From: a virus
Virus record (IMG/VR): IMGVR_UViG_3300030616_000506
Span: 62,001-126,000 of that record
Direction: 5' to 3' (one strand)
DNA: 64,000 nt
How positions within the stretch are numbered: position 1 is the first letter of the stretch; every line of letters starts with the position of its first letter. This document shows, in pieces, positions 1 to 64,000 of the stretch. The position numbers and the translations under genes are program-made. The notes beneath the pieces are model-generated. The model was not told the origin of the DNA. It worked only from the letters and a program-made list of their open reading frames with translations, and ran no database searches.

Positions 1-1295
1 TTTATTCCATCATCTATACTATACTTATACCTTATACCTAACTCTTTCATTAATTTAAGAGAATTTATTATATAGTCTCTCTTATCTAACATATCTTCTT
101 TTGTTCTTATATCACAATCTGGTATAATGCTCTTTATCTTTTCACCTATTGTACGGATATCTTCACTCTCTGAAGATATATTGTAGGTTTTACCCTTAAT
201 CACATTTATTGGAGCTTCTATACACTTCTTATATATAAGAGCTGCATCCTTTACATGACAGAATCCTCTATATTGATTTCCTCCATATATAGTTATCTCC
301 TTATCTATACAACCCTTTATTGATAGAAGATTGATAACCAAATCAAATCTCATCCTATCTGATAAGCCATATAAAGTGCCCATCCTTAATATTATTGGTG
401 AGAAGTTTTCATCTGATAACTCCAATATCCCCTTTTCTGATTCTAGTTTCATTCTTGCATAAAGAGATACTGGATTTAACTCAGATTTCTCATCTAATAA
501 ACGGTTGTGCTTACTTGCTCCATATACACTACAGGTTGATGCAAATATAAATCTATTTATTTGACTATACTTACAAATCTCTGCAATCATCTTTGATGCT
601 AAGTAGTTAATCTCTATTGTTTCTTCTGGATTTAAAGAGGATGCTTCATCTCCAACTATAGCTGCTAGATGAATAACAGCATCCACACTCTTGGTAGCTT
701 CTATCAAATCCTTTAGGTTTCTTATGTCTCCCAATATAAATTTAAAGTTCGGATTGTTCTCTATTTTCTCTATACCTGATCTACCATAAGTTAGGTTATC
801 CAAAACCTTAACCTTATAACCTGCATCCAATAATATCTTAGAAAGAACTGACCCTAAGTATCCTGCTCCACCTATTATTAAAATATTTTTTATTATATTA
901 TTTTCCTTATACCCATCCTCTAATTTTCCTTGATAACCCTTTTCTGATATGAATATTACATCAATTATCTTATCTTCCTCATCTATTATAGGTATAGCTA
1001 AAACTCCTCTCTCAGGTAATTTCTTCCTTACATTTTTCTTGTTTAATATATTCTCTATAGTTAATTTATTCCATCCCCTTCTTAGGAATATAGGTTTCTT
1101 ATTTATGATATCAACTATATTATCTTCAACTGTGTGACCTTTTAGAATAGCACTCCTAATATCTCCATCTGTCACAGATCCAATCAATTTATTGTTTTCA
1201 GTTATAAATAATATACCATAACCCATTATATCTAACTTCTTCATTATACCCTTTAGGTTGTTTGATTTGTCTGCTATTATAGAATTCAATTTCAT
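1..1295 (-). CDS. CBS-domain / NAD-dependent sugar epimerase fusion (3' end outside window)
   Basis: One open frame runs from an ATG at 1295 to the window edge. Residues 1 to about 115 form a CBS-pair region (motif ENNKLIGSVTDGDIRSAI). After a short linker comes a short-chain epimerase with the nucleotide-binding motif IIGGAGYLGS, then IHLAA and the catalytic YAKMK-type Tyr/Lys. The family (UDP-glucose 4-epimerase-like) interconverts or oxidises nucleotide sugars in the cytoplasm. The start overlaps the stop of the DegT aminotransferase gene as ATGA. CBS pairs usually sense adenine nucleotides; in glycan clusters they are more often fused to nucleotidyltransferases, so this pairing is uncommon. 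The exact sugar product cannot be told. The C-terminus is missing because the window ends. Confidence 0.85.
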   Translation of the reverse strand, partial: MKLNSIIADKSNNLKGIMKKLDIMGYGILFITENNKLIGSVTDGDIRSAILKGHTVEDNIVDIINKKPIFLRRGWNKLTIENILNKKNVRKKLPERGVLAIPIIDEEDKIIDVIFISEKGYQGKLEDGYKENNIIKNILIIGGAGYLGSVLSKILLDAGYKVKVLDNLTYGRSGIEKIENNPNFKFILGDIRNLKDLIEATKSVDAVIHLAAIVGDEASSLNPEETIEINYLASKMIAEICKYSQINRFIFASTCSVYGASKHNRLLDEKSELNPVSLYARMKLESEKGILELSDENFSPIILRMGTLYGLSDRMRFDLVINLLSIKGCIDKEITIYGGNQYRGFCHVKDAALIYKKCIEAPINVIKGKTYNISSESEDIRTIGEKIKSIIPDCDIRTKEDMLDKRDYIINSLKLMKELGIRYKYSIDDGI

Positions 1296-2371
1296 TTATA
1301 ATATTCCTTTATTTTATCTGCTACATAATCTACTTCTTTAAATGTTAGGGATGGATATAAAGGTATATTTAATATCCTTTTAGAGATTTTTTCTGTTACT
1401 GGAAGTTTAATCCTTTTATCATAATATAGTGGAGTCAAATGTACAGGTGGATCAAAATAAGGTTTTGTTGATATTCCATTATCTAATAAATATTTCATTA
1501 GATTATCTCTATCATTCACTTCTATTGGCATCATTTGAAAGACATGATGAAAATATGGATTTATTGGAGGTCTATTAATGTTTATATATCTATGTAATTT
1601 ATGGATGTATCTTTCAGCTAACTTTCTTCTTTTATTAGAATATATGTAAATATCCTTAAGTTGAGAAATAGCCAAAGCTGCACATATGGTTGGCATTCTA
1701 AAGTTATATCCTAGATATATATATTCATCATCTTTTCTTCCATGTGACCTTATTAATTTTAATTTTTCATATATCTTATCATCATCTAATACTAGTAATC
1801 CTCCCTCTCCTGAAGTTATTACTTTAGTCTGACATAGACTATACATTCCACAATTTCCGAAGGAACCAGTATGGTCTCCATATATTCTAGCACCCATGGA
1901 TTCTGCTGCATCTTCAAAGAATAATAACTTATGATCTTCTGCTAAATCTTTTAGAGCCTTTGTATAATATGCTGGACAACCTGCATAGTGAACTACAGTT
2001 ATGGCTTTAGTTTTAGTAGTTATTTTTTCCTTTACTGATTCTATATCTAAACCATAAGTTTTATCCTCTATATCAGCAAAGACTGGTTTGGCACCAACAA
2101 ATGCTACTGAGTTTGCTGTTGAAATAAAGGTAAAGGAAGGTACTATCACTTCATCTCCTTGCTTTATATCATATGCTAACATCATAGCATGTAATGCAGC
2201 AGTTCCATTACAAAATGCCAAGCAATGTTTCCTACCTGAAAAGTCTGCTACTCTTTTTTCTAAATCTTCTATTTCTGGACCGACTGCCCAGAAATTTCCT
2301 CTTTTTATAACTGATGTTATTGATGATATGTCTTCCTTACTCCAAATCATTTTATAGAGTGGTACATTCAT
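1292..2371 (-). CDS. DegT/DnrJ/EryC1 PLP-dependent sugar aminotransferase
   Basis: A 359-residue fold-type I aminotransferase that transfers an amino group from glutamate to a keto-sugar nucleotide. The family signature is clear: GTAAL near residue 57, EDAAESMGA near 153, and the PLP lysine K183 in QTKVITSGEGG. Length is normal for the family. It sits in the nonulosonic-acid part of the operon, overlapping its neighbours by 4 bases on both sides, so it probably aminates the 4-keto intermediate of a bacillosamine- or legionaminic-type sugar. The substrate is inferred from context only. Confidence 0.92.
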   Translation of the reverse strand: MNVPLYKMIWSKEDISSITSVIKRGNFWAVGPEIEDLEKRVADFSGRKHCLAFCNGTAALHAMMLAYDIKQGDEVIVPSFTFISTANSVAFVGAKPVFADIEDKTYGLDIESVKEKITTKTKAITVVHYAGCPAYYTKALKDLAEDHKLLFFEDAAESMGARIYGDHTGSFGNCGMYSLCQTKVITSGEGGLLVLDDDKIYEKLKLIRSHGRKDDEYIYLGYNFRMPTICAALAISQLKDIYIYSNKRRKLAERYIHKLHRYININRPPINPYFHHVFQMMPIEVNDRDNLMKYLLDNGISTKPYFDPPVHLTPLYYDKRIKLPVTEKISKRILNIPLYPSLTFKEVDYVADKIKEYYK

Positions 2372-3507
2372 TCAGCCTTTCCTCCATTTATAAGTGCCTC
2401 AAGTATATTTTTCTTTCTTTCCCAAGAGAATTTCCTCCTCTCGAAGATATTTCTATTCCAATATTTCTCTACTATTGTCCAGAACTCTTTATGAGTATAA
2501 CCAGTAAAGTCTAACCAATCATCTAGTATTTTCTGATCTAGTTTATGGTCATTATTCAATACTAATTTAACTGCAGTATCCCTATCGATATATCCATTCC
2601 ATATCCAATAACAAGCTACATCGGTTGCTCTAGAGAAACCTAATTTTGGATATTTTAACCAAGAGTTCAATAAGTATCCTGGAGTATCTATTGCATCATA
2701 GTCCTCTATGTAACCTGATCTTTTCCATTCATTAGATAAATCCTTGAAACCGAATTTCTCTGCAAGTTTGTGGTTAGTTCTTCCATCCCATGGTATAAAG
2801 TAACTTAAATATATAGGATCGAGTTTAGCATTATCTATATCCTTCTTTGTGGGATATTTGAGTGCATTCAAATCTTTTTCATTTATCCCCTTACTCTTCC
2901 AATATTTTAAATCTAGTGGTGTAGCTACAGTGTTATATATTTGTTCTTTAGCTGAATAAGTATCCTTATTCTGTACTCCTCCATACATAAAGCTAACATC
3001 CTCTCCATACACAACTAGTGAGATATTATAATTAATTGCTACTCTTAAAGGAACTACATAAAGAGCTAAATCTAGTGGCATAGCACCAAAACAACTCTCT
3101 TCAAATGCAATTCTTGTCATTTTTCTGGCTACATCTCTATTTAGATTGATAGATATAACATCACATCCAAATACATCGCTCATATTATTAAAGTTATGTA
3201 GTCCTGCTTTAGTCCATCCAAAGTATGTAGCTACATTTACCAATAAGGGATTCATCCCTAATACTTCCTTCATTATATAAATCTGGTAATAGCTATCCTT
3301 TCCGCCACTTACTCCAATTACACAATCATAATACCCATCATCTCTTCTATATTTATTACATAACTTAACTAATTCCTTCCATCTCTTATTCCAATCTATG
3401 GTTTTTCTATAGTCGTTAGACTTACAGGCAGAGCATATTCCATCTTCTCCTATAACTACTCCTGGTTTAGTGTTAGGTAATACACATTTCTTACAATACT
3501 TTATCAT
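2368..3507 (-). CDS. N-acetyl sugar amidotransferase (WbpG/PseA/LegG family)
   Basis: A PP-loop ATP pyrophosphatase of about 379 residues that transfers ammonia to an N-acetyl sugar to form an acetamidino group. An N-terminal four-cysteine knuckle (C5, C8, C25, C28) is followed by the ATP-binding SGGKDS at 67-72, the standard layout. The start at 3507 is chosen because GGAGAG lies about 5 bases upstream; an upstream in-frame GTG would add four residues. The family normally works with a HisH/HisF-like glutaminase pair, which is not seen here. Its presence beside NeuB/NeuA suggests an amidino-modified nonulosonic acid. Confidence 0.9.
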   Translation of the reverse strand: MIKYCKKCVLPNTKPGVVIGEDGICSACKSNDYRKTIDWNKRWKELVKLCNKYRRDDGYYDCVIGVSGGKDSYYQIYIMKEVLGMNPLLVNVATYFGWTKAGLHNFNNMSDVFGCDVISINLNRDVARKMTRIAFEESCFGAMPLDLALYVVPLRVAINYNISLVVYGEDVSFMYGGVQNKDTYSAKEQIYNTVATPLDLKYWKSKGINEKDLNALKYPTKKDIDNAKLDPIYLSYFIPWDGRTNHKLAEKFGFKDLSNEWKRSGYIEDYDAIDTPGYLLNSWLKYPKLGFSRATDVACYWIWNGYIDRDTAVKLVLNNDHKLDQKILDDWLDFTGYTHKEFWTIVEKYWNRNIFERRKFSWERKKNILEALINGGKAE

Positions 3508-3932
3508 ATTTCTCTCCACTCATTATCTATAACATCAAATAGGATAGTTTTATCTCCACTTCCTCTGATTATACTTCTGGCTCTAACTTTAATGTTTGCT
3601 GGTATATTTGAGTTTGGTAATATAAGAGTATATGCTCCTATCACGGTATTGTCTCCTATACTTATTTTTCCATTGATTCCACTCTCAGTATCTTCTGATA
3701 TAATGGAACAATGAGGACCCATCTGAACATTATCTCCTATTTCTATAATATATTTAGCATTCATATGTGTAAAGTTCCCTATATCAATATTTTTACCCAA
3801 TTTTAAATTATCTGAATGTAAACATCTCCATCCATATTTTTTTCCTATTGGACATGATTTCCATCCTGAATCCTCATATGCCCAACCATCTTCATCAAAT
3901 ATAGGGTTTTTCCAATTTTTAAATCTATTCAT
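3504..3932 (-). CDS. Left-handed beta-helix acyl/acetyltransferase
   Basis: A 142-residue hexapeptide-repeat protein. The repeats run from about residue 48 to 115 (for example IDIGNFTHMNAKYIIEIGD and ISIGDNTVIGAYTLI), the signature of trimeric acyl-CoA sugar acetyltransferases. The N-terminal 45 residues are Trp-rich and not typical. ATG at 3932 is preferred to a TTG one codon earlier. It lies between the amidotransferase and the formyltransferase, so it probably acetylates the same amino sugar. Substrate not determinable. Confidence 0.8.
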   Translation of the reverse strand: MNRFKNWKNPIFDEDGWAYEDSGWKSCPIGKKYGWRCLHSDNLKLGKNIDIGNFTHMNAKYIIEIGDNVQMGPHCSIISEDTESGINGKISIGDNTVIGAYTLILPNSNIPANIKVRARSIIRGSGDKTILFDVIDNEWREI

Positions 3933-4665
3933 CAATCAAATCAGCTTCCCATATTATTAACTTTTTACCATCTTTCTCTATATATGCTCCTCTATATGGA
4001 TAACTTAAAGCTCTAATTTTTTTATAAATATCATCTATATCATCATCTAGATTTATTTTATTATCTTTTAATTTAGGTTTATCAAAATAAATAGCTTTAT
4101 TCTTATCCTGGGGTATCCTAGGAGCAGTTCCATTCAATATTTTTGGTATATATTTTTTAATAAGTTCTTGACCACATTCTATCACATAACTATATACATC
4201 AGAGGAATCGCTATTCTCTCCTAAAGTGAAAGTGGATTGTCCTATTATATCTCCGGAGTCCATTTCTTCATTTATGTAGAACATAGTAACTCCAGATTCA
4301 GTAATATCATTTAATATAGTATTTATTATGGGAGCTGGACCTCTACCGAATGGTAATAATGTAGGATGGAATCCTATAAAGGTATATTTATCTAGTAGTT
4401 TCTTATCTATTATCTGTCTCCAACCAGCTACTATAATTATATCAGGTTTTAATCTGTCTAGTAATTCTTCCTGCTCATTTATATTATCTATTTTATATAA
4501 AGGTAATTCAAATACCTCAAAGTTATTATTAATATCATACATAATTGTTTTAGATTCAGATGATAAAGTTATTATGGCATCTACTATTCTACCCTTATAC
4601 ATTCTAGTTAGAGTCTGCAATAAATGCCATCCGAAGTCATTAGCTGATAACCATACTATTTTCAT
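3925..4665 (-). CDS. Formyltransferase family protein (sugar N-formyltransferase-like)
   Basis: A 246-residue protein of the methionyl-tRNA formyltransferase fold, which uses N10-formyl-THF. The core motif reads GFHPTLLPFGRGPAP, followed by MDSGDIIGQ containing the conserved Asp. The Asn that stands two residues before the His in classical enzymes (NxH) is Gly here, as I recall for a GRGxAP-type subfamily found in glycan clusters. It is shorter than Fmt (about 310) and lacks the tRNA-binding C-domain, which argues for a sugar substrate. It overlaps both neighbours. Confidence 0.82.
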   Translation of the reverse strand: MKIVWLSANDFGWHLLQTLTRMYKGRIVDAIITLSSESKTIMYDINNNFEVFELPLYKIDNINEQEELLDRLKPDIIIVAGWRQIIDKKLLDKYTFIGFHPTLLPFGRGPAPIINTILNDITESGVTMFYINEEMDSGDIIGQSTFTLGENSDSSDVYSYVIECGQELIKKYIPKILNGTAPRIPQDKNKAIYFDKPKLKDNKINLDDDIDDIYKKIRALSYPYRGAYIEKDGKKLIIWEADLIDE

Positions 4666-5312
4666 ATTATCTCCCTAATTAATTTAAATCCTTCTGCATA
4701 TGATGTATTAATTTCAGATCCTCTTTTTCTTGCTAGTGCAGTTATTCCACTTATTGATCTTGGATGTGGATGCTCCTTTAATTCACTACTATAGCATTCC
4801 ATGGCTTGTAATTTCTTTTTTATAAATTTGGATATATCTACGTATACATTTGGTGTAAATCCATAGAGTCCCCACTCAGTCTCTGATAATGTCTCATACA
4901 TAAATACTTTCTTTATATCACATCTATCAGGTCTAGAGGCAACCAATGAGCATTCTGAAATTTTTATATGATCTTGATGTAAATCTCCATTATATGGTAT
5001 ATATAGAATATCAGGTTTAATATCTTTAATTACTTCTGATATTTTATCTATAAGAGTAGAATAATCTATATATTTAGTTAAATCAGTTGTTGGTAATCCA
5101 AGTGATATAGAACTACTTATACCAAGAGTTTTACAGGATTTTAATATTTCATTCTCTCTGTTATTTATATAATCAATAGACCACTTAGGTTGATGAGGTT
5201 TACTAACTATACATAGATTTATCTCTTGTCCTTCATTACTATATCTAGCTATAGTTCCACCACATCCTAAAACTTCATCATCTCCATGTGGAGCTATAAT
5301 TAAGATTTTCAT
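4662..5312 (-). CDS. PIG-L/LmbE family N-deacetylase
   Basis: A 216-residue zinc-dependent deacetylase that removes acetyl from GlcNAc-type sugars. The metal motif APHGDDE (H9, D11, D12) stands at the N-terminus and a second metal histidine lies in LHQDH. Length matches the family. Together with the acetyl-, formyl- and amidotransferases upstream it could set the N-acyl pattern of the nonulosonic acid. ATGA overlap with the preceding NeuC-like gene. Confidence 0.92.
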   Translation of the reverse strand: MKILIIAPHGDDEVLGCGGTIARYSNEGQEINLCIVSKPHQPKWSIDYINNRENEILKSCKTLGISSSISLGLPTTDLTKYIDYSTLIDKISEVIKDIKPDILYIPYNGDLHQDHIKISECSLVASRPDRCDIKKVFMYETLSETEWGLYGFTPNVYVDISKFIKKKLQAMECYSSELKEHPHPRSISGITALARKRGSEINTSYAEGFKLIREII

Positions 5313-6118
5313 AATATCTCTCTAATAAATTTTATTACATTATCACTAGCATGCTTAATAGACATATCAGCTACTTTACTTTCTCTATCTTTATTTCTTT
5401 TTCCTATAGATATAATCTGATCTGGCTTTATTAAGAAATGAGCTTCATAGTATTGACATGAGGAATTTGTAATAAATCTATTACAATCCTTTAATAATCT
5501 AAGAAATTCTGGTCTAGGTAAGTTATAATGAGTAACCATATTCTCTAGTAAATCTGAATATTTATCTCCATTAGGTTCTATCCAAATATAGTTAAAGTCT
5601 CTAATCTTTTCGATATTTTCTATCTCTTTTAAGATATTCTCTTCCGATTCTCTAGTAACTGGATTATATAATATAAGATCATAATCTCCTTTCTTTACTC
5701 CATACTCTTTTGTTATATCAATTTCTTCATCCACTTCTAGATTATCTAACATTATATTACCTATTGTTATAACACAATATTTTTTATCAACACTTTTACA
5801 AAGGTCCTTCACTCTTTGCTTTGCTTTATTATTTGTACATAACTGAAAATCACTCATTAGTGTTATAGCATGTCTATATACATCATCATGTAATTCAAAG
5901 CTAGACTTCTCACCTGCCCATAGATGAATTATTTTTTTATTCTCTCTATATCTTTCCAAAACAAAGTCAAATGTTTCTTTTCTATCCCCAACAGCTAGTA
6001 TATAATCTGATTTCTCATAATCATCAGTATACATATCTTCACTTATTAACTTATCAACTAATTTGCTAATAGCTCCATTAGAAGCACGATTAAATGATGC
6101 TACAAAGATCTTAGGCAT
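5309..6118 (-). CDS. NeuC-like UDP-N-acetylglucosamine 2-epimerase (short form)
   Basis: A 269-residue GT-B-like epimerase of the hydrolysing UDP-GlcNAc 2-epimerase/NeuC type. Visible landmarks are HLWAGE, YRHAITLMSD, the mid-protein GN with Asp, YNPVT, and near the C-terminus TNSSCQYYEA, which replaces the usual SSG.xEEA, then SIGKRN..RE. It is about 100 residues shorter than bacterial NeuC, mainly in the N-terminal domain. It would make the N-acetylmannosamine-type precursor for NeuB, encoded immediately downstream with a 19-base overlap. Confidence 0.75.
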   Translation of the reverse strand: MPKIFVASFNRASNGAISKLVDKLISEDMYTDDYEKSDYILAVGDRKETFDFVLERYRENKKIIHLWAGEKSSFELHDDVYRHAITLMSDFQLCTNNKAKQRVKDLCKSVDKKYCVITIGNIMLDNLEVDEEIDITKEYGVKKGDYDLILYNPVTRESEENILKEIENIEKIRDFNYIWIEPNGDKYSDLLENMVTHYNLPRPEFLRLLKDCNRFITNSSCQYYEAHFLIKPDQIISIGKRNKDRESKVADMSIKHASDNVIKFIREIL

Positions 6119-6771
6119 TTAACCATCCTACCAAATTGCTCTGGATTTATAGATACCAACTTATCAGGAGTATTCATATTATGAGTTAATGTTATATGTT
6201 TCTCAACTACTGAGTATTTTCTATCATAATATAAACCTCTAGTGTGATCTGATATACCTACATTATATCCCAATTTTTCTAATTCCTCTACTCTTTCTAG
6301 ATGTGAATTAAAACAAGGATATTTACTAACACAATGTAATAATGTTACATTAGCATCAGGAATATATGATAATGCTTTCTCTATTTCTTCTAAAGTTGCC
6401 ATCCCATCTTTGTGGATTAGACTTCCAGTACTTAGTAAGATAGGCTTATCTTTACTAGCTACCTCTCTTAAGAAGTTTATATTTCCTAAGTATGTACTAG
6501 CTATCTTATACATAGGTACTAAATCATCTAACATATGTATAGATTCAAAGGTATGAGGAGTACATAAAAAGGTTATATTTTTCTTATCACAATATTCTTT
6601 TAAATCTCTAAAATCTTTATCAAATAACCAATATTTTTGAAGATTCCTAATATGATAAATTCTCTGAAATTTTATTGCATCGGCATCTGCATCTTTAGCT
6701 GCATCAACTAATTTCTTAGCTATTTCTACATCTCCATTATGATTTATTCCAGCTTCAGCTATTATTATCAT
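6100..6771 (-). CDS. neuB: N-acetylneuraminate/nonulosonate synthase, barrel domain only (NeuB-like)
   Basis: A 223-residue TIM-barrel enzyme that condenses phosphoenolpyruvate with an N-acyl hexosamine to give a nine-carbon acid. Signatures: AEAGINHNGD at the N-terminus, IKFQ, FLCTPH, KIAS, LSTGS, LHCVSKYP, GISDHT and VEKHITL. Typical NeuB is about 345 residues with a C-terminal antifreeze-like SAF domain. That domain is absent here, and the frame ends right after the barrel. In known NeuB dimers the SAF domain covers the partner's active site, so this form may behave differently or need a partner. Confidence 0.9.
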   Translation of the reverse strand: MIIIAEAGINHNGDVEIAKKLVDAAKDADADAIKFQRIYHIRNLQKYWLFDKDFRDLKEYCDKKNITFLCTPHTFESIHMLDDLVPMYKIASTYLGNINFLREVASKDKPILLSTGSLIHKDGMATLEEIEKALSYIPDANVTLLHCVSKYPCFNSHLERVEELEKLGYNVGISDHTRGLYYDRKYSVVEKHITLTHNMNTPDKLVSINPEQFGRMVKCLRSL

Positions 6772-7411
6772 TTTCTACTATCACTACCTTTAAATTATAT
6801 AATAAATTTAACCCATTAAATAACATTCTCTTATTATTACAATAAACTGTCCAAGCTCTAATGGAATCTTTACTCTCTTTTATATCAAATGGCATTATAT
6901 GTTCTCTATGTTTGATTTTATATCCATTTTTTCCTAAAAAATTTTCTATAAAAGATATAGGAAATAGATTATATCCAGATTGCCAATATTCCTTATTTTT
7001 AGTTCTAAATTTTAATTTAACTTCTATATCATAGTCATTAAATATTGATACTAATATTAATATTCCATTATACTTAAGATGTTTTAAAACATTTTTTAAA
7101 ACTAATTTATAATCTTCAAATATAGTTAGAACTCCAACCATAGTTATTACATCAAATTTTTTATTTAAATTAAATTTTTTTACATCATCCACAAAAAATT
7201 CTATATTTTCCTTACTAAATCTTTCTTTAGCATTATTTATTAAGTTATCACTATTATCAAATGCATACAATTTATTTCTAATATTTAAACTTCTTTGTAG
7301 ATAAACTGGTAATTCTCCAGATGCTGTACCTATATCTAATATATCTATATATTCACTGTCATATCTTTTCTCTACAATATTTCTTATTTCCTTGTATATC
7401 TCTTTTATCAT
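6755..7411 (-). CDS. Class I SAM-dependent methyltransferase
   Basis: A protein of about 218 residues with the SAM-binding motif DILDIGTASGELP, the acidic loop YAFDNSDNL and FDVITMVGVLTIF. The start at 7411 is chosen because a strong AAGGAGGGAG ribosome-binding site precedes it; an upstream ATG at 7465 would overlap neuA. It probably methylates a sugar. Target unknown. Confidence 0.82.
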   Translation of the reverse strand: MIKEIYKEIRNIVEKRYDSEYIDILDIGTASGELPVYLQRSLNIRNKLYAFDNSDNLINNAKERFSKENIEFFVDDVKKFNLNKKFDVITMVGVLTIFEDYKLVLKNVLKHLKYNGILILVSIFNDYDIEVKLKFRTKNKEYWQSGYNLFPISFIENFLGKNGYKIKHREHIMPFDIKESKDSIRAWTVYCNNKRMLFNGLNLLYNLKVVIVENDNNS

Positions 7412-7445
7412 AAAGTTATCTCCCTCCTTTTTATAAATATAATCA

Positions 7446-8030
7446 TTATCTATCATTTCTATCATTTTTACTCTCCATATAGTATCTAGCTAGCCTAAAA
7501 TCTTCATATGTATCTATATCTAATGAAGATTCTCTATCCATTAAAATAAATCCCATATTTTTTGTATAAATCTTATCCTTAAATACATATACTGCACCAT
7601 TTGGATAATATACATATGGAGCGATTTCTTTTACTGAGATAACTGATTCAAAGCTACCTTTTATATAAGTTTCTATACATTTATCTATATGCTTAGCTTT
7701 TCTTAAAGGAGATGTTGGTTGTAATAATACATAAAAATCTGGTTTGTGATCATGAGGTATCCATAAATCTAAGTCATCAACAACTTCTTGTGATGTAGCT
7801 GTATCTGTAGCTAACTCTCTAGGTCTATCTCTTTCCTTTAATCCATATTTCTTACCTATCTTTAATACTACTGGATCATCAGATGATATAAATATATCAT
7901 TTATATATTTAGATTTCTTAGCTTCTTCTATGGCATATTCAATTAAGGTCTTATTATTTATAGTTCTTATATTCTTATGTGGTAATCTTTTTGATCCCTT
8001 TCTAGCTGGTATAATTCCGTATATTTTCAT
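7446..8030 (-). CDS. neuA: CMP-N-acylneuraminate cytidylyltransferase
   Basis: A 194-residue CMP-sugar synthetase activating a nonulosonic acid with CTP. It has the glycine/lysine-rich N-terminal motif IIPARKGSKRLPHKN, then SSDDP and LQPTSPLR, all diagnostic. It is shorter than bacterial NeuA (about 220-230) but keeps the catalytic core. With the adjacent NeuB and NeuC-like genes it completes a three-step pathway to a CMP-activated nine-carbon sugar. Confidence 0.93.
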   Translation of the reverse strand: MKIYGIIPARKGSKRLPHKNIRTINNKTLIEYAIEEAKKSKYINDIFISSDDPVVLKIGKKYGLKERDRPRELATDTATSQEVVDDLDLWIPHDHKPDFYVLLQPTSPLRKAKHIDKCIETYIKGSFESVISVKEIAPYVYYPNGAVYVFKDKIYTKNMGFILMDRESSLDIDTYEDFRLARYYMESKNDRNDR

Positions 8031-8031
8031 A

Positions 8032-8892
8032 TTAAAAATTATGTGCTGGATAGCAATCCTTACATAATGTTAGAGCTCTGTGATTCATATTATCTAGTAA
8101 GGCTCTAATCCCATCCAACTGTGGATTATTATTCCATATATCATATAAGGAATTTTTATGTATATTTCCTATAGTTAATAAATTATCATAATCTCCACAA
8201 CATGCTGTTACCTTTCCATCCCAATCTACACTTAATTTTCTATGAACCTCAGTACAAGGTATATGACATCTCTTAGTTGTTTGATCTAACCTTTCCCAGT
8301 TTGTCTTACCTACACTTACTTCATCTACTATTTTAGACCATTTATTTAAGAATCTATTTTTTCCTTTAATATCATCAGCTGTAGTTGTTATATGTATATA
8401 GGGTTTATCTCTATCTCTTCTCATTTCTACTAATTTCTTTATATTAGCTTCAAGTATATCATATGGAGCTCCTCTAATGTATTCATACTCCTTTTTGTTT
8501 AATCCTTGCATTGAAAATATGATTGAATCTAATTTCATATCAATTATTGCTCTCATATTAGATTCTGATATAACTAATCCATTATTTGTTATATGTAATA
8601 AGTGATCAGATGATTTTATCAAATTTGAGAAATCTATTATATGAGGATGTAAGAAAGGCTCTCCCCATCTAATAAATCTAATACCGACATCTTTTCCCTT
8701 AATTTGTTTTAATATTAAGTTAAATGTCTCTCTAGACATAAATCCTTTATCTCTCTTCATTATATTTCTAGAGCACATTTTACACATTAAGTTACAATGA
8801 TTAGTTAATTCTACATCTATTATAAGAGGAAAATCTCTACTCTTACTTAAATCATCATCGTAATATTTCCTAAAAGGATTATCTCTACTCAT
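8032..8892 (-). CDS. Radical SAM protein with SPASM-type C-terminus
   Basis: A 286-residue radical SAM enzyme. The [4Fe-4S] motif CNLMCKMC uses C33, C37 and C40. A C-terminal cysteine group (CHIPC, then CCGDYD and LCKDC) preceding the IGNIHKNSLYDIWNN element is typical of SPASM or Twitch auxiliary clusters. Such proteins are common in glycan clusters of anaerobes, where they rearrange or dehydrate sugars. One of five radical SAM genes in this operon. Confidence 0.88.
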   Translation of the reverse strand: MSRDNPFRKYYDDDLSKSRDFPLIIDVELTNHCNLMCKMCSRNIMKRDKGFMSRETFNLILKQIKGKDVGIRFIRWGEPFLHPHIIDFSNLIKSSDHLLHITNNGLVISESNMRAIIDMKLDSIIFSMQGLNKKEYEYIRGAPYDILEANIKKLVEMRRDRDKPYIHITTTADDIKGKNRFLNKWSKIVDEVSVGKTNWERLDQTTKRCHIPCTEVHRKLSVDWDGKVTACCGDYDNLLTIGNIHKNSLYDIWNNNPQLDGIRALLDNMNHRALTLCKDCYPAHNF

Positions 8893-9623
8893 TAATCTCC
8901 ACCACTTAAAGTGAATATTTCACCTGATGAAAAACTTCCATAATCTGATGCTAGGAATTCTATCATTCCAGCTATCTCTTCTGGTTTACCTGCTCTACCT
9001 AGGGGTATCATCTTAATTCGTTTTTCTTTATCTCTATCAGTTCTTCCAAGCTTATCATGTATTGGAGTATCAGTATATCCAGGTCTTATACAATTAACTA
9101 ATATATTATGTTTAACTCCTTCTTTTGCAAATCTAAGAGACATAGATTCTATTCCTATTTTTGATACTGCATAATGTACTGTATTAGGACTTCCCCCATA
9201 CTTAACTGATATGGAGCTCAAATTAATTATCTTACCTCCACCATTATTCATCATAAATGTGTATGCATCTCTCATAAGAAAGTATGTAGCGAATAAGTTA
9301 AGATTTAACATCTCTATGAAATCTGATTTTTCTAGATTTAGAAAATTTCTTGAAGAAATTGTTCCTGCATTGTTAACTAGTATATCTATTTTACCATAGT
9401 GATTTATAAACCTACTAACTAGAGATTTGACAAATCTCTCATCTGTAAGATCTCCTTTAAAGATTTTACATTTATCTCCTTCTAAATGCTTGATTTTATC
9501 TATATTAGAGTTACAACACACTCCAACATAAGCTCCATCCTTAAGAAACATCTTAACTGCTTCTAGACCTATTCCAGAGCTTCCTCCAGTTATTAATACT
9601 CTCTTATTATTTATTCCCCTCAT
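8892..9623 (-). CDS. Short-chain dehydrogenase/reductase (FabG-like)
   Basis: A classical SDR of about 243 residues: NAD(P) motif ITGGSSGIG, NNAGT, the catalytic Ser in NLSSISVKYGG, and YAVSK with the active-site Tyr and Lys. The C-terminus ends SGGD. An in-frame GTG at 9653 would add ten residues, but the ATG at 9623 gives the expected N-terminus. It probably reduces a keto group on a sugar or lipid precursor. Confidence 0.88.
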   Translation of the reverse strand: MRGINNKRVLITGGSSGIGLEAVKMFLKDGAYVGVCCNSNIDKIKHLEGDKCKIFKGDLTDERFVKSLVSRFINHYGKIDILVNNAGTISSRNFLNLEKSDFIEMLNLNLFATYFLMRDAYTFMMNNGGGKIINLSSISVKYGGSPNTVHYAVSKIGIESMSLRFAKEGVKHNILVNCIRPGYTDTPIHDKLGRTDRDKEKRIKMIPLGRAGKPEEIAGMIEFLASDYGSFSSGEIFTLSGGD

Positions 9624-10491
9624 AGTATTTAACCCAGTTTTCAAAGTTTTCACTACCTATTAGAACTCCCTTAACATCACATTCTTTACAAGGTATTATA
9701 TTTCTATCCTTTTTATATAGAGATCTTCTTATTTTATCCAAACTATCTCCATTCCATATTTCAAATATGTGACTATTTTCTATGGATCCAACTATAACTT
9801 GTTTTCTCCAATCATGTGGACAACATATAACATCTCCATTATAATCTATCATAACCTGATAGAATGGATAATAGCAACTTCTTTTAAGTGGTTTTTTCAA
9901 TGGAGAGACATTTGTATTATCTATAGATATCATTCCAGCTCTATTAGATAATATTATCCCAAAGTTTTCTTCTACTGTATAATATCTTTTTCTTAATTTT
10001 ATATTATCTTCTTTTAATTTTAACTTACTTTTTATATCATTAAAGTGTTTTACTTGAAATTCTCCATCGTATAAACTAATAAGTAATGTATCTAAACCTT
10101 TATCCATTAGTGATTTTATTTTATGTTCTGTTGCAAAGTCTCCATTAGTTATTATTTCTAAATGAGTATTTGGATTATACTTTTTAGTTAAATATATTAA
10201 CTCTTCTAACTCTGGATGTAATAGAGGCTCTGAAAATCCAGAGAATAAAATAGTTCCATTAAAATTTATTCCTTTAAGATCTTCCATCAATTTTTCGTAG
10301 AGTTTTACATCCATATATTCATCTTTATTACCATATAACTCTTCATTATATCTTGGACAAAACTTACATTTTCTATTACATAGTCCAAGTATATTTATTT
10401 CTACTAATGAAAACATAGGTACATTCTTGTATTTAGATATGTAATTACTTAAAAGTTTATCTTTTCTATTTAAATTAGTATCTATAGTCAT
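9607..10491 (-). CDS. Radical SAM/SPASM protein
   Basis: A 294-residue protein with the cluster motif CNRKCKFC (C38, C42, C45) and a C-terminal SPASM-like segment (CYYPF, ICCPHDW, VGSIENSHIFEIWNGD, CKEC). It resembles the enzyme encoded at 8032-8892 in architecture. Its start overlaps the sulfotransferase-like gene by 17 bases. Reaction unknown. Confidence 0.87.
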   Translation of the reverse strand: MTIDTNLNRKDKLLSNYISKYKNVPMFSLVEINILGLCNRKCKFCPRYNEELYGNKDEYMDVKLYEKLMEDLKGINFNGTILFSGFSEPLLHPELEELIYLTKKYNPNTHLEIITNGDFATEHKIKSLMDKGLDTLLISLYDGEFQVKHFNDIKSKLKLKEDNIKLRKRYYTVEENFGIILSNRAGMISIDNTNVSPLKKPLKRSCYYPFYQVMIDYNGDVICCPHDWRKQVIVGSIENSHIFEIWNGDSLDKIRRSLYKKDRNIIPCKECDVKGVLIGSENFENWVKYYEGNK

Positions 10492-11428
10492 TCTCCATCT
10501 CCTTTATAAGCTCTATACTATTTTCTGATGCTATATTCCTTATATTATTTCTAATATTAGATCTTTCACTTGAGTCTATATTTCTAGGACATTTTTCTTT
10601 CTTTAGAATTCTCTTATATCTTTTATGTATATCTCTACCAATAAATTTTTCTAACTCATTACAGATTGGATATGGATTAGTAATAAAACTATCAAAATCT
10701 ATAAAGTAAACTTTTTGTTTATCTTTATTGTTTAAATTATTATAAGCTTGCATATCGCTTTTCTCTAAATTATAAACCATCTTCACTACTCTATCTATAG
10801 GTTTCATCTTAAGATAATCTACTTCCCAATCAATAGCATATATAGGTATTGTGTATCCCTTCCAATCGTATGTTAATTCTATTGTAGATGGATCTACTCC
10901 TATTCTATCTCCAAATCCTCTCTTGTAAATAGCATTAATCACATCTAATGGGTTTCTCTTTATATAAATCAGTTTTAATCTTTTATCAAATGATTTCAAT
11001 AGAATATTTATATCAGTTAAAGCATTTGCTTTCATATTTTGAAATATTGGTTTATTATTTATTATTTCTTCATTTATCTTTTCTCTTTCTCCTCTGAATA
11101 TCCTTTTTATATAATCTAAAGGATAAGGATACTTAGTGAAAGAAGTACCGTCAGTTAATCTAAAGTTTATATCTCTTCCTATATACAATTCATATAATCT
11201 TCTATCTGTTTCTGATTTTAATAAAGTTATAGCTACATCCTCACTAATTTTTCCTAATCTATAAAGAGATAATATATAATAGAAAGAGTAATCTTCTTTG
11301 GATTTTTCAACTCCTTTATAACACTCTAGCAATCTAGATAATATTATCTTTCCTGAACTACAATGTCCATCAATAAATATTACATCTGATGGATATGTGT
11401 TATTTCTTATTAAATTTATATTATTCAT
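10475..11428 (-). CDS. P-loop sulfotransferase-like protein
   Basis: A 317-residue protein opening with a phosphate-binding loop (IFIDGHCSSGKIILSRLL) and carrying IKRNPLDVINAIYKRG, which matches the 3'-phosphate-binding RNPxDV region of sulfotransferases. It could transfer sulfate from PAPS to a surface sugar. The P-loop reads GHCSSGK, which also fits nucleotide kinases, so the assignment is moderate. Confidence 0.6.
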   Translation of the reverse strand: MNNINLIRNNTYPSDVIFIDGHCSSGKIILSRLLECYKGVEKSKEDYSFYYILSLYRLGKISEDVAITLLKSETDRRLYELYIGRDINFRLTDGTSFTKYPYPLDYIKRIFRGEREKINEEIINNKPIFQNMKANALTDINILLKSFDKRLKLIYIKRNPLDVINAIYKRGFGDRIGVDPSTIELTYDWKGYTIPIYAIDWEVDYLKMKPIDRVVKMVYNLEKSDMQAYNNLNNKDKQKVYFIDFDSFITNPYPICNELEKFIGRDIHKRYKRILKKEKCPRNIDSSERSNIRNNIRNIASENSIELIKEMENDYRY

Positions 11429-12275
11429 CCATGATTCCTTTGTATGTTAACTTATTATCTATATACAATTTACTATTTTTAGATGTTATATATATTCCAT
11501 CCATTCCTTCTTCTCTTATCTCTTGGTCCATCCATTGAATTGTATCTGACATTCCTCTTATTATTCTATTATGCCATTCAGGTCTAGGCCATGGTGTATC
11601 TGTTATGTGAGTTTTATTAGGATCCAATCTATTATTATTTTTCATTCTAAATTCCAGATCAGATAATCTATTCTTTAAAATTACATTTTCGAATACTTCT
11701 CTAACTTTATCATGTTTTATCCATTTTTCTGTATCTTCATAGAAATCCCTTTGACAATTTAAATCTATTCCTATTAATCTAATTTCTGTAGCACCTAGTA
11801 TCAATGCACAATTTATAGCTGCTGATAGAGAACCTCTAAATCTAAATAGAGGTTGATTAAAATTATGAGCTCTACATTGTTTAAATGTATGAGGAGGATC
11901 TCTTTCATCTGTAAACCATGGAGTTCTACTTGGATAGAACCAAGCATTTCTTCTATAAATTGGAATAATCTTCTTAAAACCCTTCTTTATAGCATACTCT
12001 ATATCTTCTGGGTAATATAAGAGTAAAGTTGTATCAAAATTTTTATATAGAGATAGTATATCTAATTTGATATCAAACGTTCTTTCCTTCTTATTGTAAA
12101 TACTATCTATATTAGAGTTTGGTCTTTCATATGTCATAAAGTATTTAGTTGGTATACCACAATAAGGCCAACCACCAAAAGATAATGTATTTTTATCTTT
12201 GAGATATTCCCACTCTTCTTCTGTTATTTCATCTACTGATGGACCTGTGCCCATCACATAAAATATGTTGCTCAT
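11421..12275 (-). CDS. DUF115/MAF-like Rossmann protein
   Basis: A 284-residue protein starting MSNIFYVMGTGPSVDEI, the glycine/serine motif of DUF115 (motility-accessory-factor and pterin-pyrophosphokinase-like) proteins, with SLSAAINCALILGATEIRLIG and a following DLN in the middle. In bacteria MAF relatives transfer nonulosonic acids onto flagellin. The presence of neuA, neuB and a neuC-like gene in the same operon makes a nonulosonate-transfer role attractive, but that is inference. Confidence 0.6.
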   Translation of the reverse strand: MSNIFYVMGTGPSVDEITEEEWEYLKDKNTLSFGGWPYCGIPTKYFMTYERPNSNIDSIYNKKERTFDIKLDILSLYKNFDTTLLLYYPEDIEYAIKKGFKKIIPIYRRNAWFYPSRTPWFTDERDPPHTFKQCRAHNFNQPLFRFRGSLSAAINCALILGATEIRLIGIDLNCQRDFYEDTEKWIKHDKVREVFENVILKNRLSDLEFRMKNNNRLDPNKTHITDTPWPRPEWHNRIIRGMSDTIQWMDQEIREEGMDGIYITSKNSKLYIDNKLTYKGIMDE

Positions 12276-13360
12276 ATGAAGTTTTTATGTTCAGGTGGAT
12301 GTAACAATTTCCATACATACTCATTTATGGAGTGAGTCCTACAATCAGAATAACAAAACTTGTGGCAATCTATATTAGCATGTCTCTTTATTACTTCCTT
12401 ATATCTATCACTATGGAGTATATCAGTTAGTGAGTCTTTCATTAAGTCTCCTATTAGAAACTTATCCCACCATTCCTTCTCAAAGAACATACCACAGCCA
12501 AACACCTTACCATCACCACTAGTATATAATAAGAACGGAACTCCCATACAGTGATCATATTCTCTCTTACCTTCTCCCATTATATGACTCCATTTCGCTA
12601 TTACATTGTACTTTCCTTCACTCTGAGCTTCTGCCTCCTCTAGTATATCTGAAAAACTACTATAATTACCTAACTTATCGTATATCCCCAATCTGTTATC
12701 TCTTGTATCACTACATTGTTTTATGACATGATAATCAACACCTAACTCCTTTCCTAGCTTTGCTAGTGGAACCATTTCTTCTGCATCTCTTGGTGTTAGA
12801 ACAGATTGTAATCCTATTGTTACTGGTAAATCATTCTCTTCTTTCTTCTGCACACAAAATCTTATATTATTTATAACATCATCAAAAGATTTACTACCAT
12901 GTAATTTCCTATATGCATCATCACTAGCTGCACTAATATTAAATCTAATCCATGTTAATCTTTCAAGTGCATCTTCTCCATCCTTCCCTCTATTAAATAA
13001 TGCTCCATTAGTAGCTAGAGCCATATCCATACCAGATTTCTTACCTATTCTAATAGCATCATATACTGCTGGATTTAATAGAGGTTCTCCTTCTCCTACT
13101 AATCCCATAGATTTTACTCCTATGTCTCCGGCATCCTTTATATATTTTAATAAAGGTTTTCTAGGAAATATCTTATTATAACCCTTTTTATAGAAATTAC
13201 CCTGTATAACTCCAAAGCAATAATGACATCTTATATTACATCCTTTACTTAAACCTGCATCTATATGAAGAGGTGCAATTACTTCTCCATTTAACCATTT
13301 AGAAACTCTATCTGGATGCCACATCATTTTGTTTCCATCCATTAAATATCTATCTGTCAT
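12272..13360 (-). CDS. Radical SAM/SPASM protein, paralogue A
   Basis: A 362-residue enzyme with CNIRCHYC (C41, C45, C48) and C-terminal cysteines (CMGVPF, GCGMFF, CHKFCYSDC). Its first 50 residues and its C-terminal HPPEHKNFI align closely with the downstream protein at 13370-14431 (HPPEHINFI), so the two are tandem paralogues. The N-terminal motif MDGNKMMWHPDRV may be a substrate-recognition segment. Substrate unknown; sugar modification likely from context. Confidence 0.88.
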   Translation of the reverse strand: MTDRYLMDGNKMMWHPDRVSKWLNGEVIAPLHIDAGLSKGCNIRCHYCFGVIQGNFYKKGYNKIFPRKPLLKYIKDAGDIGVKSMGLVGEGEPLLNPAVYDAIRIGKKSGMDMALATNGALFNRGKDGEDALERLTWIRFNISAASDDAYRKLHGSKSFDDVINNIRFCVQKKEENDLPVTIGLQSVLTPRDAEEMVPLAKLGKELGVDYHVIKQCSDTRDNRLGIYDKLGNYSSFSDILEEAEAQSEGKYNVIAKWSHIMGEGKREYDHCMGVPFLLYTSGDGKVFGCGMFFEKEWWDKFLIGDLMKDSLTDILHSDRYKEVIKRHANIDCHKFCYSDCRTHSINEYVWKLLHPPEHKNFI

Positions 13361-13369
13361 AATCTCATC

Positions 13370-14431
13370 CTATATAAAATTAATATGTTCTGGTGGATGT
13401 TTCAATACCCATAGAAATTCATTTATCTCATCGTGTCTACAAGTTAATAGGCAATTCTTATGTACATCTATCTTTTCTATTTCTTTCATTATATTATTAT
13501 ATTTCTCACTATTTAGAATATCCTTTATAGAATTTTCTTTGATATTACCTAAGCTCTTTCTATTAAGTGCTGAAAAACCACTACAAACATATACATCTCC
13601 AGTTCCTGACATCTGTAAAATAAAGTTGCCTCCATAACAAGTATCATAAGTCTTCTTCTGTTTTTTAATTTGTTCTCTCTTTATTATTACTTCATAAGCG
13701 TCAGTTGATAAACCTTCACATTCTCTGAATGTCTCTTCTAAAACATTCTTATCTGATATTATATATTTTTTATCTATTAAATCATTGAAAGTACACTGCT
13801 TTACCATAGCGTAGTCTACTCCTAACTCCTTTCCAATTTTACAGAAATTTATAATATCATCCTTTAGAGTAGATATAAGTACCATTTGTATACCTATGGT
13901 TATAGGTAGATTATATTTTTTCTTTATATCTACACACTTTTTTATATTCTCTTTAACTTTATAAAAATTATTCTTACTGGTATTTGCTGTTTTAGCATAA
14001 GTATCTGGACTTCCAGCTACCATATTAAATCTAATAAATGTCAATGCTTCCAAAAATTCTCTAAGACCTTCTTCCTTCATCAATATTCCATTGGTTGATA
14101 TTCCTATATCTAGTCCACATTCTTTGGCATTCGTAACCGCCTCATAGGCATTTGGATGTAACATGGGTTCTCCATCACCAAATACACCTATAGCCTTTAT
14201 ACCTATATCCTTACAATCTCTAAAGAATTTTTTTAATATATCCAATGGAATAAACTCTTTTTTAGTTTGATTATATGTAGCATATTCACAATATTTGCAT
14301 CCTATATTACAATTCTTAGTAAAACTCATATCAATATATAAAGGATAAATCTTCTTACCATTCATCCAATCCTGTACTCTATCAAGATGCCAATACAATT
14401 TGTGTCCTCCTATAAGATACTTATTCTCCAT
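13370..14431 (-). CDS. Radical SAM/SPASM protein, paralogue B
   Basis: A 353-residue tandem paralogue of the preceding radical SAM gene. The cluster motif is CNIGCKYC at identical positions (C41, C45, C48), followed by auxiliary-cluster cysteines (CYGGNF, VCSGF, CLLTC) and the shared ending HPPEHINFI. A 9-base gap separates the two genes. Divergence outside the motifs suggests related but distinct substrates. Confidence 0.88.
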   Translation of the reverse strand: MENKYLIGGHKLYWHLDRVQDWMNGKKIYPLYIDMSFTKNCNIGCKYCEYATYNQTKKEFIPLDILKKFFRDCKDIGIKAIGVFGDGEPMLHPNAYEAVTNAKECGLDIGISTNGILMKEEGLREFLEALTFIRFNMVAGSPDTYAKTANTSKNNFYKVKENIKKCVDIKKKYNLPITIGIQMVLISTLKDDIINFCKIGKELGVDYAMVKQCTFNDLIDKKYIISDKNVLEETFRECEGLSTDAYEVIIKREQIKKQKKTYDTCYGGNFILQMSGTGDVYVCSGFSALNRKSLGNIKENSIKDILNSEKYNNIMKEIEKIDVHKNCLLTCRHDEINEFLWVLKHPPEHINFI

Positions 14432-15269
14432 AGTAGTCCTCCTTATAATCCTTTATGGCCTCTCTCCATGATCTCATCATAGATGTTTTTTCTGATAGTA
14501 ATCCGGTGTTTATATTCTTTCTTCCTTTATGTGGAAAGTTTTTATATGATGAGGGTTTCACTTCTTTATTCAATCTTAGTTCCTCTACTATAGATTTCAT
14601 AAATTCATATAGGGAAACCTTATCAGAATTTGATGTATGATATAATCCATACTCATAGTTCTGCTCTATAAGATCTCTAAGTTTTCTTGCAATATCCTTA
14701 TTATATGTAGGAGTACTATAAACATCATCTGCTATATTTAACACTCTTCTCTTATCGCTCTTTAACATTTTCTCTACGAATTGATTATCTCTTCCATTTA
14801 TACCAAATACTATAGGTAATCTTAAGATATAATATTTATCTCCTCCTTTCTTTATAAAATAATCTCCCATAGATTTTGTAATTCCATAGAGATTTAGAGG
14901 AGTTGGTAAATCAGACTCTACATATGGACCGTTATCTCCAAATACACTTTCTGTACTAAAATGTATTAATAAATAATTATATCTCCTAGATAGTTCAGTT
15001 AAGAACTTTGGATACATAGAATTTATTAATATTGCTTTCTTTGGATAATCCTCACATCTATCTATACCTTGGAAGGAGGTTGCATTTACTAATATATCTG
15101 GTTTATATTCTAACACCATTTCTTCTGTATCTTCAAAATTCTCTAGATTAAAATCCTTGCTATTTTTTCCTATAACTTCATAGTCTTCCTTAAATTCACT
15201 ATAGATAGCACTTCCAACTTTTCCAGTGTATCCTAATAATAACATTCTTTTCTTATTTGTAGTCTTCAT
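14421..15269 (-). CDS. RmlD-like sugar-nucleotide reductase
   Basis: A 282-residue extended SDR. The nucleotide motif is GYTGKVGS at 13-20, then FQGIDRCED, FSTESVFGDNGPY and the catalytic YGITK. This pattern is typical of dTDP-4-dehydrorhamnose reductase and its relatives, which reduce a 4-keto sugar in the last step of deoxysugar synthesis. No RmlA/B/C set is visible in the window, so the actual substrate is open. Confidence 0.85.
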   Translation of the reverse strand: MKTTNKKRMLLLGYTGKVGSAIYSEFKEDYEVIGKNSKDFNLENFEDTEEMVLEYKPDILVNATSFQGIDRCEDYPKKAILINSMYPKFLTELSRRYNYLLIHFSTESVFGDNGPYVESDLPTPLNLYGITKSMGDYFIKKGGDKYYILRLPIVFGINGRDNQFVEKMLKSDKRRVLNIADDVYSTPTYNKDIARKLRDLIEQNYEYGLYHTSNSDKVSLYEFMKSIVEELRLNKEVKPSSYKNFPHKGRKNINTGLLSEKTSMMRSWREAIKDYKEDYYGE

Positions 15270-16500
15270 TTCTCTCTTTATTATATAACTCTATATCCTT
15301 AAACATTTTCTCAACATAATTATCAATATCCCTTCTCAACTTTACAACCTTATTTAGTTGAAATAAATCTCCAAATCTAATATTCTTATTCTTGTAATAA
15401 TCTTGCCATATTTTAGTTCCTGGATATGGAGTAAACCTATTTAGGGATATATAGGTAGGCTCTATTTTATACATAAGTTTTTCAGTTTTCTTTATATCTT
15501 CTAAAGTTTCAAATGGAAATCCTACCATAATATATGCATTCCACTTTACTCCTTCTTCATTTATTAATTTGGATTTTTTTATTATCTCTTCTATAGTTAT
15601 ATTCTTTCTTATCTCATCTAGTATACCTTGAGAACCACTCTCTACCCCAACAAATAATCTATCTCCTCCATACTCTTTGAAGGATTTAAGCATACTCCTT
15701 GATATGGGAGGTACTCTAGTTAATGCTCTAAATTTCAGTTTATTCTTCTTCATAATATTTCCTATGGTGTGGTATCTCTTCATATTTAATATTAAATTGT
15801 CGTCTAGCACCTTAATTGAGACTCGATCTCCGAATCTGTTAGCTATATCTTGCAATTCTTCTTCAATATATTTTATACTCCTGTACTCTATCTTCTTATC
15901 TAAATTCATGGAGTTACAACAATATGTACAGGAATTATGACATCCAACAGATGTCAGTATACAGGATATATCTCTAGGAGTATATTCTTCTGAATTCACT
16001 ATTAAATTTATATTGGGTCTTCTGTCAATCAAGTTTTTTATCTTAGGAACAACTTCATCAAATATCTTATTAAATTTATACTTAGGGTTGGATTGAAACA
16101 TAGCTTGTACATGAGTTCCCCCTAATATTATTTTTAAATTATTTCCAAATTCCTCCCTAGCTATTTCTGCTACTCTTCTTGATGACTCTATTTTAGGTGA
16201 TATAGAGGATATTCCCAATATGTCTGGAGAGTATTTCTTTATTGCATTTCTAATGTCCTTCCATATAGGTAATTTATCGTTCTCTAAATTCTTATAATAC
16301 TTAGGAAAACTCCTAATTAATTCTGATCTACTTAATGTCCTACAATTATTGTCTCTGACATCTCCGTCATATATATTAACTTCATACCCTAGCTTCTTAA
16401 AGTAGGTACCCACCAAGGTTATAGTTTGTGGATAGTACCATCTATCATAACCAAATAGTTTATAGTAAGGAGGTTCAATTAGTAGGACAGATTTGCTCAT
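15253..16500 (-). CDS. B12-binding-type radical SAM protein
   Basis: A 415-residue protein. Residues 1-135 form a cobalamin-binding-like Rossmann domain (VLLIEPPYYK, LVGTYFKKLGYEV, DILGISSIS, IILGGTH). The radical SAM domain follows with CHNSCTYC (C187, C191, C194) and GVESGSQGILDEIRK, the usual second motif. Such enzymes methylate unactivated carbons or rearrange sugars and lipids under anaerobic conditions. The end overlaps the RmlD-like gene. Confidence 0.88.
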   Translation of the reverse strand: MSKSVLLIEPPYYKLFGYDRWYYPQTITLVGTYFKKLGYEVNIYDGDVRDNNCRTLSRSELIRSFPKYYKNLENDKLPIWKDIRNAIKKYSPDILGISSISPKIESSRRVAEIAREEFGNNLKIILGGTHVQAMFQSNPKYKFNKIFDEVVPKIKNLIDRRPNINLIVNSEEYTPRDISCILTSVGCHNSCTYCCNSMNLDKKIEYRSIKYIEEELQDIANRFGDRVSIKVLDDNLILNMKRYHTIGNIMKKNKLKFRALTRVPPISRSMLKSFKEYGGDRLFVGVESGSQGILDEIRKNITIEEIIKKSKLINEEGVKWNAYIMVGFPFETLEDIKKTEKLMYKIEPTYISLNRFTPYPGTKIWQDYYKNKNIRFGDLFQLNKVVKLRRDIDNYVEKMFKDIELYNKERNEDYK

Positions 16501-16979
16501 ACATCCCTATCCCTTCTTAAGCTTATGAAAGTAGGTTTCTTGTTGTAGTATGATTTGATTAATATTCTCTTAACTTCTTCTGAATTTTTAGGAAAACAAT
16601 AACTATCTATATTCTTAAACATAGTCATATAAGTTCCGTTATTTAATAATTCATGGGTTATTCCTTGACCAGGATAGTCTGCATATCCAATTAATTTAAC
16701 ATTAACATTTTGTTGATCTATATCTATTTTTATTTGCTCAAAAGCTCTTTCAGTTAAGAAAGGAGTTATTGTGTATATGTAAGGCTTATAACCTTCTAAT
16801 GCCATACCTGCAGCAATTCCTACCATACTTTGTTCACATAAACCTATATTAATAAATCTTTCAGGAAATTTATTTCTAAATTCATCAAATATTCTAAATC
16901 CTATATCTCCAACTATAAGTAATATATCATCATCTTTCTCTGCTAACTCTAACAGAGTTTCTGCAAATTGTCTACGCAA
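16497..16979 (-). CDS. Transketolase C-terminal subunit, pyrimidine-binding domain only
   Basis: A 160-residue protein covering only the PYR domain: MRRQFAETLLELAEKDDDI, VGDIGFR and the catalytic-glutamate segment GLCEQSMVGIAAGMALEGYKP. Split archaeal transketolases usually have a C-terminal subunit of about 310 residues including a further domain, which is missing here. It partners with the thiamine-diphosphate-binding half encoded immediately upstream (8-base overlap). The pair could make sedoheptulose-7-phosphate or another ketose phosphate for sugar synthesis. Confidence 0.88.
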   Translation of the reverse strand: MRRQFAETLLELAEKDDDILLIVGDIGFRIFDEFRNKFPERFINIGLCEQSMVGIAAGMALEGYKPYIYTITPFLTERAFEQIKIDIDQQNVNVKLIGYADYPGQGITHELLNNGTYMTMFKNIDSYCFPKNSEEVKRILIKSYYNKKPTFISLRRDRDV

Positions 16980-17676
16980 TTAACTCACTATCCATAGGAA
17001 TTCTATTGTGCCATTCTGGATTATTCTCCATTATGGAGAATCCTTTGCCCTTTATAGTATTTGCTACAATAACATTATAATATTCTTCATTTAGAGTATT
17101 AAAACAAGTAGTTATCTCATCTAAATTATGTCCATCCACAAAAGATGTTATAGCTCCAAACGATTCTAATTTATCTCCTATATCATTTAATTTTAATATA
17201 TTTTTTGTATAATCCAAAGCTTGTATATTGTTTTTATCTATAATAACTACTAGATTATTTAATTTATGATGATTAGCTATTAGTAAACTTTCCCAAGTTG
17301 TTCCTTCCTGAAGCTCTCCATCACTTATTAAAACATATATTTTTCCAGCCTTATTAGTTAATTTTCTAGCCAATGCCATTCCAACTGCTATAGGCAATCC
17401 ATGTCCTAAACTTCCAGTAGTTGTATGTATTCCATTTTCTATATCTAGATCTGGATGTCCCTTATATATATTAGGATTATATCCTAACTCTCTAAGAACT
17501 GCATATAAAGCTAAACACCCATGACCCTTACTAAATATAAATCTATCTTTATCTGATAGAATATTATATATAGAAATTAGGATTTCTACACATGACATAG
17601 CAGGAGCTACATGTCCATTATTAGTTTCTCTTGATAATTTTATTATCTCTTCTCTGATTTGTTTTGGGTTAATCAT
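16972..17676 (-). CDS. Transketolase N-terminal subunit (thiamine-diphosphate binding)
   Basis: A 234-residue N-terminal half of transketolase. It shows FSKGHGCLALYAVL, GSLGHGLPIAVGMALA and the ThDP motif SDGELQEGTTWES ending in IIDKNNIQ. Length is near that of stand-alone archaeal N-subunits (about 270). It overlaps the kinase gene by 8 bases. Its position between glycan genes suggests a dedicated role in supplying heptose precursors rather than central metabolism. Confidence 0.92.
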   Translation of the reverse strand: MINPKQIREEIIKLSRETNNGHVAPAMSCVEILISIYNILSDKDRFIFSKGHGCLALYAVLRELGYNPNIYKGHPDLDIENGIHTTTGSLGHGLPIAVGMALARKLTNKAGKIYVLISDGELQEGTTWESLLIANHHKLNNLVVIIDKNNIQALDYTKNILKLNDIGDKLESFGAITSFVDGHNLDEITTCFNTLNEEYYNVIVANTIKGKGFSIMENNPEWHNRIPMDSELIA

Positions 17677-18583
17677 TTAGTACCTTTTTTATGAATGAAT
17701 CTATCTTTTCATAATTTAGATATTCTTTATTACATGGATAACTACATGCAATAGCTCCAGCTACATTTCCTAAAAATGCTATTATCTCTAGAGGTGCATT
17801 TATAAAAGCTAATGGAGAGGTTAAAGATAAAAATGTATCTCCCGCTCCTATACTATCCAATATGGTATCTGTTAAAGCTGGCATTTTAACTATCTCTCCA
17901 TCTCTATATAAGATGCAACCATCTCTCCCTAAAGTTATTGCTACTGTTACTCCATTTTTTATTTTCTTTCTTAATATATCTTCTACACTATCATATTGAT
18001 TACTATATGCTAATCTAAGTTCATGTTGGCTAATACATATAAAGTTAGGTCTACTATATTTATTAATAGTACTCAATCCATTGTTACCTGCATTTCTTTG
18101 AACATTCAAAGCTATGAAGTTAGCTTTATCTTCAATGTTTGAAATAATATCATTCTTAAATAATCCATGCCCAAAATCAGCTATTATTACCATATCATAA
18201 AAAGGAAGATTAAAATTAATATTTCTAATGTCTATTTCATCATTTTTGATAACTGAATAAGTTTCAAATAATTTTTGATTATCTTCTATATATCTTGTTT
18301 TTTTTATTGTTTCTCCGTTAGTATTAAAATGGATATCAGAAAAATCTGTTAGATGGTTATAAATCGCTTTTACTCCTCCATCATAAATTTCTTTATATTC
18401 ATTTTTGAATGCTGCTATTGGAGATTTACCTGATTTACCTAAAGTGTAACCATATTGATATTCATCTATTATAGTCTCTCCTATAACCAATATCTTTAAA
18501 TGCTTTAGTTTGTCTATGTAACTTATAATATCATTATAAGAATACTTTTCCTTAAATATATTCAAATTATTCATTTCAACCAT
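17669..18583 (-). CDS. PfkB-family sugar kinase (HldE/RfaE kinase-like)
   Basis: A 304-residue ribokinase-fold kinase. It has LVIGETIIDEY, a substrate loop around GKSGKSPIAAF, IIADFGHGLF, and the C-terminal anion-hole signature DSIGAGDTFLS. The pattern resembles the kinase domain of HldE, which phosphorylates heptose-7-phosphate at C1. A GmhA-like isomerase, a HAD phosphatase and a nucleotidyltransferase occur in the same operon, supporting a heptose role. The ATG at 18583 overlaps the preceding gene. Confidence 0.8.
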   Translation of the reverse strand: MVEMNNLNIFKEKYSYNDIISYIDKLKHLKILVIGETIIDEYQYGYTLGKSGKSPIAAFKNEYKEIYDGGVKAIYNHLTDFSDIHFNTNGETIKKTRYIEDNQKLFETYSVIKNDEIDIRNINFNLPFYDMVIIADFGHGLFKNDIISNIEDKANFIALNVQRNAGNNGLSTINKYSRPNFICISQHELRLAYSNQYDSVEDILRKKIKNGVTVAITLGRDGCILYRDGEIVKMPALTDTILDSIGAGDTFLSLTSPLAFINAPLEIIAFLGNVAGAIACSYPCNKEYLNYEKIDSFIKKVLND

Positions 18584-19497
18584 TTATCCATGAATTGAAT
18601 TATATTATTTTTATTTAAATCTTCATTCTTCTGTATCATCATGTATTTAGATTTATCTCTCCAAAAATGCATACTATCTCCATATACACCTTTAGCTTGT
18701 TTCCACCATTCTTTTCCTCTAGCTGGAGGCTTTCCATTTTTTTCTACTAGTGGAATATCCATTAATATCATAGGCTTATTTAGCATTTCCATCCAGCAGT
18801 CAGGTCCTGATGGTGGAGTTATACAAAATGATGAGTTATTTACTATACTTATAAATTTATTTATATCATTATTATAATAAGGTATCAATTTGTCAAAATA
18901 TTTATTTAAAGGTTTATAATGTTCTCCAGTTTGCCAATATTCATATTTATCACCATAATGTTCTTTAACTATTTTTACTAACTCTTTATATCTAAAAAAG
19001 TCTGAATTTCTCTGTGTATTATGAAATGGAGTATATCTTATATGAAATAATATATATGGTTTATCTATATTAGTCATCTTTAGTTCTATGTGAGGACTCT
19101 TATTATTTTCCATTCTATATTTATTTAAATAATTAAGAAAAGACATATGGCTATGAACCTTCCTTCCTTCTTTTTCTTCATAGAGAGGAGGAGAATCTTC
19201 ATAAAAAGTACCGTAATCATCTAGATATAATATTTGATCATATTCATCATAGGAATTTTTCCTATTTATAAATATTATTGGTAATATAGAGTCAGATTCA
19301 GGAAATTCAATATCGATCCTATTTCCTCTTATATCTGAGAACATATAATTTAATGGCCACTCTATAAATATATGATAATCTTCATACCCTAGCTCCTTTC
19401 CTTTATAATAACAAGCTTGTATTATATAAGCTAATTCTCCAAATCTTAATTTCCACTGTCTCTCTCTTCTTATAGCAAATAATATATTTTTATTCAT
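18571..19497 (-). CDS. Hypothetical protein, possibly GT-B glycosyltransferase-like
   Basis: A 308-residue soluble protein I do not recognise with certainty. A segment near residue 215 (NNSSFCITPPSGPDCWMEMLNKPMILMD) resembles the donor-site region of GT9/heptosyltransferase-like enzymes, where a Gly/Pro-rich loop precedes an 'alg.P' strand. The rest is rich in Tyr and Trp. It lies between the sugar kinase and the nucleotidyltransferase, so a transferase role is plausible but weakly supported. Confidence 0.45.
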   Translation of the reverse strand: MNKNILFAIRRERQWKLRFGELAYIIQACYYKGKELGYEDYHIFIEWPLNYMFSDIRGNRIDIEFPESDSILPIIFINRKNSYDEYDQILYLDDYGTFYEDSPPLYEEKEGRKVHSHMSFLNYLNKYRMENNKSPHIELKMTNIDKPYILFHIRYTPFHNTQRNSDFFRYKELVKIVKEHYGDKYEYWQTGEHYKPLNKYFDKLIPYYNNDINKFISIVNNSSFCITPPSGPDCWMEMLNKPMILMDIPLVEKNGKPPARGKEWWKQAKGVYGDSMHFWRDKSKYMMIQKNEDLNKNNIIQFMDKWLK

Positions 19498-20216
19498 AAT
19501 CTTAACTCCACTTCTTCTATATCTTCTGGATGTGATATTTCATTTAAATGTTCTGTCCAATATCCATTAAACTTTATACCATCATCTATCATTAAATTTA
19601 TTGTATTTGTAATTATCTTCTCATCAAATCTACTATCATAATGAGTTCTATCTATATAATCATAGACTCTATTATCAAAGTAATATGCTCCACAATTAAC
19701 GTAATTAGATGTAGGTCTAGTAGATTTCTCATTTATAAATTTTATTTCCCAGAAACCAAATTCTCTTAAGGGTTTTCCTTTATCTATTGTACCATACTCA
19801 TATAACCTATTAAATTTTTCTGTAAATAAAAGAGAGTTTTTCATCTTAATTAGATTATTTAATTCTGATTTATTGTATATTATATCACCTGATAGTACCA
19901 AGATATTCCTATTCTTTGTATGGGTTTTAGTTAACTTTATTGCATCTGCCGTTCCAGATAGTTTCTTTTGATGAATGAACTGTATATCCATATCACTATA
20001 GTTATATTTTATATAGGACTTTATTATACTTTCCTTATAGTTACTTATAATAAATATTTTATTTACATCTATGTCCTTTATAGCATCTAATAGCCAGCCA
20101 ATTATGGGTTTATTTTTAACTTCTACCATAGTCTTGGGTCTGTCTTCAGTTAAAGGCATTAATCTAGATCCTACTCCAGCTGCCATTATGATACAATCTA
20201 CTTTATTTTTCTGCAT
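19494..20216 (-). CDS. Sugar-1-phosphate nucleotidyltransferase
   Basis: A 240-residue GT-A-fold enzyme with IIMAAGVGSRLMPLTEDRPKTMVEV, the NTP-binding signature, then LSGDIIY containing the metal-binding Asp and VNCGAYYF. It joins NTP to a sugar 1-phosphate. Near a heptose-type kinase and isomerase it may act like HddC (GDP-heptose) or RmlA-type enzymes; the nucleotide used cannot be read from sequence alone. ATGA overlap with the next gene. Confidence 0.9.
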   Translation of the reverse strand: MQKNKVDCIIMAAGVGSRLMPLTEDRPKTMVEVKNKPIIGWLLDAIKDIDVNKIFIISNYKESIIKSYIKYNYSDMDIQFIHQKKLSGTADAIKLTKTHTKNRNILVLSGDIIYNKSELNNLIKMKNSLLFTEKFNRLYEYGTIDKGKPLREFGFWEIKFINEKSTRPTSNYVNCGAYYFDNRVYDYIDRTHYDSRFDEKIITNTINLMIDDGIKFNGYWTEHLNEISHPEDIEEVELRL

Positions 20217-20859
20217 AAATCCACATCTCGTGATCCTTCACTCTTTCACAATTATATCCGTAATCTGTTAATATCTTGATTACATCATCAGTTGTTGTGT
20301 AATCATCATTAACTAGATGAGTAGATATACATATTTTACAATCATTATTTAATAATGTATTCCTTGCTCCTTCTAAGAATTTAACTTCAGCTCCCTCTAT
20401 ATTGGTCCATATATAATCTACATGCTCTATATGAAGATTCTTAACTATATCATCTAAAGCTGCAGTTCTTGCATATGCATAATCTTCTGATACTTTTCTG
20501 AAATCTTTGAGTAAGCTTCCAGCATTGCTATAAGATGATGGATAGAATTTCTCTCTAGAAGTTTTATTCCATAATCCCATTGGTAATATATATACATTAT
20601 TAAGATTAAAATTCCTCTTAATTATTTTTAGTTGTTCTAAATTTAATGGAACTGGTTCAAAGGAATACACTCTTCCTTCATTTCCTACTTTTTTAGAAAA
20701 ATATTGCATCATATCTCCATGAAATGCTCCACCATCTATAACAACTGATCCTTCCTCTATATCAAAATATTCTTCCAATACCCTATATCTCTCAGCTAGA
20801 TTTGAATAACTGAATCTAGAAATTAGTAAATCTAAATCATCTTTGTTTAATTTGACCAT
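20203..20859 (-). CDS. FkbM-family methyltransferase
   Basis: A methyltransferase of about 218 residues. It has VVIDGGAFHGDMMQYFSK for SAM binding, VYSFEPVPLNLEQL, and DYIWTNIEGAEVKFLEGA, which is the FkbM hallmark. FkbM enzymes O-methylate sugars. ATG at 20859 is taken as the start; a TTG three codons earlier is possible. It overlaps the glycosyltransferase gene at its 5' end. Confidence 0.88.
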   Translation of the reverse strand: MVKLNKDDLDLLISRFSYSNLAERYRVLEEYFDIEEGSVVIDGGAFHGDMMQYFSKKVGNEGRVYSFEPVPLNLEQLKIIKRNFNLNNVYILPMGLWNKTSREKFYPSSYSNAGSLLKDFRKVSEDYAYARTAALDDIVKNLHIEHVDYIWTNIEGAEVKFLEGARNTLLNNDCKICISTHLVNDDYTTTDDVIKILTDYGYNCERVKDHEMWIYAEK

Positions 20860-21754
20860 ATTCTTCAATTGCTTTTAATAACATATTAACACAAACATCT
20901 GGACTATAAGTTTTTAATATCTCTTGTCTACCCTTCCAATTAGGTTCTTTTGATATATCATTTATAACATCCTCAATTTTTGACCAATCCTTTAGAAACA
21001 TTACGTTTTCTAATTCTTTTATACCCGTAATAGGTGAGGCAATTACCTGAAGCTCCATAAGCATTGCTTCCTTTACAGTATTGGGAATACCATCACGATT
21101 GCCATCTTCAACAATTCTGGCAGGGAATAAGTATATACTATTCTCTTCATATAAATCTCTTAAATCTTCTCCAGATTTATGTCCTACAAATTTAACATTT
21201 GAATTTCTTGATTGTAATTGTGATTTAAGAGGTCCATCACCAAATATAGTTAAGTTATTTAGATGGATAATCCTATCTAATCCCTTTCTAGGAATCAAAC
21301 GACCTCCAGCTAAGACCCCACCCTCACGGGGGATTGGATGTGACCTCTTAAATAACTCTGTTCTCACACACATAGGTAAATAAACCAAGGGTTTATCTAT
21401 ACCTATTTCTTCAAAAAATTTCTTATGATAGAAACTCTGATAAGTTACGAACTTACAATTAGGATGTTTAGAAGCGTTAAGAAGAGTCCTGCCATTATCA
21501 GGAAAGACATCGTTAGTATGAGGAGAAATACAAAAAGGTACTCCTGACCTCTTGAAGTAATTGGCAACGTGGGAGTAATGGTAGTGAGCAAAATCCATCC
21601 ACCTAATATCAGACCCAGTAGGATGACTATTTCGAAGACTATAAACTCTAATATTAACATTTCTTCTCCTTAATTCATCTATTTCTAATTTAAACCAATG
21701 TTCAATATCATTTATACCTTGAGCATTAAAATAGCCTATTCGTAGCGGTTCCAT
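20837..21754 (-). CDS. Glycosyltransferase family 4
   Basis: A 305-residue GT-B enzyme. The C-terminal domain carries AGGRLIPRKGLDR, KFVGHKSGEDL and the E-x7-E region DGIPNTVKEAMLMELQVIA, diagnostic of GT4. The N-terminal half is shorter than usual. Local base composition around 21300-21600 is more GC-rich than its neighbours, which may reflect recent acquisition. Its start lies next to a LAGLIDADG homing-endonuclease gene. Confidence 0.88.
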   Translation of the reverse strand: MEPLRIGYFNAQGINDIEHWFKLEIDELRRRNVNIRVYSLRNSHPTGSDIRWMDFAHYHYSHVANYFKRSGVPFCISPHTNDVFPDNGRTLLNASKHPNCKFVTYQSFYHKKFFEEIGIDKPLVYLPMCVRTELFKRSHPIPREGGVLAGGRLIPRKGLDRIIHLNNLTIFGDGPLKSQLQSRNSNVKFVGHKSGEDLRDLYEENSIYLFPARIVEDGNRDGIPNTVKEAMLMELQVIASPITGIKELENVMFLKDWSKIEDVINDISKEPNWKGRQEILKTYSPDVCVNMLLKAIEEYGQIKQR

Positions 21755-22578
21755 TTATATCCATATATATCATTAATTTCATCTGGGCATTCTCCAATGT
21801 AATCTAATAGCTCATTTTTATATTTCATGTGTATGTATATTCTTTTATCTTTACAAATACTACCATCAAATCCTAAATCTCTTAATTTATTTAATAAAAA
21901 TTCTATATCCCTATACAAATATGCTTGTGTACAAAATCCAATCCCACTAGTCTTTCCATAGTTTGATCCATCTCCAATATACCATTGTCTTAAGGTTATA
22001 GGGGTTAATTTTAAATCTTTTGGAACTATTTTCTTATATAAAGAGTGCTCATTACATACAGGACATCTTTTAAATTCTAATTTGTTAATTTCAATTTCAC
22101 AATATGGACAAAATTTACTATTATTTAAATACCATTTATCATATAAAGTTTTTAATTCTCTATAACTTTTACTATAATAATGATATAAATTATAATTTCC
22201 CTCTTTTAACCATCTTTTATGGGAGGATTTATAATCATTTCCTATTCTTGTAATTCCATGTTTCTTTAATATAGAATCTAACCATTTAAGGTATTTACTA
22301 TATTTAGACGTATAAACTAATACTCCAGATTTATTATGTCTTAAATGTAAGCAACCATCTCCCAACAGTTCTCCATTAAGAAATTCTATTAATTTATCAT
22401 TTAATTTAATGTGATTTGCTCTATAATTATAACCTCTACTAGGTATATTTAATTTATATAACCAATTCCATATTGTAGTTGGCACAACGTGTTGCTCATC
22501 TGATATAGAATAGATTGATTTTCTCTTTATTACGTATTCGTTATACAACCAATCTTTATCTCTATAGTTTTTATTCAT
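21736..22578 (-). CDS. LAGLIDADG homing endonuclease (free-standing)
   Basis: A protein of about 280 residues with two LAGLIDADG-type helices, FLNGELLGDGCL near residue 89 and LRQWYIGDGSN near 200, each carrying the catalytic acidic residue. Between them is a zinc-ribbon-like CPYCEI..CPVC. The N-terminus looks like a helix-turn-helix (SIYSISDEQHVVPTTIWNWL). ATG at 22578 is preferred to an upstream TTG. It is not inside an intron or intein that I can see; it is inserted between the glycosyltransferase gene and a hypothetical gene, with overlaps at both ends. Confidence 0.87.
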   Translation of the reverse strand: MNKNYRDKDWLYNEYVIKRKSIYSISDEQHVVPTTIWNWLYKLNIPSRGYNYRANHIKLNDKLIEFLNGELLGDGCLHLRHNKSGVLVYTSKYSKYLKWLDSILKKHGITRIGNDYKSSHKRWLKEGNYNLYHYYSKSYRELKTLYDKWYLNNSKFCPYCEIEINKLEFKRCPVCNEHSLYKKIVPKDLKLTPITLRQWYIGDGSNYGKTSGIGFCTQAYLYRDIEFLLNKLRDLGFDGSICKDKRIYIHMKYKNELLDYIGECPDEINDIYGYKWNRYE

Positions 22579-22910
22579 ATACAACTCACCAATAATTTAT
22601 CTAGTAATATTTCTATATCAGTTTCATAAAATTTAAAATCTCTATATCCTATCCATTTACTATTTTCTTTTTTATCTAATATACCATTGTATCTTTTAAA
22701 TTTACAATAGTGTAAATTTTGATTTATATGTTGCCAAGTGTAATGGATGCCACATCCTTTATTAAATAAGATTCTTTGGGTATGTAATAATTCTTTATTT
22801 GGATGAGATCTTTTTATTAATAACCATTCATCATTCTCATTTAATATTTCAAATTTTGTATCCTTTAACCAACTTGGATGATATGTTTCTTTATAATCTT
22901 TGATATTCAT
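22575..22910 (-). CDS. Hypothetical protein
   Basis: A 111-residue protein, starting at the ATG that overlaps the HAD gene stop as ATGA. It has aromatic-rich strands (IHYTWQHINQNLHYCKF) but no family I recognise. It ends DKLLVSCI, close to the C-terminal tail seen on many small proteins of this window, and the last codons contain GGTGAG ahead of the next gene's ATG. It could be a companion of the adjacent homing endonuclease. Confidence 0.6.
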   Translation of the reverse strand: MNIKDYKETYHPSWLKDTKFEILNENDEWLLIKRSHPNKELLHTQRILFNKGCGIHYTWQHINQNLHYCKFKRYNGILDKKENSKWIGYRDFKFYETDIEILLDKLLVSCI

Positions 22911-23254
22911 TTTTTCCACTGAGCGGTTATTCCTGAATAAAAACTCCATCTATTTAGAAATTCTTCTGGAGATATAGTTCTATCATCAACATATATTTCT
23001 CCACCAGGTTTACCAAATCTTAATTCGTGATATTTCACACCCCAATCTGATAATTGTTTTTTAGTTTCATCTAGCCAGTCTCTTTTATGTACTGATCCTC
23101 TAGCAGTAAATATAGTTATATGTTCTCCTGAGTCATATAACTCATTGATTTTCTTTATGATATCTTTTCTAGGAGTTGACTCCAAATACTCCCATGTATC
23201 AAAGTCATATGTTGTATCACAAATAGTTCCATCTAAATCAAATACCCATCTCAT
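22907..23254 (-). CDS. HAD-superfamily phosphatase (small)
   Basis: A 115-residue HAD hydrolase beginning MRWVFDLDGTICD, with nucleophile D6 and acid D8. TARGS supplies motif II and IYVDDRTI supplies motif IV. It resembles small capsule-cluster phosphatases. Its likely partner reactions are the GmhA-like isomerase and PfkB kinase in this operon, in which a bisphosphate must lose one phosphate. ATGA overlaps at both ends. Confidence 0.85.
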   Translation of the reverse strand: MRWVFDLDGTICDTTYDFDTWEYLESTPRKDIIKKINELYDSGEHITIFTARGSVHKRDWLDETKKQLSDWGVKYHELRFGKPGGEIYVDDRTISPEEFLNRWSFYSGITAQWKK

Positions 23255-24156
23255 GCTTTCTCCACAAATAATTCTGATCCTAATTCCCACCAATCTTTAG
23301 GTATTGTATCCTTATTTCGTTGTATAATATTACGAACATTCTCATTATACTTAGCAACATGCATTAACCATTGTGGTCTATGGTAATCAAATATAACTGT
23401 ATCTTCAGGTAACTTACAATTTTCTATAAGATCAGTAGATGGGAATTCTCCCTTCCTAAAATGACCTATAGGGTTAAAATTAAATTTATTATTCAATATT
23501 CTTATCTCCCATTCTGCATTAAATATTAATCCAGTAAATGCAAATTCATTTGGATGAATTCCTAATTGTATCCATCTCTCACATATCTTAGTTAGAGGAA
23601 CCCAGGTTGCATTTATATAGGGTAAATGTTTACTCCTAACTGCAATAACACCAGTAGCTAATAGAGGTCTACCTATTTCCTTATTTTCAACGTATGGAAT
23701 TTTTATATCAGGCATCTTAATCCCCATAGCTTTATAGATATTTCTCCATACTCTAGTCTCCATATTGTCATTCTTTATTATTCTTCTATTCTCAGATTGA
23801 ATGATAATATCAGATTCATCATCTAATATCTTTTTAAATTCATCTAGATGTTTTAAGAATAATACATCTATTTCAGTTTTAATTACCCACTCTTTATCTG
23901 TCTCTATTTCAAAACAGTGAAACATATACTGACATCTTGACTTTAAATTTTTAAAGGGAGGTTTCTTATATATCTTAGTTGGTACTTGTTTCTGTATCCA
24001 TTGTAAAGTTTCATCAGAATCATCTCTATTAGTAGTTATATGTAATATACAACCATCTGGAATATTGTCTCTTAATGTATCTATCATCATTCTTAGTTGT
24101 GGATTAAGATATTCTGCTTTATCAAAACTTATTGTTAAGTCGAAATTAGTTTGCAT
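23251..24156 (-). CDS. Putative GT-A glycosyltransferase
   Basis: A protein of about 301 residues beginning MQTNFDLTISFDKAEYLNPQ, selected because GGAG lies 8 bases upstream. The pattern VIKTEIDVLFL provides a DxD-like Asp pair in the position expected for GT-A enzymes, and HITTNRDDSDETLQWI fits a GT8/GT32-like N-terminus. Exact family uncertain. It sits between the isomerase and phosphatase genes. Confidence 0.55.
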   Translation of the reverse strand: MQTNFDLTISFDKAEYLNPQLRMMIDTLRDNIPDGCILHITTNRDDSDETLQWIQKQVPTKIYKKPPFKNLKSRCQYMFHCFEIETDKEWVIKTEIDVLFLKHLDEFKKILDDESDIIIQSENRRIIKNDNMETRVWRNIYKAMGIKMPDIKIPYVENKEIGRPLLATGVIAVRSKHLPYINATWVPLTKICERWIQLGIHPNEFAFTGLIFNAEWEIRILNNKFNFNPIGHFRKGEFPSTDLIENCKLPEDTVIFDYHRPQWLMHVAKYNENVRNIIQRNKDTIPKDWWELGSELFVEKA

Positions 24157-24647
24157 ATTAGATGCTCCAAAGTTAAATGCCAATCTTCTGCATGTAACAT
24201 ATCTGAATTTATTATAAACTTTATAGGTTCTTCCATTTTAGCGATTCTTCCTTTATCTGATCCTAGAATAGCTATAGATATAATTCCATTATCGTATGCA
24301 TAATTAATGGCTTCTATTAGATTATCTGAATCTCCACTTCCACTAAATATTATTAGCACATCATTTGTATCTCCTAATATTGCAATTTGCTCTCTAAATA
24401 TTCTTTTATATTCAGTATCATTAGCCCAAGCTGTCAATAAAGGAATATTATCTGATAGGCATATAGCTTTTATACCACACATTTTCTGTAGGTCATTAGC
24501 CATATGTGAAGCAGTTGAGGAGCTTCCACCATTTCCACAAATAAATACCCTATTAGAGCCTTTAATTATTTTAACTATTGTCTTTATCAAGGCTTTCTGA
24601 TCATTTATAGATTCTGCACATCTTTTAGTATTATATATATAATCCAT
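24135..24647 (-). CDS. SIS-domain sugar-phosphate isomerase (GmhA-like)
   Basis: A SIS-fold protein of about 170 residues, the family of phosphoheptose isomerase. The phosphate-binding segment is VFICGNGGSSSTASHMANDL, followed by LIIFSGSGDSDNLIEAI and a C-terminal HLTLEHLI that supplies conserved His/Glu. GmhA converts sedoheptulose-7-phosphate to D-glycero-D-manno-heptose-7-phosphate. The ATG at 24647 forms a TAATG overlap with the epimerase stop; an upstream ATG at 24674 is possible. Confidence 0.87.
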   Translation of the reverse strand: MDYIYNTKRCAESINDQKALIKTIVKIIKGSNRVFICGNGGSSSTASHMANDLQKMCGIKAICLSDNIPLLTAWANDTEYKRIFREQIAILGDTNDVLIIFSGSGDSDNLIEAINYAYDNGIISIAILGSDKGRIAKMEEPIKFIINSDMLHAEDWHLTLEHLICKLIST

Positions 24648-25561
24648 TATTTCTTTATTAAAGTTTTTTGCCATTCTATTTGACCTCTTAAACCTTCATA
24701 AAAGTTTATTTTTGGACTCCAACCTAATTCCTTCATCCTATTAATATCTGCTAGAGTCTCATCAACATCATATATGTCTCTTGGCCTATAATCTATAGTA
24801 ACTTTTTTTCCAGTTATTTTAGCTATATAACATATAATTTCATTAATAGAGTGAGATTCATTAGATCCTATATTATAAGCACTATATAAAATTTTATTTG
24901 TAGATATTAATATTTCTATTGCACTACATATATCATCTATATGAGTAAAATCTCTCTTTTGTTTACCATCTCCATATAAAATAATAGGTTGATCTTTTAA
25001 TATCCAATCAGTAAATGCTCTTATAGCTAATTCATTTCTCTGGTGAGGTCCATAGACTGTAAAGAATCTCATAGAGGTACATTCTATATCCTTTAACATA
25101 CCACAATTCTTATAAGTACTTATTAAATATTCATTAGCACACTTACTCATAGCATATGGTGATCTAGGAGACAGACTTTCATATTCTTCTAGTTCAAGTC
25201 CTCCTCTACCTTTATCTCCATATACACTGGAACTACTAGCAATTAATAGTCTTTTAGGTTTCCAATTTTCTATACATTTTTTTATTATTCTCTGAGTACC
25301 TAAAATATTATCCTTACATACCTCATCGAATAATTCATGGCTATTCCTAACTCCTGGTCTAGCAGCTAGATGAATTACTGCATATACATCTTTTATATCT
25401 GGCAAATCAAAGTTTATATCCTTTTGATAAAATTTTATATCTGAAGATATATTTCTATTTATCTTATCTATTCCTATAACTTTATATTTCTTTTTTAATC
25501 TTTCTGTTAATGCTGATCCTATAAATCCACTACTTCCTGTTATTATTACCTTCTTTTTCAT
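24647..25561 (-). CDS. NAD-dependent nucleotide-sugar epimerase/dehydratase
   Basis: A 304-residue extended SDR of the UDP-glucuronate/UDP-glucose epimerase type. It has ITGSSGFIGSALTERL, VIHLAARPGV, ASSSSVYGD and the catalytic YAMSK. The C-terminal RPRDIYDVDETLADI is typical of UDP-glucuronate 4-epimerases. It is the first gene of the long glycan operon apart from the Hsp20 region upstream (8-base gap). Confidence 0.9.
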   Translation of the reverse strand: MKKKVIITGSSGFIGSALTERLKKKYKVIGIDKINRNISSDIKFYQKDINFDLPDIKDVYAVIHLAARPGVRNSHELFDEVCKDNILGTQRIIKKCIENWKPKRLLIASSSSVYGDKGRGGLELEEYESLSPRSPYAMSKCANEYLISTYKNCGMLKDIECTSMRFFTVYGPHQRNELAIRAFTDWILKDQPIILYGDGKQKRDFTHIDDICSAIEILISTNKILYSAYNIGSNESHSINEIICYIAKITGKKVTIDYRPRDIYDVDETLADINRMKELGWSPKINFYEGLRGQIEWQKTLIKK

Positions 25562-25569
25562 ATTATCTC

Positions 25570-25980
25570 CTATAAATAACCTAGTTCTTTTAATCTCTTC
25601 TCTATGATCTTCTTATCGTTTTCTGTGATTTTATTGTCTTCGCTATTATCTTTATCTAGAGTTATATCTAATATATAATTATTAAATGTTATAATTGCAG
25701 TCTCTGGCTTTACTTTGCATGGTAATCTAAAGGTTTTCTTTCTCCAACTTCCTTCTGACATAATTTCTAGGGATATATCATACTCACTAGGTTTGACCTC
25801 TAAATCTTCATTAGCTACTTTTATTTCTAAAGTTAAATAGATATGATCATCATCCTCATTAATATCCACATGCCCTGTGGTATCTGTATAATTTGATTTT
25901 GTATATCCTCCAGAGAATCCTCTGGAGAACATTTCATCTACAATTCTGAAGATCCTATCTATTTCATCAAAGTCTCTCAT
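25570..25980 (-). CDS. Hsp20/alpha-crystallin family small chaperone
   Basis: A 136-residue small heat-shock protein. The N-terminus is Gly/aromatic-rich (FSRGFSGGYTKSNY), then the alpha-crystallin strands VDINEDDDHIYLTLEIKV, YDISLEI and FRLPCKVKPETAI. The canonical C-terminal IxI motif is not obvious; the protein ends with a Lys/Glu-rich helix. It holds unfolded proteins in the cytoplasm. Confidence 0.85.
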   Translation of the reverse strand: MRDFDEIDRIFRIVDEMFSRGFSGGYTKSNYTDTTGHVDINEDDDHIYLTLEIKVANEDLEVKPSEYDISLEIMSEGSWRKKTFRLPCKVKPETAIITFNNYILDITLDKDNSEDNKITENDKKIIEKRLKELGYL

Positions 25981-25981
25981 A

Positions 25982-26215
25982 TTACAACCTTATTTTTTCT
26001 TGTAATTCTTTAGCTGTTTTTTCTATCCATTCCAATTTAGCTATTACAGCATTTTTTGTGCATGCTCTAGCAGTTTTTGCTATCTCTTCTAGTTTGATTT
26101 GAATAGAATCTATATCAGATTTTGATAAAGTTATATTTTTTGGTTTTGGCTTAGGGATATCTTTTGGTATATCTTCCTGGATTTCTTCATCTACTAAAAT
26201 TTCATCTTCTGTCAT
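25982..26215 (-). CDS. Small acidic helical protein, unknown
   Basis: A 77-residue protein. The start at 26215 is fixed by a strong AGGAGG five bases upstream, rather than an ATG eleven codons earlier. Residues 1-32 are acidic and Pro-rich (EDIPKDIPKPKPK); residues 38-77 are predicted helical with one Cys. Not recognised. Confidence 0.6.
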   Translation of the reverse strand: MTEDEILVDEEIQEDIPKDIPKPKPKNITLSKSDIDSIQIKLEEIAKTARACTKNAVIAKLEWIEKTAKELQEKIRL

Positions 26216-26251
26216 ATTATTCCTCCTCATTCTTATAACATTAAACATTCT

Positions 26252-26395
26252 TTAATCTTTCTGAACTAACTGAATAGTGATATACTGTTTACCACTATCA
26301 GATTCCCATGGTTTAAAGGACTTTAAAACATATATATCTGAAGCTTCCTTAACTGCTTCATATATTTTTTGCCATTCCTCGAAGCTTATTTCCAT
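26252..26395 (-). CDS. Small hypothetical protein
   Basis: A 47-residue frame reading MEISFEEWQKIYEAVKEASD and ending ITIQLVQKD. It fills the gap between the zinc-ribbon gene and the acidic-protein gene and has the codon character of its neighbours. No family recognised. Confidence 0.55.
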   Translation of the reverse strand: MEISFEEWQKIYEAVKEASDIYVLKSFKPWESDSGKQYITIQLVQKD

Positions 26396-26396
26396 T

Positions 26397-26597
26397 TTAA
26401 TTCCTCTCTAATAATTTTTTAAGATCTCTCTTTAATTTATTATACATTACTTTATAATTCCATCCTTCATCAGTCATTTCCTTGGTTTGGAATTTTTCTT
26501 TACATTTTGGGCAATACCTTGATCTAGCTGTAAAATTACCCTTATCCTTTACCCAAACAGTTTTTGTCTTTGTGTTGCCACATTTTGGGCACTTCAT
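26397..26597 (-). CDS. NrdR-like zinc-ribbon protein without ATP-cone
   Basis: A 66-residue protein with CPKCGN, then an Arg-rich turn and YCPKCKEKFQTKE, closely resembling the N-terminal zinc ribbon of NrdR, which represses ribonucleotide-reductase operons. The ATP-cone that senses dATP in true NrdR is absent; instead a short Lys/Leu helix follows. It lies about 500 bases downstream of the ribonucleotide-reductase gene in the same run, so a regulatory link is possible but inferred. NrdR itself is bacterial, and many archaeal zinc ribbons look similar. Confidence 0.6.
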   Translation of the reverse strand: MKCPKCGNTKTKTVWVKDKGNFTARSRYCPKCKEKFQTKEMTDEGWNYKVMYNKLKRDLKKLLERN

Positions 26598-26604
26598 TTT
26601 ATCA

Positions 26605-26865
26605 CTAATCCTTTATTAGGTGATGATATTTGTATTTATCCATTAGTTTCTCAGCTGTTTTAACTATGCTCTTCATATTATCATCCTTATGTTCAGTCGT
26701 TACAGTTACTGAAACATATGGAGTAGTTATTTCTACCTGTCTAGAAATTTTTAATTTTTCTATATTCTCTTCCTCTTCATCATCCTCTTCATCTAAGTCA
26801 ACCAGATCAGGATTATTTAATATTTCTGGTATATTTATTTCATCTTGTTTTTCTTTTTTTGTCAT
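26605..26865 (-). CDS. Small acidic protein, unknown
   Basis: An 86-residue protein with a run of Asp/Glu (residues 24-35), a short beta-strand segment rich in Val/Thr (VEITTPYVSVTVTT), and a C-terminal helix. Lies between glutaredoxin and the zinc-ribbon gene. No family recognised. Confidence 0.6.
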   Translation of the reverse strand: MTKKEKQDEINIPEILNNPDLVDLDEEDDEEEENIEKLKISRQVEITTPYVSVTVTTEHKDDNMKSIVKTAEKLMDKYKYHHLIKD

Positions 26866-26869
26866 AATA

Positions 26870-27106
26870 TCATCTTAATAATTCATCCAACACATCCTTG
26901 TCAAAACCAGGAACTATATCTTCTCCTACTACTATAATAGGAACAGTATCTATTCCTAATTTCTTAAACTTCTTTTTCATTTGTATCGTCTCTGGATTAC
27001 CACCCTTCTTCATATTAATTTCTTTGTATTCTAATCCTCTCTCTTGTAGATACTCTTTTGTCTGATTACAGTGAGTACAATCCGGTAATGTATATATTAT
27101 TATCAT
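26870..27106 (-). CDS. Glutaredoxin-like protein (NrdH type)
   Basis: A 78-residue thioredoxin-fold protein starting MIIIYTLPDCTHC, with the redox pair C10/C13, DTVPIIV containing the cis-proline, and a C-terminal GFDKDVLDELL. Its ATG overlaps the stop of the ribonucleotide reductase as ATGA, so it is the likely electron donor that re-reduces that enzyme. TTG codons upstream are ignored. Confidence 0.9.
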   Translation of the reverse strand: MIIIYTLPDCTHCNQTKEYLQERGLEYKEINMKKGGNPETIQMKKKFKKLGIDTVPIIVVGEDIVPGFDKDVLDELLR

Positions 27107-28602
27107 AAATAACAACTCTCATCTTCACATGTTGATCTTAGAACTTGTCCTGCAGATCCTAAACATCCGTCTCTAAAGATAGTAATTCCTTTACAACCCA
27201 TCTCCCAAGCTTTAGTATATATTTCAGCTACATCCTGAATTGTTGCAGAGTGTGGTAAGTTTATAGTCTTACTTACTCCATTATCTATATATGATTGCCA
27301 CTTGGCCTGAACTTTAAGATGCCACTCTGGAGTTATATCATGAGCTGTCCTTAGATATTCTGATTCTCTAGATTCCTTCACCTTTCCATGAGTTAAATGT
27401 CTTGTATAAGATTTACTAAACCAAGGTTCAATTCCTGATGAGCAGTCTGCAAGAATTGATAGACTACCAGTTGGTGCTATAGATAATGTAGCTACTGATT
27501 GAGGAGCATATTTCTTAGATTCCTGCATAACTTTACCTATATCATCTATTATATCCAATGTCTCATCTGAGTCATACATAACTCCCATCTTCATCAACAT
27601 ATCAGCAAATCCCATTACTCCTAGACCTATTCTTAGGTATTTAGCTTGAGCTATATAGCAATCATCTATAGGAAATTCACATATCTTATTCATACCCATT
27701 AAGAACTTAGTTCCTATTCTTACTACATCTGAGAATCTTTGTTTATCAAATTCCTTATCTTTTGTCACAAAGTTAGATAGATTTATACTACCAAGACAAC
27801 ATGATTCATAAGGAAGTAATGGTACCTCACCACAAGGATTAGTGGCTCTTATAGGATACTTTGGATGAAATGGATTATCTTGATTTATTCTATCATAAAA
27901 TAATAAACCTGGATCTCCTGTTAACCAAGCTGAATATGTGATTATATTGAATAAGTCTCTACAATTAAATTTGCCTTTAATAACTCTCTTATCTAGTCTA
28001 CTTCTCAAATAGACTTTACTATCTTCCTTTACTCCTCTCATAAAGTCATCTGTAACCATAACAGAAAGATTAAAATTATTCATCGAACCTGGTTTAAGTT
28101 TTTCCTTTATAAAGTCTAATATCTCTGGATGGTCCACATCAAGAACACCCATAGATGCTCCTCTACGAAAGCCTCCTTGCTTTATTGCTTCCGTTATTGA
28201 ATTATAAATTTTCATAAAGGATATAACTCCTGAGGATGTACCTCCTTGTGCTAAGTTTGCTCCTCTCTCTCTTAAATCACTAAAGTTATAACCTACCCCA
28301 CCACCTGATTTAAATATCATAGCTGAGTCTCTGAGAGTACTAAATATACTATCCATAGAATCTTCTATAGGCAAGACAAAACAAGCTTTAACTTGATTTG
28401 AATAACCTGCATTTCTAATACAAGGACTATTAGGTAAGAAATCTAAATCTTCCATAATCTTTGTAAATTGTTGTGCATCTTCATCTCCATTCATTACTGA
28501 TGAGATTGTTTTTCCAACTCTAGGAAATACATCTTTAGGTTTCTCTCCGTGACTGCAGTATCTCTGTTCCATTAAATTTATTCCAGCTTTAGTTAACTTC
28601 AT
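27103..28602 (-). CDS. nrdJ: Class II (adenosylcobalamin) ribonucleotide reductase
   Basis: A 499-residue catalytic subunit that makes deoxyribonucleotides using coenzyme B12, without oxygen. Key elements: the first redox Cys C74 in ACFVLPIEDSMD, FKSGGGVGYNFSDLR, the active-site NPCGEV (N255, C257, E259), the CCLGSINL cysteine, and the C-terminal relay pair C492/C497 (CEDESC). No N-terminal ATP-cone is present, so dATP feedback is probably lost. It is shorter than cellular NrdJ (650-750). A B12-dependent enzyme implies an anaerobic or microaerobic host with cobalamin. Confidence 0.95.
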   Translation of the reverse strand: MKLTKAGINLMEQRYCSHGEKPKDVFPRVGKTISSVMNGDEDAQQFTKIMEDLDFLPNSPCIRNAGYSNQVKACFVLPIEDSMDSIFSTLRDSAMIFKSGGGVGYNFSDLRERGANLAQGGTSSGVISFMKIYNSITEAIKQGGFRRGASMGVLDVDHPEILDFIKEKLKPGSMNNFNLSVMVTDDFMRGVKEDSKVYLRSRLDKRVIKGKFNCRDLFNIITYSAWLTGDPGLLFYDRINQDNPFHPKYPIRATNPCGEVPLLPYESCCLGSINLSNFVTKDKEFDKQRFSDVVRIGTKFLMGMNKICEFPIDDCYIAQAKYLRIGLGVMGFADMLMKMGVMYDSDETLDIIDDIGKVMQESKKYAPQSVATLSIAPTGSLSILADCSSGIEPWFSKSYTRHLTHGKVKESRESEYLRTAHDITPEWHLKVQAKWQSYIDNGVSKTINLPHSATIQDVAEIYTKAWEMGCKGITIFRDGCLGSAGQVLRSTCEDESCYL

Positions 28603-28626
28603 ACTATCACCTAATTTATAAAAACA

Positions 28627-29196
28627 TTAGACCTTATTCCTATAAAGTTTCGGGTCTATAACATCCTTTGCTTTATCAATATCCAAATCTGGATAGTATA
28701 TCCTAAGTTCATTTAATTCACTTGGATAGTTACCATTATTAAATAGTCCTCTATGGGATATTAATATCAATTTTACATCGTCTCTTTTTCTCATTTCATC
28801 TAATATATTATTTCTAAGTTTAATTAACGCTAATCTTAAATCTTCTTTATCAGCTTCATACTCTTTGGAAGCCATTTTTAGTGTCGATTCAATTATTTCC
28901 TTTATATTTCTATCCATAAATATTACTTCATATTTACCCTTTGGTAGATATTTAAGACCATAAGCAGTTATTTTAATAAATTTACCTTTATATTTATCGA
29001 ATGGAAAATCCCCATTTTTTAGTTTATTTATTATTTTACCCTTCTCTAGTTCATAGTATCCTTTAGGATTATTCTTATCAGCTTCTCTAGAATCATCATA
29101 AGCTATCGGTAATCCTCCAGCTTTTAGTATTTGCATCATTAGACTAGTTCCAGATCTCTCTATACCAGATACGATATAGTTAGTCTTCTCGTTCAT
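28627..29196 (-). CDS. Sulfotransferase-like P-loop protein
   Basis: A 189-residue protein whose N-terminus YIVSGIERSGTSLMMQIL is the 5'-phosphosulfate-binding loop of sulfotransferases. The 3'-phosphate region is approximate (FMDRNIKEIIESTLKM). It is smaller than classical enzymes (about 280). Context between the reductase and a small gene gives no substrate. It could act on surface sugars together with the protein at 10475-11428. Confidence 0.65.
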   Translation of the reverse strand: MNEKTNYIVSGIERSGTSLMMQILKAGGLPIAYDDSREADKNNPKGYYELEKGKIINKLKNGDFPFDKYKGKFIKITAYGLKYLPKGKYEVIFMDRNIKEIIESTLKMASKEYEADKEDLRLALIKLRNNILDEMRKRDDVKLILISHRGLFNNGNYPSELNELRIYYPDLDIDKAKDVIDPKLYRNKV

Positions 29197-29516
29197 ATCT
29201 TACTCACCATTAATTTATCTATATACTCTTGATATGTGATATTATTTAAATCCTCTAAATTATTTATAGCTTCTAAAGCTTCATATATATCTATTGTATA
29301 TTCTCCATCTTTAAATTTAATTTTAATATTTTCTCCACTGGATACGGGCTGTCCTAGTAATTTCAAATCTATGTTAGCGTAAGGATTATCCTCAGCACTC
29401 ATTTCTATATTGTATGCAGTCATCCCCCATAATTTAAATGCAAATTTAGATCCATTATCACCCATAGTTATAATCATGTAATCTCCGTTCATTTGAATTG
29501 ATCTGTCCTTCTTCAT
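29193..29516 (-). CDS. Hypothetical beta-rich protein with C-terminal MV tail
   Basis: A 107-residue protein rich in predicted strands (MIITMGDNGSKFAFKLWG; ENIKIKFKDGEYTIDI) followed by a helix and the ending DKLMVSKI. The last codons contain GGTGAG, an archaeal-type ribosome-binding site for the overlapping downstream gene (ATGA). Family unknown. Confidence 0.6.
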   Translation of the reverse strand: MKKDRSIQMNGDYMIITMGDNGSKFAFKLWGMTAYNIEMSAEDNPYANIDLKLLGQPVSSGENIKIKFKDGEYTIDIYEALEAINNLEDLNNITYQEYIDKLMVSKI

Positions 29517-29610
29517 AATCTTACCGCCATTATAGCTTCTCCATATTCATTTATATCCATATGTATAACTATTTGGAGAAGTAGTTGTAGTATAATATGC
29601 AGTAATACCT
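29517..29610. other. Short intergenic segment
   Basis: 94 bases between the cupin and the MV-tail gene. Minus-strand frames include a 25-codon ORF from an ATG that overlaps the cupin stop (MVEIKGITAYY and on) and a 15-codon ORF ending EAIMAVRL just before the next gene's ATGA. Either may be a translated leader; neither is convincing. Confidence 0.3.
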
Positions 29611-29967
29611 TTAATTTCTACCATACGAATCTTCTAACCTTACAATATCTTCCTCTTTACATTCTCCGATTTGTATTTCTACAAATATAAAGTCTTTATC
29701 ATCTGATAAATTTTCTGCTCGGTGAATCATTCCTCTCGGAATATCTATATTATATCCCTTACTACAATACACTTTATCTTCATCTCTTGTTATTATACCT
29801 TCTCCTTCTACCACTATCCAATATTCATCTCTCTTTCTATGAACTTGCTTACTGAGTCTCTGATTTGGTTTAATTACAATCCTCTTAACCTTATAATTAG
29901 GTTTTTCTAAGATTAGTGCGTATGATCCCCACGGTTTAAGAGTTATCTCTTCACAATATATTTCCAT
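29611..29967 (-). CDS. Cupin, mannose-6-phosphate isomerase type II domain
   Basis: A 118-residue single cupin. KPWGSYALIL, then RLSKQVHRKRDEYWIVVEGEG and DIPRGMIHRAENLSDD match the C-terminal isomerase domain of ManC/AlgA, with the metal-binding His-x-His/Glu set. The guanylyltransferase domain normally fused to it is absent. It may interconvert mannose-6-phosphate and fructose-6-phosphate to supply GDP-mannose or another sugar. Confidence 0.85.
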   Translation of the reverse strand: MEIYCEEITLKPWGSYALILEKPNYKVKRIVIKPNQRLSKQVHRKRDEYWIVVEGEGIITRDEDKVYCSKGYNIDIPRGMIHRAENLSDDKDFIFVEIQIGECKEEDIVRLEDSYGRN

Positions 29968-29969
29968 AT

Positions 29970-30131
29970 TTATCTTCCAAATGTTATAATTAAAATTGCC
30001 ATTATTATCTTATCAACTATCCATAAAGCTATAAGCCATGAGGTTTTTTTATCTATAGATGCTGTATCCTCTACAATGTCATCAACATCAACTGATATTT
30101 CTTCTATTTGTCCATTTTCTAGTTTATTCAT
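29970..30131 (-). CDS. Small single-span membrane protein
   Basis: A 53-residue frame beginning MNKLENGQIEEISVDVDDIV, with an acidic N-terminus and one C-terminal hydrophobic span (WLIALWIVDKIIMAILIIT). Starts by ATGA overlap with the zinc-ribbon gene upstream. Unknown function. Confidence 0.6.
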   Translation of the reverse strand: MNKLENGQIEEISVDVDDIVEDTASIDKKTSWLIALWIVDKIIMAILIITFGR

Positions 30132-30265
30132 ATTTCATACTCTTGTACTGGATAAGGTCCTAATATCATATCTCTCTCACAGAAACACATAGGACATCTT
30201 GGTGGTGCATAAGTCGGAACTGTGAAAAACTCTTCACATCTTTTACAATAATACTTATATTCCAT
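30128..30265 (-). CDS. Small zinc-ribbon protein
   Basis: A 45-residue protein, MEYKYYCKRCEEFFTV, with CxxC at 7-10 and a second pair CPMC near 24-27. This is a rubredoxin-like zinc ribbon. Its ATG forms a TAATG overlap with the MazG stop. Confidence 0.65.
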   Translation of the reverse strand: MEYKYYCKRCEEFFTVPTYAPPRCPMCFCERDMILGPYPVQEYEI

Positions 30266-30558
30266 TAATATCTCTTCCTATGTAATTTAGGTCTCTTTAT
30301 ATTCTTAATCATTTTCTTATTTATTTCGTTCTCTATATCTATATCTAGATATCCACAAAGATCAAATAATCTTATAAAGGTATCAGCTATCTCTTCCTTA
30401 AAGTTATCCTTATCTCCAAGTCTATCTGCTTCACAAGCTTCTCCTAGCTCTGTAACTATAAGCATTAATTTAGTTGGTATATCATTAGATGCATTCCAAA
30501 ATCCTTTTTCCTTAGCTATTCTATGACATTCTATTACATAATCATTTATATCATACAT
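30265..30558 (-). CDS. MazG-like nucleotide pyrophosphohydrolase
   Basis: A 97-residue all-alpha NTP pyrophosphatase. Metal-binding residues are in VTELGEACEADRLGD and NFKEEIADTFIRLFDL, corresponding to the E-x2-E and E-x2-D motifs. The start MYDIND at 30558 overlaps the upstream gene as TAATG. MazG-type enzymes remove non-canonical dNTPs or lower (p)ppGpp, and viruses often carry them. In this window it may clean nucleotide pools beside the ribonucleotide reductase. Confidence 0.88.
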   Translation of the reverse strand: MYDINDYVIECHRIAKEKGFWNASNDIPTKLMLIVTELGEACEADRLGDKDNFKEEIADTFIRLFDLCGYLDIDIENEINKKMIKNIKRPKLHRKRY

Positions 30559-30725
30559 TATTCCCACCATCTATTATTACAATGATTGCATTCAAATAAT
30601 CTTTCTTCAATTAATTTCCATATAACTCTATGTACCCATCTTCTTCTATATTTATTTAATTTCTTTATATTTCTAGATCCACACTCTGGGCACTTCTTTT
30701 TATAGAAATTCCATATCTTGCTCAT
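30558..30725 (-). CDS. Small zinc-finger protein
   Basis: A 55-residue basic protein, MSKIWNFYKKKCPECGSRN, with two Cys pairs (CPEC and CNHC) flanking an Arg/Trp-rich helix. Probably a nucleic-acid-binding zinc ribbon. Coupled to MazG downstream by TAATG. Confidence 0.65.
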   Translation of the reverse strand: MSKIWNFYKKKCPECGSRNIKKLNKYRRRWVHRVIWKLIEERLFECNHCNNRWWE

Positions 30726-30907
30726 TATTTCCAAGTTTCCTTATCTAGTTCTTCCTCTACCTCTGGATATCTCAATAATAATTCTGTGATTATAGCTTCT
30801 ATAGTTTCAAAGTTATCGTTGTCTTTCAGTATTTTATATTCATCTCTAACTAACTCTAATTCATATACTGCTCTTAATATATGTCTATCAATATCTATAT
30901 TACTCAT
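30725..30907 (-). CDS. Small helical protein
   Basis: A 60-residue protein, start at 30907 chosen for the GGAAGGAG upstream. Sequence MSNIDIDRHILRAVYELEL is followed by acidic helices. No family recognised. Confidence 0.55.
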   Translation of the reverse strand: MSNIDIDRHILRAVYELELVRDEYKILKDNDNFETIEAIITELLLRYPEVEEELDKETWK

Positions 30908-31001
30908 TTTCTTTCTCCTTCCATTTACATCTTTTATTCTCTTCATCCCACCATATACAATCATTAAATGACTGACCACATTCTAATCCGTAGCCAGTCA
31001 C
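30900..31001 (-). CDS. Possible tiny Cys-containing peptide (GTG start)
   Basis: A 33-codon frame from a GTG, reading MTGYGLECGQSFNDCIWWDE and ending KENE, fills the space between the protease gene and the helical gene and overlaps the latter's start. It has three Cys and many Trp. No ribosome-binding site is visible, so it is tentative. Confidence 0.3.
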   Translation of the reverse strand: MTGYGLECGQSFNDCIWWDEENKRCKWKEKENE

Positions 31002-31011
31002 AAAACTAATA

Positions 31012-31752
31012 TCACAAAGTGGCACTCATATCTCCTAAGCCCACTAAGCCATCTCTATCATGAGCTAACCACTTAATTAACTCATTTTTATTTGGATCAG
31101 AACTATTATACCAATAATTAATCCAATAATTATATTTAGCTACTGATGCACTTAGTGCCTGCTTAAAGGTATACCCATCACATAGGGCTTTCCATAATTC
31201 ATTTGATGATTCATAGAATCCCTTAGCATATTTATCATCGTATGGATCTCTCATTATGGATCCTTCTGTCAACCAAGTCCATGATATATTAAATCCAGCA
31301 TAAGATTTAGCTCCAGTAGCTATCATTGCTGGTCCAAGTAGATTTGCTGTTAAGCATGATAACAAATAAATAATTTTACCTTTTGTCTTAGCACATTCTA
31401 TTGATGTAAATATCGGTTTTTCATCATCACCTGTATATATACTGGGAGCTCCATGTCCAAAACCATGAATGCTAGCTGGTTTATATTTATCTATTAATTC
31501 ATATATCTTAGTCTTCTTAGCATCAGTTGCTCTTATGTCTATTATATCCCATTTATTCTTACTATCTGCATCGATAACTGAATGATACAAACCATTATAA
31601 CCATGAGTACAGTAATGACAATTTTTTGGTCTAATAAACATCATATTATTTTTCTCTGTATCATCTGGTTCTTTAGTCTTATTATACCACCAATATAAGA
31701 ATAATACTGCACCTACTATAACTGCTCCTATTAAGACTTCTATCCAACCCAT
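31012..31752 (-). CDS. Membrane-anchored C25 (gingipain)-like cysteine protease, paralogue 1
   Basis: A 246-residue protein. Residues 5-22 form one hydrophobic N-terminal span (VLIGAVIVGAVLFLYWW). The remainder matches the clan CD protease layout: hydrophobic strand then HGFGHGAP with catalytic H100, strand then YLLSCLTANLLG with catalytic C133, GAKSYAGFN, and a C-terminal LVGLGDMSATL resembling the GDP motif that ends C25 domains. Gingipain- and caspase-type enzymes cut after basic or acidic residues. Its partner gene at 31763-31966 lies just upstream, and a paralogous pair follows the same order. Substrate and activation are unknown. Confidence 0.7.
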   Translation of the reverse strand: MGWIEVLIGAVIVGAVLFLYWWYNKTKEPDDTEKNNMMFIRPKNCHYCTHGYNGLYHSVIDADSKNKWDIIDIRATDAKKTKIYELIDKYKPASIHGFGHGAPSIYTGDDEKPIFTSIECAKTKGKIIYLLSCLTANLLGPAMIATGAKSYAGFNISWTWLTEGSIMRDPYDDKYAKGFYESSNELWKALCDGYTFKQALSASVAKYNYWINYWYNSSDPNKNELIKWLAHDRDGLVGLGDMSATL

Positions 31753-31762
31753 AGATATACCT

Positions 31763-31966
31763 CTATTGATTTTTTAATTTCTTGAGTTCATCTTGCAGTT
31801 TCTTCTCTGCCATCATGAATTCAATACCTTCATCGGTTTCATTTTCCACAGCTTCTAATATTTGTTCAGGAGTCCACTCTCTACCCATAGTATATACAGA
31901 TATAAGTTCTCCTTCATCATATTTCTTTTTTATATCTTCCTTCAATTTATTCCAGGATATTCTCAT
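31763..31966 (-). CDS. Small helical partner of the C25-like gene, paralogue 1
   Basis: A 67-residue helical protein, MRISWNKLKEDIKKKYDEGE, with the segment WTPEQILEAVENETDEGIEF. The same FTPxQ..E....GI pattern ends the protein encoded before the other C25-like gene (32668-32994), so the two gene pairs look duplicated. Function unknown; a chaperone or regulator of the protease is one guess. The TPEQ..E segment is also common in unrelated small viral proteins, so the link is suggestive only. Confidence 0.6.
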   Translation of the reverse strand: MRISWNKLKEDIKKKYDEGELISVYTMGREWTPEQILEAVENETDEGIEFMMAEKKLQDELKKLKNQ

Positions 31967-31984
31967 TATATCCCTCCTTAAATC

Positions 31985-32671
31985 TTAATTTAAAACATTT
32001 ATGAATATATTTTCTACATCCGTAACTACTTCTTCATTATCATCCACTTCAATTAACTTTGCATTCATATTTCCTAAAAATACTAATGTATCCCTATTCC
32101 ATATTAGATGTGCAGGAGAGTACCCTTGTTGTATCAATTGATCTATACAATAATCATATTTATCCAACATTCTGTCCTTAGCCTCATCGAAAGTGTCTCC
32201 ATCCATTAGTGCTATCCACAACTCACACTCTGCATCTCTGTATTCCCATTTAGTTGATGCCCAGAATATGTCATTATGTCCACAGAATGCTACTCCTCCA
32301 TTATTAATTATATAACAACCTATTCCATTATCTGCTCCAGTGTGGCAAGATATAAAGTGAACTATTCTATCTGGACTTAAGATATCCATATGTCCTTGGT
32401 CACCACACCACCACACCATTTTAGTATCATGTCCACTTATAGTCCATTTACTTCCATGTCCTTCTTCCAGTATTCCTCTAGGATTAGTATCACTAACAGA
32501 TTGTCTTACATTAGGTCCAACTGCGTTCTCTTTAGTTATATTTATTATATCCCATAATCCTAAATTTTCTGCATAAGGTTTGACATAATATTGTATCCAA
32601 TCATGTATGTACTTACATGCATTGTCTTGATATGGACACACAAATGTCATCTTTGAATTATCACTATTCAT
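31985..32671 (-). CDS. C25 (gingipain)-like cysteine protease, paralogue 2 (no membrane anchor)
   Basis: A 228-residue soluble paralogue of the protein at 31012-31752. Catalytic candidates are H72 in LEEGHGSKWTISG and C109 in IVHFISCHTGADNG. Shared landmarks are GGVAFCGHNDIFW (matching GAKSYAGFNISW), ELWIALMDGDTFDEAKD, KYDYCID and LVFLGNMNAKL. It lacks the N-terminal span and has an acidic C-terminal extension of about 25 residues. ATGA overlap with its upstream partner gene. Confidence 0.7.
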   Translation of the reverse strand: MNSDNSKMTFVCPYQDNACKYIHDWIQYYVKPYAENLGLWDIINITKENAVGPNVRQSVSDTNPRGILEEGHGSKWTISGHDTKMVWWCGDQGHMDILSPDRIVHFISCHTGADNGIGCYIINNGGVAFCGHNDIFWASTKWEYRDAECELWIALMDGDTFDEAKDRMLDKYDYCIDQLIQQGYSPAHLIWNRDTLVFLGNMNAKLIEVDDNEEVVTDVENIFINVLN

Positions 32672-32994
32672 ATATAATCCAATATATATTCTATAAAGTT
32701 ATTTTCTATACTTAGTAGTTTTATACCAAATCTACTCCTTTTTCTGATTTCTTCCATTTGTTGGTCAGGAGTAAAGGTACCTTCACTACAAGTTATATCC
32801 ATAAGTTTTCCATCTGCGTATCTCATTTCTAGTCTCAATGTTAATAAATCCCAGTTAGGTTCATGTGTTAACGGTAAATCTATATCTTCTTTATATAAAT
32901 CATTAGCTGAATAATATGTATCCTCTATTTTCAATATAGGATAATTATCTTCTTTCAATTTTCTTAAAATTTTCATAACTTCCTTATCTATCAT
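32668..32994 (-). CDS. Small partner of the C25-like gene, paralogue 2
   Basis: A 108-residue protein; ATG at 32994 follows GAGGT. The C-terminal part FTPDQQMEEIRKRSRFGIKL parallels the small protein before the other protease gene. The N-terminal part is strand-rich and unrelated. It overlaps the protease start by 4 bases, indicating coupled translation. Confidence 0.58.
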   Translation of the reverse strand: MIDKEVMKILRKLKEDNYPILKIEDTYYSANDLYKEDIDLPLTHEPNWDLLTLRLEMRYADGKLMDITCSEGTFTPDQQMEEIRKRSRFGIKLLSIENNFIEYILDYI

Positions 32995-33253
32995 GTCCAA
33001 CCTCAATAGTATATGTAGTATTTTCTTCTATACCGTTCCATTCACTAGTTATATGTTCTCTATAACCCCAGAACCACCAATGTTTTAGATTATAAGAGCA
33101 ATCAACTACATCTCCTTTCTTTCTTATCCTAGAGATAATTTTATATTTTTTAAATGGCCATATTAAAAACCATTCTCTCCAGTATATATCAAAGGGAACT
33201 TTAGAGGCAACTTTCTTTGGTGCCTCTACTTTACTTATCCATATTATTGGCAT
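32984..33253 (-). CDS. Hypothetical Trp-rich protein
   Basis: An 89-residue basic, Trp-rich protein (DIYWREWFLIWPFKKYK; LKHWWFWGYREH) with predicted beta strands; starts at ATG 33253. It follows the CARDB-like gene and looks like a second beta-sandwich-type domain. Unknown role. Confidence 0.55.
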   Translation of the reverse strand: MPIIWISKVEAPKKVASKVPFDIYWREWFLIWPFKKYKIISRIRKKGDVVDCSYNLKHWWFWGYREHITSEWNGIEENTTYTIEVGHDR

Positions 33254-33260
33254 ATTAATC

Positions 33261-33566
33261 TTATTTAATATAACCAACTTCTAATACAACTTCTAATGTT
33301 TCTGTTATACCAGTATTAAATGTAACTACTTTATTTACTGTTCCACCAGATGGTATTGTTTCTTCCCAATTATCATAAGTAGTATCGGTATCATAAAGTT
33401 TACCGAAACAAGTATCCGTTGCACCATTATTTGTACAATCATATGATATATCGAAGGATTCTCCTGATTCTACTTCAGTTGGATAAGTTAAATTATTAAT
33501 ACTACAATTAGCATGTTGTATTATTGATATTGAAATATTTTTTGTATCCGTTATTACTTCTACCAT
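33261..33566 (-). CDS. Ig/CARDB-like beta-sandwich protein
   Basis: A 101-residue protein with strands INNLTYPTEVESGESFDISY, then CTNNGATDTC and SGGTVNKVVTFNTGI, the pattern of CARDB or DUF11-like Ig domains that build surface and appendage proteins. No signal peptide is visible. Start at 33566 is favoured by AGGAG 8 bases upstream. May be a virion or cell-surface module. Confidence 0.55.
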   Translation of the reverse strand: MVEVITDTKNISISIIQHANCSINNLTYPTEVESGESFDISYDCTNNGATDTCFGKLYDTDTTYDNWEETIPSGGTVNKVVTFNTGITETLEVVLEVGYIK

Positions 33567-33615
33567 ATTCATTACTCCTATTTATTTTTCTTTATTGACA
33601 TTTAAACTTTCTTAC

Positions 33616-33813
33616 TTACTCTCTTGTTAATGTTGCTCCACATTTAGGACATTTTCTAGTATTACATGGTTCTGCCCATGTATGTTCAGTTTTATATCCA
33701 CAAGATGGACATACACAGTTTCCACCTGGTCCACTTCCAGGTTTATCTCCTTGTGGATATCTACCTCTACCTGGTCTTTGGAATCTAGTTCCTCTACCTC
33801 TTCTTGGTCTCAT
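33616..33813 (-). CDS. Gly/Arg-rich zinc-ribbon protein
   Basis: A 65-residue protein. Residues 1-30 are Arg/Gly/Pro-rich (RRGRGTRFQRPGRGRYPQGD); the rest is GNCVCPSCGYKTEHTWAEPC then CPKCGATLTRE. The same layout occurs in a family of small proteins common in anaerobic archaea and bacteria. Likely binds zinc and perhaps nucleic acid. Confidence 0.72.
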   Translation of the reverse strand: MRPRRGRGTRFQRPGRGRYPQGDKPGSGPGGNCVCPSCGYKTEHTWAEPCNTRKCPKCGATLTRE

Positions 33814-33849
33814 ATTTATTCTCCTTAAGTTTTATACATTAAACATAAA

Positions 33850-34083
33850 TTAGTCTTTTCCTAATTTACAAATTCTTGCAAACCAATAGTGATAGTTATA
33901 ATATAGTAATGTATTAAATATATTCCATACTATAGATGAGCTTATAGCCCATTCCCATTTCCAAGTATTTGCTGTTATTCCATAGAAGAAATACCAAAAT
34001 ATACTTTGGATTAATATAATATGTAATCTATATATTATACCACTTAATAATAACCTATCAGCCCTTATTTTTCTTAATTTCAT
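33850..34083 (-). CDS. Small two-span membrane protein (DUF2061-like)
   Basis: A 77-residue protein from the ATGA-coupled ATG at 34083. RADRLLLSGIIYRLHIIL and the two hydrophobic spans with a Trp/Tyr/His-rich end (LLYYNYHYWFARI) resemble DUF2061 membrane proteins. Function unknown. Confidence 0.55.
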   Translation of the reverse strand: MKLRKIRADRLLLSGIIYRLHIILIQSIFWYFFYGITANTWKWEWAISSSIVWNIFNTLLYYNYHYWFARICKLGKD

Positions 34084-34262
34084 TTTATTCTCAATCCTAC
34101 TATAAATCCTATTATTATTAATATAAGACCATAGAACTCGTGACCTAACCAATCTCCCCAGTCAAATCCACCCCAAGTCATAAGGTGTTCTATCAATAAG
34201 GTAGCTCCTACAATTATTGCACATAGAGAAATTAATTTCTTAATATATTCCCAATCAATCAT
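34080..34262 (-). CDS. Small two-span membrane protein
   Basis: A 60-residue hydrophobic protein with spans at 9-27 and 43-58 separated by a Trp/Gly/Asp-rich loop. Overlaps the FeoA-like gene by 8 bases and the next membrane-protein gene by ATGA. Unknown. Confidence 0.6.
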   Translation of the reverse strand: MIDWEYIKKLISLCAIIVGATLLIEHLMTWGGFDWGDWLGHEFYGLILIIIGFIVGLRIK

Positions 34263-34476
34263 TTACTTCTTCCAATAGAAGCTTTTCAAATAAGCCTCTT
34301 CCTACTGATAACTTATTTCCATTTAAACTTACAACATATGGTCCATGTAATGGTTGAACGGTTACTATCTTTACTTTTCTACCTATATTTAATCCCATAG
34401 TAATAAACTTAGATCTAGCAGTTCTACCACAAATATACCCACATATTTCGTAGGTTTTACCTTCTTCTACATCCAT
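34255..34476 (-). CDS. FeoA-like SH3-barrel protein
   Basis: A 73-residue FeoA-type domain: TARSKFITMGLNIGRKVKIV and LSVGRGLFEKLLLEEV match the family from start to end. FeoA assists the FeoB ferrous-iron transporter; the same fold is the C-domain of DtxR/MntR. No FeoB is in the window, so it may have another role in this element. Confidence 0.8.
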   Translation of the reverse strand: MDVEEGKTYEICGYICGRTARSKFITMGLNIGRKVKIVTVQPLHGPYVVSLNGNKLSVGRGLFEKLLLEEVND

Positions 34477-34751
34477 TATTTTCCAAGACCTATTAATTTA
34501 ATGAACCAGTTACTTCTCATTTTGTCCATATCTTTTTTAAGGTTGTTATAATCTTTATTAAGCTCGTCTATAGTATTATTTATTTTCTTAAACATATCTT
34601 TTACTTCTTCAACTGTTTCTTGTGTATCATCAATAAGATCATTGACATTATCTACAAAGTCTTCTATCTTCTCAACTCTATCTTGCCATTTCTTAATACG
34701 AGCCTCTATCTCTTTTCTTAATTGTTCTAATCTCTGTAAAAATGTTACCAT
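34476..34751 (-). CDS. Coiled-coil protein
   Basis: A 91-residue almost wholly helical protein with heptad pattern from residue 3 to 80 (VEKIEDFVDNVNDLIDDTQE). No domain recognised. Single-base overlap with the FeoA-like gene. Confidence 0.6.
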   Translation of the reverse strand: MVTFLQRLEQLRKEIEARIKKWQDRVEKIEDFVDNVNDLIDDTQETVEEVKDMFKKINNTIDELNKDYNNLKKDMDKMRSNWFIKLIGLGK

Positions 34752-34755
34752 ATTA

Positions 34756-35055
34756 TCACCTAAATACTCCTGCTAATGCAGCCAATATCATAGCAGAAAA
34801 TGATATCACTATAGCTAATATACTTGTATCCTTAGCTAATTCTAATCTATAATCTCTAAGAGCATCCTTAGTTATATATAAATCAACTGGTGCTCTTGTA
34901 AGTTTAGCTTTAAGGATATCTTCTATATGCTCTTTATTAGCATAAGCTCTTCCACATTTATTGCATTTCTTTTGATTATAGAAATACTTACATCTCTTAT
35001 GTCTACAAGGTTCTTTCTTATATCCTAACATTTCATCATCAGTTCCTTCAACCAT
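34756..35055 (-). CDS. Zinc-ribbon protein with C-terminal membrane span
   Basis: A 99-residue protein starting MVEGTDDEM. CRHKRCKYFYNQKKCNKCG supplies four Cys; residues 78-96 (SILAIVISFSAMILAALAG) form one membrane span. A tail-anchored zinc-ribbon protein of unknown function. Confidence 0.6.
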   Translation of the reverse strand: MVEGTDDEMLGYKKEPCRHKRCKYFYNQKKCNKCGRAYANKEHIEDILKAKLTRAPVDLYITKDALRDYRLELAKDTSILAIVISFSAMILAALAGVFR

Positions 35056-35060
35056 TATTA

Positions 35061-35945
35061 TCACTTCTTATTCAACTTCTTCTTCCAAGCTTGATACTCT
35101 GGATTATTAACTTCATATTTATTATACATTTTAACAATCCAATCTTTAAGGTTTAAATTATTAATATCCTTAGGTATTTCTTCTTTTTTGTTTATCCAAA
35201 TTGGAACTGTACCTAAAACTGGATGTTTCTCCATACCATGGAAGTGTCCTACATCTGGCATTCCATCCATTGGTCCAAAGGATTCTCCGTGATCAGCAAA
35301 GCATATTATAGTTTCATTATTGTTACAAATATCTCTAAGCCCTGTTAGTACCTGAACTGCATTATTAACTCCCTGCATATATAAATCCTTCATCTTCTGA
35401 GGATTTTGTGAACATAATCTTCTCATAACCTTAGATCCATTCATTATCTCTGGTGACTCAACATGCCCCTTACTATCAAATATACTAAAGTTACCATGAG
35501 TTATAAAGGTATGGAACCATATCATATCCCACCAATAAGGTGATGTTCCAGACCACTTCATACCGAAGTATCTATATATATCTGGATCCCAATTGCTTAC
35601 CGCATTCCACTTAATAGGAGGTAAAAACTTAAAGTTACCTACTCTACTTGGAGGTAACGGCATGGTTCTGGTTTCTGGACCAATTAATCTACCTAAACTT
35701 ATATATGAATTAAAGTGGTCAAATAACATATCATCTATTACATCTTTATTAAGAGTAGCAGTGAAATCACTAGTATCTCTATTTAAACCTAATTCTTCTG
35801 GAGTTTTACCTGTCATAGTTGATGCTACTACTGGTGCAGTAAACCCAGCTATTGTTCTATAAGAACCCCATGTTTCTTCTGGGAATATTCCATGTAAAGG
35901 TTCGGTCATATCAACCCTTAATGAATCCCATAATATGACTAACAT
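35061..35945 (-). CDS. Sulfatase/alkaline-phosphatase-superfamily hydrolase
   Basis: A 294-residue metalloenzyme. The N-terminus MLVILWDSLRVDMT holds metal-binding D7. FTAPVVASTMTG holds the nucleophile position (T36, where Cys or Ser occurs in true sulfatases) and IICFADHGESFG supplies the second Asp-His pair. Thr at the nucleophile points to a phosphodiesterase, phosphotransferase or mutase type rather than a formylglycine sulfatase. It may modify a phosphorylated or sulfated glycan. TAATG overlap with the preceding small gene. Confidence 0.8.
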   Translation of the reverse strand: MLVILWDSLRVDMTEPLHGIFPEETWGSYRTIAGFTAPVVASTMTGKTPEELGLNRDTSDFTATLNKDVIDDMLFDHFNSYISLGRLIGPETRTMPLPPSRVGNFKFLPPIKWNAVSNWDPDIYRYFGMKWSGTSPYWWDMIWFHTFITHGNFSIFDSKGHVESPEIMNGSKVMRRLCSQNPQKMKDLYMQGVNNAVQVLTGLRDICNNNETIICFADHGESFGPMDGMPDVGHFHGMEKHPVLGTVPIWINKKEEIPKDINNLNLKDWIVKMYNKYEVNNPEYQAWKKKLNKK

Positions 35946-36097
35946 TATTCATCCACCATTATCCATTCATATTCTTCATTTTTCTTTTTATACATATCTG
36001 TTCTTTCTTTAATATGTTTAATACAAATACTGTAACCATCTACTACTAAATCAGTTTCAGTATCTATTCCTTCAGCTAAACAATAAACACATCTCAT
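35945..36097 (-). CDS. Small Cys-containing protein
   Basis: A 50-residue protein, MRCVYCLAEGIDTETDLVVD, with CxxC at 3-6 and a further Cys/His (SICIKHI), a small zinc-finger-like unit. Start at 36097 follows a GAGG sequence. First gene after a clear hairpin terminator. Confidence 0.62.
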   Translation of the reverse strand: MRCVYCLAEGIDTETDLVVDGYSICIKHIKERTDMYKKKNEEYEWIMVDE

Positions 36098-36125
36098 TGT
36101 GCTTTCCTCGATAATACTTTTAATC

Positions 36126-36153
36126 TAAAGAAATAGAGGAGTATTATCTCCTC
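36126..36153 (-). terminator. Hairpin terminator after the cold-shock gene
   Basis: On the minus strand GAGGAG, loop ATAATA, CTCCTC, followed by the U-rich TATTTCTTTA. It lies between the cold-shock gene's stop and the next gene in a 97-base gap, one of the largest in the window. It should end the upstream transcript or partly attenuate it. Confidence 0.55.
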
Positions 36154-36194
36154 AAATTTTTACCAACAATATAAATAATCATAATTAATCCTAA

Positions 36195-36386
36195 TTATAA
36201 CTTAACTATATCGACTGCCTCAAGACCTTTATCAGTCTCATGTGTGTTAAATTCCACTTCATCTCCCTCATAGAGTTCAATTTCTTGTGGAATTGCTGTT
36301 CTATGTACAAAAATATCCTTATCATCTTCGACTTCTATAAAGCCAAATCCTTTTCTAGAATTGTACCATTTTACGGTTCCTTTCAT
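36195..36386 (-). CDS. Cold-shock domain protein (CspA-like)
   Basis: A 63-residue protein starting MKGTVKWYNSRKGFGF. RNP1 is KGFGFIEV and RNP2 is DIFVHRTAI, the RNA-binding surface. The start is fixed by family alignment; an open upstream extension of 36 codons is ignored. It is an RNA chaperone or anti-terminator in the cytoplasm. Confidence 0.92.
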   Translation of the reverse strand: MKGTVKWYNSRKGFGFIEVEDDKDIFVHRTAIPQEIELYEGDEVEFNTHETDKGLEAVDIVKL

Positions 36387-36408
36387 ATTCTTTCTCTTTT
36401 TCTTCTTA

Positions 36409-37050
36409 TTATACATTTCTGAGTATTTCAAATCCTTTCTTAAGGACTTCATATACACCAACATTACATGGTAAACTTCTATATTCAAATCCATGGGTCT
36501 TTAATTCATATTCACCTAGATTTCTATCTGCTTCTTTTATAGTCCAATGAAAGTATTTATCCATCGATTTTACTATTTCCTCTATAGGTAAATCTATAAC
36601 CTCTCCTGTATCTGCATCTCTTGATGAGAAATGCACATGCATTCCTGCTGTTAATCTTTTGGATTTAAAACCATCAAAGTCTTCATCAATCACACCAAGA
36701 TGATGAGACTGTACGTTTTTATTATATATATTCTTTGTATAGTCACAATCATTGAATCTATGAAGATTATATTTCTTCCAGTGATTATCTACCCATTCAG
36801 GTGATATATGATAATTAGAAAAATCTACTAGTTCCATACCAAATTTATTAGCTCTAAGTTTATATTGTAATTCTTCTTGTTGTATGGTTGTATATATAGG
36901 ATAAAGTCTATCAGATGGTATACTCCTTAATTCTACTAGGAATTCAAATTCATCTCTTGGGAAGCCATATAACTTAGGTTCCATTATAGTATTATTTGAA
37001 TCTATCAAGAACATTTCCTTTTCTATCCCTATCTCTCTTATCTCACTCAT
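36409..37050 (-). CDS. Phage-type COOH-NH2 ligase (amidoligase, type 2)
   Basis: A 213-residue protein beginning REIGIEKEMFLIDSNN, the N-terminal signature of the glutamate-cysteine-ligase-like superfamily and specifically the phage phiEco32-like COOH.NH2 ligase type 2. HVHFSSRDADTG and EYRSLPCNVGVYEVL supply metal and substrate residues. Such enzymes form an amide bond using ATP. The substrate is unknown; a peptide tag, a cell-wall component or a nucleobase modification are all possible. Confidence 0.75.
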   Translation of the reverse strand: MSEIREIGIEKEMFLIDSNNTIMEPKLYGFPRDEFEFLVELRSIPSDRLYPIYTTIQQEELQYKLRANKFGMELVDFSNYHISPEWVDNHWKKYNLHRFNDCDYTKNIYNKNVQSHHLGVIDEDFDGFKSKRLTAGMHVHFSSRDADTGEVIDLPIEEIVKSMDKYFHWTIKEADRNLGEYELKTHGFEYRSLPCNVGVYEVLKKGFEILRNV

Positions 37051-37235
37051 TTCTGTTTCCTGCCGCCTCTTCCCATGATTATAGTATCGGATCTATTACA
37101 CTCTATTTCTCCAAACCATATCTTGTTAGAATCACATTTAGGACATTTAGATTCTAATAACTCTGATGTTAAATTGTATTCGACTAAATACCATTTATCA
37201 CATTCATCACAGAATATTTTTGCTTTATTAGTCAT
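37047..37235 (-). CDS. Zinc-ribbon protein
   Basis: A 62-residue protein, KIFCDECDKWYLVEYNL, with CxxC pairs at about 9-12 and 31-34 (CPKC) and a Gly/Arg/Lys C-terminus. Overlaps its neighbours on both sides. Role unknown. Confidence 0.65.
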   Translation of the reverse strand: MTNKAKIFCDECDKWYLVEYNLTSELLESKCPKCDSNKIWFGEIECNRSDTIIMGRGGRKQK

Positions 37236-37374
37236 GATTTTCTTTATCTATCCAATTTAATTTAATAAAGGTAGATGTACATTTAGGACAGTGTATTAAT
37301 TTAGGATATCCATTATTAAAGGATATCTTAAACTCTAAACCACAATCTCTACATGTACACTCTGCAAACTTCAA
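37228..37374 (-). CDS. Small zinc-ribbon protein (TTG start)
   Basis: A 48-residue frame reading MKFAECTCRDCGLEFKISFN if TTG at 37374 is the start, with CTCRDC and CPKC pairs. It fills the gap between the glycosyltransferase and the zinc-ribbon gene. The non-ATG start makes it less certain. Confidence 0.5.
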   Translation of the reverse strand: MKFAECTCRDCGLEFKISFNNGYPKLIHCPKCTSTFIKLNWIDKENHD

Positions 37375-37376
37375 AT

Positions 37377-38654
37377 CTAATCACCCGAAAGTACCTTATC
37401 AACAAAGTCTTTCCATTGTTCTCCTATTACAGTCCAAGAGCAATTCTTTTCTACCCATTTTCTTGCATTCTTACCATGCTGTTCAACTAAATCTCTGTTA
37501 TAATAATATTTATTCATTACATTAGCCATATCATCAATATCAACAAGAGATCTTCTAACAGCTGCTACATCCATTTTTTGCCATAACAAATCTTTAACTT
37601 TAACTAACGATCCTCTTGGACCTGGTTTTCCTTCTTCAATTAACTCTCTAGATGTTGTATAGTCACAGCCTAGTGATGGTACTTCACATGCAAATCCTTC
37701 TATGTGAGTTAATCCAAAACCTTCTCCACCAGTACAATTTAGATTTAAATCCCATGTATTATAAACTTTAGCTACTGCTTCTCTTGGCATTCCTACTCTT
37801 TGTGGTGGTATCATCTTATTTTGAATTCCATACTTTTGAGCAAAGTAATCTATAGGCCATCCAAATTCATCTCTATAATCCATTTGCATATGTAATAATA
37901 CATCTGGTTTATCTTTAGCAAATTTAGCAAATGCTTCCATGGTTCTTACGGGTTGTTTTCTTGGTTGGTTTCTATTTAAATTACCTACAATAAAGAAATT
38001 TTCTAATTGTTTTGGTTTTTTCTCAGATTTAAATACTACACTATCAACTCCATGCCATATCCTAGGTACATCCATATTGAAATATTTTTTGAATATATCC
38101 TTACCATAGTTACTCATTGCTACTACGTGATCTGCCATATTATATATTTGTCCCCATTGTCCCATGGGTGGGTCTCCATCTTGAGGAGCATATTGTATCC
38201 ACTTAGTATCTCGAGGAAATCTTTCTGTAAATTTTTGTAATTCTCCTTTTAATTGTCTAGTTAAAGCTTCTTCAGATAATAACTTTTTTGAAGGTAAATC
38301 CATCACTTGTAATTTTACACTATTTTGGCACATTATTCCAGGAACATGTTGTACCATCTGAATATCATTTACTGTGAGTAATATTTCTGGTTCAAGATTA
38401 TCTAATAAGACTGGTAAACTTCTATGACCAAAGTCCCATCTATTATTACTTCTAGGTTGGTTTGCATGTTGTATCACTGTTCTTGGTTTACCTTCTATAT
38501 TAAGTTTAACCTTTTGGTCTTGAACAGATTGTAAACCCAATACATGAACATCATAGTTCTCTGCAAGAGACCATGATACACCCGCTAGATCATTAGCAAA
38601 TCCAGTAGGTCCTTGTAGTGAGTCCCCAACTAATAATATCTTTTCTTTCGTCAT
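37377..38654 (-). CDS. Glycosyltransferase family 4
   Basis: A 425-residue GT-B enzyme. It has ILLVGDSLQGPTGFANDLAG at the N-terminus, AMSNYGKDIFKKYF, the linker IVGNLNRNQPRKQP, and the C-terminal donor site NCTGGEGFGLTHIEGFACEVP. ATGA overlap with an HNH endonuclease gene that separates it from another glycosyltransferase. It may glycosylate viral or host surface components, or DNA. Confidence 0.87.
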   Translation of the reverse strand: MTKEKILLVGDSLQGPTGFANDLAGVSWSLAENYDVHVLGLQSVQDQKVKLNIEGKPRTVIQHANQPRSNNRWDFGHRSLPVLLDNLEPEILLTVNDIQMVQHVPGIMCQNSVKLQVMDLPSKKLLSEEALTRQLKGELQKFTERFPRDTKWIQYAPQDGDPPMGQWGQIYNMADHVVAMSNYGKDIFKKYFNMDVPRIWHGVDSVVFKSEKKPKQLENFFIVGNLNRNQPRKQPVRTMEAFAKFAKDKPDVLLHMQMDYRDEFGWPIDYFAQKYGIQNKMIPPQRVGMPREAVAKVYNTWDLNLNCTGGEGFGLTHIEGFACEVPSLGCDYTTSRELIEEGKPGPRGSLVKVKDLLWQKMDVAAVRRSLVDIDDMANVMNKYYYNRDLVEQHGKNARKWVEKNCSWTVIGEQWKDFVDKVLSGD

Positions 38655-39130
38655 TCTCCTAAAATCTCCTCATTTTCATATCTTTTGATAAATTGACAAT
38701 TCATACATAATACCTGATATCCTTCTGGATAATTATTTTTTATTAACCATTTATAAAATGGAGATCCAGAACCTATATTATATTCTCTTCTATGTTTACA
38801 TCCATTTCCATCTATATGATCTATACTAAGAACTCTTATGTCTGAATTACCACAATATTTACATTCCATAGTATTGTTAGAGTAATGTTTAATAATTTTT
38901 TCTTTGTTAACTTTACGGAGATTTCTTTGGTATTTTACTATTTCACTTTGGTTTTCATTATAATATTTTTTAGAAGTTAAATTCCCTCCCTCTTTGTATG
39001 CTTTTCTCGAATATTTATTTTTACACTCTTTACAATAACATAATTTACTATCCATATCATCTTTAGAAAATAGATTTCCACAACCTACCTTCCCACCACA
39101 ACGATACTTGTCTAATTCTTTTATATACAT
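38651..39130 (-). CDS. HNH homing-type endonuclease
   Basis: A 159-residue protein. An N-terminal zinc knuckle (CGGKVGCGN, CYCKEC) is followed by the HNH core: MECKYCGNSDIRVLSIDHID, then CKHRREYN and CMNCQFIKR. Typical of free-standing phage HNH enzymes. Inserted between two glycosyltransferase genes with tight overlaps, which suggests a mobile origin. Confidence 0.85.
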   Translation of the reverse strand: MYIKELDKYRCGGKVGCGNLFSKDDMDSKLCYCKECKNKYSRKAYKEGGNLTSKKYYNENQSEIVKYQRNLRKVNKEKIIKHYSNNTMECKYCGNSDIRVLSIDHIDGNGCKHRREYNIGSGSPFYKWLIKNNYPEGYQVLCMNCQFIKRYENEEILGE

Positions 39131-39131
39131 A

Positions 39132-40091
39132 TTAAAAACCTAATATTTCATTAAAGTATTCTAGATACTCCTTCACTTTATTATCCCATGAATATTTATC
39201 TGGGTTAGGAGTTTTACTTAAATCTTTATTTCTTAATACATTAAATACATCCCTTGCAAACTTACCCATATCTCTACTTCCTGCTTCTACTCCCTTTAAT
39301 GATGCTGGATAGGAATAATGTGGACTATCTCTAACTATTAATTTAGTTCTAGATCCCATCATATCCATAGCTATACCGGAATTAGATCCTGGTCTGTCTA
39401 GTTTGTTCCAAGCAAATAATAAATCACATAACTGCATCTTTTCATTCAATTCTTCCTCACTTAAAAAATCAGTATCTAATCTAAATTGATCTTCCTTACC
39501 TAATTTCTTAACTTCTGATCTTATTATATCAGAAAAACCAAAATCTCCTCCTTTCCAGAAGGATGTAGCGAAGTATAAAAATTCATCTTTTTCTAATTCT
39601 TTAAGTAGATATCTAACTATATCTGGAAGTTTTTTACCAGTACCAGCTATAAAACCCATTGTACCAACTACCTTTTTATCTTGTGGAATATTATATTTTT
39701 CTCTCAGTTTCTTTTTATCCTTTCTTGGAAATACTATAGCTGGGTGAGGTATTACCTTATAACTCCAAGGTTCATCTAATCCTATTAATTGACTTTTATC
39801 ATGTATAACTATTCCATCCACTAATGGATAAAATTGTGGCAATACACCCATATGATGAGAAGTTATTACTATTGGTTGTGGGTATTTTTGTATTAATTTC
39901 TGTAAATTTTGTGGTGGCATTAAACCAGGTTCATACTGTACACTAATTAAATCTGGACCATTTCTAATCCTACTTACAAATTGTTTACTTTCTACTCCCT
40001 TTATTTTGTTGAGAGCATCATTTAATCTATTTGAGTAGGTTCCTATTCCCCCTCTCTGACCTAACTCATTGCACTGTATACTTATTTTCAT
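39132..40091 (-). CDS. Glycosyltransferase (GT4-like)
   Basis: A 319-residue GT-B-like enzyme. MKISIQCNELGQRGGIGTYS is the acceptor-side glycine loop; VVGTMGFIAGTGKKLPDIV and the NSGIAMDMMGSRTKLIV segment fill the donor site. It is shorter than the other family member at 37377-38654 and differs in sequence. Confidence 0.8.
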   Translation of the reverse strand: MKISIQCNELGQRGGIGTYSNRLNDALNKIKGVESKQFVSRIRNGPDLISVQYEPGLMPPQNLQKLIQKYPQPIVITSHHMGVLPQFYPLVDGIVIHDKSQLIGLDEPWSYKVIPHPAIVFPRKDKKKLREKYNIPQDKKVVGTMGFIAGTGKKLPDIVRYLLKELEKDEFLYFATSFWKGGDFGFSDIIRSEVKKLGKEDQFRLDTDFLSEEELNEKMQLCDLLFAWNKLDRPGSNSGIAMDMMGSRTKLIVRDSPHYSYPASLKGVEAGSRDMGKFARDVFNVLRNKDLSKTPNPDKYSWDNKVKEYLEYFNEILGF

Positions 40092-40094
40092 ATA

Positions 40095-40280
40095 TTACTT
40101 ATTCTTCAATTCATTAAAACATTTAAAACAGACTGGTACTCCTTCATTAATTACCTTATAGGTTAGTTTATCTATATTTTTATGTACTGATAACAATTTA
40201 TCTCTAGGAAATACCCTAGAAGATGTCCATATAAAAAAAGGTGAACACTCTTGATTGCATATATAACATTTTTGTCCCAT
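40095..40280 (-). CDS. Small zinc-finger protein
   Basis: A 61-residue protein, MGQKCYICNQECSPFFIW, with CYIC and CFKC pairs, basic in the middle. Likely zinc-binding; function unknown. Confidence 0.65.
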   Translation of the reverse strand: MGQKCYICNQECSPFFIWTSSRVFPRDKLLSVHKNIDKLTYKVINEGVPVCFKCFNELKNK

Positions 40281-40291
40281 ATTTATTCTCC

Positions 40292-40855
40292 TTAGTGTTG
40301 GTTTCTCCTAAATACTATTTTAGCTGATGGAAATTTTTCTCCATCTTCAAACTCTTTTATAGCTGATACTATTCTATCTTCAAAGGAATTTCCAAATGGA
40401 GCTTTATGTCTCATTTTTCCCTTCTTATCTCTCCAAACCATTTGTACAACTCTAGAAGATAATATATATATCTTTGGCTGATATTCTTCACATATTATTT
40501 TAGCGAACGCTTCTCTACCAGGTCCACCCTTTCCATCATCCATTCTATCATAAACTAAACAGATGTAGGCATTACCTGGCTCTATAGACTTTAGGTCTTC
40601 AGATTTATCTGGAAATAAAATCTTACCTGAAGGCATCTTGGATACTAATTTTCTAGTTCCATCATCTTGTACCTTCCATCCAAAAACTACTGACATGATA
40701 TCCTTAAATAAAGGATACTTTTCTTGGTTTTCAATTATTTCTTTTTCAAATGATTCTGCTCTCTTTCCTGTTACACCCTTTCTATTTTTAGCATCTTCTA
40801 TGGTTAAGACTTTACTTTCAGTTATCTTTTCTGAAGACATACTCAAATCATCCAT
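40292..40855 (-). CDS. Conserved-looking hypothetical protein downstream of DNA polymerase
   Basis: A 187-residue protein with no family I recognise. Visible features are VTGKRAESFEKEIIENQEKY, the Gly-rich MDDGKGGPGREAF, and a basic VQMVWRDKKGKMRHKAP. It follows PolB by two bases with GGAGGT before its start. A role in replication is possible by position only. Confidence 0.55.
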   Translation of the reverse strand: MDDLSMSSEKITESKVLTIEDAKNRKGVTGKRAESFEKEIIENQEKYPLFKDIMSVVFGWKVQDDGTRKLVSKMPSGKILFPDKSEDLKSIEPGNAYICLVYDRMDDGKGGPGREAFAKIICEEYQPKIYILSSRVVQMVWRDKKGKMRHKAPFGNSFEDRIVSAIKEFEDGEKFPSAKIVFRRNQH

Positions 40856-40857
40856 AC

Positions 40858-43413
40858 TTATTTACCTCCTTTTAATTTTTCCTTAATTTCTTTTGTCATG
40901 ACTTCCTTTCCTAATTTTCTAGAAGTCATATCAAATAGTCCATTTACTTTACCAAATAGACTACTCTTTAAATAGTTTTCATAATCAACTTCATATTCCT
41001 CTGGAAGACCCTCTTCTATTGGAAATGCTATGAAAACCTTCTTTCTCTTTATAACCCTAACACCTGTAGTTTCATCAGTTATTATAGGTATAATGCAGAA
41101 TTTGTCTCCAACCTCTACATCAAAATCATATTCTTCTCTTGCCCTAAGCAGAGCAGTTATATGATAAGGAATATTACCATGAGAACCATCCAATAGAGTT
41201 TTACCATACTCTTCTATTGGTTTAGTTAGGGGTTTTATTATTCCTAAATCTGATTTATTTATATCTCTCAGATTCAATATTTCCTTTTTTAATTGATAAA
41301 TCATACTCTCTTTACTAGCTCCCTTCATTTTTAATTTAATCATATTTATTTCTATATTGGCTAAAGGAGTTGGAGTTTCTGATCTCATAAAATTACATCC
41401 AGTAACATCCCAAGTTGAGTCATCATCTATACTACTATCTTCTGGTATTAATATATTTCTAGCTGGGCTATGTATATAGGCATGTGGATAATATCCTTTA
41501 ATATCTAACTCCGGCATTACCTTGGATCCTTCACTGTGATCCTCTAGTATATCATTTAGATAGCCAATCATCCCTTCATTATAACTCTTATTTATATTTA
41601 TGAAACACGAATCAGTGTGGGCATAAACCCAAGGTTGGCCAACAACATCACAAGCTTTCTTAACTACATCTATAAGATTTCTAACTATAGATGTGATTGC
41701 ATCTGCTACTTGATAATCTCTCATCCTTGAATTAGCCCATCCAAATATTCCGTGACTAAAGGCTGCTGCTTGTGTCTTTAATGCAAAGTCTATGGTTTTG
41801 TACCTTTTCCAAAGATTTGTATTTTTCTTAAGAGTTTTAAGTTTTTTCTTAATTTTTTTCCTATCATCCATAATTTCCTTAAGAGTTTCTATAAATACAC
41901 TTCTCTCATCATTAAATCTAACTTCCCTTTCTTTACCATCAACACTTATATATTTAACTATATTATTACCTTCAGGATCTTTGGTCTCTGGTGATACATT
42001 TTTAGATATAACCGCAAAGGGATAAGCATGAACCAAATCAGTTACCAATAATCCTTTATAGATACCTGGTCTTGCATCAGGTTCAGCAGCTTTATACTTA
42101 ACTTCATCTTGTTTTTCTGCAAAATCTCTTGTCGGTAATACTATACCCTCTTTATGATAGGCTCTTAACATAGCTATATCATTTACTACCGCAGTAATTT
42201 TCATATCATCTAAGGTTGACTGTAATGACCATCCTAATATCATATGTGCTTCAATTGCTCCAAGAAAATTATCAAGAATTTCTGGTATTATGGTATCCCT
42301 TACATTATATTCTAGAAGATCTTCTTCAGATAAATCTCCTATTCTGGTAGCACCTAGATGTATCTTATCTATTCCTGCCATTTGTACTCCAACGTTACCT
42401 AAAGACCACTTTCCTCTTATTTCTTGAGCATGCATTTTTCTAGCTAATGGTAACATATCCATTATAGCCATATTTTCAGAAATGTTAGGATCATATTCAG
42501 TATCTCCTAACTTTATTGTGTTATTTTCTTCCTTAAGATAATTATATTTAATTAATAAATCTATTAAATTTTTACTTTCATCATATGGAAAGTATCTATC
42601 TCCCATTCCCTTTATGTACTCTTCCTTATTTAAATTCCTTCCTTGTCTAGCATATTCAAGAAATTGATTTATCTTATCCAATATACCCATTTCATCCTTA
42701 ATTATACTATTTAGTGTAGTTATGTTCTTATCTCCATATATATCAAACTCTATATTCCAACCAGTTACCACATCATATTTGATGAGTTCTCTAAATAAGT
42801 CTAGAACTAATTCAGACTCATATTTGATATCATACTTAGATCCATATATTATATCAGTTTCTTGATTATTTATTGAGTAAGCTATTATCTCATTGGATAC
42901 TGGATGATCAGTTTCAATATCTAGAATAGCTACTTTTGGAGTAATTGGTTCCTTTGGTTTAAAGTAATCATAAGTATCTATTAAGAATCTCCTTACAAAT
43001 AATATATCAGCTTCATATGGTAAAGGCCAACCCATCTTTCTTCTAGTATCTCTATAGGTCTTGACTCTACTGGGATGCATTCCTTTAAAGATTATCTTCT
43101 CAACTGGAGTGCCTAAGTAGGATTTATATTCTCCCCCATCCTTCTTTATATAACAATATGGGTAAAATCCCTCTATCTTTATTTTAAATTTACCAGATTT
43201 TTTACCTCTACCTATTAGATATATTTTAGGACTATCCCATCCTTTATTGAAGTGATAATATCCCTCATAAATCTGCAGTGTATGATTTTCTATATCATTT
43301 ATTACACTTTTTGGAAAGTCCTCATTATAACAAAATTCATTATCATTAATATAAACTAGGGAATCTTTATCGAAATCTTTCTTCATTATATCCGGTAAAC
43401 TACATATTTTCAT
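40858..43413 (-). CDS. polB: Family-B DNA polymerase with 3'-5' exonuclease
   Basis: An 851-residue replicative-type polymerase. Exonuclease motifs: Exo I ILDIETDHP (D165, E167), Exo II GWNIEFD (D224), Exo III YNVRD (D373). Polymerase motifs: A at TDLVHAYPFAV (D459), B around K546 (ALKTQAAAFSHG), and C at YAHTDS (D601). Motif C normally reads DTD, so the first Asp is His here, and motif B lacks the usual NSxYG. The second Asp, the strict metal ligand in RB69-type enzymes, is kept, so the protein is probably active. It should replicate the element. Confidence 0.93.
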   Translation of the reverse strand: MKICSLPDIMKKDFDKDSLVYINDNEFCYNEDFPKSVINDIENHTLQIYEGYYHFNKGWDSPKIYLIGRGKKSGKFKIKIEGFYPYCYIKKDGGEYKSYLGTPVEKIIFKGMHPSRVKTYRDTRRKMGWPLPYEADILFVRRFLIDTYDYFKPKEPITPKVAILDIETDHPVSNEIIAYSINNQETDIIYGSKYDIKYESELVLDLFRELIKYDVVTGWNIEFDIYGDKNITTLNSIIKDEMGILDKINQFLEYARQGRNLNKEEYIKGMGDRYFPYDESKNLIDLLIKYNYLKEENNTIKLGDTEYDPNISENMAIMDMLPLARKMHAQEIRGKWSLGNVGVQMAGIDKIHLGATRIGDLSEEDLLEYNVRDTIIPEILDNFLGAIEAHMILGWSLQSTLDDMKITAVVNDIAMLRAYHKEGIVLPTRDFAEKQDEVKYKAAEPDARPGIYKGLLVTDLVHAYPFAVISKNVSPETKDPEGNNIVKYISVDGKEREVRFNDERSVFIETLKEIMDDRKKIKKKLKTLKKNTNLWKRYKTIDFALKTQAAAFSHGIFGWANSRMRDYQVADAITSIVRNLIDVVKKACDVVGQPWVYAHTDSCFININKSYNEGMIGYLNDILEDHSEGSKVMPELDIKGYYPHAYIHSPARNILIPEDSSIDDDSTWDVTGCNFMRSETPTPLANIEINMIKLKMKGASKESMIYQLKKEILNLRDINKSDLGIIKPLTKPIEEYGKTLLDGSHGNIPYHITALLRAREEYDFDVEVGDKFCIIPIITDETTGVRVIKRKKVFIAFPIEEGLPEEYEVDYENYLKSSLFGKVNGLFDMTSRKLGKEVMTKEIKEKLKGGK

Positions 43414-43422
43414 TTTATCTCC

Positions 43423-43671
43423 TTATTGATACATCACTTCATCTTCATTATCCATATCATCTTCACTGTTTTTCTTCTTCTTTTCAGCCATCTCAGCAGC
43501 TTTCTTCATTATTTTTCCTAAATTCATATTCTTGGCGAAGTCCTCTCCACCTAATTTAACCATAAGTTTAAATCCTTCTACACTCCTATACCACATAGAT
43601 AAATAGCTCCACCACCACTTCACTGCTATTATTGCTCCGAATGCAATTATTATTCCAACAATTACATCCAT
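43423..43671 (-). CDS. Small membrane protein with charged tail
   Basis: An 82-residue protein: N-terminal span (VIVGIIIAFGAIIAVKWWW), then a Lys/Glu-rich helix ending with acidic residues (SEDDMDNEDEVMYQ). Located between polB and a zinc-ribbon gene. Unknown. Confidence 0.6.
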   Translation of the reverse strand: MDVIVGIIIAFGAIIAVKWWWSYLSMWYRSVEGFKLMVKLGGEDFAKNMNLGKIMKKAAEMAEKKKKNSEDDMDNEDEVMYQ

Positions 43672-43800
43672 TTAGAAATCCTCTTCAAATAATTGATTCT
43701 CTTCAAAATAATCGTGTTCCAGAGTTGCAGTACAATCATTACAAACTCCTTCTATTTCTTCTTCTTCTGTTAGTTCTTTTCCGCATATCTCACAATTCAT
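43672..43800 (-). CDS. Tiny zinc-ribbon protein
   Basis: A 42-residue protein, MNCEICGKELTEEEEIEGVC, with CEIC and CNDC pairs and an acidic tail. Probably zinc-binding. Confidence 0.6.
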   Translation of the reverse strand: MNCEICGKELTEEEEIEGVCNDCTATLEHDYFEENQLFEEDF

Positions 43801-43801
43801 C

Positions 43802-44188
43802 TTATATCACCTTAAACCAATATATTGTACATATTATTCCTATTAATAAATATATTAAATATCTATATTTAACTCCTCTCCATCCTTCATATAAACCATA
43901 AATTAATTGTATCCATCCCATAGTAAAGAAGGCATATTGAAACTGTATATCTTGTGATAAAAAGTAAGCTATAAAACAAACTATACTAGATAATACTCCT
44001 CCACCCATACTATGTAATCTCTGATTATGAATATGATCTGCCTTTACTGTCATACCTAACTTGTGAACCCAAATTGTTCCAGTCATTAATAAACCTTGAG
44101 ATTTTATATGACATAACTCATGTAATAAAAATATTAATATCCAAACTAATGCTGAAGTTATTATATAATCAGTAATCTCTATAATCAT
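43802..44188 (-). CDS. Minimal M50-like membrane metalloprotease
   Basis: A 128-residue protein with about four hydrophobic spans. The first contains FLLHELCHIKSQG, the HExxH zinc motif within a membrane helix as in site-2 proteases, followed by GGGVLSSIV. The second S2P motif (NxxPxxxxDG) is not evident, so activity is uncertain. Overlaps the primase gene by ATGA. Confidence 0.55.
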   Translation of the reverse strand: MIIEITDYIITSALVWILIFLLHELCHIKSQGLLMTGTIWVHKLGMTVKADHIHNQRLHSMGGGVLSSIVCFIAYFLSQDIQFQYAFFTMGWIQLIYGLYEGWRGVKYRYLIYLLIGIICTIYWFKVI

Positions 44189-45105
44189 AATATATCCTCT
44201 ATTCTTATGTCGGTATCATATTTACAATCTTTATATAAACAATATCCTAAGTTTTTTAAAGTTTTACAAGAGTGTGGTACATATTGATTACTATCTATAT
44301 GTTCTATCTGCCATCTTGTTTTACCTTCATCAAAATCATCCCAACCAAAGGATTCAGCTTCATCTATTATTTCATCCATAGACCATCCTTCTGCTAATTT
44401 AAGAATAGCCCATGAAAATCTTATAACTTGATGGGGTTCAAACTTACCTCTTGGATGATTTTTATACCAATATTCTTTATTTTTAATTAAATTCTCTATA
44501 CAGGGGTACTTATGATAACTCCTAAAGGTAGACATGGGAGTATAGGGCTCATAGTCCTTTTCATATTTAATAGTAGTTAAATTATTTAAATCTAATGATA
44601 AACCTTCATTATAGGCTAACACCTTACAGATACCTCCTCTTATATTATAGGTTCCTGGTATCCTCATTAATCTTCTTATATCTCCCATTATTTGACTATC
44701 AACTGTCTTAAGCTTAAGCATATCACTAATCATATTCTGAACATCCTTTATCTGTCTTTTAGAGTAAGGCTTTAATTCAGTTACCATAAACACATGGAAA
44801 CCCTTTCTACCTGAAAAGGTTAGATAAGATGAATAATTATTCTCTATACAGAAATTATATAGTTTACTAGCATCATCCCATGCTTCCCTTAAATCTTCTG
44901 AGTCAAAGTCAAATGGTAAGAATAATAAATGTGGTAATCCATCTTTATATGTACAGATAGATATAGCTAAATTATCTAGAGCCAAATGCTCTTCTATTAT
45001 ATTTACTATTTCTTTCTTAGATGATACTGGAACTTGATTACCGTAGTTCTCTCCATAGAACCCAACAAACCGTGTTCCAAATGGTATATCTAATAAATCA
45101 ATCAT
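44185..45105 (-). CDS. Archaeo-eukaryotic primase (PriS-like)
   Basis: A 306-residue AEP-superfamily primase. Catalytic FDFDSE supplies D66 and D68; SGRKGFH (98-104) and GDIRRLMRIPGT (D142) complete the active site. The C-terminal segment holds a cysteine cluster (SCKTLKNLGYCLYKDC), perhaps a zinc or iron-sulfur site resembling that of PriL-type domains. It makes primers for the adjacent family-B polymerase. Archaeal in character. Confidence 0.88.
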   Translation of the reverse strand: MIDLLDIPFGTRFVGFYGENYGNQVPVSSKKEIVNIIEEHLALDNLAISICTYKDGLPHLLFLPFDFDSEDLREAWDDASKLYNFCIENNYSSYLTFSGRKGFHVFMVTELKPYSKRQIKDVQNMISDMLKLKTVDSQIMGDIRRLMRIPGTYNIRGGICKVLAYNEGLSLDLNNLTTIKYEKDYEPYTPMSTFRSYHKYPCIENLIKNKEYWYKNHPRGKFEPHQVIRFSWAILKLAEGWSMDEIIDEAESFGWDDFDEGKTRWQIEHIDSNQYVPHSCKTLKNLGYCLYKDCKYDTDIRIEDIL

Positions 45106-45266
45106 TCTTCCTCTAAATTAAATTTCTCTTTCAAGAAGTTTATTATATCAGTATCTCTATGGTCTCTTAACTCTTCTATCCATTCTCTAGCTAATTCTCT
45201 TAAGTCATCTGGGAATATAATTGTAGTTGTAAGTGAATCTTCTATATCTTTAAGAGTTCTACTCAT
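45102..45266 (-). CDS. Small helical protein, possibly RHH-like
   Basis: A protein of about 54 residues (MSRTLKDIEDSLTTTIIFPD), overlapping the primase start by ATGA. It has one short strand (TTTIIF) then helices, as in ribbon-helix-helix repressors. Start could also be the ATG two codons earlier at 45272. Confidence 0.5.
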   Translation of the reverse strand: MSRTLKDIEDSLTTTIIFPDDLRELAREWIEELRDHRDTDIINFLKEKFNLEEE

Positions 45267-45537
45267 CTTCATATTCTCCTTTTCTAATTATATCCTTAAT
45301 AGTAACTCTAGCCCAAGCAAACTTATCTCCTCTTACTTTAGCTCTTAAGAAATGCCATAAGCAAAGATAATGCCAACCTTTTTTAAACTTAGGATATTCT
45401 CCATATTTTGTTTTCTGTGTTTTTATATTTCCCCTTTTATCTAATTCAAATGGAAATATTTCAGCAAAGGGTATTCTATGACATGTTCCTTCCCAATCAC
45501 ACTTAAATATGGAGTTCTTATCTTTATTTTTAATCAT
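45259..45537 (-). CDS. Hypothetical protein
   Basis: A 92-residue basic protein, IFKCDWEGTCHRIPFAEIFP, with Cys/His residues (C14, C20, H21 and CLWHFL) that could bind zinc. Overlaps both neighbours. Unknown. Confidence 0.55.
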   Translation of the reverse strand: MIKNKDKNSIFKCDWEGTCHRIPFAEIFPFELDKRGNIKTQKTKYGEYPKFKKGWHYLCLWHFLRAKVRGDKFAWARVTIKDIIRKGEYEDE

Positions 45538-45737
45538 GGTGAAAACTCATATAATAAATTCCAAATAGCACAATATTTACCGTTAGCTACTTCCTTCTTA
45601 GCTCTTGCATATAATTCTTCCCAATTATCTGAATACACTGAATTTCCTATTCTATTTTCATCATCTATTATTTCCATCATATACTTCTCATCCTTATAAG
45701 CTTTTAGTCTATATTTTTCTCTTTCATATTTTCTCAT
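45534..45737 (-). CDS. Small basic protein
   Basis: A 67-residue Tyr/Lys-rich protein beginning MRKYEREKYRLKAYKDEKYM. Unknown; coupled to its neighbours by ATGA overlaps. Confidence 0.55.
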   Translation of the reverse strand: MRKYEREKYRLKAYKDEKYMMEIIDDENRIGNSVYSDNWEELYARAKKEVANGKYCAIWNLLYEFSP

Positions 45738-45988
45738 AATCTATTCACCATTATCCAATCCTTAAGATTGCTTAAGGTCTTTATTGTTCCATTAAATAAA
45801 TCATCTATATTAAGACTATCCAAATCTAGATTAAAGTTAATTTGTTCACCACCTTCAAGAATAACTTCCATGTTAGTTATTCTATCGGCATCTCCAGTAG
45901 AAATATTTAGACACTTAATTTTTATCTCTTGAGTTATTTCTATTGATTTAACTCCCTCTATATTGTGGGATCTTATTATAGATGTCAT
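45734..45988 (-). CDS. Small beta-rich protein with MV tail
   Basis: An 84-residue protein: strands (KSIEITQEIKIKCLNIS; EGGEQINFNLDL) then a helix and the end DWIMVNRL. The tail codons include GGTGAA upstream of the overlapping next gene. Unknown. Confidence 0.58.
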   Translation of the reverse strand: MTSIIRSHNIEGVKSIEITQEIKIKCLNISTGDADRITNMEVILEGGEQINFNLDLDSLNIDDLFNGTIKTLSNLKDWIMVNRL

Positions 45989-46305
45989 AATCTAATCACA
46001 AATAATCTATCCTTTAAATCTTCTAGGAGTATCTTATTATATCCCTCTTCTAATAGAGTTTCTACTTCACTCTTTTTTATACTAAAGTTCTGAGTAATCA
46101 AATACTCTTCCTCATCCTTAGAGTAAGTTTGACCATAAGTAGGTATATTTAGAGATGTACTACTAATTGTATAGTATCCAGATGATGTCCCTGCCCAATT
46201 GGTTCCTGAATAAGATCTGGCTCCTCCACCCTGATCTATTTCTTGTAGAGCTTTATATAAATATACATATCCATCAATCAATACATTCTCAAGAATACTT
46301 TTCAT
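45985..46305 (-). CDS. Small protein with conserved C-terminal helix, paralogue 1
   Basis: A 106-residue protein. Its C-terminal half (SEVETLLEEGYNKILLEDLK, ending FVIRL) is closely similar to that of the next gene product upstream (REIERLIRQGYKKVTLEQLK, ending AVERL). The middle is Ser/Thr/Gly-rich. The shared end suggests a docking module. Unknown family. Confidence 0.58.
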   Translation of the reverse strand: MKSILENVLIDGYVYLYKALQEIDQGGGARSYSGTNWAGTSSGYYTISSTSLNIPTYGQTYSKDEEEYLITQNFSIKKSEVETLLEEGYNKILLEDLKDRLFVIRL

Positions 46306-46529
46306 AATCTCTCAACTGCTATTAAATCTTTTAATTGCTCAAGAGTTACTTTTTTATAACCTTGTCTTATGAGACGTTCAATCTCTCTTGAATCCAACCA
46401 GAATAGATTATTAACTAATATATTCCAGGATGATACAGTCCAATCTCCATAATCACTAGTATACTTTACGTTCTTAATTAGTTCAGATAGATCTATTATT
46501 GTCTCGGACGAATTCTTTGATTCTATCAT
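46302..46529 (-). CDS. Small protein with conserved C-terminal helix, paralogue 2
   Basis: A 75-residue protein sharing the C-terminal helix and GYxKv.LE.LKD motif with the protein encoded at 45985-46305. Overlaps the exonuclease gene by 47 bases in another frame. Unknown. Confidence 0.55.
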   Translation of the reverse strand: MIESKNSSETIIDLSELIKNVKYTSDYGDWTVSSWNILVNNLFWLDSREIERLIRQGYKKVTLEQLKDLIAVERL

Positions 46530-47154
46530 GTAGCTTCTCCAGGATGATAACGTCCTTCTTATTATGATCTAATATATAATCTAATGCTTTCTTATCTCCA
46601 GATAAAGCTTTAATCCAGTGTATACTCTCTATATGAGTTTTACCCACTATACCAAGATGCTTACAAGCTGATTCTAATCTATTACTATGTAGACACATCT
46701 TAGCTCTTACCATATACCAAATATCTTTATGATGTAGTTCACCGTACATTGGAAATTCTAAATCCCAATACATGGCTCTAGTTCTTATAAAGGGTATATC
46801 AAATTTAGTTGAGTAGTATCCCATAACTACATCAAACTTTTTCATATCTGTTATACAGTCTTTAACTAATCTCTTATCTAGAGTTCCATTCTCTATCTCT
46901 TTTTTAGTTATAACTCCTGTATGTATTTTCTTGGAGCCTCTTTCCTTTATACAGTAAGATAACATAATACCAAAGTTAGCCTTTAGATTAGATGTCTCAA
47001 TATCTAGATATCCTATCTTTATATTATCTTCCTTCTCCTCTATATAACATGCTGGATGTTCAGCATATGTATGGCCGTGTTTGCATCTACCCCTAAATAA
47101 ATCAAGAAGCTCCGCTTTCTTCATTATAAAGGGATTAAATTTTTCTTTTGTCAT
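46483..47154 (-). CDS. RNase H-like 3'-5' exonuclease (DnaQ/YprB type)
   Basis: A 223-residue DEDD-family nuclease. GYLDIETSNLKANFG gives the first acidic pair, VMGYYSTKFDIPFI the second, and DHNKKDVIILEKLHDRI the last Asp. This arrangement resembles YprB-type exonucleases and Exo domains of polymerases. An N-terminal CKHGHTYAEHPAC could bind zinc. It may proofread or process DNA ends in replication. Confidence 0.82.
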   Translation of the reverse strand: MTKEKFNPFIMKKAELLDLFRGRCKHGHTYAEHPACYIEEKEDNIKIGYLDIETSNLKANFGIMLSYCIKERGSKKIHTGVITKKEIENGTLDKRLVKDCITDMKKFDVVMGYYSTKFDIPFIRTRAMYWDLEFPMYGELHHKDIWYMVRAKMCLHSNRLESACKHLGIVGKTHIESIHWIKALSGDKKALDYILDHNKKDVIILEKLHDRIKEFVRDNNRSI

Positions 47155-47363
47155 TATTTTTTGTTTCTCCTTTTTATATTTTTCTTTTTATTTTTTAATA
47201 ATCTTTCTCTTATAAATCTATAAATAACTAATCCTGATAATACTGATCCAATCATACACCATCCTAATCCATATTGATGGAATATATAATATGCACCAGA
47301 AAAGCTAATTGAAGTTGAACTTAAAAACAGTCCAAATGCTACATCATTTCTTATCTTTTCCAT
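47154..47363 (-). CDS. Small membrane protein with basic tail
   Basis: A 69-residue protein with spans at about 10-28 and 31-49 and a Lys/Arg-rich end (RERLLKNKKKNIKRRNKK). Unknown. Confidence 0.6.
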   Translation of the reverse strand: MEKIRNDVAFGLFLSSTSISFSGAYYIFHQYGLGWCMIGSVLSGLVIYRFIRERLLKNKKKNIKRRNKK

Positions 47364-47622
47364 ACAACTTCATCCAAGTGTATTCCTTGCCCTGACAAAT
47401 ATCACATATATGTTTCTTTTTATTTTCATCTTGTAAGTATCCTAGACCACCACATCTAATACACTCTACCTTAACAAAATCTGGTCTAAGTTCATATAAT
47501 TCTTCTGCTAATTTAATTAATGAATCTTGTAACTCTTGAGCCTTTATTATAGCTAAGTCTCTTTTTCTTGATACACTTTTAATCTCATCTTCAATATCTT
47601 CTTTAGTTTTTTTATTTACCAT
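47344..47622 (-). CDS. Coiled-coil protein with DnaJ-like zinc repeat
   Basis: A 92-residue protein. Residues 4-45 are helical/coiled coil; residues 54-81 carry CIRCGGLGYLQD and CDICQGKEY, two CxxCxGx[GE]Y repeats as in the DnaJ zinc finger. May serve as a small chaperone adaptor. Its start has AGGAG just after the hairpin at 47637-47679. Confidence 0.68.
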   Translation of the reverse strand: MVNKKTKEDIEDEIKSVSRKRDLAIIKAQELQDSLIKLAEELYELRPDFVKVECIRCGGLGYLQDENKKKHICDICQGKEYTWMKLYGKDKK

Positions 47623-47636
47623 AATTTACTCCTGGT

Positions 47637-47679
47637 AGCTAGGTGGAGGATGGGGGGGTTTACATCCTCCTCCTTAGCT
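47637..47679 (-). promoter_or_regulatory. Strong GC-rich stem-loop between collagen-like and DnaJ-like genes
   Basis: The arms AGCTAGGTGGAGGATG and CATCCTCCTCCTTAGCT can pair over about 16 positions with one bulge and one mismatch; the loop holds a run of G/C. In this AT-rich DNA it stands out. It lies in the leader of the DnaJ-like gene, just upstream of its AGGAG. No U-tract follows on the minus strand, so it is more likely a processing site, attenuator or mRNA stabiliser than a simple terminator. Confidence 0.55.
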
Positions 47680-47685
47680 TTTAGC

Positions 47686-48261
47686 CTAATTAGGCCATAT
47701 TACTGGATGCCAGTAACTTGCATTATATGTTTCAGATATTAGATTTTCACCATCAGTTACATCAACTCTCCACTTGAATGATACAAGAGTTGGATCATAA
47801 ACAAATGGTCTATCTAATGGTATCTTATTGAAACATACCTTTAAAGCAGTTTCAATATCATCTTCACTTCCAGCTTTTCCAGTTACATCCACTAACTGAA
47901 TCCACTCACAAGTGTTCTCTGCCATCCAATACATTTCTACTTTTACTACATCTTCCTCAGGATCTGTAATCCATACACATAGTTGAGTACCATCATATTC
48001 TTGTTGTGGTAACTCTTCTAATAGAGTATAGAATATTATCTCTGGGGGTTCGTTACATTGGCAATCCTCTCCTGGATCACCCTTATCTCCTTTTGGTCCT
48101 GGTGGTCCTTGTTCACCATCAGCACCATCAGCTCCATCCTGACCATCTTCACCAGGAGGGCCTTGTGGTCCATTTGTTCCTTGCGGTAAGAATATACCTA
48201 TTGCACCTAAGATAAGTGCAATAGCTACTAATACTGCAAGGATCTTTTCTGTTGTGTTCAT
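47686..48261 (-). CDS. Collagen-like protein with N-terminal membrane anchor
   Basis: A 191-residue protein. Residues 7-25 form one hydrophobic span (signal anchor). Residues 28-68 are about a dozen Gly-x-y triplets (GPQGPPGEDGQDGADGADG and on) that should form a short collagen trimer. The remainder is a beta-rich globular domain with four Cys. Similar proteins act as fibres or trimeric stalks. Likely exposed on the cell or virion surface. Confidence 0.8.
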   Translation of the reverse strand: MNTTEKILAVLVAIALILGAIGIFLPQGTNGPQGPPGEDGQDGADGADGEQGPPGPKGDKGDPGEDCQCNEPPEIIFYTLLEELPQQEYDGTQLCVWITDPEEDVVKVEMYWMAENTCEWIQLVDVTGKAGSEDDIETALKVCFNKIPLDRPFVYDPTLVSFKWRVDVTDGENLISETYNASYWHPVIWPN

Positions 48262-48285
48262 ATTAGTTTCTCCTTAATATTTTTA

Positions 48286-48726
48286 TTATAACTCATCTAC
48301 AAATACTTTATCTTTAAATTCTTCGTATGACATATTCTCTGGTGGTCCATACTCTTCTTTAATATTAGAATAAGTTTCATAAGATACCTTATGAGCTCCA
48401 TCAGTAAACTTTACTGGTGGAAATGGTTCTAAATATTTTACTTTAAATGTAGCATTACAAGTACAATTTCCATTTACATCTACATTCATATCAAAGGAAG
48501 ATACCAAACAGTCTTTAGCTATATAACAATCTCCATCATTTAAATCTATAGATAGATCCATTTCTGATTGATTACTCAGTTTATTTATATCATTTGAATT
48601 TGGTATAAATTCTAACTCTAGATCTATATCCTTATAACCAAGTGCATAAGTTGGATCTGAGCTTGTAACTGAATAATATGTATTCAAATTATTATTATAA
48701 GTTAGTTTAGTAGCTTGTATCTTCAA
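48286..48726 (-). CDS. Hypothetical beta-rich protein with MV-type tail
   Basis: A 146-residue strand-rich protein (IDLELEFIPNSNDI, CTCNATFKVKYLEPF) ending FKDKVFVDEL. Here the stop is TAA and the next gene starts 25 bases later with its own AAGGAG, so the tail is not explained by overlap coupling. Possible structural protein beside the collagen-like gene. Unknown family. Confidence 0.58.
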   Translation of the reverse strand: MKIQATKLTYNNNLNTYYSVTSSDPTYALGYKDIDLELEFIPNSNDINKLSNQSEMDLSIDLNDGDCYIAKDCLVSSFDMNVDVNGNCTCNATFKVKYLEPFPPVKFTDGAHKVSYETYSNIKEEYGPPENMSYEEFKDKVFVDEL

Positions 48727-49355
48727 TTAAGAGTCTCCATTATCTTTTCCGCTAACTTCTTTCCTATTCCATCTACTTTCTGTAAATCAACTAAATTAGC
48801 ATTAGCTATATTTCTTGGAGATCCAAAGTGTTTCAATAAAGACTTTGCCTTTGTAATAGATACTCCCTCTATTGCCGTTAAACAGTTTTCCTTTCTCATC
48901 TGAATTGATTTAGCTCTACGCATCTGAGGAGCTGGTCTTTCTGATTTACCATTCTCATGTATCTTTTTATCCAAGCTAACCACATAACTTATAAATTCTT
49001 CCTCATCTTGAAGAAACATAATCTTTAATTTTGGATATTTAGTTGTTAGGGTGGTTAGAGTACCTAGATAACTTCTATGGATATATCTACTTCTACTAAA
49101 GTAAAATGTTTTCCAAAGATCTTGCAATGTTATACATAATATAGGATGATCATACTGTGAAAGATTATTAAGTTGTTCATAAAGACGATTACTCTGAATG
49201 GAAGATATTAGATCCTTATCCTTCCTTTCAATAGCATATCCATTATCTAGGAGATAATCTCCTACTTCTATAAAGTCAGTTTTAACTTCTAACTTTTTAT
49301 TCTTTAATGAATTAATTATATGAGAGGGTTCTCTCGAATCAACTATTATTGTCAT
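48723..49355 (-). CDS. ERCC4/XPF-family nuclease with HhH domain
   Basis: A 210-residue archaeal-type structure-specific nuclease. The N-terminal catalytic motif is IIVDSREPS (D6, R8, E9), then VGDYLL and IERKDKDLI, which give the ERKxxxD signature. The C-terminal tandem helix-hairpin-helix motifs (TAIEGVSITKAKSLLKHFGS; KVDGIGKKLAEKI) bind DNA. It is the size of stand-alone archaeal XPF without the helicase of Hef. It cuts flap or fork DNA in repair or replication. Confidence 0.92.
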   Translation of the reverse strand: MTIIVDSREPSHIINSLKNKKLEVKTDFIEVGDYLLDNGYAIERKDKDLISSIQSNRLYEQLNNLSQYDHPILCITLQDLWKTFYFSRSRYIHRSYLGTLTTLTTKYPKLKIMFLQDEEEFISYVVSLDKKIHENGKSERPAPQMRRAKSIQMRKENCLTAIEGVSITKAKSLLKHFGSPRNIANANLVDLQKVDGIGKKLAEKIMETLN

Positions 49356-49491
49356 TTAATTTAGTGGCTATACTTGATACATCTGACATAAATTTCTTAA
49401 CTGCTTTAGTGAACTCTATCATCTCCTTTGGGGATAGATTCATTAGCATATCATAGAAATATTTCTCATCTCTCATCTTTTTTCCAAACAT
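49339..49491 (-). CDS. Small helical protein
   Basis: A 50-residue protein, MFGKKMRDEKYFYDMLMNLS, almost wholly helical. It overlaps the ERCC4-nuclease start by 17 bases. Unknown; perhaps a nuclease partner. Confidence 0.58.
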   Translation of the reverse strand: MFGKKMRDEKYFYDMLMNLSPKEMIEFTKAVKKFMSDVSSIATKLNDNNS

Positions 49492-49492
49492 T

Positions 49493-49603
49493 TTAATTTT
49501 CTCCTAAACTTTTAAAAAGTCCTCTCAGAATCGATTTAAAGGGGTCATACAAGGCCGTGAAGGCAATATCTTTTTTTACTGGACCCTTACCATTCGTAAA
49601 CAT
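49493..49603 (-). CDS. Tiny basic protein
   Basis: A 36-residue frame, MFTNGKGPVKKDIAFTALYD, ending SILRGLFKSLGEN. Follows the C2H2 gene directly. More GC-rich than its surroundings, which supports real coding constraint. Unknown. Confidence 0.5.
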   Translation of the reverse strand: MFTNGKGPVKKDIAFTALYDPFKSILRGLFKSLGEN

Positions 49604-49606
49604 ACT

Positions 49607-50023
49607 CTACTCCTGTTGAGCCTCAAATTCCTCTTCGTGAGCGGCTTTATAATCGCTCAATAATTTATCGTAATTTTTCAACACAAATTTGCTAGTATTA
49701 TTATCATATATTATCTCTATATTATCTCCATACTTTGTAGATTTTGTATACATTCTATAACCTCCACTCTTACTCCATCTATATACTATCGGAACTTCTC
49801 CTCCAATTGCTTGTAAATAACCTTCAACTATCTTATCATTATCATTAGGTTCTTTAGTCTCTCTCTTATAGTCACTACTCTTTATTTTATCTCCTGCACC
49901 AAAATCTCCATGCATCACAGCTTTATGTCTCTTTAATATTTTTTCATCATCACTAGTATAATTACATCTATTACACTTGTACTTTCTCTTATATTTCTTA
50001 GCATAATCTTTTAGAGATTTCAT
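49607..50023 (-). CDS. C2H2 zinc-finger protein
   Basis: A 138-residue protein with one clear C2H2 finger: YKCNRCNYTSDDEKILKRH with C17, C20, H33 and H38. The rest is basic and Tyr-rich with a strand-rich C-half (GDNIEIIYDNNTSKFVL). C2H2 proteins are common in archaeal viruses as transcription regulators. Overlaps the eS17 gene by ATGA. Confidence 0.78.
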   Translation of the reverse strand: MKSLKDYAKKYKRKYKCNRCNYTSDDEKILKRHKAVMHGDFGAGDKIKSSDYKRETKEPNDNDKIVEGYLQAIGGEVPIVYRWSKSGGYRMYTKSTKYGDNIEIIYDNNTSKFVLKNYDKLLSDYKAAHEEEFEAQQE

Positions 50024-50310
50024 ATTCTTCGCTTCCTTCTTCCTCTAGCCTTTTTTTTACATTTATGTTTTTTCTTTTTTCTTGTTGCAGGTTTCTTATC
50101 CTTTTTTGGAGGTATTATTACTCTATTCTCATTCTTTTTTAGAATAACTAGATATCCAGCTATTCTATTTCTTAAGGGTTTACTATTTATTTCTGCTATA
50201 GAATCTATATATAGTTTATTAAGATTAAAGTCAGTAGTAATTTTATCTTTATGTTTCTTATAAATTTTATCAGCTAATGATTTAACGTAATATTGTCTAA
50301 CCTTTCCCAT
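50020..50310 (-). CDS. Archaeal ribosomal protein eS17 homologue
   Basis: A 96-residue protein whose first 58 residues match eS17 (S17e): MGKVRQYYVKSLADKIYKKH, then TTDFNLNKLYIDSIAEI and SKPLRNRIAGYLVILKK. The family is found only in archaea and eukaryotes, where it binds the 30S/40S head. Its end differs: a Lys/Arg-rich tail of about 30 residues (KKKKHKCKKKARGRRKRR) replaces the normal short C-terminus. It lies inside the replication/recombination block, not in a ribosomal operon, so it appears to be a captured host gene. Confidence 0.85.
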   Translation of the reverse strand: MGKVRQYYVKSLADKIYKKHKDKITTDFNLNKLYIDSIAEINSKPLRNRIAGYLVILKKNENRVIIPPKKDKKPATRKKKKHKCKKKARGRRKRRI

Positions 50311-50417
50311 GATAAACCTACCGTATTAGATAATACTGGAGCTCCACATCTTGGACATGTTGTTATATGATTGTTAGATTCAAATTCATACCAACAATTA
50401 GGACATACTAACTTCAT
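50274..50417 (-). CDS. Tiny zinc-ribbon protein
   Basis: A 47-residue protein, MKLVCPNCWYEFESNNHITT, then CPRCGAP, a clear zinc ribbon. It overlaps the eS17 start by 37 bases in another frame and the upstream gene's stop by ATGA. Confidence 0.62.
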   Translation of the reverse strand: MKLVCPNCWYEFESNNHITTCPRCGAPVLSNTVGLSWERLDNITLNH

Positions 50418-50722
50418 ATAAGATATGCATCCATATACTCTTTATAGCACTTATTACTACAACAGTGATGTATATAGGGATGATTGTAGTCTAAAGATTT
50501 ATATTCTTCTTCGGATATCATAATTTCTTTACTGCAATTTATGCATGTAGTTTTCCTATTTAAAACCTTCCAACAATTTTTACAGGATCTAACATCCCAT
50601 CCTGTACCATGAGCAGGTGCCCATTCTTCAATACACCATGTAGTATCTTTATGTTCACACTTACTTTGTATCTTCTTTAGATTCTCATCATACTCATCTT
50701 TTAATTCTTGAGCAGTCTTCAT
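50414..50722 (-). CDS. Zinc-finger protein
   Basis: A 102-residue protein with nine Cys and several His: CEHKD, SCKNCW, CINCSKE and HHCCSNKCYKEY (a possible MYND- or FYVE-like cluster). Helical N-terminus. Probably two zinc sites. Unknown function. Confidence 0.62.
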   Translation of the reverse strand: MKTAQELKDEYDENLKKIQSKCEHKDTTWCIEEWAPAHGTGWDVRSCKNCWKVLNRKTTCINCSKEIMISEEEYKSLDYNHPYIHHCCSNKCYKEYMDAYLI

Positions 50723-51015
50723 AAGGCAATCACCATTAATAAATCTTTAAGATGTTCTTTATCTCTGATACGATTTATATTAAAGTGTTCTCTTAAATTA
50801 AGATAATCTAAATAATCAACTCTCTCACTTGTACCATCTAGAAATTTTATCTCTTCTGTTAGAAAATTTGCTATATATTCATGTAAATTACTTTGTACCA
50901 TTTTAGGATCATATCCCATTTTAGTAACAGTATTAATGGCAGCAACAAGTTCATCTACTGTAACTCCACTTGAAGCTGCTATAGTTGACATCTTAACTAT
51001 TTGTTTTTTATTCAT
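50719..51015 (-). CDS. Small protein coupled to the SWIM-RadA gene
   Basis: A 98-residue protein starting MNKKQIVKMSTIAASSGVTV; helical with an HTH-like IAASSGVTVDELVAAINTV. It ends KDLLMVIAL, and the final codons contain a perfect GGTGAT for the next gene. Its start overlaps the end of the recombinase gene, so it is probably co-translated and may regulate or assist recombination. Confidence 0.6.
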   Translation of the reverse strand: MNKKQIVKMSTIAASSGVTVDELVAAINTVTKMGYDPKMVQSNLHEYIANFLTEEIKFLDGTSERVDYLDYLNLREHFNINRIRDKEHLKDLLMVIAL

Positions 51016-52054
51016 CACAGAAACCAAAGTCCTTTTTAAGTCTAACTGGATATAGCTGATCATCTTGTGGGACATCCGGTCTCCTAAGTAGCTTGATTCT
51101 TCTAGTTTCATTTCCCCATCCAGTTTCTGTTTGTAATTTCTTGGGTGCATCTATAAATTCTAGTGCATACTTTGAATTATAAAGTACAGGATTACCACCA
51201 TAAGGTTTACCTAGATCTCTACCAAATGGCATAACTGGATTGATACTAGCATGATGATTAACAACTACCGCTATATTATATCTAGCCGCTATATCATATA
51301 GTTTACCGTATAGTCTCTGCATTAACTCTGCTCTAGAGGGTAAGTTCTGTGTATTGGATCCTACTGAATCTTTTACTGGTTTAGTGAAAGAATCTATTAT
51401 TATCATTGAGGTTTCTTCCAACTCCTTCTCCTTAAGTTTAGGAGTACAGTTAGTAAACTTTAATGTATATTTACCATTTTTAGATATCTCATCTGTAACT
51501 ATATATCCAAACAATTGGAACATTTTTTGGTAGGATTTTAATTGAATGTCTCCCATTGTATGTATAACTTTATATTTGTCATCTATTGTTTTCTTATCTA
51601 ATCCCCATCTATCCATAAACTTATACTGAATAGCTCTAACATCATATGTCCTTAATCCTTCTGTCTCTATAAGAATTGTATTGTTTCCTGTTTCAGCTAT
51701 ATTAGCTAAACCTACTTGATGACCAAATAGTGATTTACCGGCAGTTGGTTCTCCATATATAGAAGTAACTATTCCATAGGGTACTCCTCCTCCAAGTAAT
51801 TCATCTACCTTATTACATCCAGTTGCTATAAAGTTTAATTTTTTCTTAACCATTTTATCATACTCCAAATTATTTATTAGATGAATAATATGCTTACAAC
51901 TCTTTCCTTCCTTACTAAATATATAGGAAGGACAGGTACACCACGATCTACAAAGTTCGGAGTCAGCACAGGTTATATATTCCTTACCACTATCTCCTAC
52001 TATAATAGCTCTGGCTATACCTAGATTATCATATTGTAAGCTCTTTATTATCAT
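51008..52054 (-). CDS. SWIM zinc finger fused to RadA/KaiC-like recombinase
   Basis: A 348-residue protein. Residues 20-60 hold a SWIM-type zinc finger (WCTCPSYIFSKEGKSCKH: C39, C41, C53, H55). Residues 72-340 form a RecA-fold ATPase: Walker A GEPTAGKS (101-108), a catalytic-Glu-type segment, ETEGLRTYDVR, and Walker B SMIIIDSFTKPV. Archaeal RadA normally has an HhH N-domain, not SWIM. SWIM proteins (Sws1) partner with Rad51 paralogues in eukaryotes, so the fusion links two known partners. Likely catalyses or loads strand exchange for the element. Confidence 0.87.
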   Translation of the reverse strand: MIIKSLQYDNLGIARAIIVGDSGKEYITCADSELCRSWCTCPSYIFSKEGKSCKHIIHLINNLEYDKMVKKKLNFIATGCNKVDELLGGGVPYGIVTSIYGEPTAGKSLFGHQVGLANIAETGNNTILIETEGLRTYDVRAIQYKFMDRWGLDKKTIDDKYKVIHTMGDIQLKSYQKMFQLFGYIVTDEISKNGKYTLKFTNCTPKLKEKELEETSMIIIDSFTKPVKDSVGSNTQNLPSRAELMQRLYGKLYDIAARYNIAVVVNHHASINPVMPFGRDLGKPYGGNPVLYNSKYALEFIDAPKKLQTETGWGNETRRIKLLRRPDVPQDDQLYPVRLKKDFGFCDE

Positions 52055-52959
52055 ACTAATTTAAATAGATCCTCTATAAGAGTATCGGGATTAACAGTTA
52101 GAGTAACTCCCATAAATCCTGGATGACCATCAACTATAAGATATTCTAGATGTTTAAGTTTATCTCTCCAATAACAAGCTAAATCTCCTCTAAGAGATCC
52201 ACTGCCTGTTTTTCTATTAATGGCCATAACTGTTTTACCACTGAGAGAACCACTCATACTCGATGATACATATCCTGACATTCGATAGTCGCTATCAAAA
52301 ATAAATACCGCTAGATTATCAAACTCATAACTATCTGACTGTTTAATTATATTCTCAAATTCCTTTTTAACATCTATCTTGGATGCTATAGCCTTCATTG
52401 AGTTTAATACATTAAAAGGACCTTGTGAATATTTGACTAAATTTAATGCATCATTAAATAATCTTTTTCTCAGAAGTGAATTAACGTATGATGATAACAA
52501 CTTATAAACTGGGTAATATGATATTTTCCAATTACCATACGATTGATAGGATGATGTCTTTACCTTTGCTAATAATTGTGGACACTGTTCAAATACTTCA
52601 GTTGGTATAAGTTCTGGTTGTCCATCTCCCATTAAACCTATTGCTAGTTTCCACCACTCTGACTTTGGTATATCATCTTTATATTGTCTCCAAGCTATTA
52701 GTGAAGCGGGTACTTCATCTAAAACTGCATTGTATTTTCTATCCTCTCTATGAGGTGTGTGATGATCTATGACATTTATTCCCTCTTTATTTTGTAGAGG
52801 TCTCATGTCAGTCATCCAATCTCCTTCCTTCATTCCACTTGTATCACCAAATGGTCCATCCCATATCTCTAATTGAGGGTCTTTTATCTCAGGATTAAAG
52901 GATGTGAAATAACCACTTATAATGCCATCTCCATCATGGTGTGATCTGATCATTGTCAT
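52051..52959 (-). CDS. DHH-family phosphoesterase (RecJ/GAN-like)
   Basis: A 302-residue protein. Motif I is IRSHHDGDG (D9, D11), motif II GDWMTDMRPL (D51), motif III VIDHHTPHR (D65, H66, H67), as in DHH enzymes. The C-terminal DGHPGFMGVTLTV resembles the DHHA1 nucleic-acid-binding GGGH-type loop. Archaeal relatives (GAN) are exonucleases in the CMG complex. ATGA overlap with the recombinase gene suggests a shared DNA end-processing role. Confidence 0.87.
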   Translation of the reverse strand: MTMIRSHHDGDGIISGYFTSFNPEIKDPQLEIWDGPFGDTSGMKEGDWMTDMRPLQNKEGINVIDHHTPHREDRKYNAVLDEVPASLIAWRQYKDDIPKSEWWKLAIGLMGDGQPELIPTEVFEQCPQLLAKVKTSSYQSYGNWKISYYPVYKLLSSYVNSLLRKRLFNDALNLVKYSQGPFNVLNSMKAIASKIDVKKEFENIIKQSDSYEFDNLAVFIFDSDYRMSGYVSSSMSGSLSGKTVMAINRKTGSGSLRGDLACYWRDKLKHLEYLIVDGHPGFMGVTLTVNPDTLIEDLFKLV

Positions 52960-52971
52960 CTTTTATCACTC

Positions 52972-53205
52972 CTATTTAGATGACTTTTTCTTTTTAGTAG
53001 TCTTCTTTACTGTAGTTTTCTTTACAGATTTCTTAAACTCTTTGAGTCTTTTTTCTATAATTTCATTGCATATAGATGATATAGCTTCATAGCAATCATC
53101 ACAAATTGCTAATACTCTTTCACCTGATTTATATGTATGGGGATCATCCCCAGCACTAGCTTCACACATCTTGCAAACGTTAATCTTCTTTCCGAATATT
53201 GTCAT
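52972..53205 (-). CDS. Zinc-ribbon protein with Lys-rich tail
   Basis: A 77-residue protein: CKMCEAS and CDDCYEA zinc pairs, a helix, and a tail of Lys/Thr/Ser repeats (KKTTVKKTTKKKKSSK), suited to bind DNA. Sits between the DHH and the ssDNA-binding-like genes. Confidence 0.65.
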   Translation of the reverse strand: MTIFGKKINVCKMCEASAGDDPHTYKSGERVLAICDDCYEAISSICNEIIEKRLKEFKKSVKKTTVKKTTKKKKSSK

Positions 53206-53217
53206 AATTGTTTCCTC

Positions 53218-53883
53218 CTATAAGATATAAATAAAATCTCCAGTTACTTTGATTATTTTTTCTTCAACTAACTTTGGTATTAATTTTTCTACATCGCTAG
53301 CTCTTTGATGTGTCACAAAAGATAGATAAGCCAATATATCACTTTTCTTTATACCATCTTCACCCTGATCTTTTTTAGCTTTAAGAGCATCTATTACATT
53401 TTTATCTATAGAAGACTCTTTGCTTGGGGAAGTTGAGGGAGTTTTATCTCCCTCATCCTTACCTATATACTTTATGTTCCAATCCCATTTGCCTATTCTA
53501 TCTATGGTCCAGATAGTTCCAGGAAGATCCTCATTGGATATTTCCTCTCTCTTCATGGCCATAATCATATTTTTCAGAACAGAACTCTTTCTACCTGAAA
53601 AACTATAGACATGAGGAACACCATTTATTAAACATTGAGCTTCAAATTTAGCCCAAGGTTCTCTTACATTCCCACTAAAGTCTAATAATGGGTTTCCATT
53701 TGCATCTGTTACAGGTGGATTCCAGATACGTCCCAGACAATCCTCATCGCCTGGCTCTACTTGGTTGATGCTTGATGTAAAGGTTAATTCTATCTCACCA
53801 GTATCTTCCTTATGGAAGAAGTACTGAGAGCCACCTTCCTTTAAGATGTCATCAAACATGTCGTTTGTTACGGTTTTTGCCAT
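53218..53883 (-). CDS. Probable single-stranded-DNA-binding/replication protein
   Basis: A 221-residue protein. Residues 25-140 are strand-rich (GEIELTFTSSINQVEPGDED; WAKFEAQCLINGVPHVYSF), plausible as an OB fold. After a Ser/Pro/Lys linker, residues 160-221 resemble a winged helix (SDILAYLSFVTHQRASDVEK, LVEEKIIKVTGDFIYIL) as in RPA32 or similar proteins. Location next to the DHH and recombinase genes supports an ssDNA role. Start at 53883 follows an AGGAG site within an A-rich leader. Not certain by sequence alone. Confidence 0.55.
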   Translation of the reverse strand: MAKTVTNDMFDDILKEGGSQYFFHKEDTGEIELTFTSSINQVEPGDEDCLGRIWNPPVTDANGNPLLDFSGNVREPWAKFEAQCLINGVPHVYSFSGRKSSVLKNMIMAMKREEISNEDLPGTIWTIDRIGKWDWNIKYIGKDEGDKTPSTSPSKESSIDKNVIDALKAKKDQGEDGIKKSDILAYLSFVTHQRASDVEKLIPKLVEEKIIKVTGDFIYIL

Positions 53884-53928
53884 ATTTTTCTTTTCTCCTT
53901 TTTTTTATATATTTTTTTTTTATTAAAT
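53884..53928 (-). promoter_or_regulatory. A-rich leader with TATA-like element and SD
   Basis: 45 bases between the stop of the preceding gene and the ssDNA-binding-like gene. On the minus strand an ATATATAAAAA tract precedes AGGAGAAAAG and the ATG. It could be an archaeal TATA box plus ribosome-binding site, though spacing is short. Confidence 0.3.
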
Positions 53929-54423
53929 CTATTTTTTCCAATAGTGTTTATCACACCAGTTCTTACAAGATCTATATAATATAGTATATTTACTTAAAGA
54001 TGAATTATATATTTTTAATAAATCATCTAAATTAAATTTTACATCATAATGTTCTAAAACTATAGATACTATACATATAGATAATAATTCATTTGAATAA
54101 GGACCATGAGGTTTAAACCATTTATAAGCATCAATAAGCTTATCTGATATTATTTCACAGTCTTTTTTATAAATATCACTACAACTGTATCCCATTATAT
54201 TTAGATTATTTCTAGTTAAAATTTTAATTTTGGTTGATATATATGAATCACTTTCAGTATATTCTAAATTTAAAGCTACACTTTTTTGTTGATGTAATCT
54301 CTTTAAATCTTCTAATCTCTTTCTATATCTATAAATTATTTTATTTAAATCATCTAATGATAGATCTTCATATACATCCATACTCCAATCAAGTTCTTTA
54401 ATTTTCTCTTTTCTTTTTACCAT
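53929..54423 (-). CDS. Hypothetical protein, possible TFB-like cyclin repeat
   Basis: A 164-residue helical protein. Residues 25-50 form a coiled coil. Residues 92-160 (SDKLIDAYKWFKPHGPYSNE and IYNSSLSKYTILYRSCK) recall the cyclin-fold repeat of archaeal TFB/TFIIB, with a Lys/Tyr-rich recognition helix, but without the N-terminal zinc ribbon or second repeat. A weak resemblance. Confidence 0.4.
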   Translation of the reverse strand: MVKRKEKIKELDWSMDVYEDLSLDDLNKIIYRYRKRLEDLKRLHQQKSVALNLEYTESDSYISTKIKILTRNNLNIMGYSCSDIYKKDCEIISDKLIDAYKWFKPHGPYSNELLSICIVSIVLEHYDVKFNLDDLLKIYNSSLSKYTILYRSCKNWCDKHYWKK

Positions 54424-54626
54424 GAGTATTGATCATTATAATAATCACTTCTGGGAGCTTCACTTCCTCCTCCACTATTTCTATGGATAGAGTAATTATA
54501 ATCACAATTTATTAAGATGATATTACCACTACTAGGATAAGGTCTACAATCTTCACAATAAACTGAATTAACTGAATCATCTAGCTCTTTTTTACACTCT
54601 AAACATCTTCTAGCCAATAATCCCAA
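54417..54626 (-). CDS. Small zinc-ribbon protein (TTG start)
   Basis: A 69-residue frame from TTG at 54626, LLARRCLECKKELDDSVNSV, with CLEC and CEDC pairs; the C-half is Ser/Gly/Tyr-rich. Start could be another TTG three codons later. Overlaps the upstream gene by 28 bases in another frame. Confidence 0.5.
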   Translation of the reverse strand: MGLLARRCLECKKELDDSVNSVYCEDCRPYPSSGNIILINCDYNYSIHRNSGGGSEAPRSDYYNDQYSW

Positions 54627-55096
54627 CCTCTGTATATATCTTCTCTAGTTAATTTATAATCAACAATTTCATCTATAAAGGTGTAATCTATAACACATCC
54701 TTCTAGATCCTTAGTTATGTAACCCGTTTCATCTTCATTAAAATCTATTGTATATTTCCAATTTCCAACTTCATCTGATACTAAACCGGTATTAGCATCA
54801 AAGTAATATTTATTTTGACCATAATAAGTAGGAGATGCCCAAGTATCAAACACTCTTTTTTCTAATTCATCATTAATCATTTTATACCTTTGTTGTATTT
54901 CTTTAAATTCAGTAACTTCATCATCCGTATCAAAATTGTGAGTAGAATAATAATTATCTAATTGCATTTCATATTTAATAACTAAAAATTGTAATCCAGA
55001 AATTGTTATGTCAGCTAAATTTATATCAAAATTAGGTTGTCTTTGCCAACTTTTTGTTCTTCTAAATGTACTTTCAGCCCATTGTTCTTTACTCAT
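54599..55096 (-). CDS. Hypothetical protein
   Basis: A 165-residue acidic, Tyr/Trp-rich protein with helices (LVIKYEMQLDNYYSTHNFDT) then a strand-rich C-half. No family recognised. Preceded by a possible promoter and a 21-codon leader ORF. Confidence 0.58.
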   Translation of the reverse strand: MSKEQWAESTFRRTKSWQRQPNFDINLADITISGLQFLVIKYEMQLDNYYSTHNFDTDDEVTEFKEIQQRYKMINDELEKRVFDTWASPTYYGQNKYYFDANTGLVSDEVGNWKYTIDFNEDETGYITKDLEGCVIDYTFIDEIVDYKLTREDIYRGWDYWLEDV

Positions 55097-55154
55097 TTTT
55101 CTTGCTCCGTATAGTTATTATGTTAGGGAAACATTTATATAGTTTGTGATTCAT
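55089..55154 (-). CDS. Possible 21-residue leader peptide
   Basis: MNHKLYKCFPNIITIRSKKN plus one residue; its ATG overlaps the stop of the MV-tail gene as ATGA, and its stop overlaps the start of the next gene. It may only carry translational coupling across a short gap. Confidence 0.35.
   Translation of the reverse strand: MNHKLYKCFPNIITIRSKKNE
55133..55142 (-). promoter_or_regulatory. Candidate archaeal TATA box
   Basis: CTATATAAAT on the minus strand, about 37-46 bases upstream of the ATG at 55096. Spacing suits a transcription start about 25 bases downstream followed by a short leader. Unconfirmed, since TATA-like strings are common in this AT-rich DNA. Confidence 0.3.
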
Positions 55155-55498
55155 AAAATTTCTACCATCGCTTCTTCCTTATCTAACTTTTCTCCATACT
55201 CATTAATATATGATCTATTAACTAGAGCATTTTTATTATTGGTTATATTATAATATCTATAATGTTTACTAACATATCCTAGTATCCTTATTACTATAGT
55301 ATCATCATCTTTCCATTTTAATCTTAAAATATCTCCTTTCTTATATTTCTTTCTGTAACTCCATCTCTCCTTTAGATAACCTATAGGATGATAGGGAGAA
55401 TTATAAAAGATATGAGTTACTCCTACTACAGTGATAAGACAAAAACCAAATAATATTAGCACATACATTGTAGCATTAAATATATCTATCCAATTCAT
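55151..55498 (-). CDS. Membrane-anchored SH3-like small protein with MV tail
   Basis: A 115-residue protein: one N-terminal span (TMYVLILFGFCLITVVGVTHI), then a basic SH3-barrel-like region (KGDILRLKWKDDDTIVIRIL) and the tail KEEAMVEIL. It belongs to the family of SH3-like proteins clustered at 59.8-64 kb but carries an added membrane anchor. Confidence 0.6.
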   Translation of the reverse strand: MNWIDIFNATMYVLILFGFCLITVVGVTHIFYNSPYHPIGYLKERWSYRKKYKKGDILRLKWKDDDTIVIRILGYVSKHYRYYNITNNKNALVNRSYINEYGEKLDKEEAMVEIL

Positions 55499-55743
55499 AA
55501 TAACTCCACCATTATATCATCTTCTGATAATCTAGTTAATGTGTCATGTATCCTATCAATATAAGTGATTTCATCATCTTCAACACCACTATCTATATTA
55601 ATAATACACTTTATACAATCTTCAAAGCAATCATCTTTATAATGTACATCTATAATAATTATACCTATAAAACTCTCTCCATTATCTAAAGTTACCTTTA
55701 CAATATCTCCCTTATTTAAGTCAGTGAATTTTAAAGATGACAT
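55495..55743 (-). CDS. SH3-like small protein with MV tail
   Basis: An 82-residue protein: NKGDIVKVTLDNGESFIGII opens a KOW/SH3-like barrel, acidic middle, and the end LSEDDIMVELL. The tail codons include GGTGGAG before the overlapping next gene. Member of the window's SH3-like family. Confidence 0.62.
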   Translation of the reverse strand: MSSLKFTDLNKGDIVKVTLDNGESFIGIIIIDVHYKDDCFEDCIKCIINIDSGVEDDEITYIDRIHDTLTRLSEDDIMVELL

Positions 55744-56314
55744 CTCCCTTACCTTCTAAACAATACTTACATTTATCACAAGTTAATTTAGATCCATGAC
55801 CCTTACTACACATATGACCTGTAGGAGCATCTTTATAGTTAGGTATCTTATTACTACCATCATCTATAACATATGCCTTTAATCCATCTTTAGGTACTTC
55901 TTTACTATCAGGCCATATCGTCCAATAGAGTATAAGATTATCAGGTTTATAGCTTAAGTCTAAATCATATATTTGAGTATAGGCTAAGAACTTTATCTCT
56001 GGAAATAGATAAGCTATAGTACACCATGTGTTAAAATATTCCTGTGAATAGAAATCTCCTGATTCATGTATCCTAAAGTAAATAGGTTGCTTTAATGATA
56101 ACCAACTATATAAATTCCACATAAATTGTTTAAATCTTTTACTTTCTTTATAATTTTTTTCTCTACTAGGTAGAACATTAGGCCATACTCTCTCAGCTTT
56201 TTTAGCATAACAATATTCTTTACATAGATCAGTAGCTCCTGGACATGTAGTCTCTGCCGGTAGACTAAATGTGGGTATTTCCATTCTTCTATTACCACTA
56301 CTTATATATACCAT
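55721..56314 (-). CDS. Gp88-family phage protein
   Basis: A 197-residue protein with the Gp88 signature: an N-terminal SGNRRMEIPTFSLPAETTCP, CKEYCYAKKAE, RIHESGDFYS and a C-terminal Cys-rich GHMCSKGHGSKLTCDKCKYC. The family is widespread in phages and plasmids; its reaction is unknown, though the Cys pattern suggests a metal or iron-sulfur site. It supports a viral or plasmid source for the window. Confidence 0.85.
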   Translation of the reverse strand: MVYISSGNRRMEIPTFSLPAETTCPGATDLCKEYCYAKKAERVWPNVLPSREKNYKESKRFKQFMWNLYSWLSLKQPIYFRIHESGDFYSQEYFNTWCTIAYLFPEIKFLAYTQIYDLDLSYKPDNLILYWTIWPDSKEVPKDGLKAYVIDDGSNKIPNYKDAPTGHMCSKGHGSKLTCDKCKYCLEGKGDVIFKIH

Positions 56315-56456
56315 TCTTTTTATTCTCCTGATATTCTAAAATACATTCCTTACAAACTTCTGGTAGCTGTTCACATAATCCATAATAAGTTCTATTGTAG
56401 AATCTAGGCATTTGTTCACATGGTAATCTATCTTTCCAATCAATCTCTTTCTTCAT
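56298..56456 (-). CDS. Small Cys-containing protein
   Basis: A 52-residue protein, MKKEIDWKDRLPCEQMPRFY, with four Cys (C13, C28, C35, C38). Overlaps the Gp88 start by 17 bases. Unknown; Gp88 partner possible. Confidence 0.55.
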   Translation of the reverse strand: MKKEIDWKDRLPCEQMPRFYNRTYYGLCEQLPEVCKECILEYQENKKNGIYK

Positions 56457-56459
56457 ATT

Positions 56460-56666
56460 CTATCCCCATTTAGCCTTATTTATTTGTTGTTTTGTATAAT
56501 TTCTTTTTTCTTCTTCTATATTATCTTCTGATAGTTGTTCTCCCTGAATTACAAATATACTATCGTGTATCAAACCTAATTCTTCATTCATATAATCAAG
56601 GAGTCTTTCTATTTCCTTTTCATGATAATCATATATTTTATTTGGTATTATTATTCTAATCTCCAT
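56460..56666 (-). CDS. Small alpha/beta protein
   Basis: A 68-residue protein starting MEIRIIIPNKIYDYHEKEIE; helix-rich with one strand. Start at 56666 preceded by GGAG. Unknown. Confidence 0.55.
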   Translation of the reverse strand: MEIRIIIPNKIYDYHEKEIERLLDYMNEELGLIHDSIFVIQGEQLSEDNIEEEKRNYTKQQINKAKWG

Positions 56667-56850
56667 AATCTTCTCCATGTTCTATCACTTCCAAATCTAC
56701 ATCCGTACTTTCTATCTTTTCAAACTTACATCCACAATCTTTACATTCCCATACAGATACATCAGTCCAACTCCATTCGTCTCTCTGGATAACTTCAGAG
56801 TCATCTATAAGTTCTACATTATCACTATCACATTCAGGACAATAGTACAT
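56656..56850 (-). CDS. Acidic zinc-ribbon protein
   Basis: A 64-residue protein: MYYCPECDSDNVELIDDSEV, then WECKDCGCKFEKI, a zinc ribbon of transcription-factor type, with an acidic end. Start at 56850 follows GAGGAA. Confidence 0.65.
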   Translation of the reverse strand: MYYCPECDSDNVELIDDSEVIQRDEWSWTDVSVWECKDCGCKFEKIESTDVDLEVIEHGEDYGD

Positions 56851-56860
56851 TATTATTCCT

Positions 56861-56953
56861 CTATAATATTGCATTTGCTATAAACATTAGTAAAACAAAG
56901 TTCACGATAGTAAGTCCTATTCCCACTCCATCTAAAAATTCTTTACTTATCAT
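56861..56953 (-). CDS. Tiny single-span membrane protein
   Basis: A 30-residue frame, MISKEFLDGVGIGLTIVNFV, ending LLMFIANAIL: a single hydrophobic span. It follows GGAGATATAA, a leader recurring in this region. Function unknown; size recalls holin- or pump-regulator peptides. Confidence 0.5.
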   Translation of the reverse strand: MISKEFLDGVGIGLTIVNFVLLMFIANAIL

Positions 56954-56963
56954 TTATATCTCC

Positions 56964-57116
56964 TCAAGCTCTTGCTTGAATATCATTATCAATTTCTCCT
57001 AATATTTTAGATACTTCCTCTAATTGTTTCCATTGTTCATCTGTAAGCATATAACAGGCTCTATCTATATTGTTAGCTCTGAATAATATATGTTGTGTTA
57101 AATCTCTTCCTTTCAT
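56964..57116 (-). CDS. Small helical protein
   Basis: A 50-residue helical protein, MKGRDLTQHILFRANNIDRA, then TDEQWKQLEEVSKILGEIDN. Unknown. Confidence 0.55.
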   Translation of the reverse strand: MKGRDLTQHILFRANNIDRACYMLTDEQWKQLEEVSKILGEIDNDIQARA

Positions 57117-57299
57117 TTAATATTCTCTCCTTAAATATAACCATACACATGATAAGAATATAGCTGCACCTAGAATAGGTATTCCCAACATCAAATATAA
57201 TGGTATTTCATATTGTTCTTCTATCAAAGTCATACCAGCAAATAATAATACTATTAACAATCCAGATAATAATACAGCTTTATCTATTAAGTAACTCAT
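57117..57299 (-). CDS. Small two-span membrane protein
   Basis: A 60-residue protein, spans at 8-25 and 33-54, basic C-terminus (YLRREY). ATGA-coupled to the next gene upstream. Unknown. Confidence 0.6.
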   Translation of the reverse strand: MSYLIDKAVLLSGLLIVLLFAGMTLIEEQYEIPLYLMLGIPILGAAIFLSCVWLYLRREY

Positions 57300-57565
57300 T
57301 CTCTCTGTCTCCTTCCATCTCCATAGTTCTTATCTTTATATTCTTGATATGGAATTATTATAAATAGAAAGGTAAATAGTGTAGGAATCATAGATGATAT
57401 AATCCCAAAAGCAAGACCTCTATCGCCTGATATTAGATAACCAATTACTCCACATAATAACATCCATCCACCTGCTATTAAGAACACCCCTAATAATTCC
57501 TTACTTATTTCTGTATTTACTTTGTTCTTCCAATACCATCTTAAAAATCCTTCTTTCTTTTTCAT
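57296..57565 (-). CDS. Small two-span membrane protein
   Basis: An 89-residue protein; basic N-terminus, spans near 23-47 and 52-72 with a short Gly/Asp loop, and a charged end. May pair with the next gene's product. Unknown. Confidence 0.6.
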   Translation of the reverse strand: MKKKEGFLRWYWKNKVNTEISKELLGVFLIAGGWMLLCGVIGYLISGDRGLAFGIISSMIPTLFTFLFIIIPYQEYKDKNYGDGRRQRE

Positions 57566-57568
57566 ATC

Positions 57569-57916
57569 TTATCTCCTATATGTTTTTAAATCTGATACTC
57601 TAACATATTCTCTAGCATCATTTGGCATTTCTGCTATATAAAACTTAGCAAACATTGGAGCAGGTTTACCTACCATCTCTAGAGGAATAAAGTTTTCATC
57701 ATCTACAAAATCACTTTCTGATATCTCTTTTGCAGTATAAACTTTGACTCCATGTTCTTTAGCAAGTTGTCTATTTTTCTCTTTATCTCTATCCATTTGC
57801 TCCCAATGCTCTTCTAAATTTTTCATATCTGGAGTTTTTTCATTAACCACATAATCTTCTTCAATCACTTCTTTTATTGATTCTTTAATTAATTCTTTCA
57901 TCTCTTTCTTTTTCAT
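57569..57916 (-). CDS. Charged helical protein
   Basis: A 115-residue hydrophilic protein with a Lys/Glu-rich N-terminal coiled coil (KKKEMKELIKESIKEVIEED) and a strand-containing C-half (IPLEMVGKPAPMFAKFYIAE). Unknown. Confidence 0.58.
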   Translation of the reverse strand: MKKKEMKELIKESIKEVIEEDYVVNEKTPDMKNLEEHWEQMDRDKEKNRQLAKEHGVKVYTAKEISESDFVDDENFIPLEMVGKPAPMFAKFYIAEMPNDAREYVRVSDLKTYRR

Positions 57917-58105
57917 TTAATCTACTTCCCATAATGCAATTCCTATAACCCAAGCAAATATTCCTTCAAAGAAACATATTAGTAATGTTACTAAAAAGGT
58001 TACTATAGATTGCCAGAATCCTATTGGATTTAGCAAGTTCCAGATACCAAATCCTATTAGAAAAGGTGACAAGAAACATCCTATACTTAATAGTTTATTT
58101 ATCAT
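57917..58105 (-). CDS. Small two-span membrane protein
   Basis: A 62-residue hydrophobic protein with spans at about 4-24 and 30-58 (FGIWNLLNPIGFWQSIVTFL). Unknown. Confidence 0.58.
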   Translation of the reverse strand: MINKLLSIGCFLSPFLIGFGIWNLLNPIGFWQSIVTFLVTLLICFFEGIFAWVIGIALWEVD

Positions 58106-58270
58106 TCAATCACTCCTTATAGTATACTCTAACTCAAAACTCTTTATTATCTTTTTATTCTTCATATATTGTAGCAACTCATAGTAATCATTCATTAGAT
58201 TCTCTAGCTCACTTGTTCTCCAAGATGCTACAAACTTATCATTTACCTTTACATCCAAATATTCTGCCAC
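58106..58270 (-). CDS. Small helical protein (GTG start)
   Basis: A 54-residue frame from GTG, MAEYLDVKVNDKFVASWRTS, preceded by a strong AAGGAGATATAAAG. Helical C-half rich in Tyr/Lys. Unknown. Confidence 0.55.
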   Translation of the reverse strand: MAEYLDVKVNDKFVASWRTSELENLMNDYYELLQYMKNKKIIKSFELEYTIRSD

Positions 58271-58272
58271 CT

Positions 58273-58455
58273 TTATATCTCCTTAAATCTATCTACTTGT
58301 TTCATTTCTTTCTTCTTAGATACTTTAATATGATACCACATATATTTACATTTCCCACAATATTCCATATCTCTATATTCATAATCTGCACAATCAGATA
58401 TATAATGAATACAATCACTATATTTACAAGGCGAATTACCTAATGCTAATGCCAT
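58273..58455 (-). CDS. Small Cys-rich protein
   Basis: A 60-residue protein starting MALALGNSPCKYSDCIHYIS, with six Cys and several Tyr; CGKC suggests zinc binding. Start at 58455 set by AGGAGAGATATAAAG. Confidence 0.6.
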   Translation of the reverse strand: MALALGNSPCKYSDCIHYISDCADYEYRDMEYCGKCKYMWYHIKVSKKKEMKQVDRFKEI

Positions 58456-58457
58456 CT

Positions 58458-58652
58458 TTATATCTCTCCTAATGCTTCTATTACAGCTAGCCATCCAAAT
58501 ACTATCTCTCCTAAACCTGCAAATAATAATATTATTGCTAATAAACTATTTACAGAACTATTATAGTCATTAGCTAAAAACCATATTGCTATACTTGCTG
58601 TGATAATAAAACATATTATCATCAATGTTAAAAAGATTTTACTCCTTTCCAT
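58458..58652 (-). CDS. Small two-span membrane protein
   Basis: A 64-residue protein with spans at about 6-26 and 36-58. Preceded by the recurring AAGGAGATATAAAG leader. Unknown. Confidence 0.58.
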   Translation of the reverse strand: MERSKIFLTLMIICFIITASIAIWFLANDYNSSVNSLLAIILLFAGLGEIVFGWLAVIEALGEI

Positions 58653-58654
58653 CT

Positions 58655-59200
58655 TTATATCTCCTTATACTCTCCATATAAATTCTTTTTACAGTAATTC
58701 AATTTAATCTTATTATATTGTTTTAAGACTGATGTAGTGGATACGGGAGTAAACTCATTGACATCTACTCCTACATTAATGATAGGAATACTGGGATTAC
58801 TCTTTAATAACTTGAACTTCCACTTCTCATGGATATGTCCACAGATTACAAAGTCACAGATAGGTAATATCTCTGGAGGATGATGTTGTACAAATACATC
58901 CTTACCTCCAAAGAACATCATGGCTTTATCAATATAAGTTTTAACTCCATTATTCATATCGTGATTTCCTCTGATGTGTACGATACTACCATTTAATTTC
59001 TGTTCAAATAATCTACCATTATCCTGACCCTTAAAGGCAAAGTCTCCAACATGATAAACTAAATCATCTTTACTAACAACATTATTCCATCTCTTAATAA
59101 TCTCTTCATTCATATGATTTACATTCTTGAATGGTCTATTGGTATACTTAATAATATTGTCATGGTCAAAGTGACAATCTGCAGAAAAATATATTTTCAT
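58655..59200 (-). CDS. Calcineurin-like metallophosphoesterase
   Basis: A 181-residue dimetal phosphoesterase: MKIYFSADCHFDHDNI (D, H, D), VYHVGDFAF, IRGNHD and ICGHIHEKW, all canonical. It belongs to the small phage/bacterial group that hydrolyses cyclic or 2',3'-phosphates or pyrophosphates. Start taken at ATG 59200; a TTG two codons earlier is possible. Substrate unknown. Confidence 0.9.
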   Translation of the reverse strand: MKIYFSADCHFDHDNIIKYTNRPFKNVNHMNEEIIKRWNNVVSKDDLVYHVGDFAFKGQDNGRLFEQKLNGSIVHIRGNHDMNNGVKTYIDKAMMFFGGKDVFVQHHPPEILPICDFVICGHIHEKWKFKLLKSNPSIPIINVGVDVNEFTPVSTTSVLKQYNKIKLNYCKKNLYGEYKEI

Positions 59201-59206
59201 TTTCAA

Positions 59207-59311
59207 TCACTTCCAAAATTGTTTCATTATACATCTATAATGTCCAACTGTCATGCCTATGTGATAAGTATCATCACCTAATGATTTACCACATATATCA
59301 CATTTATCCAT
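59207..59311 (-). CDS. Tiny zinc-finger peptide
   Basis: A 34-residue frame, MDKCDICGKSLGDDTYHIGM, with CDIC, H, and a later H/C (GHYRC), a minimal treble-clef-like unit. Fills a 110-base gap between the phosphoesterase and the glycosylase. Confidence 0.55.
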   Translation of the reverse strand: MDKCDICGKSLGDDTYHIGMTVGHYRCIMKQFWK

Positions 59312-59316
59312 TTACA

Positions 59317-59733
59317 TTACTCCCATTTATAAGGTAAGTCATCTGGAATATCCCAATTATACTTACCATAAAACTCTTTATCCTTTCTTAATAGATTACT
59401 CTTATGAGCATCATGGAAATCTTTTCTACCAAGCCAAGGGGGATACTTAACTATCGCAGGACATCCTAACAATGTCATGTTGTTTTTATATCCTCTTTTA
59501 ATCCATTCTTCAACTATTACATTATGATATTCTATCAATGCAGGTAAATAATCATACCATAGGTATATGGCAGGATGATTACCCCAAGCAACATCTGAAG
59601 CATCTTTACCATTCTTAATTTGCATTATCACATTTATTATTTGTCTTGCTTCTACTCTCTGCTTACCTAATCTTCTATAGTCTAAACATTCAGCTGACTT
59701 TTTAAAATCAGCATATGGTAAAAAGGTTTGCAT
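59317..59733 (-). CDS. Pyrimidine-dimer DNA glycosylase-like protein (MSMEG_6728 family)
   Basis: A 138-residue protein beginning MQTFLPYADFKKSAECLDYR, then RLGKQRVEARQIINVI and WGNHPAIYLWYDYLPALIEY, the full signature of the PDDG/MSMEG_6728 family. Related to T4 endonuclease V, it may remove UV dimers or act on DNA by another route. Common in phage and archaeal-virus genomes. Start at 59733 has GGAGATG upstream. Confidence 0.87.
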   Translation of the reverse strand: MQTFLPYADFKKSAECLDYRRLGKQRVEARQIINVIMQIKNGKDASDVAWGNHPAIYLWYDYLPALIEYHNVIVEEWIKRGYKNNMTLLGCPAIVKYPPWLGRKDFHDAHKSNLLRKDKEFYGKYNWDIPDDLPYKWE

Positions 59734-59775
59734 ATTACATCTCCTGTACAAATACTATCTCAATAATCTTAGGTA

Positions 59776-60021
59776 TTAAAGCTCTTCTATCATTAATTTG
59801 TCCTTGCTTATTTTCATTACACATTTTTTATCTATTGCTCCATACTTATGGGGATTTTCTGACTTTAACATCTTAACATAATAGAACTCTTCTCCATCAT
59901 CTCCTATTATGTATCCATAATGATCATCCCAAACTAAACCTACCCATCCACAATCTTCATCTCCAGGTATAGAATATAGATAAGTAGTCTTTAATACTCT
60001 AAAGTAATCACCCTTTTTCAT
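59776..60021 (-). CDS. SH3-like small protein with MV-type tail
   Basis: An 81-residue protein: KKGDYFRVLKTTYLYSIPGD, barrel-like strands, and the tail SKDKLMIEEL. Its stop is TAA with no overlapping next start, so the tail is not a by-product of coupling here. Member of the clustered SH3-like family. Confidence 0.62.
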   Translation of the reverse strand: MKKGDYFRVLKTTYLYSIPGDEDCGWVGLVWDDHYGYIIGDDGEEFYYVKMLKSENPHKYGAIDKKCVMKISKDKLMIEEL

Positions 60022-60263
60022 AATGATGCAACCATAGCCTCATCTTCCGTTAATTCTGTAGCACATTTATCCCAATAGTATCTGCTACAATATATTATTC
60101 CTATATTTCCTTCTATAGGATCTACATATAATTTATACTTAAGACTAACTCCATACATACAACCATCAGGTTGATGTTTTACTCCTGCTAATCTAATCAC
60201 ATAATGCTCTTCTCTGAAAGTATCATTGTATCTATAATATCTACCTATCTTCATTGATGTCAT
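60018..60263 (-). CDS. SH3-like small protein with MV tail
   Basis: An 81-residue protein: MKIGRYYRYNDTFREEHYVI, strand-rich, ending TEDEAMVASL. Overlaps both neighbours by ATGA. Same family as the next genes. Confidence 0.6.
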   Translation of the reverse strand: MTSMKIGRYYRYNDTFREEHYVIRLAGVKHQPDGCMYGVSLKYKLYVDPIEGNIGIIYCSRYYWDKCATELTEDEAMVASL

Positions 60264-60493
60264 AAACTATCAACAATTAATTCATCAAGAGTATCATAAA
60301 ATTTAAACATCTGATGCCAACCAAATTCACTGTCTCCTTTCCATATCCAATGATACTTAACTTTAGGATTATGGGGATAATTTGATTTTATTAATTCATA
60401 TTTATAAACTACTTTACACTCTTTAAATATCTTACCTACTATATAAAAACCTATTTTATCTATTTTAAAATACTTTCCTTCTTTAGATTTCAT
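60260..60493 (-). CDS. SH3-like small protein with MV-type tail
   Basis: A 77-residue protein: EGKYFKIDKIGFYIVGKIFK opens the barrel; it ends LDELIVDSL. The start overlaps the upstream gene by 11 bases. Confidence 0.58.
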   Translation of the reverse strand: MKSKEGKYFKIDKIGFYIVGKIFKECKVVYKYELIKSNYPHNPKVKYHWIWKGDSEFGWHQMFKFYDTLDELIVDSL

Positions 60494-60761
60494 ACATCAT
60501 CATCTCATCTAATAGATTTTTACCTAAATAAGATAGTAACTTTTTCTTATTATTAAATCTGACAGATACATTCTTATCATCATCTGCACTTATTAAAATA
60601 ACTTCATAATCATCATCAACACCACCATGAATAACTAATGATAATCTATTATCCTTTAATTTATAAACCCATAAATAGTAATCATAATTAACCACATAGA
60701 ATACATCTGGATATATTAAATTAATTAATTCTTCTACTTCATTACATATTCTATTCTTCAT
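60483..60761 (-). CDS. Hypothetical protein in the SH3-like array
   Basis: A 92-residue strand-rich protein with an acidic middle (GGVDDDYEVILISADDDKN) and a C-terminal helix LSYLGKNLLDEMMMYEI that lacks the MV tail. Possibly a divergent member or an inserted gene. Confidence 0.55.
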   Translation of the reverse strand: MKNRICNEVEELINLIYPDVFYVVNYDYYLWVYKLKDNRLSLVIHGGVDDDYEVILISADDDKNVSVRFNNKKKLLSYLGKNLLDEMMMYEI

Positions 60762-60997
60762 AATAGTTCAACCATAACTTCTTCATAAGATAGTTTCTTA
60801 CAAATTTCATTCTTGAAGTTTAAACCAATCCATCTATCTCCCCACATCCATTGAAGTTTTCCAATAGTTTTTATTATTTTAAATTTATATTGATTAATTT
60901 TATTTTTATTTATAATTTTTAATATATAAACTCCGTGTAAATATCTAGACTCATATAATATATAGTCTCCTATCTCAAATTTATCATAGGGTCTCAT
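60758..60997 (-). CDS. SH3-like small protein with MV tail
   Basis: A 79-residue protein: FEIGDYILYESRYLHGVYIL, basic strands and LSYEEVMVELL. ATGA overlaps at both ends. Confidence 0.62.
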   Translation of the reverse strand: MRPYDKFEIGDYILYESRYLHGVYILKIINKNKINQYKFKIIKTIGKLQWMWGDRWIGLNFKNEICKKLSYEEVMVELL

Positions 60998-61386
60998 ATC
61001 TTATCAACTATATTTGCATCTATTACATAAGTAAAGTCATGATACATTCTTATTGAATACTTATAATCATCATTCTCTATATCATTTGTATAAGATAATC
61101 TATTAACTACCCAATCAAAATCCTTTTTATTAAGTAAACCAAATGAGCCTAAACTATAATATTCTCCATAAAACTTTTTATTATAAGATAACTTTAAATC
61201 AGCTCTATTCATTAAGTTCTTAACTAATGGCATAGATATATCTATAGCCTCAGGATTTATTGTTAAATATACTCCTCCCCAATTCTTATCATCATTACTC
61301 TTATATATAGTTCCCCATATATTACCAGTTATCTTTTCATTATCACTTTTTCTAGTGATTATATATTCCCCTATCTTTTTCTTCAT
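60994..61386 (-). CDS. Hypothetical protein
   Basis: A 130-residue protein with alternating strands (GEYIITRKSDNEKITGNIWG) and helices (MPLVKNLMNRADLK). It ends DANIVDKI, loosely like the tail family. Unknown. Confidence 0.55.
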   Translation of the reverse strand: MKKKIGEYIITRKSDNEKITGNIWGTIYKSNDDKNWGGVYLTINPEAIDISMPLVKNLMNRADLKLSYNKKFYGEYYSLGSFGLLNKKDFDWVVNRLSYTNDIENDDYKYSIRMYHDFTYVIDANIVDKI

Positions 61387-61395
61387 ACTAACTCC

Positions 61396-62307
61396 CTAAA
61401 TTAATCTATGTAAGATATAAGGTGATACTTCCTCTCTAAATTTAGAATAAGCCTTTGAGTTATTTTCATATACTTTCTTAACATTATCTATAATATCTTC
61501 CAATAATCCAATAGCTCTATCATCTAATTGTCCTAACATAAATCTATCATCATCACTTAATCCTGCACCAAGAACAATTCTATAACCATAATAAGCATCT
61601 TTTTTACTAAAGTTTAAATTTATTAAATCAGATTCAATTGATACCCTCATTTTATCATAATTTATAATAGATAAATCTTGTATACCTTCACTATAATTAT
61701 TTTCAATCTTAATCCTATTAGTATTTAATTTTATTTCATTATCCTTTAAATCTATATCCCTCCATGCTAATGCACATTTCCTAAATGCTCTAAATATTTC
61801 TTTCTTATCCTCTTTTTTTATGTAATCCTCTATATCAGGATTTCTTTCTACTATATATAAGATAGCTTTAAAGTCATCCATCATCTTTGTTGCATCTTTA
61901 TCATGTTGTCTATAACTCCAATAGTAATATCTATCATTAGGTTTAAAGGCTAATCCTCTAGAATTTAACCATAATTCTTTTTCCCATGTAGATTCCTTTA
62001 CCTTATCGGATATCTTTATATTTGTTTCTATTCTACCCGATATTATTCCATGAAAGGATTTAAAGTATAATTCCCTAAATGAATTCCTAATATTACTTAA
62101 GCTATTCTCTCCCCTCATATATGTATTAACTTCATCTATTAAACTTTCTAATCCCTCTACTTCATTTGTATTATCTATAATAAACTTTTCTGTTATTTTC
62201 TCTTTCTTTTCCTTTATATCATTTATTTGATTTTCTAGTTTATCCTTCTCTAAATCAAGTTCTTCTATTTTTTTATTTACATCTTCTATCTTTTTATTTA
62301 TATCCAC
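61396..62307 (-). CDS. Coiled-coil protein
   Basis: A 303-residue protein. Residues 1-48 form a strong coiled coil (NKKIEELDLEKDKLENQIND). The remainder is helical and Lys/Asp-rich with no recognised domain (KAILYIVERNPDIEDYIKK). It interrupts the SH3-like array. It follows AGGAGGT. Perhaps a scaffold or internal virion protein. Confidence 0.6.
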   Translation of the reverse strand: MDINKKIEDVNKKIEELDLEKDKLENQINDIKEKKEKITEKFIIDNTNEVEGLESLIDEVNTYMRGENSLSNIRNSFRELYFKSFHGIISGRIETNIKISDKVKESTWEKELWLNSRGLAFKPNDRYYYWSYRQHDKDATKMMDDFKAILYIVERNPDIEDYIKKEDKKEIFRAFRKCALAWRDIDLKDNEIKLNTNRIKIENNYSEGIQDLSIINYDKMRVSIESDLINLNFSKKDAYYGYRIVLGAGLSDDDRFMLGQLDDRAIGLLEDIIDNVKKVYENNSKAYSKFREEVSPYILHRLI

Positions 62308-62317
62308 ATTTTACCTC

Positions 62318-62557
62318 CTATAAACTCTCAACTATCATTTCATCTTTACTTATCTTTTTATAATCCCAAGCATCCTTATGACAAGTTATTCCTATTAATC
62401 TACTGTGCCTCATAAATTCATTAGTTATAATACTAGTAAATATCTGTTTTAGTTTAACTTCTATTAAATTATTATATTGTTTTACTGACTCAATATAAAT
62501 AAATGATTTATATTTACCATCTGGATATATATAGTATTCTCCCTTTTTAGGTATCAT
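62318..62557 (-). CDS. SH3-like small protein with MV-type tail
   Basis: A 79-residue protein: PKKGEYYIYPDGKYKSFIYI and the tail ISKDEMIVESL. The stop is TAG, followed by a separate AGGAGGT for the next gene, so the tail is not forced by coupling. Confidence 0.62.
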   Translation of the reverse strand: MIPKKGEYYIYPDGKYKSFIYIESVKQYNNLIEVKLKQIFTSIITNEFMRHSRLIGITCHKDAWDYKKISKDEMIVESL

Positions 62558-62784
62558 AGTAATTCAACCATAGCCTCATCTTTAGATAATTTCTTTAAAT
62601 CAAAAGCATATCTTTTTATACCATTAGTATGATTTATAAAATATTCTCCATATATATTTGGTATATATAATAATGGACATATTAAGTAGTAATCAGTATC
62701 TACTTCCTCCTTTATGATTCCATATATAGGATTATCTTTATATGGATAATCTGATTTAACTAAATCTCCTTTCTTAAATTTCAT
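62554..62784 (-). CDS. SH3-like small protein with MV tail
   Basis: A 76-residue protein: FKKGDLVKSDYPYKDNPIYG, the GDxV start of KOW/SH3 barrels, and the tail SKDEAMVELL. ATGA overlaps at both ends. Confidence 0.64.
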   Translation of the reverse strand: MKFKKGDLVKSDYPYKDNPIYGIIKEEVDTDYYLICPLLYIPNIYGEYFINHTNGIKRYAFDLKKLSKDEAMVELL

Positions 62785-63008
62785 AATAACTCTACCATTA
62801 CTTCATCTCTATTTGCTATCCTTAAACATTTATCATCAAACAATTCTGTTCTTCCTTTAATCCTTCCATTTAGAAATCTAACAATATATGGATATTTTTT
62901 AATTGGATATACATCTATTATTTCTGCTATTAATCCAACTTGATTCCTATAATATGTAACCTTTGGATGAAGTATTATCTTCACATAATCTCCTACTTTA
63001 TACTTCAT
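62781..63008 (-). CDS. SH3-like small protein with MV tail
   Basis: A 75-residue protein: YKVGDYVKIILHPKVTYYRN, then VGLIAEIIDVYPIKKYPYIV, the clearest KOW-like barrel of the set, and the tail NRDEVMVELL. Very similar tail to its neighbours. Confidence 0.66.
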   Translation of the reverse strand: MKYKVGDYVKIILHPKVTYYRNQVGLIAEIIDVYPIKKYPYIVRFLNGRIKGRTELFDDKCLRIANRDEVMVELL

Positions 63009-63247
63009 AACAATTCTACCATTACTTCATCTTTATTCTTAATAAAAGTTATATCTATTACTGATGAATCTAAATTAAAATGTCCTTTTTCTCCTACATC
63101 CCAAACACTATTCTCATCAGCATATATAACTTTACAATAAGGAAATTTATTTATTCTTGTATTATATTCTAATACTACAAAATATACTTCAAATGATTTG
63201 TAATATTTATATATAGCCTTTATATAATCTCCCTTTTTAAATTTCAT
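63005..63247 (-). CDS. SH3-like small protein with MV tail
   Basis: An 80-residue protein: FKKGDYIKAIYKYYKSFEVY opens the barrel; it ends NKDEVMVELL. ATGA overlaps at both ends. Confidence 0.64.
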   Translation of the reverse strand: MKFKKGDYIKAIYKYYKSFEVYFVVLEYNTRINKFPYCKVIYADENSVWDVGEKGHFNLDSSVIDITFIKNKDEVMVELL

Positions 63248-63483
63248 AAATTAAACACCATTATTTCATCATCAGTTAACTTCCTATCAATTTCCTCTTC
63301 AGATAATAAAAACTCAAACTCAGTGTTAACATAACTTGAATTTAGTATCTTAACTAGATAGGGATATTTTCTATCCTTTCTTAATTTAGTTACTATTGCT
63401 ACCTTATTCTCAAATCCATCATAAATTGTTTTTCCTATTAATATATAATCATTTAATTTATATAATAGTTTCTTGAATCTCAT
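63244..63483 (-). CDS. SH3-like small protein with MV tail
   Basis: A 79-residue protein: LNDYILIGKTIYDGFENKVA, then KYPYLVKIL as in its neighbour's KYPYIVRFL, and the tail TDDEIMVFNL. ATGA overlaps at both ends. Confidence 0.64.
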   Translation of the reverse strand: MRFKKLLYKLNDYILIGKTIYDGFENKVAIVTKLRKDRKYPYLVKILNSSYVNTEFEFLLSEEEIDRKLTDDEIMVFNL

Positions 63484-63671
63484 AACATCTCTACCATAAT
63501 TTCATCATTAGATAATTTTTTATAATCAACACTATCACTAAAATAAATCTTTGTATTAGGATTAAATAATGATTCCCCTTCATAGCAATAAATATAATTA
63601 CTCTCTATTATAGTAATTCTAAATAATTCTCCTTCATGATTTTTAATTACATCTCCTTCTTTAAACTTCAT
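63480..63671 (-). CDS. SH3-like small protein with MV tail (short)
   Basis: A 63-residue, shortest member: FKEGDVIKNHEGELFRITII and the tail SNDEIMVEML. Confidence 0.62.
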   Translation of the reverse strand: MKFKEGDVIKNHEGELFRITIIESNYIYCYEGESLFNPNTKIYFSDSVDYKKLSNDEIMVEML

Positions 63672-63964
63672 AATAATTCTACCATTAATTCTTCCTTTAA
63701 TTTATTAATGTCATTAACCTTAAACCATCTCCTATGTAAAGCAGGAAATATAAAACTTAAATTTATAGGGAGATTCCAGTATGTTATATCATTTGTATTA
63801 ATTTTACTATCATTAGTTTTCTTATATAAAACTTTAACTTCAACATAATTAAAATCTGCTCCAGCCATATACCTTTTCTTTAATTCTAATATCCTTCTAA
63901 TCTCTAACACAAATATATTAACCTTATTATCATCTACTTGTGCAATTATATCTCCTATTTTCAT
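63668..63964 (-). CDS. Small protein with MV tail in the SH3-like array
   Basis: A 98-residue protein: MKIGDIIAQVDDNKVNIFVL then a longer basic middle (ILELKKRYMAGADFNYVEVK) and the tail KEELMVELL. The N-terminal GDII fits the family; the middle is divergent. Confidence 0.6.
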   Translation of the reverse strand: MKIGDIIAQVDDNKVNIFVLEIRRILELKKRYMAGADFNYVEVKVLYKKTNDSKINTNDITYWNLPINLSFIFPALHRRWFKVNDINKLKEELMVELL

Positions 63965-64000
63965 AAAAATTCAACCATAAGACTATCCAGTATATCATCT
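63961..64000 (-). CDS. C-terminus of another MV-tail protein (5' end outside window)
   Basis: The last 40 bases encode DDILDSLMVEFL and a TGA that overlaps the ATG of the next gene. It carries the tail motif, so the array continues beyond the window. Confidence 0.6.
   Translation of the reverse strand, partial: DDILDSLMVEFL

Follow-up and report, generated by a model that had tools for sequence, protein, structure and literature searches.

Small genes with a common C-terminal end

The stretch of DNA analysed here (the window) comprises 64,000 nucleotides of an uncultured phage, an IMG/VR virus record (IMGVR_UViG_3300030616_000506, positions 62,001 to 126,000). Its coding strand, the minus strand, harbors a series of small genes whose products share a C-terminus of the type D/E-x-phi-M-V-x-x-L/I, referred to below as the tail or tag. 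The tag genes are listed together with two further genes that were not counted as such.

63961..64287, minus: tag gene, 108 aa, crossing the window edge (3' end in the window, 63961..64000); tail LDSLMVEFL
63668..63964, minus: tag protein, 98 aa; tail KEELMVELL
63480..63671, minus: tag protein, 63 aa; tail NDEIMVEML
63244..63483, minus: tag protein, 79 aa, member of the barrel cluster; tail DDEIMVFNL
63005..63247, minus: tag protein, 80 aa; tail KDEVMVELL
62781..63008, minus: tag protein, 75 aa, with a predicted fold of SH3/PsaE-like barrel plus C-terminal helix (residues 67-74); tail RDEVMVELL
62554..62784, minus: tag protein, 76 aa; tail KDEAMVELL
62318..62557, minus: tag protein, 79 aa, without ATGA overlap; tail KDEMIVESL
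61396..62307, minus: 303-aa protein within the tag cluster, not counted; end YILHRLI
60994..61386, minus: 130-aa protein, deviant tail DANIVDKI outside the counting pattern (L004 ortholog DANIVESI)
60758..60997, minus: tag protein, 79 aa; tail YEEVMVELL
60483..60761, minus: tag protein, 92 aa; tail LDEMMMYEI
60260..60493, minus: tag protein, 77 aa; tail LDELIVDSL
60018..60263, minus: tag protein, 81 aa; tail EDEAMVASL
59776..60021, minus: tag protein, 81 aa, without overlap; tail KDKLMIEEL
55495..55743, minus: tag protein, 82 aa; tail EDDIMVELL
55151..55498, minus: tag protein, 115 aa, next listed ORF starting 54 nt downstream; tail KEEAMVEIL
50719..51150, minus: tag protein, 143 aa; tail KDLLMVIAL
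48286..48726, minus: tag protein, 146 aa, without overlap; tail KDKVFVDEL
46302..46529, minus: tag protein, 75 aa; tail KDLIAVERL
45985..46305, minus: tag protein, 106 aa; tail KDRLFVIRL
45734..45988, minus: tag protein, 84 aa; tail KDWIMVNRL
29193..29516, minus: tag protein, 107 aa; tail IDKLMVSKI
22575..22949, minus: tag protein, 124 aa; tail LDKLLVSCI

The shared tail is confirmed as a real feature of these proteins. All ten tails quoted in the earlier note are present where it had placed them, but the gene ending at 59776, which it also cited, actually ends in DKLMIEEL. Weak orthologs of the 303-aa protein exist in L004, G3 and L005 (31, 22 and 22% identity), the one in L005 ending in YILVAQQL.

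Tails were counted with the pattern ..[AILMVFWYT][MLFIAYT][VIM]..[LI] at the C-terminus of minus-strand ORFs of at least 40 aa. In the window and its right flank (L003), 31 of 177 ORFs carry it, compared to 0.7 expected from its occurrence in 97 of 24,157 internal 8-mers (0.4%). Twenty-one of these genes lie entirely within the window, one extends across its right end and nine are located in the flank. The pattern places no constraint on its first two positions, yet 29 of the 31 tails have D or E at the eighth position before the stop (P-7, the last residue being P0). A stricter pattern picked out 19 of the window's 135 minus-strand ORFs but 0 of its 102 on the plus strand; both patterns were devised post hoc on data already seen. 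A motif-free test, which takes the best residue triple at a fixed distance from the stop, gave a log10 p of -41.1 for window and flank, while 60 draws of internal 8-mers never fell below -6.4. Scores of -48, -29 and -33 were obtained for the relative G3, L004 and a T4-like fragment (G4), respectively. L005 and G6 reached -10.8 and -10.0, each resting on four or five genes and no better than the N-terminal signals (paralogs or start motifs) of the own phage and L004 (-10.8 and -12.1). No shared triple turned up in 148 control strands. Further left in the record, in two 20-kb stretches (L175, L176), 4 of the 87 ORFs of both strands fitted a looser pattern, none with an acidic P-7; window, right flank and these two stretches cover all but 22 kb of the record. 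The tag is found on small proteins: above 150 aa it is carried by 0 of 57 proteins in window and flank and by 1 of 59 in G3.

Peptide selection and codon tuning at overlapping starts

In window and flank, the tail is borne by 22 of the 49 genes with an ATGA overlap, versus 9 of the 128 genes lacking one (expected 0.5, p 3e-9), and from this higher density at overlaps a contribution of translation coupling can be deduced. Tails without overlap were likewise found in 4 of 28 such genes in L004 and 15 of 130 in G3, so that they are not restricted to ATG overlaps; such a restriction is what the earlier note had named as refuting the idea of a protein tag. Its statement that ribosome-binding site and overlap force Val and the final Leu/Ile was too strong, as the ATGA overlap determines no more than base 3 of the final codon.

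Codons were compared, as the earlier note had proposed. Among pairs with the same residue in the own phage, identical codons are not shared beyond chance at P-3 (0.33, expected 0.39) and P-2 (0.50, expected 0.59), and sharing at both positions in G3 is about as expected. Values above expectation occur at P-5 in the own phage (0.64 vs 0.44), at P-4 (0.75 vs 0.59) and P-1 (0.67 vs 0.38) in G3, and also at P0. The overlap genes, on the other hand, are tuned for ribosome binding: GTG occupies P-3 in 11 of the 22 overlap tails against 0 of 9 others (p 0.012), and pairing with the 16S 3'-end, compared with synonymous random codons, is stronger by a mean of -1.75 kcal/mol in the own phage (16 of 22 genes, sign test p 0.05) and -3.09 in G3 (19 of 21, p 2e-4). 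L004 breaks this pattern, with -0.19 in nine overlap tails (4 of 9) and -1.33 in four others. The persistence of tails without overlap and the P-3 and P-2 codons unshared beyond chance point to selection on the peptide, with overlap genes apparently tuning their codons in addition. Of the two models in the earlier note, the protein-level tag is supported and the nucleotide level, real but secondary, keeps a share; its view that both may act holds with the peptide level first.

It is extremely improbable that ribosome-binding sites (GGTGA, GGAG) and the ATGA overlap alone dictate the last codons and leave the shared peptide as a by-product: the enrichment at overlaps, the restriction of P-3 GTG to overlap tails and the tuning to the 16S 3' end would fit, and L082 illustrates that an overlap can create a shared tail (ESR ends arising where a (M/V)KVGDLV start follows with 14 nt of overlap), but tails occur without overlap, in L178 even where the next ORF of at least 40 aa is over 400 nt away, 27 of the 49 overlap genes of the own phage are tailless, codon sharing at its P-3 and P-2 does not exceed chance, the acidic P-7 would lie upstream of the expected ribosome-binding site of the next start, and the control strands show no shared triple.

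Tag versions in other phages and the bodies that carry them

In G3, a largely collinear relative with about 50% identity, E-phi-F-L-E-x-L-like ends were found on 36 of the 189 ORFs examined, and in a third phage (L005) four or five genes have I-V-A-x-x-L-like ends. F at P-4 occurs in 3 of 33 tails of the own phage, 0 of 14 in L004 and 25 of 36 in G3; the acidic P-7 is usual in the own phage, whereas neither G3, with E there in 7 of 36 tails and E at P-6 in 20 of 36, nor L005 follows this rule. Homologs follow the same trend: a zinc-ribbon-like family ends in KMLVDKL in the own phage, KIMVKRI in L004 and EIFMEEL and EILIHML in G3, and the family of the 60483 gene in DEMMMYEI, DELMVLKL (L004) and NYIVAMAL (L005). 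The version of the tag is specific to each phage, a finding that goes beyond the earlier note. Ten consecutive genes of a T4-like fragment, with ends E-E-A-F-I/L-E-M/I-L, show the tag in a second phage lineage; with their last 13 residues cut, two pairs remain below E 0.01.

When the last 14 aa were removed, 80 tail proteins from three phages fell into 61 sequence clusters, 50 of which had a single member; with these residues kept, 47 clusters resulted, the largest of 21. In the same slots between conserved neighbours, tag proteins of the own phage and G3 are mutually unmatched at E 1e-3. For the scanned tag proteins, no Pfam match passed a curated cut-off, and the PHROG matches were weak. AlphaFold2 predicted a helix at residues 67-74 of the barrel protein (62781..63008; mean pLDDT 88) and at 62-76 of a zinc-ribbon-like tag protein (pLDDT about 57-67 there). 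Without their tails the bodies do not align as a single homologous family, although a distant kinship of one fold may exist.

Common descent from a single family of rapidly evolving small proteins, for the most part SH3-like barrels with the helix as last fold element, is decidedly unlikely as the explanation of the tail. Barrels do form part of the set: one eight-member cluster spans three phages, the modelled barrel bears a weak resemblance to PsaE/YorP barrels, 12 of 33 tag proteins of the own phage and 19 of 36 in G3 carry at the N-terminus a G-[DE]-[YFV]-like motif reminiscent of barrels, and bodies that look unlike could be rapidly diverged relatives sharing a fold. Against this stand the same tail on the zinc-ribbon-like family, larger carriers (143 and 146 aa in the own phage, 221 aa in L004, 207 aa in G3) and a tailed protein (55151) with, by eye, a membrane-like N-terminus. 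Moreover, descent alone leaves unexplained why orthologs bear the tail type of their own genome.

A probable docking tag and its possible partners

Phage genomes are rich in small accessory proteins of unassigned function. The tail is probably a C-terminal docking tag which brings such variable proteins to one common partner per phage. From peptide-level conservation, the versions specific to each phage, the unlikeness of the bodies, tails present without overlap and the second lineage, all of them observed, we infer this partner and docking as the function of the tag. The tag would span some 8 to 11 residues and in its most complete form read [IL]-[ST]-K-[DE]-E-phi-[MF]-[VLI]-E-x-[LI]-COOH, with the first three positions a mere tendency in the own phage. 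It is predicted to fold as a short helix, is borne by many small accessory proteins, most with bodies of no detectable common sequence, and a single partner per phage would recognise it in trans. Tails would change together between phages because all tails of one genome must fit the same partner, and at ATGA overlaps the tag codons would additionally help to form the ribosome-binding site of the next gene. A common tag on 31 and 36 small proteins in about 80 kb of each of two related phages suggests one shared partner, and its identification would give a handle on the whole protein set together. Anchoring at the stop codon reveals from sequence alone a tag missed by family searches, and comparable sets in other phages could come to light in this way.

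As to the partner, our guess is an AAA+ remodelling or proteolysis machine. The first candidate, itself somewhat unlikely, is the MoxR-like ATPase and metallopeptidase-VWA protein of the phage, encoded inside the tag cluster, for which the tail would be a substrate or adaptor tag. In the own phage, 21 of 36 genes within 5 kb of this pair are tag genes versus 10 of 141 further off, and in G3 31 of 74 within 10 kb versus 5 of 115 beyond, but this clustering may merely reflect one accessory region. Tag and pair co-occur in the own phage, L004, G3 and L005, and in all four the VWA protein keeps D314-T-S-G-S, T380 and D404 (MIDAS) as well as HEVMH. A known parallel is CbbQO, a MoxR-VWA pair for which a C-terminal HK/R motif of rubisco is needed, as is an acidic residue suggested to bind to the MIDAS of the VWA protein (PMC4660213). 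CbbQO serves one dedicated target, whereas here dozens of proteins are tagged and the acidic position varies among tag versions. The phage MoxR/VWA families phrog_1297 and phrog_1314, an N4-like pair found close together here, were matched in 756 (ATPase) and 705 (VWA) of 50,697 phage records. In the stretches examined of phage G, S-TIM5 and Moorella phage MTATph1, the pair occurs without tagged small genes around it. The own-phage tail pattern, the only one looked for, was absent from 38 viral loci with VWA-gene homologs, and the tag from 33 viral and 80 cellular loci with ATPase homologs, each locus being identified by the one gene named. Conversely, incomplete T4-like fragments have the tag without a detected pair: DUF2201, found in both positive controls, was absent from tag fragments G004-G006, and an AAA_5 search of the tag fragments was silent but also missed the known G3 gene, so that it carries little weight. 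A host machine is our second guess.

It is also conceivable, though again somewhat improbable, that the tail marks the tag proteins for rapid turnover by a host AAA+ protease (ClpXP-like) and so times early functions. Degrons commonly take the form of a hydrophobic C-terminus, the carriers are small accessory proteins, and near-identical tags in different lineages (EAFLEIL-like, EEAFIEIL) could be explained by a common host factor. However, at least eight conserved residues including acidic positions would exceed the needs of a simple C-degron. The ssrA-type ClpXP degron, which ends in small residues such as LAA, was rejected: the end enriched in the motif-free test, which pooled L and I (the counting pattern itself requires L or I), is M-V-x-x-L/I.

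Within the docking reading, it is unlikely that the tag proteins are interchangeable adaptors, each body gripping a different host target (defence or housekeeping) and the tail handing it to an AAA+ machine, the MoxR and metallopeptidase-VWA pair or a host protease, for unfolding or cleavage, with tag and machine co-evolving per phage. If so, this would be a phage counterpart of the poxviral F-box adaptors. Poxviral ankyrin-repeat/F-box (PRANC) proteins are variable accessory proteins of one virus sharing a docking element for one machine. There, the ankyrin body is common and the dock is a eukaryotic ubiquitin ligase, whereas the bodies here differ and no such domain was found in those scanned: no ankyrin- or F-box-like Pfam match at E 0.1 was obtained for 20 proteins (19 pattern tails and 67968-68606, with a deviant tail). 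Like the tag, the PRANC docking element sits C-terminally.

Self-association, in which tails bind one another and tag proteins form mixed assemblies that must match within a phage, is strongly doubtful. It would account for the concerted change within genomes and the amphipathic pattern, but acidic positions on most copies would repel each other. Encapsulation peptides of bacterial microcompartments are likewise short amphipathic terminal helices on unrelated proteins, but no shell genes were among the proteins scanned here.

A very unlikely role is that of a packaging tag directing accessory proteins into the head for ejection. Among the internal proteins of T4, a short terminal peptide is common to a set of variable small phage proteins, as in the present case. 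The T4-type cleavage site requires E, which the L005 tails lack, and the tag genes are located among replication and accessory genes, not known head genes. The T4 capsid targeting sequence is N-terminal and cleaved during head maturation; it was rejected on position, as the stretch common to the tag proteins is C-terminal.

Statistics of the shared tail

The parent IMG/VR virus record comprises 144,545 bases, with the window at its positions 62001-126000, and the long ORFs of the window are located on its minus strand. C-termini were listed over the window and its right flank, 82.5 kb in all, and compared with three relatives: L004, a 39-kb fragment (VWA protein 68% identical to ours), L005, a 67-kb contig (MoxR 49%), and G3, a 155-kb contig (L052 and its neighbours; MoxR 61%, DNA polymerase 53%) which is largely collinear with our phage at roughly 50% identity. 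Our DNA polymerase gave no match in the phage collection and none of eight candidates was confirmed in a single-sequence scan of IMG/VR, but an alignment-based scan led to G3 and one distant match, L174. The IMG/VR scan with a 303-aa protein confirmed none of seven candidates and was not sensitive, because L004 does contain a relative. The terminase family PF03237 had no match in the phage's own record.

The tail noticed in the earlier note, of the type D/E-x-hydrophobic-M-V-x-x-L/I, is real and beyond chance: the pattern ends 31 of 177 ORFs compared with 0.7 expected from a background of 24,157 internal 8-mers, and a motif-free test, which scores the best triple of residues, each at a set distance from the stop codon, reached a log10 p of -41.1. 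This test was applied to the relatives and to two contig fragments with tails of the G3 type, G4 (L178) and G6 (L183).

Motif-free test of C-termini: source, log10 p, genes sharing the best triple
Our phage: -41.1, 18 of 170
G3: -47.7, 24 of 182
L004: -28.8, 11 of 43
G4: -32.8, 10 of 19
G6: -10.0, 4 of 36
L005: -10.8, 4 of 33

Random internal 8-mers (60 or 200 draws per set) never gave a lowest log10 p under -9.2. At the N-terminus, the nine residues that follow the start went down to -10.8 in our phage (KxKxG) and -12.1 in L004 (IEM), signals which are read as barrel paralogs plus a start-site motif; since they reach similar values, the scores of G6 and L005 taken alone are modest. Of the six tails counted in G6, one is a chance match of membrane-like sequence (FVLVAIIFLVTI). 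In a control of 148 strands with at least 10 ORFs each, taken from 82 loci (80 cellular, one of phage G and one of S-TIM5), no triple was common to four or more C-termini. Among viral loci other than our phage, L004, G3, L005 and duplicate loci, signals arose only in L082/L083 and in L041, a distant phage locus in which HxxNxFxx is common to 4 of 29 C-termini of the minus strand.

Peptide and nucleotide contributions

The best reading of the tail is a docking tag common to these C-termini and under selection at the peptide level, to which tuning of ribosome-binding sites (RBS) is added. The earlier note had set a constraint from RBS and ATGA overlaps against a protein-level tag, and allowed that both may act. 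Tails are carried by 22/49 ATGA-overlap genes and 9/128 other genes in our phage, 9/19 and 4/28 in L004, and 21/59 and 15/130 in G3, so they are not confined to overlaps; in the class without ATGA overlap, which still includes close gene junctions, they exceed expectation with p values of 3e-9, 4e-5 and 1e-15, respectively. The strictest cases in our phage are 67251, 62318, 59776, 55151 and 48286, each with at least 10 nt between its stop and the start of the following listed ORF.

Codon usage gives the same order of layers. Counted back from the last residue (P0), tail pairs of our phage with the same residue share the codon no more often than expected at P-3 (0.33 versus 0.39) and P-2 (0.50 versus 0.59), and thus the residue is kept at the core while the codon drifts. 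Sharing is raised at P0 (0.78 versus 0.41), where ATGA demands a final A, and also at P-5 (0.64 versus 0.44); in G3 it is raised at P-4 and P-1. At P-3 of our phage, GTG occurs in 11 of 22 overlap tails versus none of the nine others, and the Ile codon ATA in none of the 22 versus four of the nine. Codon choice in the overlap genes of our phage and G3 favours stronger base-pairing to the 3′ end of the 16S rRNA, an effect absent from L004. The nucleotide model therefore holds for RBS codon tuning in the overlap tails of our phage and G3 and fails where tails persist without overlap; as the sole explanation, it is rejected on the basis of the non-overlap tails and the codon statistics. Both levels do act, the peptide being primary and RBS codon tuning a second layer in overlap genes.

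A clean case of an overlap-made tail is found in L082/L083, whose “ESR” ends were rejected as a true tag. A second shared start-site motif is a repeated junction present four times each in our phage and L004 and absent from L005, L046 and the G3 stretch.

L082/L083, 7.1-8.5 and 14.2-14.7 kb: tandem small (M/V)KVGDLV genes with 14-nt overlaps, each predecessor ending in (E)SR
Our phage, 59210, 73917, 74045 and 75516 (window scale, the last three in the right flank L003): junction GTGATTGAA(A)ATG at gene starts
L004, 3.1-4.7 kb: the same junction at gene starts

Variable bodies and phage-specific tails

The 80 tail proteins pooled from our phage (31), L004 (13) and G3 (36) form 47 clusters when uncut, the largest with 21 members, and 61 clusters including 50 singletons when the last 14 residues are removed. 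The largest tail-less cluster (8 members) is a small barrel. An AlphaFold2 model of 62781-63008 (mean pLDDT 88) has a C-terminal helix at 67-74. Compared with solved structures, it matches the PsaE and YorP barrels weakly (best E 1.4e-3), and a comparison with predicted structures gave many small phage proteins (best E 4.8e-4). A second cluster is zinc-ribbon-like from its conserved cysteines, and its model likewise has a predicted helix at the end, at low confidence. Judging from these two clusters, therefore, the tag seems to sit on two folds or more. Many singletons may nonetheless derive from barrels, as a barrel-like start, searched with a slightly wider pattern, is found in 12/33 tag proteins of our phage and 19/36 of G3. 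None of the scanned tag proteins had a Pfam match over the curated cut-off, the best being DUF4537 for a protein of G3 (6e-4), and the best PHROG match, a minor tail family, covered 40 of the 146 residues of 48286 (E 0.004).

Positions P-4/P-3 are mainly M-V in our phage and L004 and mainly F-L or F-M in G3, with F at P-4 in 3/33, 0/14 and 25/36 tails, respectively. Around the MoxR-VWA pair of L005, four or five genes have ends resembling I-V-A-x-x-L. Orthologous proteins carry the tail type of their own genome: the zinc-ribbon-like family ends in KMLVDKL (our phage), KIMVKRI (L004) and EIFMEEL or EILIHML (G3), and the family of 60483 in DEMMMYEI (our phage), DELMVLKL (L004) and NYIVAMAL (L005). 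In slots between genes conserved in our phage and G3, such as those beside 46483-47154 and 48723-49355, the tag proteins do not match each other. In sum, the bodies vary, and the handle they carry is constant and specific to each phage.

Candidate partners and tags in other phages

Packaging, degradation, self-association and AAA+ recruitment are possible roles of the tag. Just right of the window, inside the tag-gene cluster, lies a candidate partner, the MoxR-VWA pair:

L003:2194-3339, minus strand: MoxR-like ATPase
L003:399-1739, minus strand: DUF2201 metallopeptidase-VWA protein

Homologs of the latter are annotated as HNH endonuclease in several phage records. The pair possibly reads the tag. 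Tag genes are dense near it, with 21/36 genes within 5 kb versus 10/141 further off in our phage and 31/74 within 10 kb versus 5/115 beyond in G3, and in all four phages the MIDAS of the VWA protein is intact and accompanied by an HEVMH motif. CbbQO is likewise a MoxR-VWA pair; its action depends on the C-terminus of rubisco and on an acidic residue proposed as a ligand of the MIDAS (PMC4660213), and it thus provides a precedent for such a pair reading a C-terminal sequence. However, the two genes have matches in 705 (VWA) and 756 (ATPase) phage records, and the stretches examined are without such tags; these include 50 kb of Moorella phage MTATph1 in which a VWA gene 27% identical to ours adjoins an annotated ATPase. 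Furthermore, a DUF2201 search that detected both positive controls gave no match in the tag-bearing but incomplete fragments G4-G6; ATPase searches of these fragments were uninformative, one lacking a positive control and one missing a known gene.

A shared host partner would fit as well, since the tags of G3 and G4 are alike in unlike phages. In L178, ten consecutive genes end in I/M/L-[ST]-x-E-E-A-F-[IL]-E-[MI]-L, and no further ORF of at least 40 aa starts for more than 400 bases after the tenth; with the last 13 residues cut, two pairs of these proteins still match at E <0.01. L178 also encodes terminase, sheath and tube, with T4-like myoviruses as named-phage matches, and its phage is therefore of a different kind from our lineage. 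Its terminase is 31-34% identical to the 15 terminases listed, and the phage collection searched contained no cultured close relative.

In IMG/VR, the DNA pattern of our tails matched only the contig of L004 (as L045) and, by chance, L044. The G3-type pattern found tail genes in L178, L180, L183 (nearly the same sequence as L180) and G3 itself (L181), and matched L179 and L182, both without a tail gene; a final search returned L178, L180 and L183 and no further matches. A literature search with little coverage of subscription journals gave no account of phage accessory proteins that have a C-terminal tag in common.

Two other loci were noted. The first resembles a locus for sugar or surface modification: the seven genes scanned in it gave aminotransferase, radical SAM (two), glycosyltransferase and nucleotide-sugar epimerase matches.

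Window 1-25.6 kb: closely packed genes, sugar/surface-modification-like
L176 (G000:C1:12001-32000), plus strand: 3344-aa ORF, running against the direction of the long ORFs of the window
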